A stretch of DNA of 33,373 bases from Candidatus Uhrbacteria bacterium CG22_combo_CG10-13_8_21_14_all_47_17 (GTDB lineage Bacteria > Patescibacteriota > Patescibacteriia > 2-12-FULL-60-25), in NCBI GenBank assembly GCA_002786495.1, contig PCSZ01000067.1, positions 1 through 33,373 on the forward strand, in the 5' to 3' direction. Below are positions 1 through 33,373 of the stretch, one piece after another. The notes under the pieces were generated by a model. It was given only the letters and a program-made list of their open reading frames with translations. It made no database searches and was not told the origin of the DNA. A program made the translations under genes and the position numbers. The first letter of the stretch is position 1; each line of letters begins with the position of its first letter.

Positions 1-2
1 TC

Positions 3-923
3 TATCATCATCTTTCAACATCTATTCTCGCAGTTATTAGAAAACAGAAAATCCCTTGCGTCCAAACACTGCATGATTACAAGCTGGCCTGTCCAAACTA
101 TCGCATGTTCACCGAAGGCTCGCCTTGTGAGCGTTGTCGCGACGGAAATTATCTTCAAGCGGTAAAGCATCATTGTTTATCCGCCTCATTGATTCCGAAC
201 TTATTGGCCGCGCTGGAAATGGGAATGACGAAATCGCGTCAAAGCTATGAACGCACGGTGCAGATATTTCTTTGCCCATCCAATTTCATGAAAGAAAAAA
301 TGGAGGACTGGGGCGAGCCGGCGAATAAAATGCGCTATGCACCCAACCCAACAGAGCTTCCCGAGAAAACGGCTGAAATGGGAGGCGGCTATTTGATTTA
401 CGCCGGGCGCTTGTCGCAGGAAAAAGGTCTCAAAAGTTTTATAGAAGCTGCGGCAAAGATTCCTGAACTGCCGATTAAAATAGCAGGCCACGGTCCTGAG
501 GATGAATATCTTCGCGGCTTCGTTGAATCCGTCGGCGCGTCGCATATAGAGTTTCTCGGTTTTGTCGCGCCGGATGATTTACTCCAGTTACGGCATCGCG
601 CAGAAGCACTCATCCTTCCCACGCTTAGCTATGAGAATGCTTCGGGCTCTGTGCTGGAAGCAATGGCTTCCGGGCTTCCGTGCATCGTTACGCGTATCGG
701 TGGTAATCCCGAACTGGTTGAAGACGGCGTGAATGGCTTTCTCGTGCAGCCGGGAGATTCTGAAGATTGGTTGCGCGCACTTCGACGCTTTCAAGCCCTC
801 CCGGAAGAGGCAAGAAAAGAAATGGGAAAGAAAGGCCGTGCAAAAATTGAAGGAAAGCGCACTTGGAATGAGCATGTCGAAAAAGTGCTGAGTTGCTACC
901 GGGAAGCCGGAGTAAAGGATTGA
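3..923 (+). CDS. Glycosyltransferase, GT4/GT1-like, 5'-truncated by window edge
   Basis: Frame is open upstream of the listed ATG at 105 back to position 3 (YHHLSTSILAVIRKQKIPCVQTLHDYKLACPNYRMFTEG). Motifs YAGRLSQEKGL, GHGPEDEYLR, LPTLSYENASGSVLEAMASGLPCIVTRIGGNPELV are typical of GT-B retaining glycosyltransferases. Confidence 0.9.
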   Translation, partial: YHHLSTSILAVIRKQKIPCVQTLHDYKLACPNYRMFTEGSPCERCRDGNYLQAVKHHCLSASLIPNLLAALEMGMTKSRQSYERTVQIFLCPSNFMKEKMEDWGEPANKMRYAPNPTELPEKTAEMGGGYLIYAGRLSQEKGLKSFIEAAAKIPELPIKIAGHGPEDEYLRGFVESVGASHIEFLGFVAPDDLLQLRHRAEALILPTLSYENASGSVLEAMASGLPCIVTRIGGNPELVEDGVNGFLVQPGDSEDWLRALRRFQALPEEARKEMGKKGRAKIEGKRTWNEHVEKVLSCYREAGVKD

Positions 924-948
924 CAAAGCCCCAAAAAAAGGCTATGGT
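920..948 (+). promoter_or_regulatory. Sigma70-like promoter TTGACA-17-TATGGT
   Basis: TTGACA at 920-925, 17-nt spacer, TATGGT at 943-948, upstream of the ORF at 982, which has an AGGAGG-type RBS. The -35 overlaps the stop codon (TGA 921-923) of the upstream gene. Confidence 0.6.
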
Positions 949-981
949 TTTTTGTCGCTCTTTTTTACTAGGAGGAAACAG

Positions 982-1662
982 ATGTCTAAGGCGCTCAGAA
1001 TTCTTGAAGTGGGTTGTGGAAATTATCCATGGGTTTGCTACGCCAGCGTACTTGTTACGCGCAATGCCGGTTTCAAGTTTCACCAAGATGTGTTGATGAG
1101 CACCGAACATTGCCTCGCTATTGATCGTTTTGACGAAGGCAGCCTTGAAGTGGCGCTCCGGGATATCGAGGCGGTCAAGGCCGGATTCAGAGGCGCGCAG
1201 TATCTCTACACGGGTGCGCTCGTGCTGGAGGAGATGGATCTTCAGGGCATGAGCGATGAGCAGAAGTTCGATGTCGTGATCTTGAGAAACGTTTTGAGCT
1301 CGCCGGAGGCGCCTGACGTTGAAGATGCTGAAGTCTACTCGGAAGACTTGGTTCTTAGTCTCGAAGAGAAGCTAGAGGTGGTTTTGAAAGCAGCTTCTCT
1401 TGTGAGAGAGGAGGGTAGGCTTCTTGCCGAAAATTCCATGACGTCCGACTATGCGAAGGCCGCCATGCAGGCTCTACGAGAGCCGTGCAGGGTTCCGGGC
1501 TTTTGTCTGGAAGAGGAATTCGGAAGCGAGACGGAATACTATCACTTTAGCGAATACTGTATTCATGGACTGGTTCTTCGTCGAACGAGTCGGTGCGTAG
1601 CTATGCAACGTTCTCCTCTGACAGACGCGCAGCGTTTGTTCTTGAAAACTTGGTACAGATAA
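982..1662 (+). CDS. SAM-dependent methyltransferase-like protein
   Basis: Start at ATG 982 after taggaggaaacag RBS. N-terminus MSKALRILEVGCGNYPW resembles methyltransferase motif I; later FDVVILRNVLSS. Confidence 0.55.
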   Translation: MSKALRILEVGCGNYPWVCYASVLVTRNAGFKFHQDVLMSTEHCLAIDRFDEGSLEVALRDIEAVKAGFRGAQYLYTGALVLEEMDLQGMSDEQKFDVVILRNVLSSPEAPDVEDAEVYSEDLVLSLEEKLEVVLKAASLVREEGRLLAENSMTSDYAKAAMQALREPCRVPGFCLEEEFGSETEYYHFSEYCIHGLVLRRTSRCVAMQRSPLTDAQRLFLKTWYR

Positions 1663-1741
1663 CAGGCAGTCCTCCTCTGAGTGGAAAGGCTGGCCGCATT
1701 TCCTTGGAAAGACAAAGAAATGAAAACCAGTTCGTATCTTC

Positions 1742-1779
1742 TGACCACATCCAGCTCCAAGCTGGATGGGGTCATTTTT
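1742..1779 (+). terminator. Intrinsic terminator
   Basis: TGACCaCATCCAGC-TCCAA-GCTGGATGgGGTCA followed by TTTTT; 13-bp stem with one mismatch plus U-tract. Confidence 0.85.
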
Positions 1780-1811
1780 GTATTTTGAGCTTCCTTTCCA
1801 TCCTGCTACGA

Positions 1812-1840
1812 TTGACAGAGCGGGAAATTTCCGCTATGCT
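1812..1840 (+). promoter_or_regulatory. Sigma70-like promoter TTGACA-17-TATGCT
   Basis: TTGACA 1812-1817, spacer 1818-1834, TATGCT 1835-1840; ATG of next gene at 1852. Confidence 0.65.
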
Positions 1841-1851
1841 ACGCTGAATTT

Positions 1852-3864
1852 ATGAAACGGATGATCGCGATACTTGCGGTACTCGCCGTGATTGGAACGG
1901 GGCTGTATCCAGCCGCTGTTTTTGCGACGCAAGACGGATCTCCGAAAATCCTCAATTTATATCTTGGCTATCAAATAACAGACAAAGCGGCGCAAGAACT
2001 TTCGAAATGGGACATTGTTGTTTTAGACATGGATCAGCAATTTCAATTCCCAGAACAAATTCGCAAAATTCGCTCTTTGAATCCGCAAATAAAAATTCTC
2101 GCTTATGTAAGCGCGGGTGAAATTGCGGATGCACGTTTCCGTGGCGACCCGCGTTCGCCGGGACGAAAGCTAGCAAACAGTATTCCGGGTGTCTGGTTTC
2201 TGAAACGTCCGGATGGATCACACGCGACCTGGTGGCCGGGCGCCTATGCCATGAATGCGACCAATCTTGGCCCAACGTATAAGGGGAAACGTTGGAATAC
2301 ATTTTTAGGTCCTTTTATCCGCGACGAGATGATGTCGACCGGACTTTGGGACGGCGTCTTTCTTGATGCAGCCTATGAACAAGTAACGGGATTTTTTGGA
2401 CCGAATCTTGATCCGGATTTAAATGGAGTAGCGAACCCGTCTAAACAAAATGATGAAGCATATCATGAAGGAATGACGATTCTTATAAATAATGTAAGAA
2501 GCGCAATCGGGAATGATAAACTTATTTTGAATAATTCGAGCGCTGCATATGCGTCGGTGACGAATGGCACTCTTTTTGAAAACTTTCCTCGCTATGGCTG
2601 GGCAAGCCCATTTAGCGAATTGCGAACCGCTTTGTCGAAAAATAGAAATCCAAAGATTTCCACCATCAATACAAATACAAACAACAAAGAACAGCCAACC
2701 GATTATCGTTTGATGCGACTTGGACTCACAAGCTCGCTTCTCGCAGATGCGTTTTTTTCCTTTGATGCGGGCGACGCGGGCCATCAGCGAACGTGGTGGT
2801 ATGACGAGTACGCCGCCATTATTGGAGAGCCGCGTCTTGGAGCAAAAGTTGTTTCGGGCTCGGTAAGTAAAACAACGCCGGCGGTTTGGTGGCGTGAATA
2901 TACGCAGGGACTTGCCATTGCGAATCCAACAAACAAAGCTGTGCAACTAGATCTTCCGGGTGAATTTGAAAAAGTATCGGGGCAACAAGATCGAGCGACG
3001 AATGATGGTTCGATCGTAAAGAGCGTAACGGTTCCCGCTCAAGACGGCATCGTCCTTTTGCGTCGCGGTGAAGCACTTGATATCTACGGAAGCGGGTATA
3101 CGAACGGCGCCTTCATGCAAGTCTATAATCAAAAAGGAGAGCGTCTTCGGAATGCGTTTTTTGCTTCGCGCTCAGACATCCCCGGGGGAGCTACCGTGCT
3201 CGAAGCGGATATTGATATTGATGGACAGCCCGACACGGCCTTTGCGAAAGATGGATTGCTCACCGTTCGATTTGGAAACGGTATTACGCGTACTGTTCGT
3301 CCCTATGGAAAAAATTATAAAGGAGGCATTGCGCTCGCCGTCGGTCAGACAGATGGAACGCTCGCTCAAGAATTAATTCTTACGCCAACCGGCCCTAATG
3401 TTGCATCAACGGTTCTTATTCTGAATACGCAACTGCATATCGTTACAAAGTGGCTTGCCTATCTGCCAAATTTTCGAGGAGGCTCTTCCGTAGCTATTGG
3501 TGATATCGACGAGGACGATAAACGGGAAATCTTTACTGCGCCTGGTCTTGGAGGCGGTCCACATATTCGTTCATTCAAAACGGACGGTGCTATTTGGTCC
3601 GGAGGATTTTTTGCATTCGGATCAGACCAAAGAGGCGGAGCGAATATTGCCGTTGGCGATGTGGATGGAGATGGGTATGACGATGTCGTCGTTGGGTCGG
3701 GTCCGGGGACTGACCCCGTGCTGCGGGTGTATGATGGAAAGAGGAACCTTAAATATGAATTTACTCCTGTCGGTGTGACGCGCGAGACAGGTGTAAAACC
3801 CGTTGTTGTGGACATGAATGCGGATGGACAGGCGGAAATTCTGATCTCAAGCCTTCCTTTTTAG
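1852..3864 (+). CDS. Secreted putative glycoside hydrolase (GHL15/GH114-like TIM barrel) with C-terminal FG-GAP/VCBS-like repeats
   Basis: Signal-peptide-like N-terminus; DIVVLDMDQQFQFPEQIRKIRSLNPQIKILAYVSAGEI and GLWDGVFLDAA resemble GHL15/GH114. Four C-terminal D-x-D/N-x-D-x-x-x-D/E loops: DIDIDGQPD, DIDEDDKRE, DVDGDGYDD, DMNADGQAE. Confidence 0.75.
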   Translation: MKRMIAILAVLAVIGTGLYPAAVFATQDGSPKILNLYLGYQITDKAAQELSKWDIVVLDMDQQFQFPEQIRKIRSLNPQIKILAYVSAGEIADARFRGDPRSPGRKLANSIPGVWFLKRPDGSHATWWPGAYAMNATNLGPTYKGKRWNTFLGPFIRDEMMSTGLWDGVFLDAAYEQVTGFFGPNLDPDLNGVANPSKQNDEAYHEGMTILINNVRSAIGNDKLILNNSSAAYASVTNGTLFENFPRYGWASPFSELRTALSKNRNPKISTINTNTNNKEQPTDYRLMRLGLTSSLLADAFFSFDAGDAGHQRTWWYDEYAAIIGEPRLGAKVVSGSVSKTTPAVWWREYTQGLAIANPTNKAVQLDLPGEFEKVSGQQDRATNDGSIVKSVTVPAQDGIVLLRRGEALDIYGSGYTNGAFMQVYNQKGERLRNAFFASRSDIPGGATVLEADIDIDGQPDTAFAKDGLLTVRFGNGITRTVRPYGKNYKGGIALAVGQTDGTLAQELILTPTGPNVASTVLILNTQLHIVTKWLAYLPNFRGGSSVAIGDIDEDDKREIFTAPGLGGGPHIRSFKTDGAIWSGGFFAFGSDQRGGANIAVGDVDGDGYDDVVVGSGPGTDPVLRVYDGKRNLKYEFTPVGVTRETGVKPVVVDMNADGQAEILISSLPF

Positions 3865-5477
3865 TGCCTATGAAAAAACGTCGCTCAGAAAAACCAATTC
3901 AAGGCGTAGCAGCGCAGGGTATTGTGACGGCGTTTGGCTTGAGCCGTGCCGCAACCTCGCATCTTCGCAAAGGCTATCAAGAAAAGTATCATGGAAAATA
4001 TCGATATGCGCGTTTTGTATTTGCATTCGACATCAGCCTTTTTGCGATAGCGCTCTTTCTCGTCGGGACAAATATCTATCTCGCAACACTTCGCCCTAGT
4101 ATCGCCACCGATTTGCAGCTCGTACTCGAAGCGCCGCCTCTTCAAACGGCACAGCCCTTGGCATTGCAGGCAAAGCTAACAAATAGCGGAGAAACCGCAA
4201 GAAGCGGTTTGCATTTTCGCTGGAATCTTCCGCCCGGAACAGAAGTCTTGTCCGCTGAGCCCGCGATGGATGCAAATAATGAGGCTTTTATCGGCGCCCT
4301 TGCTCCCGGAGAGGATTTTTATGCAAATGTCGTTGTGGAAATTTATACCGATCAGCCAAGTCTCAGACTAGGTTTTCATGTCAGCGATAATACGGAAACG
4401 GCTGCGGGAGAACTTATCCGTCCGATTGTGGGAAGCGGGCTATCTGTGAAGCCTTTAATCGACGTGAAGCGCATATTGCCTGGAGCGCTCATTCCGTATG
4501 AAGTGAAAAATGAGACTTCTCAAGCGATGCAGAGTATAAACCTCCGCGTGATTGGTCGGGCGCAGATAGATGGAAAACAAGAAGAAACGATCGACACGCT
4601 GAATTCCTTGGAGCGTCGCATCGTCTTTCTCGATCCGCAATCATCCAGAGATACAAAAATAGCCGTTTCCATAAATGGCCATGTTTTATTTGAACGGGGA
4701 GATGTTTTAGAAGTTCTTCCTGACAGTCCCTTGCGTGTGCAAGCCAGTCCTTCCACGGGCAAGTTTGCGCATGTTTCTATTTCTCAAGCCGATGCGCCGT
4801 TGCGATTGTTTATTTATCATCCGCAACTCTCTTCCGGCGGGGAGCCATATGCGTTTGTGAGCGTAAAAGCGGGCGACTCTTCTCTCGACATTCCACTTCA
4901 AGACGCGGAACATTCCGTTTCTGGAAACTGGTTTGTGATTCCCGTCATTCAAACCGATGTAGGAGAAGTTCTTGGAAAAGCAGCAACGAATGTGATTACA
5001 ACAAGCTTCCAATTGAAAGCGGAGGCGCGCTATTACGCGGACACGGGAGACCAAATTGGTATTGGAGCGCTTCCTCCGCAAGTTGGAAAAGAAACAACGT
5101 ATTGGGTGAGTCTCGCGCTTGAGCCAACGACCGCAGATTTACAGGATCTCGAAATTCGAGCGACATTAGGCCCCAGCGTACATCTGACGGGAAGAAGCGC
5201 CTTGCCCTATGGTGGGGGGATTGTTGAATCAGGCGACGGCTTAGCATGGGTATTGCCCAATGCGCCCGCAGATAAAAGCGGTTTACGTGCTTTGATTGAA
5301 GTGGCCTTAACTCCAACGCAGAATATGGTTGGTCAGGTGCCCACGCTTCTCCAGCAGATCACGGCAAAGGCAACAGAAATTCGCTCACATGTTTTACTGA
5401 CAGACTCAAAGGCGCTTATTGATACAAATCTATTGGGCGATCCGCGCGCAGCCGGAAGAGGAGTGGTTACAAAATAA
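3864..5477 (+). CDS. Membrane-anchored extracellular protein with Ig-like/DUF11-type repeats
   Basis: One N-terminal TM segment (FAFDISLFAIALFLVGTNIYLA), then beta-rich repeats with LTNSGETARSG..LPPGTEVLSAEP. GTG start overlaps upstream stop; alternative ATG at 3870. Confidence 0.6.
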   Translation: MPMKKRRSEKPIQGVAAQGIVTAFGLSRAATSHLRKGYQEKYHGKYRYARFVFAFDISLFAIALFLVGTNIYLATLRPSIATDLQLVLEAPPLQTAQPLALQAKLTNSGETARSGLHFRWNLPPGTEVLSAEPAMDANNEAFIGALAPGEDFYANVVVEIYTDQPSLRLGFHVSDNTETAAGELIRPIVGSGLSVKPLIDVKRILPGALIPYEVKNETSQAMQSINLRVIGRAQIDGKQEETIDTLNSLERRIVFLDPQSSRDTKIAVSINGHVLFERGDVLEVLPDSPLRVQASPSTGKFAHVSISQADAPLRLFIYHPQLSSGGEPYAFVSVKAGDSSLDIPLQDAEHSVSGNWFVIPVIQTDVGEVLGKAATNVITTSFQLKAEARYYADTGDQIGIGALPPQVGKETTYWVSLALEPTTADLQDLEIRATLGPSVHLTGRSALPYGGGIVESGDGLAWVLPNAPADKSGLRALIEVALTPTQNMVGQVPTLLQQITAKATEIRSHVLLTDSKALIDTNLLGDPRAAGRGVVTK

Positions 5478-6507
5478 GCATGGCATCGCCAAAAGAATAA
5501 AAACGATAATCCTGTTTCATGGCATGCGCATAAGCGGTTAGAATTTGCTCGCGCGAAGCAAAGGCGGAAATCATCACAAGCAAAGTCGATTCTGGGAGAT
5601 GAAAATTTGTGATCAAACCGTCGGCGATATGAAATTGATATCCGGGCGTAATAAAAAGTTCGGTAAAACCTGACCAGCCCTTTGAGGGCATATCGCATGC
5701 CGCCCAGCTTTCGAGAGCGCGCATGGTTGTTGTTCCTACAACGATCACTCTTCCACCCGCCTCTTTCGTTTTTCGAATCAGCTGTACGGTTTCTTCAGAA
5801 ACGCGCCCCCATTCTTCATGCATGTGATGCTCTTCAAGCCGAGCGCTTTTCATGGGGCGAAAGGTTCCGATTCCAACATGCAGCGTCACAAAAGCCGTGG
5901 AAATACCTTTGTCTGCGAGTGTTTCCAATAAAGGTTTTGTAAAATGAAATCCAGCCGTTGGCGCGGCTACAGAACCACGTTCTTTTGCATACACGGTTTG
6001 ATAACTTCCGGTATTTTCTTTGCTTGGTTCGACATAAGGGGGAACGGGAACTTCGCCATACTGATCCGTAAGAGCAAAAACGGCATCAGTGGAGCGTTGC
6101 ATATCAATGAGGGCTGTGCCGTCCTCATTTTTTTTAACGACATACGCGAGAGAATCATTCGGAAACTGAAGCGCTTCTCCGACTTGAATCTTTTTTGCGG
6201 GGCGAAGCAGCGCGAGCCACATATTTTCTTGTTCCGGACGAAGAAGAAAGAGTTCGAGAGGGGTGGCTACGGGAGAAGCAGGGGAGACTGCCCTCCGTAC
6301 GGTTAATCTTGATTTAAAAACTTTACTATCATTAAAAATAAGAAGGTCGTTTTTACGCAGAAGACTTGGAAGATCGAAAACGTGGCGATCTTTCATCTCC
6401 CCCGTAGCTCTATCAAGGACAAGAAGCTTCGCCGCGTCGCGTGGCGAGACAGAGTGCTGAGCGATGCGGTCAGAGGGGAGCCGATAGTCGAAGAGAGACG
6501 TGTCCAT
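5467..6507 (-). CDS. queA: S-adenosylmethionine:tRNA ribosyltransferase-isomerase
   Basis: MDTSLFDYRLPSDRIAQHSVSPRDAAKLLVLDRATGEMKDRHVFDLPSLL, FNDSKV, AAPTAGFHFTKPLL, LHVGIGTFRPM, ITNFHLPESTLLVMISAFA: classic QueA motifs. Start chosen at internal Met (6507). Confidence 0.96.
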   Translation of the reverse strand: MDTSLFDYRLPSDRIAQHSVSPRDAAKLLVLDRATGEMKDRHVFDLPSLLRKNDLLIFNDSKVFKSRLTVRRAVSPASPVATPLELFLLRPEQENMWLALLRPAKKIQVGEALQFPNDSLAYVVKKNEDGTALIDMQRSTDAVFALTDQYGEVPVPPYVEPSKENTGSYQTVYAKERGSVAAPTAGFHFTKPLLETLADKGISTAFVTLHVGIGTFRPMKSARLEEHHMHEEWGRVSEETVQLIRKTKEAGGRVIVVGTTTMRALESWAACDMPSKGWSGFTELFITPGYQFHIADGLITNFHLPESTLLVMISAFASREQILTAYAHAMKQDYRFYSFGDAMLIL

Positions 6508-6590
6508 GTGGGCATGGTAGCAAAGAAAAAACATTCGTCTAGCTATTGGCTTCCTCGCTTTAAAATCATACCATTCATACGTTTCATACT

Positions 6591-6839
6591 ATGTCTGTAC
6601 AGAAAAAAAGCACAAAGAAAAAGGACGGAGCAGCTCCTTGCGAAATCGCGATGGGGGCGAGTGTTATTGGCGAGCGCGGGCAAATCGTGATCCCAAAACA
6701 GATCCGCTCAAAAATGCAGCTTAAGCCCGGATCACGCCTCATGATCATGGAACATGAAAGTGGAGCGATCGTTCTTTTACCCGTTGATCACATGAAAATG
6801 ATGATCAAAACCATTTCTAAAAAACTTGATCGCATGTAA
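6591..6839 (+). CDS. AbrB/MazE/SpoVT-type swapped-hairpin DNA-binding protein
   Basis: GERGQIVIPKQIRSKMQLKPGSRLMIMEHESGAIVLLPV. Confidence 0.85.
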   Translation: MSVQKKSTKKKDGAAPCEIAMGASVIGERGQIVIPKQIRSKMQLKPGSRLMIMEHESGAIVLLPVDHMKMMIKTISKKLDRM

Positions 6840-6859
6840 TAATTGTCGAAATAGAGAAT

Positions 6860-8785
6860 ATGCCTGAACAAGAAGCCATGTCATCAAAGAATGATATTTC
6901 AATGCCAAAAGCAAAACGAAAACGCTTTAAATTTTTAAGAAGTAAATGGTTCTGGATCGCAGCCGTCCTTATCCTCGGAGGGGGAATCTGGTACGCCTCG
7001 GCGAACAATGCGAATAAGGGCCCTTTTTATGAAACACAAAAAGTAGAAAAGGGTGAAGTGATCCAAACGGTCGAGGTAACGGGAGAAATCGTGCCGGAAG
7101 CTCGGCTTAATCTGGGTTTTAAAAGTGGCGGACCTCTCGAAAAGCTTGATGTACGAGTAGGACAGCAAGTGAAAGCGGGGACTGTCCTAGCAGAACTTGA
7201 ATCGAGGGATTTACGATTCGCTTCCGAGCGTGCGCGCGCCTCGCTTGCTATTGCGCAGGCTAATTTAAATGCGAAACTTGCGGGTGTAACGGACCAATCT
7301 ATCCAAGTTGCAAAGGCAGCCGTCGCGCAAGCGGAAGCATCACATGAAAAGGCGGTCGTGGATCTCGAGGTCACGAAACAAACGGTAGAAGATGATTACC
7401 AAAAAGCCCTTCTGACATTTCAGCTCGCGGAGAGCAATGTAGCGAACTCGGGTGCAACAGCAGATCAGAGTGTTGTGACAAGTTTTGAAAATTTGCGCGT
7501 AACGCTTCAAGCGGCACTTGCTCCCATGCGTAATGGCTTGGTGGATGGGGACGCAATCATCGGTATTGATAACTCGTCTGCAAATGATAATTACGAAAAT
7601 GTTCTCGGTATTTTTGATAAGCCCTCGCTTGCGGAAGCAAAAAATCTCTATCCGGCGACAAAAGCAGAGGTGAACGAAGCGGATGCATTGGTTCGAGCAC
7701 TTTCAAGCAGTTCAAGCCACGACGATGTATTGGCAGCGGCTCTCAAATCGCGAACAGCTCTTGAAGATGTTCAGCTCTATCTCACCTACGTGCAAAAAAC
7801 ATTGGCGGGAACGCTTACGAATCCTAATCTTACGCAGACGCAGCTTGATACGCTTCAAGCGGGAATTAGCGCGAATCTTACTTCTGCCGGAACGCAGCTC
7901 TCGAGTTTAGTTTCTGCTTATGAGTCTGCAAGGAACTCCGATCTCACGCGCCAAACAAGTATTGATCAACTGCAGAGCGCGTATGATACGGCGAAAATTA
8001 ATTTACAAATCGCGGATTCTGATCGAACGACAAAAGTAAAAACGGCTACAGCCGCTGTTCAAATTCAGCAAGCAGCGCTCGATAGTGCCAAGGCAACGCT
8101 AGCAGAACGAGAGGCGCCCGTGCGGGCGGTTGATGTTGTCGCATTTCGCGCGCAGGTATTGGATGCGCAAACCGCGTACAATCAATCGCTTGAGAAACTT
8201 GCGGATGTGCAAATTATTGCGCCGGTAAACGGAACGATTACCGATATTATCCCGAATCGCGGAGAGCTCGTTACGGCAAACCAAACAGCCGTTAAAATGA
8301 TTACCACGGACGGATACACGGTTGAGGCACTTGTTCCGGAAGCGGATATTGTCAAAGTTGAGCCGGGACAGTCCATCGATATCACGCTTGATGCCTATGG
8401 CGATAATGAAAAATTCGCAGGGACGGTTCTTTCAGAAAATGCTGACCAAACAAAAGTTCAGGATGCAATCTATTATAAAATATATGTAGAAATGGATCCG
8501 AAGGACAAAGATGTGAAGCCTGGCATGACGGCGAATCTAACCGTCAAAACCGGTGATCAAAAAGATGTCCTCGTTATTCCGAGCCGTTCACTGCGCGTAA
8601 CGAACGGAAATATGAGCGTTCGCGTTTTGCAGAATGGATCTCCCGTGGAAAAAACAATTACGATTGGTCTGCGTGGCGACGAAGGTCGCGTAGAAGCAGC
8701 GGCTGGATTAGAAGAAGGGGAAGAGGTTATTACGGGGGAGCTTACAGCGGCAGAATACCAAAGTCTGCAAGCCAGTAAGGAGTAA
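6860..8785 (+). CDS. HlyD/MacA-like periplasmic adaptor subunit of an ABC exporter
   Basis: N-terminal TM, VEVTGEIVPEARLNLGFKSGGPLEKLDVRVGQQVKAGTVLAELESRD (lipoyl half), long coiled coil, IIAPVNGTITDIIPNRGELVTANQ, C-terminal barrel. Confidence 0.9.
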   Translation: MPEQEAMSSKNDISMPKAKRKRFKFLRSKWFWIAAVLILGGGIWYASANNANKGPFYETQKVEKGEVIQTVEVTGEIVPEARLNLGFKSGGPLEKLDVRVGQQVKAGTVLAELESRDLRFASERARASLAIAQANLNAKLAGVTDQSIQVAKAAVAQAEASHEKAVVDLEVTKQTVEDDYQKALLTFQLAESNVANSGATADQSVVTSFENLRVTLQAALAPMRNGLVDGDAIIGIDNSSANDNYENVLGIFDKPSLAEAKNLYPATKAEVNEADALVRALSSSSSHDDVLAAALKSRTALEDVQLYLTYVQKTLAGTLTNPNLTQTQLDTLQAGISANLTSAGTQLSSLVSAYESARNSDLTRQTSIDQLQSAYDTAKINLQIADSDRTTKVKTATAAVQIQQAALDSAKATLAEREAPVRAVDVVAFRAQVLDAQTAYNQSLEKLADVQIIAPVNGTITDIIPNRGELVTANQTAVKMITTDGYTVEALVPEADIVKVEPGQSIDITLDAYGDNEKFAGTVLSENADQTKVQDAIYYKIYVEMDPKDKDVKPGMTANLTVKTGDQKDVLVIPSRSLRVTNGNMSVRVLQNGSPVEKTITIGLRGDEGRVEAAAGLEEGEEVITGELTAAEYQSLQASKE

Positions 8786-8793
8786 CGCTTGTT

Positions 8794-9522
8794 ATGACGG
8801 ATCTGATTGAGGTGCGAGATCTTAAAAAAGACTATGTAAACGGCGAGATCATTACGTCGGTTCTCCATGGCCTTTCGTTCAAAATTCCCAAGGGTCAGTT
8901 CGTGGCCATCATGGGTCCTTCAGGTTCGGGAAAATCCACATTGATGCATATTCTTGGCTTCCTGGATACGCCTACGGGAGGAAAATATTTTTTTGGAAGA
9001 CATGATGTTTCAACGCTAACGGAAGAACAGCTCGCATACATGCGCGCTGAACATATCGGGTTTATTTTTCAAGCATTCAATCTTCTTCCGAAGACAAGCG
9101 TTTTTGAAAATGTCATGCTTGCGCTTCTCTATTCCGATATCAATAAGCAAGATCGCAAACAGCGAGCGCTTGAGGCCATAGAAACAGTAGGACTCGGACA
9201 TCGAGTGCATAATTTATCAAACCAACTTTCCGGAGGAGAGCGGCAACGAGTTGCGATCGCGCGCGCGATTGTCACGCGGCCAACCGTTATCTTCGCAGAC
9301 GAGCCTACGGGAAACCTCGATTCGAAGTCCGGGAAACAAATTATGGATACGCTCGCGGAGTTAAATGAAACCAAGGGGCATACCATCGTGCTTGTCACGC
9401 ATGAAACATACACGGCCGCGTATGCGGAGCGCATTTTACGCATGCAAGATGGGCGCCTTCTTAAAGATGAAAAAGTCGTTAATCGACGCTTTCCGGGAGA
9501 TGGGACAGAATTACTAAAATAA
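8794..9522 (+). CDS. ABC transporter ATP-binding protein (MacB/LolD-type)
   Basis: Walker [10 protein letters not shown], signature [19 protein letters not shown], Walker [20 protein letters not shown]. Confidence 0.96.
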
Positions 9523-9523
9523 C

Positions 9524-10744
9524 ATGAACATTGGCGATCTCATCCAAAGCGCTGGAAAAAGCCTCGCCCGTACCAAGGCGAGAAGCGCGCTTACGATGCT
9601 TGGTATCGTTATTGGTATTATGTCTGTTATTCTCGTGCTTTCCATTGGCGAGTCCGCGCAGAAATTTATTGTCGATCAAGTAGCGGTATTTGGTTCAGAC
9701 TTAATTTTTGTTGAAAACGGGCAAACCTCACTTGATAGCAATAGTCCGCCCTCGCCGTTTGTAAAAGAGGTATTAAACCTGTCTGATTATCGGAAGATGC
9801 GTGACCAACCTTGGGTAGAAAATCTGACGGCGGGGATGTATCAAAGTGATACGCTTTCTGGAAATGGACAAGAGTACGCGATACAAGTTGTCGGCACAAC
9901 GCAAGAAGAGCCATTACTTTATTCCGCGAAAGTTGAGACGGGCGCCTTTTTCGGACTGGAGCACGTGAACAGCCATTCTCGCGTGATCGTACTTGGAGCA
10001 AAGGCAGCGCAAAAGATTTTCGGTCAAGAAGAAGCTGTCGGGAGAATCGTAAAGGTAAGCGGAAGAAATTTTCGCGTTCTTGGAGTAATGGCGCCGGCGG
10101 GAACGCGTTTTCTCCAGAATGTAGATGACCAAGTTTACATCCCTTTTACGACTGTCATGGATTTGTATAATAAAAAGTTTGTGCAGTTCTTAGCGTTTCG
10201 AGTGAATATTCCTGTCTTTGAAGGAAAAAAACGTACCGCAATTCTCATGCGAGAGCAACATGACATTCTCGATCCAAAGAACGATGATGTCACCATTTCC
10301 ACCCAGGAAGATGTGGTTCGTCAGACCGCGCAAATCACGCAAATCCTCCAGATACTTCTTGGATCCGTGGCGGGTATTTCTCTTGTTGTTGGCGGAATCG
10401 GCATTATGAATATTATGTATGTCACGGTTACCGAGCGTATTCGTGAAATCGGGCTGCGAAAAGCGCTCGGCGCAAAACAAGAAGATATTCTCGGCCAATT
10501 TATTTTAGAGTCCCTGTTTCTTACGACTCTTGGTGGATTCATCGGTACAACACTAGGCGTCCTTTTAACCTGGGTCGCCATTCAAATTATTGGGAGATTC
10601 CAAACCGGCTGGAGTTTCTCGGTGTCTTTGAGCGGCATCATTCTTGGAATCGTGGTGAGTAGTGTCATTGGTCTCGTGTTCGGGTATGCGCCGGCGAGAC
10701 AAGCATCGAAATTAAGTCCAATGGTAGCGCTTCGCAAAGAATGA
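9524..10744 (+). CDS. ABC transporter permease, MacB/FtsX-type
   Basis: N-terminal [28 protein letters not shown], MacB periplasmic core, C-terminal [35 protein letters not shown]. Confidence 0.93.
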
Positions 10745-10745
10745 T

Positions 10746-11987
10746 ATGAGAATATCCGACACAACGAGAGTCGCTCTCACGAGCCTGCTTCGAACGAAGG
10801 GGCGCGCTTTGCTTACGATGCTTGGCATTGTTATTGGAATTGCCTCGGTTATTTTAATGCTTTCTATCGGCCGCGCAGCTGAACATTTTCTCTTATCGCA
10901 AATTGCCGCCTTTGGATCAGACTTGGTTATCGTGACCAATGGCAAGGGAGACGTAAAACGTGGCGACCCGGCATCGCAGCAATTGGAAAAACAGACGCTG
11001 ACGTTTAAAGATTATGAAAAGTTGAAAGAACAGCCTTGGGTGAAGGCGGCGAACATGAACCTTATCAGTCAAGATTTGGTTGAGTACGCAAGCGAAAGCC
11101 GGCTCATTACCGTTTACGGGAGTACGCCCGGAGAAATTAAGGTTTATCCGAATGAACCGGAGGCGGGCCGCTTTATTGATGACTCTGATATAAATAGTCG
11201 CTCGCGCGTCGTCGTTCTTGGAAATGGAATTGCGAGCAAATTATTCGGCGAGACAGATCCTATTGGAAATACGATTAAAATTGGAAAACGAACATTCCGT
11301 GTGATTAGTGTTATGCCTTCGGGTGGGACGCGTTTTTTCACAGACCTTGATCAGATTGCCTATGTTCCAATTACGGCAGCTTTCGATTTATATAATCGAG
11401 ATAAGGCAAACTATATTATGTTTAAGGCTGAGGCCGGTCTGACGTTGAACGAAGCATCGGATCGTTTACGTATTTTATTTCGTAATACGCATAATCTCGA
11501 TAATGCGACGGGGGATTTATCCAAAGATGATTTTCGTGTCCTTACACAAGAAGACGCCGCGAAGAATGCAAATACCATCGGGCTGATTTTGCAAATCCTT
11601 CTCGCTTCCATTGCGGGTATTTCGCTCGTGGTTGGCGGAATCGGCATTATGAATATTATGTACGTCACAGTCACCGAGCGTACATCTGAGATTGGTCTCC
11701 GAAAGGCGCTCGGGGCGAAGCCAAAAGATATCCGCTCGCAATTTTTAGCGGAGGCATTAATGCTTACCGGCGCGGGAGGCGTGGTTGGTATTTTAGTAGG
11801 CGTGGGGGCAACCTGGCTGGGTATTAAAATCATTTCTTCATTTCAAGAGGGTTGGGTATTCCAACTGCCTCTCGATGGCATCTTATTAAGCGTTGGCGTT
11901 TCCACATTCATCGGAGTTGTATTTGGCTATTTTCCTGCTCGAAAAGCGTCTCATTTGGACCCAATAGACGCCCTGCGCTACGAATAA
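10746..11987 (+). CDS. ABC transporter permease, MacB/FtsX-type, tandem paralog
   Basis: Same architecture as previous gene: [25 protein letters not shown] ... [35 protein letters not shown]. Confidence 0.93.
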   Translation: MRISDTTRVALTSLLRTKGRALLTMLGIVIGIASVILMLSIGRAAEHFLLSQIAAFGSDLVIVTNGKGDVKRGDPASQQLEKQTLTFKDYEKLKEQPWVKAANMNLISQDLVEYASESRLITVYGSTPGEIKVYPNEPEAGRFIDDSDINSRSRVVVLGNGIASKLFGETDPIGNTIKIGKRTFRVISVMPSGGTRFFTDLDQIAYVPITAAFDLYNRDKANYIMFKAEAGLTLNEASDRLRILFRNTHNLDNATGDLSKDDFRVLTQEDAAKNANTIGLILQILLASIAGISLVVGGIGIMNIMYVTVTERTSEIGLRKALGAKPKDIRSQFLAEALMLTGAGGVVGILVGVGATWLGIKIISSFQEGWVFQLPLDGILLSVGVSTFIGVVFGYFPARKASHLDPIDALRYE

Positions 11988-12021
11988 TCGCGAAGCAAAA
12001 AAAACCTCTTTTGGAAGAGGC

Positions 12022-12050
12022 TTGACGAGGAAAGAGACCTTGCTTATAGT
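12022..12050 (+). promoter_or_regulatory. Sigma70-like promoter of heat-shock cluster, TTGACG-17-TATAGT
   Basis: TTGACG 12022-12027, 17-nt spacer, TATAGT 12045-12050. Confidence 0.75.
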
Positions 12051-12051
12051 G

Positions 12052-12078
12052 TTAGCAGTCGCAAAGCATGACTGCTAG
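12052..12078. promoter_or_regulatory. CIRCE-like operator (HrcA binding site variant)
   Basis: TTAGCAGTC-N9(gcaaagcat)-GACTGCTAG; known CIRCE is TTAGCACTC-N9-GAGTGCTAA. Located 1 nt after the -10 and directly upstream of/overlapping the hrcA start. Confidence 0.85.
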
Positions 12079-12763
12079 TATGGATGAACGCCTTCTAAAC
12101 CTCCTCCGCATCGTTGTGGAGGACTACATCGGTACCTCGGAGCCTGTCGCTTCCGGGGGGCTTGTTGAGCGTTATAAGCTGCAGGTAAGTCCTGCTACGA
12201 TCCGTAATTGGTTTACTGAGCTCGATAAAGCTGGTCTTCTGTTACAGCCGCATACATCCGGCGGGCGCGTCCCGACGGAACAGGGCTACAAACAATATGT
12301 AGACCATTTCATCACAGAAAAGCCTGTATCAAAACGCGACCGAGACAAACTTGCAATATCGGCGACGACGCCTCGCAATGAAGGTCAGCGCGTTAAAAGC
12401 GTTGCAAAAATGCTTGCGGAGCTTTCCGGGCTTGCTGTCATTGTGGCGCATAGTGAAGCGGATACCTATTACACGGGTTTGTCACAGCTCTTCGCGCAGC
12501 CGGAGTTTCGTGAATGGCAGCGCGTTGTTTCTTTGTCCGAGCTTCTCGATCATCTCGATGATACGCTCAGCGCTTTGCGCCAACGATCCTTCATCGCACC
12601 GCAAATTCTGATTGGCGAAGAATGTCCGTTTGGTCAGGCCTGCAGCGCCGTACTCGGTTCAACGGAAGAAGGCCTTGTCGGAATTCTTGGTCCGATTCGT
12701 ATGGATTATCAATATTCAAGCGGCCTCATGCGCACAGCTATGGACGCGATTTCTCAAGTCTAA
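12068..12763 (+). CDS. hrcA: Heat-inducible transcription repressor HrcA, short form
   Basis: ERLLNLLRIVVEDYIGTSEPVASGGLVERYKLQVSPATIRNWFTELDKAGLLLQPHTSGGRVPTEQGYKQYVD and C-terminal GLVGILGPIRMDYQYSSGLM. Alternative ATG at 12080. Confidence 0.9.
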   Translation: MTASMDERLLNLLRIVVEDYIGTSEPVASGGLVERYKLQVSPATIRNWFTELDKAGLLLQPHTSGGRVPTEQGYKQYVDHFITEKPVSKRDRDKLAISATTPRNEGQRVKSVAKMLAELSGLAVIVAHSEADTYYTGLSQLFAQPEFREWQRVVSLSELLDHLDDTLSALRQRSFIAPQILIGEECPFGQACSAVLGSTEEGLVGILGPIRMDYQYSSGLMRTAMDAISQV

Positions 12764-12767
12764 AACT

Positions 12768-13310
12768 ATGGAAGAAGAACAAAATATCGACGACATCTCA
12801 GTAGAGGAAGAGACAAAAGCTTCTGAGGAAGAACTCCTTCAGGAAGGACAAGGTGATTCATGCAAGAAGTGTAAAGAATATCTTGCTGGATGGAAGCGCG
12901 CTCAAGCGGATTATCAAAATTTGCTTAAGGAAGCGGAGCGGCAAAAAAATACCTTTGCGAAATACGCAAATGAAAAACTCCTTTCCGATCTTCTCCCGGC
13001 GCTGGATCAATTCGCACTCGTTTTAAAACACATCCCGAATGTTGATACCTTGCCCAAGGAACAAATGGACGCTTGGAAGAACTGGCTGGTCGGCGTTCGG
13101 GCGGTAAAAGGCAACTGGGATCAAGCGGCAAAAGAAGCCGGACTTGAACCTATCGCCACCGATGCAGAATTCGATCCGACTTTTCACGAAGCGGTTGCGG
13201 AGGAAGTTTCTGAGGAGGTCGCGTCCGGAAATATCGCGCGCGTGATCGAAACCGGCTGGAAACTTCATGGAAAAGTTCTACGCCCGGCTAAAGTCATTGT
13301 CGCAAAATAA
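12768..13310 (+). CDS. grpE: Nucleotide exchange factor GrpE
   Basis: YLAGWKRAQADYQNLLKEAERQK...LLSDLLPALDQFALVL...EFDPTFHEAVAEE..GWKLHGKVLRPAKVIVAK. ATG at 12768 chosen. Confidence 0.95.
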   Translation: MEEEQNIDDISVEEETKASEEELLQEGQGDSCKKCKEYLAGWKRAQADYQNLLKEAERQKNTFAKYANEKLLSDLLPALDQFALVLKHIPNVDTLPKEQMDAWKNWLVGVRAVKGNWDQAAKEAGLEPIATDAEFDPTFHEAVAEEVSEEVASGNIARVIETGWKLHGKVLRPAKVIVAK

Positions 13311-13338
13311 AATTAAATTATTCGTAACTCTATATCCT

Positions 13339-13764
13339 ATGTCACTTATTCGATGGTCCCCATTTTTTGAGCCCTTTGAGGGCATGGACAAAATGCTCGA
13401 AGAAATGCAGGCGATGAACTCGCGTCCTTCAAGCGGCATTGTTCCTCCCGTCGACATGTATGAAACAAAAGAAGCCGTGGTCGTTGAAACGCCCATCGCT
13501 GGCATTGATCCAAAACATCTCTCGATTTCCATTGATAACGGAATGCTCTCGATCAAAGGAACGAGCGAGCGCAAGACGGAAGTCGATGATAAAAACTACT
13601 ATCGCAAAGAAGTGCGCCACGGCAGCATCTATCGTCAAGTTGCGCTTCCATCTGCGGTTAATGAAGAAAAAACAGAAGCCAGTTATGAAAACGGCGTGCT
13701 GAAAATCCTTATGCCGAAAATTGGTGAGAAAAAAGCAATTAAAGTCGAAGTAAAGAAGAAATAA
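13339..13764 (+). CDS. Small heat shock protein, Hsp20/alpha-crystallin family
   Basis: [107 protein letters not shown]. Confidence 0.95.
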
Positions 13765-13793
13765 GAATCGTAAACGCAAACACAAATCTATCT

Positions 13794-15713
13794 ATGTCTA
13801 AAATTCTCGGAATCGATCTTGGAACAACGAACTCTTGTATGGCAGTCGTCGAAGGCGGCCAGCCGAAAGTTCTTGAAAATGCAGAAGGAAATCGTACGAC
13901 GCCTTCTATTGTTGCCGTGTCAAAAAACGGCGAGCGCGTTGTTGGCCAAGCGGCCAAGCGCCAAGCGGTCGTCAATCCGGAAAACACCTTGTTTTCCGTG
14001 AAGCGCCTTATCGGGCGCCGGTTTGAAGATGCAGAAGTTCAGCGCGATCTTAAATGGCTTCCGTACAAAGTTGTAAAATCCGGTGACGGCATGAAAGTCG
14101 TCATGCATGAAAAGGAATATACGCCGGAAGAAATCTCCGCGATGATTCTTCAGAAGTTGAAAACGGACGCGGAAGCGCGTATCGGAGAAACGATTACAGA
14201 AGCTGTTATCACGGTTCCGGCGTATTTTGATGATGCGCAGCGCCAAGCAACCAAAGTTGCGGGAGAAATCGCGGGCTTGAAGGTAAGCCGTATTATCAAT
14301 GAACCTACGGCGGCTGCAATCGCGTATGGATTTGATCGTAAAAAAGATGAAAAAGTCGTCGTCTATGACTTGGGCGGAGGAACATTCGATGTGTCCGTTC
14401 TTGAAGTTTCTTTTGACGCGACTACGGAACAAAACACCGTGGAAGTTCGCGCGACAAATGGAGACACGCATCTTGGCGGTGATGATTTTGATCAAGCGAT
14501 CATTCACTGGATTCTTGAAGAGTTTAAAAAACAGGAGGGCGTGGATCTTTCAAAAGATGCGCTCGCACTTCAGCGTATAAAAGACGCGGCGGAAAAGGCA
14601 AAGATTGAGCTTTCGAGCGCAATGGAAACTGAAGTCAGCCAGCCGTTTATCACATCCGACGCAACAGGACCGAAGCACTTGATGCTGAAGCTTTCCCGCG
14701 CAAAACTCGAACAGTTGGTTGGTGATCTTGTAAAAAAGACACTTGAGCCATGTAAGCGCGCGCTTGCGGATGCAAAACTTTCCGCTTCCGATATCAACGA
14801 AATTATTCTCGTTGGAGGCATGACACGCATGCCGCTTGTTCAGCAGGAAGTGGAAAAATTCTTTGGCAAAAAACCAAACTCCACCGTAAACCCAGATGAA
14901 GTTGTAGCCGTTGGTGCTGCGCTTCAGGCAGGAAACCTACAAGGCGACTTGAAGGGCGATTTGCTTCTTCTCGACGTCACGCCGCTTTCGCTTGGCATTG
15001 AAACGCTTGGCGGAGTTATGACGAAAGTCATCGAACGTAATGCAACTATCCCAACGTCAAAGTCACAGGTTTTTTCCACCGCGGCTGACAGTCAGCCTTC
15101 CGTGGAAGTACATGTGCTTCAAGGAGAGCGTGATATGGCTTCCGATAACAAGTCGCTTGGCCGCTTCACTCTTTCCGGTATCCCGCCGGCACCGCGTGGC
15201 GTTCCGCAAATTGAAGTATCTTTTGACATGGACGCAAACGGCATTCTGAATGTTTCCGCAAAAGATAAAGCGAGTGGAAAAGAACAGAAAATTACCATCA
15301 CTGCTTCGACAAATATTCCTGAGGAGGAAGTTGAACGTATGAAAAAAGATGCGGAAGCGCATGCGGAAGAAGATAAGAAGCGCCGCGAATCCGTAGAAAT
15401 TAAAAACATGGCGGAAACGATGCTCTACACAACAGAAAACATGTTGAAAGAAGCCGGCGACAAGGTGAAGGAAGAAGACAAGAAACTCGTCGAAGAAAAA
15501 ATGGAAGCCTTAAAAGCGATTAAAGACAGCGACGATCTCGAAGCGATTAAAAAGACCGCAGACGAACTCGCGACAGAAGCGCAGAAAGTCGGCGCAACGC
15601 TTTATCAGGATCGCCCGGAGTCGGAGGTGAAAGAAGGGGAGCCGCAAACCGCGCAAGAAACAACAGCGGAAGAAGTAAAGCCGGAAAATTCAAAAGAAGA
15701 AGGTCAAAACTAA
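13794..15713 (+). CDS. dnaK: Molecular chaperone DnaK (Hsp70)
   Basis: [87 protein letters not shown]. Confidence 0.99.
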
Positions 15714-15719
15714 CCCGCT

Positions 15720-15989
15720 ATGCCTAACAAACAAATACAAATCCACGAAGATCCGGAAATCGGACAAGGCCGTTACGCGAACATGGTTTCCGTCACAGCG
15801 CAGAATCGCGACATCGTTGTCGACTTCTACTCGCTGGTTCAGAAGGGCGAGGAATATAACAAGGGCGAGCTTGTCTCGCGCGTATTCCTTAATCACTTCA
15901 CAGCACAAGAGCTTGTAAATTTACTTGAGAAAGTTCGCAAAGGTTGGGAGGACATGAAATATAATCAGGTGAGTGAAGAAAAAAAATAA
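15720..15989 (+). CDS. DUF3467-like small protein
   Basis: GRYANMVSVTAQNRDIVVDFYSLVQKG..YNKGELVSRVFLNHFTAQELVNLLEKVRKGWED resembles the DUF3467 pattern. Confidence 0.6.
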   Translation: MPNKQIQIHEDPEIGQGRYANMVSVTAQNRDIVVDFYSLVQKGEEYNKGELVSRVFLNHFTAQELVNLLEKVRKGWEDMKYNQVSEEKK

Positions 15990-15994
15990 TCCAA

Positions 15995-16064
15995 TTGTCA
16001 TTCCCGCGAAGGCGGGAATCCAGTGCCAGTTTAAGTCTGGATCCCCGCCTTCGCGGGGATGACA
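15995..16064. repeat. Palindromic REP/dRS3-like element, two GC-rich hairpins inside a larger inverted repeat
   Basis: TTGTCATTCCCGCGAAGGCGGGAATCCAG ... CTGGATCCCCGCCTTCGCGGGGATGACAA; inner hairpins ATTCCCGCgaagGCGGGAAT and ATCCCCGCcttcGCGGGGAT. Confidence 0.9.
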
Positions 16065-16073
16065 AGCCCCATC

Positions 16074-17165
16074 ATGCCTAAAGACTACTACGCCACATTA
16101 GGCGTCTCAAAAGAAGCAAGTGAGGATGAGATTAAAAAGGCGTATCGACGTCTTGCTCATAAACATCATCCGGACAAAGGCGGCGATGCCGCTAAGTTTA
16201 AAGATGCCAGCGAGGCATATGAAGTTTTGTCCGATAAGCAGAAGCGTGAGACATATGATCGTTTCGGTTCCGCTGCTTTCGAACAGGGCGCTCCCGGTGC
16301 GGGCGGCCCAGGCTTTGGGGGTTTTGGCGGTTTCCCGGGCGGAGGCTTTGGAAATGTAAACGTAGAAGACTTTGGTGATCTTGGAGATGTGCTCGGTGAG
16401 ATGTTTGGTTTTGGCGGAACGCGTTCTCGCCGTGAACGCCGCGGCCGCGATCTTGAAGTGGCGGTTGAACTTTCATTTAAGGACGCAGCCTTCGGCACGA
16501 AACAGGAAATCCGTCTCTACAAGCAAGATGTCTGTTCGCACTGTAAAGGAACGGGCGGAGAGCCGGATGCAAAAATGAACACCTGTTCAGAATGTCAGGG
16601 ACGCGGTCAGGTCACACAGGCGCAGCGCACGATGTTTGGAACATTCCAAAGCGCCGTTACATGCCCATCCTGTCACGGCCGTGGGAAAAAACCGGATAAA
16701 GTCTGCACAAGATGTCAGGGGAATGCGGTTGAACGCAAAGAAGAAACCTTGGCGGTTGAAATTCCTCCGGGAATGGAGACGGGCTCCGTTTTAAAAGTCC
16801 CGGGCAAAGGTGAAGCGCCGGCCGGAGGTGGTGTACAGGGCGACCTGTACGTGAAGGTACGTGTGAAGCCGGACTCATTCTTCAATCGAGAAGGTCACAA
16901 CGTGCATTCGCAAGTAACGATTCCCTTTTCCATTCTGGCGCTGGGTGGTGATATCAAAGTACCAACGCTCGACGGAGATGAAACGCTGAAAGTCGCTTCA
17001 GGAACACCGGCGGGAACGCATATTACGATCAAAGGAAAAGGAATCCCATATCTTCGCTCAAAAGGAAGAGGGGATCACGTGGTGCAAGTAGACGCGGACG
17101 TGCCGAAAAAACTTTCAAAGGAACAAAAAACATTATTAGAAAAATTACACGACACGGGCATCTAG
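16074..17165 (+). CDS. dnaJ: Molecular chaperone DnaJ
   Basis: [39 protein letters not shown]-rich region, four CxxCxGxG-like zinc motifs ([32 protein letters not shown]). Confidence 0.97.
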
Positions 17166-17190
17166 CCCGTGTTCGTTGTATGATGGAGGC

Positions 17191-17697
17191 ATGCACGGTT
17201 TCCTTGCTGTTTTTGACGCCTTCGGAATCCAACTAAGTTGGGATATTGGTATTGTTATTGGATTATTTCTTGCGAGCATTATTTATGGCATAACCGTTGG
17301 CCGTGATCGTGCGGTGCTTATTTTACTTTCAACCTATATTGCTCTCGCCGTCGTCACGAATGCGCCCATCGTTTCTTTTTTAAATCGATCATTAAATACG
17401 CAGGGCAATCCAACGATTCAGCTTGTCTGGTTTCTCGGCGTGTTTTTGCTGGTGTTTTTTCTTCTTTGGAAAAGTCATATGTTGAGAGGCATGGCGACGA
17501 ATGACGGAACCTGGTGGGAAGCGACCTTATTCAGCCTATTTCAAATCGGGCTCGCGACATCCATCGCGTTTTTCCTCTTACCGACAGAAATGACAGATCC
17601 GGTTCAAGGTATTTTGCGCCAACTCTTTTTGGATACAAATACGCGCTCTTTTTGGCTTATTACTCCGATTATTTTTCTTGCCTGGCTTGGGAGGTAG
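17191..17697 (+). CDS. Small polytopic membrane protein, unknown function
   Basis: Several hydrophobic segments (DIGIVIGLFLASIIYGITV, AVLILLSTYIALAVVTNAPIV, LVWFLGVFLLVFFLLW, FWLITPIIFLAWLG); GGAGG RBS upstream of ATG 17191. Confidence 0.6.
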   Translation: MHGFLAVFDAFGIQLSWDIGIVIGLFLASIIYGITVGRDRAVLILLSTYIALAVVTNAPIVSFLNRSLNTQGNPTIQLVWFLGVFLLVFFLLWKSHMLRGMATNDGTWWEATLFSLFQIGLATSIAFFLLPTEMTDPVQGILRQLFLDTNTRSFWLITPIIFLAWLGR

Positions 17698-17755
17698 CGG
17701 TCAGTGAATGACGGGCAATTGCTCACTTTTTGAGCGCGTGTTTTCATGATCTAAC

Positions 17756-18784
17756 ATGCGAGGTTCGCTCATCCTAACAGACGCAAAATCTGTTATTCTT
17801 TACTCAAGTAGTGATACGACTCTGAGGACAGGTTTTGATATACCGGAGATTATCGGGAAGCGTCCGGGGGATTTATGGGGCGGCCTCATGCCAGCAACCT
17901 TTTATCAAAAAATGTGGCGCAAAATACGATCGGGAGAAGGTTATGTCAGTCGCGTACTCAATAAGCACAAGGGTGGGGAGCAGGTGAAAGATACATTGAA
18001 TATTGTTCCGGTATTAGATGAGCATGGAGAAGCTCGCTATTTTCTTGAATTACATCCGGAACTAAATTCCATGATGCATAGGCGGCGTTTTCAGAAAGAT
18101 TTTCATGCTGTTGTAAAACCCGACGCGGACCCGGACGAGCTCGCGGAATTTCTCACAAGATGGTTTGCCTTTGACCAGCCCTTTCAGGCTGATTCGCGTG
18201 AACACTTTCTTGAAGATCTTCACGCGCAATTAGTGAAACCGAGTCAGGAACTTTTTCTTCACAGAGACGAAGATCGAGAATTGGTGATAGCGGCAAAAGC
18301 GCGTCCGGAAACATTCAAACAACTGTATATCAAATATCTTCCAAATATTCGTCGATTTTTTCACTTCCGTCTTGCGGATGCTGAACTTGCGGAGGATATG
18401 GCCCAGGATGTATTCCTACGCGCCTTTCGCGCGCTTGATTCCTATACGCCTTCCAATGCGTCCTATCTCACGTATTTATTGAGAATCGCCCACAATCAGC
18501 TTGTAAGCCATTACAGGGGCGCGCAAAACCAGCAGCTACTCACAGACCAAGAATCGTCCGATGGCTGGTTAGAGAGCTTCCTGCGCCGCGACGCGATTGA
18601 ACGCGCGCTCGTACATGTAACGGATATCGAACGTTCCATCGTTCTTAAGAAATATCGAGAAGGTCTGAGCGTTCGTGATATCGCCACAGAACTGAGCCGC
18701 TCTGAAAATGCCGTAAAACTCCATTTATCCCGGGCGCGAAAAAAGCTGAAGGACGTTATAACAAACAAGACGGAACTCCTTTGA
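17756..18784 (+). CDS. ECF-type RNA polymerase sigma factor with N-terminal PAS domain
   Basis: N-term ILTDAKSVILYSSSDTTLRTGFDIPEIIGKRPGDLWGGL..MWRKIRSGEGYVSRVLNKHKGGEQVKDTLNIVPVLDEHGEARYFLELHPE is PAS-like. C-term FKQLYIKYLPNIRRFFHFRLADAELAEDMAQDVFLRAFRAL (sigma region 2) and VTDIERSIVLKKYREGLSVRDIATELSRSENAVKLHLSRARKKLK (region 4). Confidence 0.88.
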   Translation: MRGSLILTDAKSVILYSSSDTTLRTGFDIPEIIGKRPGDLWGGLMPATFYQKMWRKIRSGEGYVSRVLNKHKGGEQVKDTLNIVPVLDEHGEARYFLELHPELNSMMHRRRFQKDFHAVVKPDADPDELAEFLTRWFAFDQPFQADSREHFLEDLHAQLVKPSQELFLHRDEDRELVIAAKARPETFKQLYIKYLPNIRRFFHFRLADAELAEDMAQDVFLRAFRALDSYTPSNASYLTYLLRIAHNQLVSHYRGAQNQQLLTDQESSDGWLESFLRRDAIERALVHVTDIERSIVLKKYREGLSVRDIATELSRSENAVKLHLSRARKKLKDVITNKTELL

Positions 18785-18807
18785 CACCTTTTGATCATTC
18801 CTGCGTT

Positions 18808-18829
18808 TAAGAGAGTACATTCTCTCTTA
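18808..18829. promoter_or_regulatory. Perfect inverted repeat at nrdD start (candidate operator or translational hairpin)
   Basis: TAAGAGAG-tacatt-CTCTCTTA; last base is the A of the nrdD ATG. Confidence 0.7.
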
Positions 18830-20946
18830 TGCCCATTTGCAAAATCCAAAAACGCAGCGGAGCCATCGTGGACTTCGACCTGCAAAAAATCCAAAAAGCG
18901 ATCGAAAATGCCGCGCAAGCGGTTGAGCAACGCGACGAAGCCGTTCCATTCGCCGTTGCAAAAGAAGTGTTTATTCGGCTGGAAGAGCTCTTTGACGGAG
19001 CCGTTCCTTCCGTGGAACAAATTCAAGACATTGTTGAGGAAGAGCTGATTCGTTTTGAATACGTTGATATTGCAAAGGCTTATATTCTCTATCGAGAAAA
19101 AAGGCGCGAAGCACGCGCGCGTCGAGATGTCGTCGTGGAAGTTGAAAAAACCATCCAGGAATATTTGAAAAAAGCGGACTGGCGCGTACAGGCCAACTCA
19201 AACCAAGGATATTCATTGGGCGGAATGATTTTAAACACAGCGGGAAAAGTGACGGCGAATTACTGGCTTTCCCATATTTATCCTTCAGCCATTGGTGATG
19301 CGCATCGAAACGCGGATATTCATATTCACGATCTCGATATGTTCTCCGGATACTGCGCCGGTTGGAGTTTGCGTGCTTTGCTTGAAGAAGGTTTTAACGG
19401 CGTGCCCGGAAAAATCGAATCCGGTCCTCCGAAACATTTGTCTTCCGCCGTGGCGCAAATGGTGAACTTCCTCGGTACATTGCAAAACGAATGGGCGGGT
19501 GCACAAGCTTTTTCGAGCTTTGATACCTACATGGCGCCCTTCGTGAGAAAGTATGAGATGGAAGTTCGTAAAAGAATTACAGACTCTCAAGCCAGTTTTC
19601 CGAATGAAAATTTATTGGAAGAAGCGGTTGAAGCGGAGGTGTATGACTATGTAAAACAAAACATGCAGTCATTCGTTTTCAACTTGAACATTCCATCGCG
19701 ATGGGGAACACAGACGCCGTTTACAAATATTACGCTTGATTGGACCTGTCCGGTTGACTTGCAGGACAAACGGCTGATTCTCGGAGGAAAGGATTTTGCC
19801 TATACATTTGGAGAGCTGGGAAAAGAAATGCAAATGGTGAATCGAGCCTTCATAGAAGTTATGACAGAAGGCGATCGCAACGGCCGAGCCTTCACCTTTC
19901 CGATTCCAACCTACAACATTACGAAAGATTTCAATTGGGAAGATCCGAACGCCAAACCTCTTTTCGAAATGACGGCAAAGTATGGAACGCCGTATTTTCA
20001 GAACTTCATAAACTCAGACATGGAACCGGGCGATGTACGATCCATGTGCTGCCGTCTTCAACTTGATTTGAAGGAATTGCGTAAGCGCGGCGGTGGATTA
20101 TTCGGTTCGGCGGAAATGACGGGATCCATTGGCGTTGTGACCATTAATGCGGCGCGCATTGGGTATCAATCTCGCGATACAAAAGAACGATTCTTCGAAC
20201 GGCTGGAGCATCTCATGGATCTTGGACAGACTTCTTTGGAAATTAAACGAAAAGAAATTCAAACGTGGATTGATCGTGGACTTTTTCCATACACGAAGCG
20301 GTATCTTGGAAGTCTGCGTAATCACTTCTCCACGATTGGCGTAAATGGATTGAATGAAGCGATTCGTAATTTCACGAATGACGCGGAAACAATCACGACG
20401 CCTTGGGGGCAGGAGTTTGCGAAAGAAGTGCTCGACTTCATGCGAGACAAATTAAAAGCGTATCAGGAAGAAACGGGAAATCTCTATAACTTAGAGGCGA
20501 CGCCTGCGGAAGGAACGACCTATCGTTTTGCGAAGGAAGACAAAAAACGCTTCCCGGACATCATTCAAGCGGGAACCGCAGAAGCGCCGTATTACACGAA
20601 CTCTTCTCAATTGCCGGTCGGCTATTCGGATGATGTCTTCGAGGCACTCGAGCTTCAAGACGAACTCCAAACCCGTTACACGGGCGGAACTGTTCTCCAT
20701 TGTTATATGGGAGAACGCATCAGCTCATCGGAAGCTTGTGCCAAACTCGTTCGCACCATCTTCTCAAATTTCCGTTTGCCTTACATTACGATTACGCCGA
20801 CGTTTAGCATTTGTCCTAAACACGGGTATCTAAAAGGCGAGTGGGATTTTTGCCCGACGTGCGACGAGGAGCTTGGTCTAAAGACAGATTCTCATTTCGA
20901 TGAGGACTATCGAAAGACCTATGTGAGCGCTTCGCCGGAGCGCTAA
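18829..20946 (+). CDS. nrdD: Anaerobic ribonucleoside-triphosphate reductase, catalytic core with ATP-cone, lacking the C-terminal glycyl-radical motif
   Basis: N-terminal ATP-cone (ICKIQKRSGAIVDFDLQKIQKAIENA), NrdD body (HIHDLDMFSGYCAGWSLRALL, SMCCRLQLDL, GLFGSAEMTGSIGVVTINAARIGY), C-terminal zinc site CPKHGYLKGEWDFCPTC. Stop comes before any RVxGY motif. Confidence 0.93.
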   Translation: MPICKIQKRSGAIVDFDLQKIQKAIENAAQAVEQRDEAVPFAVAKEVFIRLEELFDGAVPSVEQIQDIVEEELIRFEYVDIAKAYILYREKRREARARRDVVVEVEKTIQEYLKKADWRVQANSNQGYSLGGMILNTAGKVTANYWLSHIYPSAIGDAHRNADIHIHDLDMFSGYCAGWSLRALLEEGFNGVPGKIESGPPKHLSSAVAQMVNFLGTLQNEWAGAQAFSSFDTYMAPFVRKYEMEVRKRITDSQASFPNENLLEEAVEAEVYDYVKQNMQSFVFNLNIPSRWGTQTPFTNITLDWTCPVDLQDKRLILGGKDFAYTFGELGKEMQMVNRAFIEVMTEGDRNGRAFTFPIPTYNITKDFNWEDPNAKPLFEMTAKYGTPYFQNFINSDMEPGDVRSMCCRLQLDLKELRKRGGGLFGSAEMTGSIGVVTINAARIGYQSRDTKERFFERLEHLMDLGQTSLEIKRKEIQTWIDRGLFPYTKRYLGSLRNHFSTIGVNGLNEAIRNFTNDAETITTPWGQEFAKEVLDFMRDKLKAYQEETGNLYNLEATPAEGTTYRFAKEDKKRFPDIIQAGTAEAPYYTNSSQLPVGYSDDVFEALELQDELQTRYTGGTVLHCYMGERISSSEACAKLVRTIFSNFRLPYITITPTFSICPKHGYLKGEWDFCPTCDEELGLKTDSHFDEDYRKTYVSASPER

Positions 20947-20975
20947 ACGAACCTTTATTCTTTTCTCTCTATTCT

Positions 20976-21161
20976 ATGAATGCTGTAAATAACGAAAATC
21001 GTACACGCTGTGAAGTCTGGACCCGTGTCATGGGCTATCATCGCCCGGTTTCCAACTTCAACACAGGAAAAAAATCCGAACATTATTCACGGAAGCATTT
21101 TCAAGAGAGCGTCATGGCAAATGATGCTTTCATCAAGCGGTATAGCCGCGTATGCGGATAA
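20976..21161 (+). CDS. Stand-alone glycyl-radical domain of anaerobic ribonucleotide reductase
   Basis: MNAVNNENRTRCEVWTRVMGYHRPVSNFNTGKKSEHYSRKHF contains the NrdD-type RVxGYxRPV motif. Different frame from nrdD, 29 nt after its stop, overlapping nrdG start by 10 nt. Confidence 0.87.
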   Translation: MNAVNNENRTRCEVWTRVMGYHRPVSNFNTGKKSEHYSRKHFQESVMANDAFIKRYSRVCG

Positions 21162-21856
21162 GCGCCGTTCAAAAATTTACAACCCTGGATTATCCCGGAA
21201 AAACAGCCTGCGTCGTTTTTACAGCAGGCTGTAATTTTCGGTGCGGCTATTGTCACAATCCGGAATTCGTTCTGCCGGAACAGCTAAAAGAGCTTGAAGA
21301 TCACTTTATCCCTGGCGAAGTCTTTTGGAGTTTTCTCGAAACGCGACGTGGTCTCTTGGACGGCGTTGCCGTTTCCGGCGGGGAGCCGACGCTTCAGCGA
21401 GATCTTCCGGATTTTCTTCGACGTATAAAACAAATGGGTTTTGCGGTAAAACTCGATACAAATGGCGGTTTGCCGGAAATTCTTCGACCTATTCTTGAGG
21501 AAAAATTAGCAGATTATGTAGCGATGGATGTAAAAACCTCGCTTCTTCGTTATACTGAGCTGGTCGGAGCCTGCGTCCGTCCCGAGGCGGTTCAAGAAAG
21601 TATTAAACTTATCCGTGAACTTGCCCCCAATTATGAATTCCGCACGACCATTGTGCGCGAGCATCATGACGCGGAAACGCTCGAGAATATGCGTGAACTC
21701 GTTCGTGGCGCTCGACGCTATGCGCTTCAAGGCTTTCGTTCCGGTAAAACATTAGATCCTGCTTTTTCCGCATATGCAGACATAAGGGAAAAAGAACTTG
21801 AAACAATCGGGGCCTTGTTTGCCACGGAAGTCGACGAATTAATCTTCCGCCATTAA
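21152..21856 (+). CDS. nrdG: Anaerobic ribonucleoside-triphosphate reductase activating protein (radical SAM)
   Basis: TTLDYPGKTACVVFTAGCNFRCGYCHNPEFV (CxxxCxxC), GVAVSGGEPTLQ, VKLDTNG. Confidence 0.92.
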   Translation: MRISAVQKFTTLDYPGKTACVVFTAGCNFRCGYCHNPEFVLPEQLKELEDHFIPGEVFWSFLETRRGLLDGVAVSGGEPTLQRDLPDFLRRIKQMGFAVKLDTNGGLPEILRPILEEKLADYVAMDVKTSLLRYTELVGACVRPEAVQESIKLIRELAPNYEFRTTIVREHHDAETLENMRELVRGARRYALQGFRSGKTLDPAFSAYADIREKELETIGALFATEVDELIFRH

Positions 21857-21865
21857 CCTCACTGT

Positions 21866-22435
21866 ATGAATACACAATCGCTGACAAATGTTCTCGCTTT
21901 TCTTACGCTTGCGGGTGATATCGGGCTTGTCGCTCTCGTGCTTGTTTGGCTTGCGTCTTATGTCGCATCGCCAGCGAAACGTCTTCTGAATTTCGTGATT
22001 GATTTCATGCATGGCAAAGACGGAGCCTTTGCGTTTCTTGTAGCCGTCCTCTCCATGAGTGGAAGTCTGTTCTATTCAGAAGTGGCAAAACTTACGCCTT
22101 GTCTCATGTGTTGGTATCAGCGCATTGTGATGTATCCTTTGGTTATTATTTTTGGCGTTGATTTTTTCAAAAAGAAACCGGCGATTCGCGACCATGCTCT
22201 CGTTCTGGCAAGTATAGGAATCTTGCTTTCAACCTATCAGTATCTTTTACAATTTGGCGTTATCAAGGCTTCGAGCTGTGAGGTGAACGGTGCCGGCGTT
22301 TCCTGCGCGCAAAAACTCACACTCAATTACGGCTATATCACCATTCCCATGATGACGCTTACGGCTTTTGCGCTCATCATCACAGCATTGCTGCTGGGAA
22401 AAGCCGCGGATCGACGCAAGGCGCAAAAAGTCTAA
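21866..22435 (+). CDS. Disulfide bond formation protein, DsbB/BdbC family
   Basis: LTPCLMCWYQRIVMYPLVIIFGV (CxxC), second cysteine pair ASSCEVNGAGVSC, multiple TM segments. Confidence 0.85.
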   Translation: MNTQSLTNVLAFLTLAGDIGLVALVLVWLASYVASPAKRLLNFVIDFMHGKDGAFAFLVAVLSMSGSLFYSEVAKLTPCLMCWYQRIVMYPLVIIFGVDFFKKKPAIRDHALVLASIGILLSTYQYLLQFGVIKASSCEVNGAGVSCAQKLTLNYGYITIPMMTLTAFALIITALLLGKAADRRKAQKV

Positions 22436-22440
22436 GAGCT

Positions 22441-22468
22441 TTGATTTCTTTTTCAAATCGGTTACTCT
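22441..22468 (+). promoter_or_regulatory. Candidate promoter TTGATT-16-TACTCT upstream of cysS
   Basis: -35 TTGATT 22441-22446; -10 TACTCT 22463-22468; ATG at 22475. Confidence 0.35.
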
Positions 22469-22474
22469 GAGCGC

Positions 22475-23881
22475 ATGTTGAAACTCTGGAATACGCGCAC
22501 CAAATCTTTGGAAGATTTTCACCCGCTGCATGACAAGCGAGTGGGTTTTTACGCTTGCGGGCCGACGGTGTACAATCCGGCAACGATTGGGAATTTACGT
22601 TCCTATGTAGCCGAAGATATTCTTCGCCGAACGCTCGAGTTGCTTGGTTATACGGTCGAACATGTGATGAATATCACCGATGTCGGACATCTCGTCGGCG
22701 ATCGCGATGAAGGAGAAGACAAGGTGGAACGCGAAGCGGCAAAGCGGGGGACAACGGCTTGGGATATTGCGAAGGAATATGAAGAGCGTTTTTTGCGCGA
22801 CATTGCGCGTTTAGATATTGAAAAACCAAACAAGCTTCCTCGCGCGACAGATCATATTGAAGAACAAATCGCCTTGGTAAAGACGCTGGAAGAAAAAGGC
22901 TTCACCTATAAAATCTCCGACGGAATTTATTTTGATACATCCAAGTTTAAAACCTATGGTTCTTTCTCGGGTCAGAAGCTGGAAGAGAAGGAAGAAGGCG
23001 CGCGCGTCGCCGCCAATCCGGAAAAGAAACATCCTTCCGATTTTGCTCTGTGGAAGTTTTCTCCAAAAGAGGGAAAACGCCAGATGGAATGGGAAAGCCC
23101 CTGGGGCGTCGGATTTCCGGGCTGGCATCTTGAGTGTTCCGCCATGTCCGTCGAATATCTTGGTCAGCCTTTTGATATTCATGCGGGTGGCGTCGATCAT
23201 ATTCCGGTTCATCATGAAAATGAAATTGCACAAAGCGAAGCCGCGTACGGCAAAGAACTCGCAGAGTATTGGATGCATGTTGAGTTTCTCCTCGTGGACG
23301 GCCGTCGCATGGGAAAATCCGAGGGGAATGCGTATACACTAGACGATTTAATAGCGAAAAACTTCGATCCGCTCGCTTTTCGTTTGTACTGCCTTGGAAC
23401 GCATTATCGCTCCAAGATGAATTTTACTTGGGAAGGCTTGGAGGCGGCGCAACATGCGCTGAAAAAACTTCGCCAAGCAGCGCGAGAACTTGAAGCGCCC
23501 GCTATCGGTTGTGCTGAATTTGAAAAAACATTTGCCGCGGCTCTCGAAGACGATTTGAATGTGCCAAAAGCGCTCGCTGTGGTTTGGGAGCTCTTGGGCT
23601 CTGATCAGCCAAAATCCGCAAAAGCGGAAGCTTTGCTAAGAATGGACCGCGTTCTTGGTCTTGGACTGAAAGAATATATCGGCCAAGCAATTCCCGTTCC
23701 TGACGAAATAACCGCTTTAGCAGAAGAACGCGAACAAGCGCGAAAAACAAAAGATTGGAAACGTTCAGATGAATTGCGCGATCAAATCAATGCAAAGGGT
23801 TGGTCTATTGAAGACGGAGACGAAGGATATTCTCTTCACGTTATAGAGGAGCGACATAAGTTTCGGGGAGAGGAAAGTTAG
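22475..23881 (+). CDS. cysS: Cysteinyl-tRNA synthetase
   Basis: VGFYACGPTVYNPATIGNLRSYVAEDILRRTLELLGYTVEHVMNITDVGH, WESPWGVGFPGWHLECSAMS, IHAGGVDHIPVHHENEIAQSEA, MGKSEGNAYTLDDL. Confidence 0.98.
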   Translation: MLKLWNTRTKSLEDFHPLHDKRVGFYACGPTVYNPATIGNLRSYVAEDILRRTLELLGYTVEHVMNITDVGHLVGDRDEGEDKVEREAAKRGTTAWDIAKEYEERFLRDIARLDIEKPNKLPRATDHIEEQIALVKTLEEKGFTYKISDGIYFDTSKFKTYGSFSGQKLEEKEEGARVAANPEKKHPSDFALWKFSPKEGKRQMEWESPWGVGFPGWHLECSAMSVEYLGQPFDIHAGGVDHIPVHHENEIAQSEAAYGKELAEYWMHVEFLLVDGRRMGKSEGNAYTLDDLIAKNFDPLAFRLYCLGTHYRSKMNFTWEGLEAAQHALKKLRQAARELEAPAIGCAEFEKTFAAALEDDLNVPKALAVVWELLGSDQPKSAKAEALLRMDRVLGLGLKEYIGQAIPVPDEITALAEEREQARKTKDWKRSDELRDQINAKGWSIEDGDEGYSLHVIEERHKFRGEES

Positions 23882-23934
23882 GGAAGAAAAACGAACAGGA
23901 AGTAAAGAATGTGTTACGCATTCGGCGTTTTGCA

Positions 23935-23943
23935 TGCTATAAT
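23935..23943 (+). promoter_or_regulatory. Extended -10 promoter TGCTATAAT
   Basis: Consensus TATAAT at 23938-23943 preceded by TGC; ATG 6 nt downstream at 23950; no strong -35. Confidence 0.55.
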
Positions 23944-23949
23944 GGCGAC

Positions 23950-24516
23950 ATGTCAAATAGCTTTTTGTCTGAGCAACCGGCGCTTGAAGATGGGCCGGAA
24001 AAAGCACCCGAGCTTTCTCCGGCTGTTGAAGCTATCGAACAAGATGGCGAGCTTGATGAATATGCGAAAGCTGAAATTGAAGCGGAGAAAGCATTCGCGG
24101 AAAAACTCGAAAAAGAAAAAGGATTTTTAGGGCAAGCAGGAGAAGAAGATGGCTCCGTAACGCAGGCGGCGGCTCAAGTGCAAACGGATGAGGCGTCAGC
24201 CATGCAAAAAGACGAAGTCATGACGGAAGTACAGAGCATACTTCAAGAAGGTCTCGCACCTTTGTATGCAACGCTTCCGCCGGACGCAAAACTTCGTTTT
24301 CAGACAAAAGGACTGGAAGTTTCTACTTCCATCACGGACATGGTGAAACACCTTAAGGTGAATACAAAAAAAGTATTACTTCTTATCCGTGATTGGTTAC
24401 TTACTATTCCCAGCGTAAATAAATTCTTTCTTGAACAGGAAGCGAAGATTAAAACGGACAAGATTGTTATACTGGAACAGACCCGCAAGGAAGATCAACA
24501 AAACACACCACTCTAA
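23950..24516 (+). CDS. Conserved-looking hypothetical acidic protein upstream of VirD4-like ATPase
   Basis: MSNSFLSEQPALEDGPEKAPELSPAVEAIEQ..., ORF with promoter, gene spacing consistent with coupling to next CDS. Confidence 0.65.
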   Translation: MSNSFLSEQPALEDGPEKAPELSPAVEAIEQDGELDEYAKAEIEAEKAFAEKLEKEKGFLGQAGEEDGSVTQAAAQVQTDEASAMQKDEVMTEVQSILQEGLAPLYATLPPDAKLRFQTKGLEVSTSITDMVKHLKVNTKKVLLLIRDWLLTIPSVNKFFLEQEAKIKTDKIVILEQTRKEDQQNTPL

Positions 24517-24517
24517 C

Positions 24518-27085
24518 ATGTTCCCAGTCGCCCTCTTTCAATTTGATGTAACGCCCACACCCATCACGCAGGCGTCCGCTTTGAATATCGGATCTTTGCT
24601 CGTGAATCCGATTGTGTTGCTTGTCTATGTGCTCATAGGCCTGGTGGTAGGCATTTGGCTCATTCTTTTCATTATCCGAATGGCGTTTCAAGCGCGCGGT
24701 CGTTTCAAGACAGCTTTTGGTTTTAAGATATTAAAAATCCGCGTTCCAAAGGAGCTGACGGGCGAAGAAGGACAAGAAAATAAATCCCAGGCGCAGATTC
24801 AGGAATTAATCGGACGAATGGAAACGGTTTTATCGACGCTTGGTTCCACAAAAGCGCAAAAAGGTCTCGGGGCGTGGCTCATGGGGCGTGCGGATCACTT
24901 CACATTCGAAATCGTTTCTCATCACGATAAAATATCTTTTTATACAGGTGTTCCAGAACAATGGCAGAGTTTTGTAGAACAACAAATTCAGGCACAGTAT
25001 CCCGACGCGCAAATTGACGTGGTTCCGGATTACAATATTTTTGCGCCACAAGGCGTTATTCTTGGAAGCTACTTAAAGTTTCGTCGCGAAAACTACTTCC
25101 CCATCAAAACCTATACAAAACTGGAAAGTGATTCGATGAACTCCATCACGAACGCCCTTTCCAAAGTCGATACGGAAGATGGGATTGCAATTCAATATGT
25201 TATGCGAAGCGCGCGCGCCGGTTGGCGTGCAGGTGGTTTGCGTATTGCGCGCGCCATGCAACAAGGGAAGAGTTTAGCGGATGTCAAAGGAAAAAACGGC
25301 TTTTTCAAAGGTGTTGGAAAAGGCATTGGAAAAGAATTATCCGGTTTTGCAACGACAGGAAAAAAAGGCGAACAAAAGCCGGAAGAGGCATATCATCTCA
25401 GCCCGCTGGATGAAGAAATGGTAAAAGGTCTCGAAGAAAAAGCATCAAAAGCCGGGCTTGATGTAAATATTCGCATTTTGGTATCCGCAGCAAATCCGTC
25501 AAAAGCACAACGCTATTTAAATGATGTTCTTGGCGCGTACGGACAATTCAATATCTATGAATATGGAAACAGCTTTGTAAAAGCCATGCCGCGTTTTCAG
25601 TCCTCCATGGTGCGGCATTTTATTTTTCGACATTTTGATGAAAAGTATAAAGTCATCATGAATGCAGAAGAGGCGGCTACGCTCTTCCATCTTCCTTTGC
25701 CGTCCACGGAAACACCAAAAATCGATTGGCTTCTTTCCAGAAAAGCGCTTCCGCCGCCGAATTTACCAACGGAAGGTATCCTGCTCGGGCACTCTGACTA
25801 TCGCGGTCACCGCTATGACGTGCGTATGAAGCAAGAGGATCGTCGCAGGCATACCTATATCATTGGTAAGTCCGGTTCCGGTAAAACGGAGATGATGAAA
25901 GCGATGGTACAGCAAGATATCGAAGAAGGCCGCGGTGTCTGTGTCATTGATCCGCACGGCGACTTCGCTGATGACGCGCTTGAGTTTGTGCCAAAGGAGC
26001 GTGCAGAAGATGTCATCTTCTTTGATCCGGCTGATTTCTCTCGCCCCATGGGACTCAATATGCTCGAATTCGATCCAAGCCATCCTGAGCAAAAGACATT
26101 CGTGATTAACGAAATGCTCAAAATTTTTGATCGCCTATACGATCTGAAATCTACAGGCGGACCGATGTTTGAGCTGTACATGCGTAATGCCATGTTGCTC
26201 ATCATGGATCATCCGGAGTCCGGATCGACGCTTCTTGAAATCTCGAAGGTTCTTTCAGACGAGGATTATCGAAATTTCAAATTATCGAAATGCCAATCTG
26301 AAGATGTTATTAATTTCTGGACAAAGGAAGCGCTAAAAGCGGGAGGGGAAGCGTCGCTCGCAAACATGGTGCCATACATTACTTCTAAGCTGACGCCGTT
26401 TATCTACAACGATTATATGCGCCCGATTATCGGCCAGCAGAAAAGCGCATTTAATATTCGGGAAGTGATGGATGATCAAAAGATTCTTCTTCTCAAGCTA
26501 TCCAAGGGAAAGATCGGCGACATGAATGCCTATCTTATTGGAATGGTACTTGTTGGAAAAATTTTGATGGCGGCGCTTGCCCGCGGAGACACGGAAAAAG
26601 GCGAGCGAAAAGATTTTTATCTGTATATCGACGAGTTTCAAAACTTCCTTACTGAATCCATCTCCGCGATTCTTTCGGAGGCGCGTAAATATGGCCTGGA
26701 TCTCATTATTGCGCATCAATTTATCGGCCAGTTGGAAGAAATGCCGGAAATTCGTGATGCTATTTTTGGAAACGTTGGAACACTCTGTGTAAACCGCGTC
26801 GGTGTAGAGGATGCGGAGTTTCTTGCAAAAGAATTCGCTCCGGTGTTTACCGACTATGATTTAGTAAATGTTGAGAGTTTCACATTCAATATGAAATTGC
26901 TTATTGATAACCAGGCCTCGCGCCCGTTTAATATGCAGCCTATTCAAGCGCGCCGCCCGCCAACGCGAGAATTAGCAAATATGATTCGCGAGCTCTCGCG
27001 GTATAAGTACGGACGCAAGCGCGAACTCGTGGAAGCGGAGATCAAAGAACGGCGCGAAGCATCTCTTGAAGATCTTGGTTTGTAA
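24518..27085 (+). CDS. Type IV secretion/conjugation coupling-type ATPase (VirD4/TraG/TraD-like, DUF87/HerA superfamily)
   Basis: N-terminal TM; Walker A HTYIIGKSGSGKTEMMKAM; GVCVIDPHGDFADDAL; Walker B-like DFYLYIDEFQNFLTESISAILSEARKYGLDLIIAHQFIGQL. Confidence 0.85.
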   Translation: MFPVALFQFDVTPTPITQASALNIGSLLVNPIVLLVYVLIGLVVGIWLILFIIRMAFQARGRFKTAFGFKILKIRVPKELTGEEGQENKSQAQIQELIGRMETVLSTLGSTKAQKGLGAWLMGRADHFTFEIVSHHDKISFYTGVPEQWQSFVEQQIQAQYPDAQIDVVPDYNIFAPQGVILGSYLKFRRENYFPIKTYTKLESDSMNSITNALSKVDTEDGIAIQYVMRSARAGWRAGGLRIARAMQQGKSLADVKGKNGFFKGVGKGIGKELSGFATTGKKGEQKPEEAYHLSPLDEEMVKGLEEKASKAGLDVNIRILVSAANPSKAQRYLNDVLGAYGQFNIYEYGNSFVKAMPRFQSSMVRHFIFRHFDEKYKVIMNAEEAATLFHLPLPSTETPKIDWLLSRKALPPPNLPTEGILLGHSDYRGHRYDVRMKQEDRRRHTYIIGKSGSGKTEMMKAMVQQDIEEGRGVCVIDPHGDFADDALEFVPKERAEDVIFFDPADFSRPMGLNMLEFDPSHPEQKTFVINEMLKIFDRLYDLKSTGGPMFELYMRNAMLLIMDHPESGSTLLEISKVLSDEDYRNFKLSKCQSEDVINFWTKEALKAGGEASLANMVPYITSKLTPFIYNDYMRPIIGQQKSAFNIREVMDDQKILLLKLSKGKIGDMNAYLIGMVLVGKILMAALARGDTEKGERKDFYLYIDEFQNFLTESISAILSEARKYGLDLIIAHQFIGQLEEMPEIRDAIFGNVGTLCVNRVGVEDAEFLAKEFAPVFTDYDLVNVESFTFNMKLLIDNQASRPFNMQPIQARRPPTRELANMIRELSRYKYGRKRELVEAEIKERREASLEDLGL

Positions 27086-27157
27086 GTTTTTGTCTTCCAT
27101 ACGAAGAGAAAAACAGGTATACTTTTCGTAGGTCATAAAATCAAAAATAAAAATTGT

Positions 27158-27790
27158 ATGATGAATCGAGACGAAGAACTCGAGCCGGACGCGGATAGCG
27201 AAATAATTGGTGAGGAAGTAGAAGCGCTTTCAGCGAATGATACGAGAATCGCTTTGGCGAAACGCGTTATTAGCCAGCTCAGAGATCAACTAGAAAATTT
27301 AGAACACCTACTTGATAGCGAGGCGGAGCCTCAGGATTTTGAAAGTTTGGTTTTGCGTCAAACAACAGAAGATGGGGACGTATGTTCACCAACTTTCTCC
27401 GGGCGCAGTATTGATGGCGTATTCGACGGAGATAATATGGTCGGGGAAGACGGCAGAAAATATTTGGTCCCGCCAAACTATGCTTCAAAGTCGAAGCTGG
27501 TTGAAGGTGATTTGCTACGTTTAACGATCAATAGTCTCGGAAAATTCGTGTTCAAGCAAAAAGGACCTATCGAGCGCAATCGTCTGGTGGGTATGCTTAC
27601 GCAGGACGATATAACCGGCGACTGGAAAGTATCAGCTGCAGGAAATAACTATCGCCTCTTGCCGGCGGCCGTTTCTTTTCATAAAGGCGAGTCCGGCGAT
27701 GATGCCGTTATTCTTGTTCCGAAGAACGCGCCTTCACATTGGGCGGCTCTGGAAAATATTATCAAGCAAAAAGAGACGGAACAGTGGTAA
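27158..27790 (+). CDS. Hypothetical protein, possible coiled coil plus small beta domain
   Basis: ORF with coil-like N-terminus (IALAKRVISQLRDQLENLEHLL) and KSKLVEGDLLRLTINSLGKFVFKQKGPIERNRLVG beta-rich region. Confidence 0.65.
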   Translation: MMNRDEELEPDADSEIIGEEVEALSANDTRIALAKRVISQLRDQLENLEHLLDSEAEPQDFESLVLRQTTEDGDVCSPTFSGRSIDGVFDGDNMVGEDGRKYLVPPNYASKSKLVEGDLLRLTINSLGKFVFKQKGPIERNRLVGMLTQDDITGDWKVSAAGNNYRLLPAAVSFHKGESGDDAVILVPKNAPSHWAALENIIKQKETEQW

Positions 27791-27818
27791 GGTTTTGTTT
27801 GTTTTATTAGGCTATTTC

Positions 27819-27840
27819 GCGAGGGTTTCAAATCCCTCGC
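27819..27840. repeat. Perfect 7-bp hairpin resembling a tRNA T-arm
   Basis: GCGAGGG-TTTCAAAT-CCCTCGC followed by TCTAGCTAC. No complete tRNA is visible. Confidence 0.45.
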
Positions 27841-27855
27841 TCTAGCTACAAAAAT

Positions 27856-28020
27856 ATGGATATATCACAGTCAAAGATTGACACCCTCTATCCAAGGCGT
27901 AAGACAAAAATGGATGTCTCACTAAAACAAATTGAGAAACAAGAAACTATTACATGCCCCGCCTGCAATTCAAAGAGTAATTTAATAGATAAAGGCGGCA
28001 GTACTAAAAAATCAGTTTAG
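27856..28020 (+). CDS. Small ORF with half zinc-ribbon, probably remnant
   Basis: MDISQSKIDTLYPRRKTKMDVSLKQIEKQETITCPACNSKSNLIDKGGSTKKSV; single CPAC knuckle, truncated. Confidence 0.3.
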   Translation: MDISQSKIDTLYPRRKTKMDVSLKQIEKQETITCPACNSKSNLIDKGGSTKKSV

Positions 28021-28082
28021 GACATCAACAAGGGGCTAAAATATTTAACTGGTACGATCAAAAAGTTCGGAAAGTAATCTGT

Positions 28083-28175
28083 CCTTAACGCTTGCTCATC
28101 CAAATTTGGCAGTGGTGGGGTGCGTTGCCCCTCATTTTGCTACTGCCATATTTCAGCTGTGCCGGAACGTTAGAT
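28083..28175. repeat. Long imperfect hairpin, attC-like
   Basis: ccTTAACG ... AAATTTGGCAGT...GGGG tgcgttg CCCC...ACTGCCATATTT ... CGTTAGAT; ends in GTTAGAT, which fits GTTRRRY. Confidence 0.45.
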
Positions 28176-28388
28176 AATGCGTCCCTTTTTTAGAGCTAAC
28201 GCCCAGCTGTTTTCAAATTTTTTCAAATTTCTTTTTATGAATTTATAGGAAAGAATAAAAAAGCTAAATAAAATACTTGCTTCATACTTGGGAGAAGAAT
28301 TACAGGCGCGCGCCAATGAACATAACAAAAAATGCAGCAAGATTTTGAAAAATGAATATCGGAAGGTGGTCAACTTCAAAATGCAATT

Positions 28389-29123
28389 ATGTATGCTTTT
28401 ACTTCGGAAGATTTTACCGCTTCAGTAAAGAAACGGCTGAAAGATGACAAGAAAGCAAAAGAGTTTTTAAAAAGGTTATCCTTTTTTTACTAACAACTAT
28501 CAATCTTGGTATTCAGAGGCGCTCACTTTACTAAAACAACGATCGCCCGATAGAGTTCAAGGTTTTATCAATTTATATGCAAAACCAAAAACAAGGAGAA
28601 AAGAAATTACAGTTGGAAACCATGTCATTGAAGATACGTTACAGGGCTTGCATATGACACACGGCTGGGAAAAAGAAAAAGTCATAGGTACTGATGCTGT
28701 CATACCCCGTTCCAGGCAGCAGCTAGAAATAGTAAAATCTATCAAAAAAAGATTTGAGAGTCCTCTTTTTGATATCAAACAACTTGTTCAAGCTGATATC
28801 TCTGATTTAGAGCTAGAAGTGGCTAAAGAATGAAATGAAAAAGGTTTTGCTCGGGGGTGCCGGTGCTGGTATTGGGTTAGAAAAACATCTTTCACGAGTT
28901 CGCGATAACCATGCAGTGAAAATAACTAAAAAGAATTCTTCAATGAGTAATCACAATGATAAATGAAAAGAGGCGAATATATTTGAAACGCCTACATGGC
29001 GCAAGATACTCCATCTAGGAGACTCACGTGATTTATGTGATCATAAAAAAGAAAGAGCCGGCAAAAGACGATGTTGAAGAACTGATTGAAGGAGTGGAAA
29101 AAATGGGAAAAACTATTTTCTAA
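28389..29123 (+). pseudogene. Frameshift-degraded gene, recoverable in at least five fragments
   Basis: Ordered same-strand fragments: MYAFTSEDFTASVKKRLKDDKKAKEFLKRLSFF / NNYQSWYSEALTLLKQRSPDRVQGFINLYAKPKTRRKEITVGNHVIEDTLQGLHMTHGWEKEKVIGTDAVIPRSRQQLEIVKSIKKRFESPLFDIKQLVQADISDLELEVAKE / LGGAGAGIGLEKHLSRVRDNHAVKITKKNSSMSNHNDK / ETPTWRKILHLGDSRDLCDHKKERAGKRRC / DDVEELIEGVEKMGKTIF. Confidence 0.8.
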
Positions 29124-29158
29124 ATCTTTTTAAATATTTAAAAACACATCACTCAATA

Positions 29159-29216
29159 GCGTATATCTGGCTCCATTTCGTTTCGCCTATATTGCTCCAC
29201 AACATCAGATATACGC
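29159..29216. repeat. Hairpin with perfect 11-bp arms, attC-like
   Basis: GCGTATATCTG (29159-29169) and CAGATATACGC (29206-29216), followed by CAACGTTGTGC. Confidence 0.6.
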
Positions 29217-29338
29217 CAACGTTGTGCAAAAATTCACCTCACTCTTTTTCCCCAATGGGCGTCGTTTCAAGCCAACTATTTGGCGGGGTTTGGTGTAATT
29301 GACGTTACGGATCCCATGCTCCAGTATATGGGGTGCCT

Positions 29339-31012
29339 ATGGCCTCGCTTAGCCAAAAATATCGACCAAAAACGTTTGCAGAAGTGACGGGACAAACGCA
29401 TGTAACCGAGACGCTGCGCAAGGAAATTGCGACGGGCAGACTTGGCCATGCTTTTTTGTTTTCGGGTCCGCGTGGCGTTGGAAAAACAACGACAGCGCGT
29501 ATTTTTGCGAAGGCTTTAAATTGTGAAGCGCTAAAAGAAGGGGAGCCGTGCAATATTTGTGCTGCCTGCGAAGCCGCAAACAAGGGAAAAGCCTTTGATC
29601 TTATCGAGCTTGACGCAGCTACGCATACGCAAGTTGAAAAAATACGCGAAACTATCGTGGAGCATGTACGCTTTTCCCCCATGAGCGGCCATCGCAAGGT
29701 TTATGTCATTGATGAGGCACACATGCTCTCCAATGCTTCTTGGAATGCGCTTTTAAAAACACTCGAAGAGCCGCCGCCGTATGCTTTTTTCATTTTAGCA
29801 ACAACCGAGTGGCATAAAGTTCCGGCGACAATTGTTTCGCGCTGTCAGCGATTTGAGTTTCATCGCGTTGGAGATGCGCAGCTTTCAAAACGCGTAGGAG
29901 AGCTCGCTTCTCAAGAAGGATGGAAGCTTGATTCGGAAGTTATTAAACTTATTGTAGCTCGCTCCGAGGGCTGTGTGCGTGACGCGGAAACTTTGCTCGG
30001 TCAACTTGGCTCGCTCGGTGAGCAGACGATCACAATGGATATTGCGGGTCTCGTGATTCCGGAGAGTCATCTCCCGGCGGCGGCGGGTCTGCTTACGCTC
30101 TGGGCTGATCAAAAACATGAAGATTCGGTGCAAGAAGCTGATCGTCTTTTTCGCGATGGCGTTCCTCTTGAACCTTTGTTTGATGATCTTCTTCTCATCG
30201 TTCGAAAACTCCTTGCAGCCTCAGGCAATCCAAAACTTGTTGAGGAATGGAAAACAGGTCCCGAAGAAGAACGCGTGCTCGTTCCTTTGGTTGGGCGTTT
30301 CCAGCCACCCGAACTCAATGACATAGCTCTGTTGCTTTTTGAACGAAGGCGCGATGTGAAAGCCGGCGTGGAAGCGCTCTTTGCACTTCAGCTCGCGGGA
30401 ACGGTTGTAGCAAATGGACTTCTAAAACACGCATCGGCTACGCAGCCGCCTCCTGAGGGAGGGGAGAGGCAAAGCCCCGCTCCATCCCCAAAAGCGCAGG
30501 AAAAAACAAAAACGAACTTTGAAGAGAAAACGAAACACGAAGAACAAGTTGATGAGTCTCCTGCGCAAAAAGGAAATGATATAAGAGAAACCGAGCTTCA
30601 AGAAAAAGAGATTGAAACATCCGAAGAGCGTGAAGAGGTGAAAGGAGAAACGGGAAACACTGAGAAGCCTTCTGTCGATTTTGATCTTGTGCGCATGAAA
30701 TGGACGGCGGTTATTCGAGCCGTAAACGAACAGAATCATTCTTTGCCATTTGTTTTAAAAATATCGCAGCCGGAATCCATACAAGGAAATACGATCGTTA
30801 TTCGTTTTCAGTATCCGTTTCATCGAGACAAAATAATTAATGATGTGCGTCATCGGCGTATGGTTGAATCCTGCTTAAATCAAGTCATGGAAACGCAGGG
30901 GCTTATGATTGATGGTGTTATCGGCGAAGATCCTGCGCGTGCAACGGAGCGTAGCCAAGATGCGGTTTCTAATATTCTCCGCGCATTTGGCGGGAGCGTC
31001 GTTGAATCCTAG
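29339..31012 (+). CDS. dnaX: DNA polymerase III subunit gamma/tau
   Basis: MASLSQKYRPKTFAEVTGQTHVTETL, FLFSGPRGVGKTTTARIFAKALNC, CNICAACEAANKGKAFDLIELDAATHTQVEKIRE, VYVIDEAHMLSNASWNALLKTLEEPP. Confidence 0.97.
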   Translation: MASLSQKYRPKTFAEVTGQTHVTETLRKEIATGRLGHAFLFSGPRGVGKTTTARIFAKALNCEALKEGEPCNICAACEAANKGKAFDLIELDAATHTQVEKIRETIVEHVRFSPMSGHRKVYVIDEAHMLSNASWNALLKTLEEPPPYAFFILATTEWHKVPATIVSRCQRFEFHRVGDAQLSKRVGELASQEGWKLDSEVIKLIVARSEGCVRDAETLLGQLGSLGEQTITMDIAGLVIPESHLPAAAGLLTLWADQKHEDSVQEADRLFRDGVPLEPLFDDLLLIVRKLLAASGNPKLVEEWKTGPEEERVLVPLVGRFQPPELNDIALLLFERRRDVKAGVEALFALQLAGTVVANGLLKHASATQPPPEGGERQSPAPSPKAQEKTKTNFEEKTKHEEQVDESPAQKGNDIRETELQEKEIETSEEREEVKGETGNTEKPSVDFDLVRMKWTAVIRAVNEQNHSLPFVLKISQPESIQGNTIVIRFQYPFHRDKIINDVRHRRMVESCLNQVMETQGLMIDGVIGEDPARATERSQDAVSNILRAFGGSVVES

Positions 31013-31013
31013 T

Positions 31014-31622
31014 ATGGAATTTTTGCAAAAGAGCTTTGCTCCATTACGAAAGCTGTATGACTGGACGGTCGCAAAGTCCGGCAGTCCAAAGGCAGAAAAA
31101 TATCTTGCTTTGCTTGCATTTGCGGAGAGTTCATTTTTTCCAATCCCGCCGGATGTGCTTCTGCTCGCCATGGGCTTTTCAAATAGGAAGCGTTCTTTTC
31201 ATTATGCTTCCATTTGTCTTTTGTTCAGCCTTTTGGGCGGCGTGATTGGTTATTTGATCGGCTATGGACTCTATGAATCAATCGGCGTTCCCATTATTTC
31301 TTTTTATCATCTCCAGCCGTTTATGGAAGCGATCGGAACGCGCTATGAAGCGCATGCGTTTCTCGCGGTCTTTACAGCGGCCTTTACCCCAATTCCATAC
31401 AAGCTAATTACCATTTCCGCCGGACTGTTTCGCATTAGCTTTATTCCATTTTTCATTGCTACGATCTTTGGTCGGGGTGCGCGCTTTTTTCTTGTGGCGG
31501 GCGTGATTTATACGATCGGTCCGAAAGCGCGTCCGTTTATTGAGAAATATTTTGAATGGTTTACGCTCTTGTTTACCGCGCTGCTGATCGGCGGATTTTT
31601 CGTCATACGCTACCTCTGGTAG
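31014..31622 (+). CDS. DedA/SNARE-associated (VTT-domain, YqaA-like) membrane protein
   Basis: ALLAFAESSFFPIPPDVLLLAMGF, FTAAFTPIPYKLITISAGLFRISFIPFFIATIFGRGARFFLVAGVIY. Confidence 0.85.
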   Translation: MEFLQKSFAPLRKLYDWTVAKSGSPKAEKYLALLAFAESSFFPIPPDVLLLAMGFSNRKRSFHYASICLLFSLLGGVIGYLIGYGLYESIGVPIISFYHLQPFMEAIGTRYEAHAFLAVFTAAFTPIPYKLITISAGLFRISFIPFFIATIFGRGARFFLVAGVIYTIGPKARPFIEKYFEWFTLLFTALLIGGFFVIRYLW

Positions 31623-31656
31623 CTCGAATTCAGTCTTTCCGCTAGGCTATATTTAT

Positions 31657-31956
31657 ATGAAGGTGAATTCTAAAGAAATGGCAGGCGTGCCGGTGGAAAC
31701 CCGCTCGGGCTGGCCCGTTGGGAGAGTTGCAAGTTTTGATTTTGATGCGGACAGCGGCCATTTACAGACCCTTCGCGTAAAGCCAAGCGGACTTGTAGCA
31801 AATCTCTTAGGGGAAGAGCTCCTTGTATCTTGGGATGCGATCGTTTCCATGTCTTTTAAGAAAGTTGTTATCACGGACGCTTCGGTTCCGGAGCGAGCGC
31901 GTGCCATTGCAAAAGCCGAACCTGCCGCGCCAAGCGCTATGTTGAAAGAAGGATGA
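31657..31956 (+). CDS. PRC-barrel domain protein
   Basis: MKVNSKEMAGVPVETRSGWPVGRVASFDFDADSGHLQTLRVKPSG..LLVSWDAIVSMSFKKVVI. Confidence 0.75.
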   Translation: MKVNSKEMAGVPVETRSGWPVGRVASFDFDADSGHLQTLRVKPSGLVANLLGEELLVSWDAIVSMSFKKVVITDASVPERARAIAKAEPAAPSAMLKEG

Positions 31957-32861
31957 ATCACACGCGCCTTTTCCTGTTACGCACTTTAGCGTTTCATATG
32001 ACCTGGGGGTATCCACCTACCGTTTCTGAATTGCTTTCTGAAATTGATACGAAGGGAGAGTCTTGCAAACTTGAACAGGTGCATCGTGAGTTAAAAACAT
32101 TGGAACAAGAAGGTCTCCTCCGTCTTTTGCGCGGGCGTTGTGTTTTTGCAGGGAACGAAGCTTTTGTCGAAGAACAAGAACATCGCGAAGGATTATTCCC
32201 GCGCAAAATCCGGAAGGCGCAGCGCGTTGCGAAGCGCCTTGCACACTTGGATGGCGTACGCTTTGTTGCACTTTGTAATACAACAGCGCTCGCGCATGCA
32301 CGCGATGAAGCCGATCTCGATTTTTTTGTTATCACGCGTCGCGGATCTTTATATCAATCGCGCGGTTGGAGCACCCTTTTGTATAAGATCATTGGAAAAC
32401 GTCCGGGGGCGAGAGAAAGTGACCGCGATTCTGTCTGCTTATCTTTTTTTATTGATGACGCCGCGCTTGATTTGTCGTCGCTCATGCTCTCGGGGGATGA
32501 TCCTTATTTCCGTTATTGGTATCTTTCTTTATTACCGCTCTACGACGATGGCATTTCCTCTGAACTCTGGCAGGCAAATAAGGCTATCTGCCGACAACAT
32601 CCGCTTGCACGGCCTTGGCGTGTGAACAAAGGAATTACCGTTTCACGGCCGGCTCTGCGATTACCAACACCATCCGTTTTTGACGGATTTGCGGCTTCCT
32701 TGCATCCGTATTTAATGTCCCCGAGGCTAAAAGAAGCGATGAATCGGGATACGTGTGTGGTGGTAAATGATCATACGCTCAAATTTCACGTGGATGATGC
32801 TCGTGCGGATATTCGAGCAAGATATGAATCGCTTTGCAAAGCGTATGAAGTGGGACCATAA
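31953..32861 (+). CDS. Predicted winged-helix plus nucleotidyltransferase-like protein
   Basis: N-term wHTH-like TVSELLSEIDTKGESCKLEQVHRELKTLEQEGLLRLLRGRCVF; NTase-like LCNTTALAHARDEADLDFFVITRRGSLYQSRGWSTLL. ATGA overlap with previous gene. Confidence 0.6.
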   Translation: MNHTRLFLLRTLAFHMTWGYPPTVSELLSEIDTKGESCKLEQVHRELKTLEQEGLLRLLRGRCVFAGNEAFVEEQEHREGLFPRKIRKAQRVAKRLAHLDGVRFVALCNTTALAHARDEADLDFFVITRRGSLYQSRGWSTLLYKIIGKRPGARESDRDSVCLSFFIDDAALDLSSLMLSGDDPYFRYWYLSLLPLYDDGISSELWQANKAICRQHPLARPWRVNKGITVSRPALRLPTPSVFDGFAASLHPYLMSPRLKEAMNRDTCVVVNDHTLKFHVDDARADIRARYESLCKAYEVGP

Positions 32862-33373
32862 CCTGCGAGAAACAGCGTGGGGGTGGATGTGGCGTCTTAC
32901 TGTTCTTGTTTTGCCCTGGCAAACAAGATTGCTTTGGGGCGGCATCCCTATTGTAGGAAAATATGTACCCGAGGAAACGATGTTTTCTTTCTATCTTTCT
33001 TGGATGGTATTGCTTGCCGCAACCATTCTTGCTTGTACGCTCAAAAAATCAATACGCCCTGAATGGAAGAAAGGAGTTTGGACAGGGCTGGGGTTCTTAG
33101 CATTTGCTTCCTGTTTTTCTACAACGTCTTATACATGGCAGTGGTGGTCGCAAATCGCGGTTCTCGTGCTTTTCGTCACGGCCTTCATTCGGATGCGCGT
33201 TTCAAATCGAGAGCTTGGCGCTTGGTTTCTGCTATCGCTTCTTCCGCATACTGCGCTTGGGATTTGGCAATATGCAGCGCAGCACGTAGCGGGGAGTTCT
33301 TGGTTTGGGATGTCTTCTCAGTTGCCACTGACAGCGGGCGTGTCTGTGATCTTTGCGGAAGGCGGACGCATTC
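32824..33373 (+). CDS. Polytopic membrane protein, possibly O-antigen ligase-like, truncated by window end
   Basis: Open frame from ATG 32824 to the window end: MNRFAKRMKWDHNLRETAWGWMWRLTVLVLPWQTRLLWGGIPIVGKYVPEETMFSFYLSWMVLLAATILACTLK...; multiple TM segments. Not listed in the ORF track because it runs off the edge. Confidence 0.6.
   Translation, partial: MNRFAKRMKWDHNLRETAWGWMWRLTVLVLPWQTRLLWGGIPIVGKYVPEETMFSFYLSWMVLLAATILACTLKKSIRPEWKKGVWTGLGFLAFASCFSTTSYTWQWWSQIAVLVLFVTAFIRMRVSNRELGAWFLLSLLPHTALGIWQYAAQHVAGSSWFGMSSQLPLTAGVSVIFAEGGRI

Follow-up and report, generated by a model that had tools for sequence, protein, structure and literature searches.

The window, which is the whole 33,373-nucleotide stretch of Candidatus Uhrbacteria DNA analysed here, derives from a host genome of 0.89 Mb in the same class as Ca. 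Magasanikbacteria. On its plus strand, a gene with an ATG start (17756–18784) encodes a PAS domain fused to an ECF sigma factor in one clean frame of 342 amino acids, as judged from profiles and AlphaFold2. The PAS domain, of the NifL/Aer (FAD) type by profiles, phmmer and Foldseek, takes up residues 5–105 (17768–18070). It is followed by a linker of three helices at residues 106–166 (18071–18253), which AlphaFold2 predicts and whose position is conserved across the family. Sigma region 2 (18266–18544, with a Pfam match at 18323–18526) and sigma region 4 with its helix-turn-helix (18590–18748) complete the protein, both supported by Pfam and AlphaFold2. The sigma stop codon lies 44 bases before nrdD, placing the gene upstream of the anaerobic ribonucleotide reductase (RNR) genes, as a sequence-only reading of this DNA had correctly stated. 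Those genes, also on the plus strand, are nrdD (18829–20946), a class III reductase without its glycyl-radical C-terminus that covers positions 2–529 of the 562 in the NRDD profile; an open reading frame (ORF) of 61 amino acids with the glycyl-radical domain (RCEVWTRVMGYHRPVSNFNTGKK; 20976–21161), which matches NRDD 529–562 at 3.3e-08; and nrdG (21152–21856), the radical-SAM activase (TIGR02495, 1.4e-59), which overlaps the end of the radical-domain ORF.

Sigma70_r2 (residues 190–257, 2.7e-14) and Sigma70_r4_2 (residues 279–331, 2.9e-12) both score above their Pfam cut-offs, as does TIGR02937, the NCBIfam model of the ECF superfamily, above its own (5e-21); none of the NCBIfam ECF subfamily or equivalog models exceeds its cut-off against the window protein. 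With regions 2 and 4 only, a short linker between them and neither region 1.1 nor region 3, the sigma half has the make-up of an ECF sigma factor, and in a Foldseek search of the PDB it matches BldN, AlgU and SigW. By itself, the PAS domain falls slightly below the Pfam cut-offs (PAS_9, 4.3e-05). The doubt that those scores alone would leave is lifted by the NifL model TIGR02938, which matches residues 7–106 at 1.2e-14, and by solved structures: phmmer pairs the domain with the FAD-PAS of Azotobacter NifL (2gj3) at 3.5e-11, and Foldseek places 2gj3 first and Aer (8dik) fourth among its PDB matches. AlphaFold2, given an 11-sequence family alignment, returns a mean pLDDT of 84 for the whole protein and about 91 for the PAS fold, with a pTM of 0.54 that makes the relative placement of the domains uncertain. 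Its layout is PAS 1–100, three helices 106–166, sigma region 2 at 171–263 and sigma region 4 at 278–341. The fusion proposed in the sequence-only reading is thus borne out by profiles, by predicted fold and by the same fusion in 14 other genomes; the absence of a PAS fold, which that reading had allowed for, is excluded by the NifL profile, the 2gj3 match and the AlphaFold2 model. Its PAS boundaries of about 5–105 stand, 4–105 being nearer, and its longer linker, with sigma beginning at about residue 195, gives way to helices at 106–166 and sigma from about 171.

Further cases were sought in 57 relatives, 381 genomes of the class, 380 of the phylum and 46 of one family. PAS domain, linker and sigma occur in one frame in 15 Patescibacteria genomes, the window's included (alignment A3), and the members are 29–40% identical to the window protein. 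In a scan of contigs, locus L040 (JABIEQ010000011.1) is the sole full-length member among the matches listed, the rest being sigma-only; it is the same contig as G292:C11. Between two members of one genus, G027 and G032, the PAS part has a pN of 0.20 against a pS of 0.86, and nonsynonymous differences per site are far fewer than synonymous ones in the linker and sigma parts as well, which indicates that the PAS domain is maintained by purifying selection. This selection, with the identical domain order in 14 other genomes, rules out a chance or artefactual fusion.

At the loci read, nrdD is the sole consistently associated neighbour of the PAS-sigma. Members G286 and G500 lack nrdD, which counts against a sigma dedicated to that gene, and G500 has also lost the flavin Asn discussed below. 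No anti-sigma gene consistently accompanies the PAS-sigma across the loci, in agreement with the earlier remark that none is adjacent. The idea of a one-component sensory sigma gains support from the conserved fusion and from a promoter-like element at nrdD, evidence that goes beyond mere adjacency. Separately, a second, ordinary ECF sigma and a possible membrane protein lie just upstream of the PAS-sigma in G011 (L032 7912–8981, reverse-complement coordinates) and G032 (L035 4231–5300). The possible membrane protein is a candidate anti-sigma, and the pair was not seen at the remaining loci.

The promoter-like element at nrdD

A -35-like TGACACC followed by TTTT (18782–18788, plus strand) overlaps the sigma stop codon, and a -10-like GTTTA (18805–18809, plus strand, within TGCGTTTAA) lies beyond it. 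Both are conserved in the family, and the window's element is the sole exact match within its genome. The first five members share a common non-coding sequence 3' of the sigma stop codon; across the family the element reads TGACACC-TTTT-N11/13-GTTTA, with a nearly fixed 15–17 nt from GACACC to GTTTA. Judged against the general ECF pattern, its layout is like that of an ECF -35/-10 promoter whose spacer starts T-rich.

The element tracks the sigma gene. It lies directly upstream of nrdD in 14/14 genomes with both sigma and nrdD (13 PAS-bearing, plus the PAS-less G746), and upstream of nrdD in 0/12 genomes that have nrdD without the sigma. Across the 381 genomes of the class, the exact pattern is found in 9/10 genomes with sigma and nrdD, as a single copy that lies at nrdD every time; it occurs in 9/371 other genomes, about the background rate of a reversed control pattern. 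The tenth, G032, deviates in the GTTTA part and is therefore missed by the exact pattern. Fisher values are 1e-7 for the nrdD comparison and 1e-12 for the class-wide one, and both overstate independence because the genomes are related. Four genomes that were not used in defining the element (G733, G744, G746 and G747) all have it.

The element also stays with nrdD when the two genes are apart. It is found 0.7 kb downstream of sigma in G351, about 9 kb from sigma in G139 (where the intervening sequence is masked), and on the strand opposite to a divergent sigma in G747. These positions, remote from the sigma gene, rule out that the element merely comes along with the sigma stop codon. In G744 (L233, about 7684–7710) a second copy immediately precedes the separate glycyl-radical ORF and would permit expression of that ORF independently of nrdD. 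The moved positions and this second copy are the least dependent evidence for the tie between element and nrdD.

At 7/15 sites, a terminator-like GGTGT...GACACC-T-run hairpin has GACACC as its 3' arm, and in G286, where nrdD is missing, a hairpin of this type occurs with no GTTTA part. The element might accordingly be a remnant of an intrinsic terminator, or the operator of another regulator, with the sigma acting elsewhere. We consider this improbable: at 8/15 sites the hairpin arm is absent yet GACACC-TTTT and GTTTA are kept at 15–17 nt, the element is at nrdD where the sigma gene is not, it precedes the radical ORF in G744, and none was seen ahead of nrdD in genomes without the sigma. Where the hairpin occurs upstream of nrdD (G011, G139, G292, G312, G322, G744 and G747), the same bases seem to serve both as terminator and as promoter, an arrangement that might shield nrdD from transcription begun further upstream.

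That the PAS-sigma would drive nrdD is strongly supported by these comparisons, and it very probably does so by reading the TGACACC-TTTT-...-GTTTA element. The element did not turn up in front of the sigma gene, whose own expression the model therefore does not explain, and this counts against our main reading. A scan allowing two mismatches gave extra matches only at control level, so that a wider regulon is set aside and the regulon looks like one operon.

A sigma-like part need not initiate transcription. In PhyR, a response regulator with a sigma-like domain and a known sensor-sigma fusion of such a kind (PMC8103513), the sigma part is a non-initiating mimic, and the protein described here could likewise titrate another regulator when its PAS domain is triggered. 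Such a role seems highly implausible to us, as the core-binding and helix-turn-helix motifs are conserved (AEDxxQ, TYLLRIAHN, SENAxKLxLSRARKKL), the promoter-like element correlates with the presence of the sigma, and the loci read show no consistent partner gene.

The window also carries an inverted repeat, AAGAGAG-TACATT-CTCTCTT (18809–18828, plus strand), in the interval from the -10-like element to the start of nrdD. Hairpins of unrelated sequence occupy the same place in G018, G027, G032 and G733 (loci noted: L033, L034, L035, L232 and L167), the arms, those of the window included, being AAGAGAG/CTCTCTT, GGTACGGA/TCCGTACC and ACTCCTT/AAGGAGT; in G733 a T-run follows the hairpin on its 3' side. 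A 5' mRNA structure or an attenuator is possible.

NrdR boxes and the class I reductase

RNR genes are usually repressed by NrdR, which acts at two boxes with the consensus acaCwAtATaTwGtg (PMC4009431). Such boxes stand upstream of nrdD in 10/12 genomes without the sigma, mostly in tandem at 32–33 bp, and in 0/14 genomes with it, allowing up to 3 mismatches. At the window's nrdD, no tandem ACACWATATATWGTG boxes occur in about 400 nt upstream with up to 4 mismatches; NrdR boxes are present upstream of the host genome's class I genes. A class I-type RNR is found in 13/14 genomes with sigma and nrdD, the identification resting on NrdA and NrdB models for G000 and on NrdA models for G292. All 13 have NrdR boxes upstream of the class I reductase, as a pair 32–33 bp apart in 11 of them. 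NrdR itself is present in 12/14 genomes with sigma and nrdD, some of the compared genomes being draft assemblies, and this, with the boxes that remain at class I, rules out an outright replacement of NrdR. Rather, the same genome has NrdR boxes at its class I genes and the sigma element at class III. The loci offer a clean example of a regulator swap at a single gene, from NrdR boxes to a predicted sigma promoter.

One member departs from the pattern. In G746 (L234 677–1363, minus strand) a sigma ORF of 229 amino acids starts inside the linker, with no PAS domain upstream. Neither a class I match nor NrdR is found in this genome, whose nrdD still carries the element. It is the only PAS-less member and the only one of 14 without a class I match; if class III does not take turns with an aerobic enzyme, sensing oxygen would be superfluous, a hint that comes from one genome in 110 contigs.

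The PAS pocket and a proposed redox switch

The residues of NifL that contact the isoalloxazine or adenine of FAD are described (PMC8063818, PMC12540587), and several have counterparts here. Asn102 (N69), Tyr83 (Y50) and Thr41 (T8) are kept in 13/13 nrdD-linked members and Trp87 (W54) in 12/13; His133 corresponds to H100 in the window, a position that is H, Q or T across these members. Ser39, Glu70, Arg80 and Tyr110 are not kept in the family, which counts against our main reading. Of the NifL hydrogen-bond network Ser39/Glu70/Tyr110/His133, the window thus retains H100 alone, the others being I6, P37 and V77. A large survey names the F-alpha Trp as the main determinant of FAD binding, with Asn and His secondary (PMC10468136), and W54, N69 and H100 supply this combination of Trp with Asn and/or His. 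The PAS domain averages only 38% identity, yet the Trp and the flavin Asn are kept, so by the rule of the survey flavin binding is likely. The change of Glu70 to Pro or Ala may mean a chemistry different from that of NifL. A LOV or blue-light reading is ruled out: the photoactive Cys of GxNCRFLQ is missing from the window's GKRPGDLW, and 13/13 members checked have Pro or Ala at the corresponding position (37).

The sigma could also be dedicated to nrdD while its PAS domain binds another ligand, mediates sigma dimerisation or offers a docking site for a protein. S-box-type PAS domains are often of unknown ligand, and the four lost NifL residues and the sub-threshold Pfam scores of the PAS domain alone point the same way. 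We nonetheless regard this as unlikely, given that the NifL FAD-PAS is the best match in sequence and fold among solved structures, that the F-alpha Trp and flavin Asn persist despite the low mean identity, and that the sole PAS-less member is the sole genome of 14 without a class I match. Our preference is that the PAS domain binds flavin and senses redox, which these residues make probable. The control by redox or oxygen that had been suggested from gene position is something we infer from the pocket Asn and Trp, the coexistence of class I and class III reductases, and the loss of the PAS domain in G746.

We propose a model in which the protein is a one-component, flavin/redox-gated sigma factor dedicated to the class III reductase, a single-polypeptide signal transducer, and we judge this reading to be reasonably likely. 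The N-terminal PAS domain, probably with FAD, would read oxygen or the cellular redox state and act through the three-helix linker on the loading of RNA polymerase by the sigma. When oxidised, the PAS domain would hold the sigma via the helical linker; reduction would free it. The freed sigma would start transcription 5–10 nt after 18809, from one promoter type at 18782–18809, and nrdD, the radical-domain ORF and nrdG would be transcribed together. The oxygen-labile class III reductase would then be made only when able to work, and the class I reductase of the same genome would remain under NrdR. Class III RNR is functional only in the absence of oxygen, and we chose the sign of the switch for this reason; that the reduced, anaerobic state is the active one is, in our estimation, the better supposition. 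Reduced NifL, for comparison, releases NifA (PMC12540587).

A bolder version, which we hold tentatively, is that in some Patescibacteria a flavin-gated, one-promoter sigma took the oxygen switch over from NrdR, with a two-piece reductase as its target whose radical part, provided in one genome with its own copy of the putative promoter, could be replaced after oxygen damage. To our knowledge, very small genomes usually lack elaborate oxygen regulators, and the system may be a concrete case of how they alternate between aerobic and anaerobic synthesis of DNA precursors.

Related systems and the split reductase

ECF sigma factors with regulatory extensions are a known kind, with at least 26 groups (PMC8999054). 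Like the PAS-sigma, they carry a sensor or regulatory domain on the sigma, with no anti-sigma gene alongside (PMC8999054, PMC8103513); our family shares these traits in its PAS domain and linker, conserved in 15 genomes, and in having no cognate anti-sigma alongside. The extensions described are mostly C-terminal, whereas the one here is N-terminal. Reported N-terminal cases come from Planctomycetes (former ECF87–89) and from ECF36 with DUF2275, and they are mechanistically unstudied; according to a 2021 review, mechanistic information on N-terminal extensions is lacking (PMC8103513). The passages covered of these two sources make no mention of a PAS extension (PMC8999054, PMC8103513), and no PAS-ECF fusion was found in the literature searched, a body that stops short of the main ECF classification (10.1093/nar/gkaa1229). 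The type of extension is therefore known and the PAS-ECF fusion apparently new, although it may belong to a catalogued ECF group.

NifL PAS1 (2GJ3), Aer and MmoS are FAD-PAS redox sensors, and NifL is a redox gate on transcription, as we propose here. NifL, however, gates a separate activator, NifA, and has Glu70 and Ser39, whereas here the PAS domain and its proposed output, a sigma, form one polypeptide. Control by NrdR (RNRs) and by FNR (E. coli nrdDG) has the same target operon as proposed for the PAS-sigma and serves the same end, a reductase class that fits the conditions (PMC4009431). FNR activates and NrdR represses from tandem boxes, whereas here a sigma would take the nrdD promoter. 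OrbS is, as we propose for the PAS-sigma, an ECF with on-board sensing, but it is reported to sense iron (PMC9023288). Among sensing ECF sigmas with an N-terminal extension, the present one has its ligand, its promoter and a single target operon all predicted, so that one gene and about 50 bp of DNA could suffice to reconstitute the whole circuit in vitro.

The target itself is in two pieces: in the window the large NrdD ORF stops after the Zn region, and the radical ORF has its own start codon. NrdD is likewise split in G011, G018, G027, G032, G139, G292, G312, G322, G733, G744 and G747. Three genomes without the sigma (G161, G180 and G317) also have a split NrdD, which counts against our main reading; in eight sigma-free genomes of the window's family, NrdD is in one piece. 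The separate glycyl-radical ORF resembles YfiD/GrcA, the spare part of pyruvate formate-lyase, and spare parts have been suggested to exist for other glycyl radical enzymes (PMC8683613). On contig C11 of G254 (L174/L176), NrdD is interrupted at profile position 156 by about 960 bases of open frame, possibly an intein.

Two further genes flank the system in the window. Between dnaJ and the sigma gene lies a putative membrane protein of 173 amino acids (17176–17697), which has no Pfam match and is conserved beside dnaJ in the window's family, and 3' of nrdG lies a gene for a DsbB-family protein (21866–22435).
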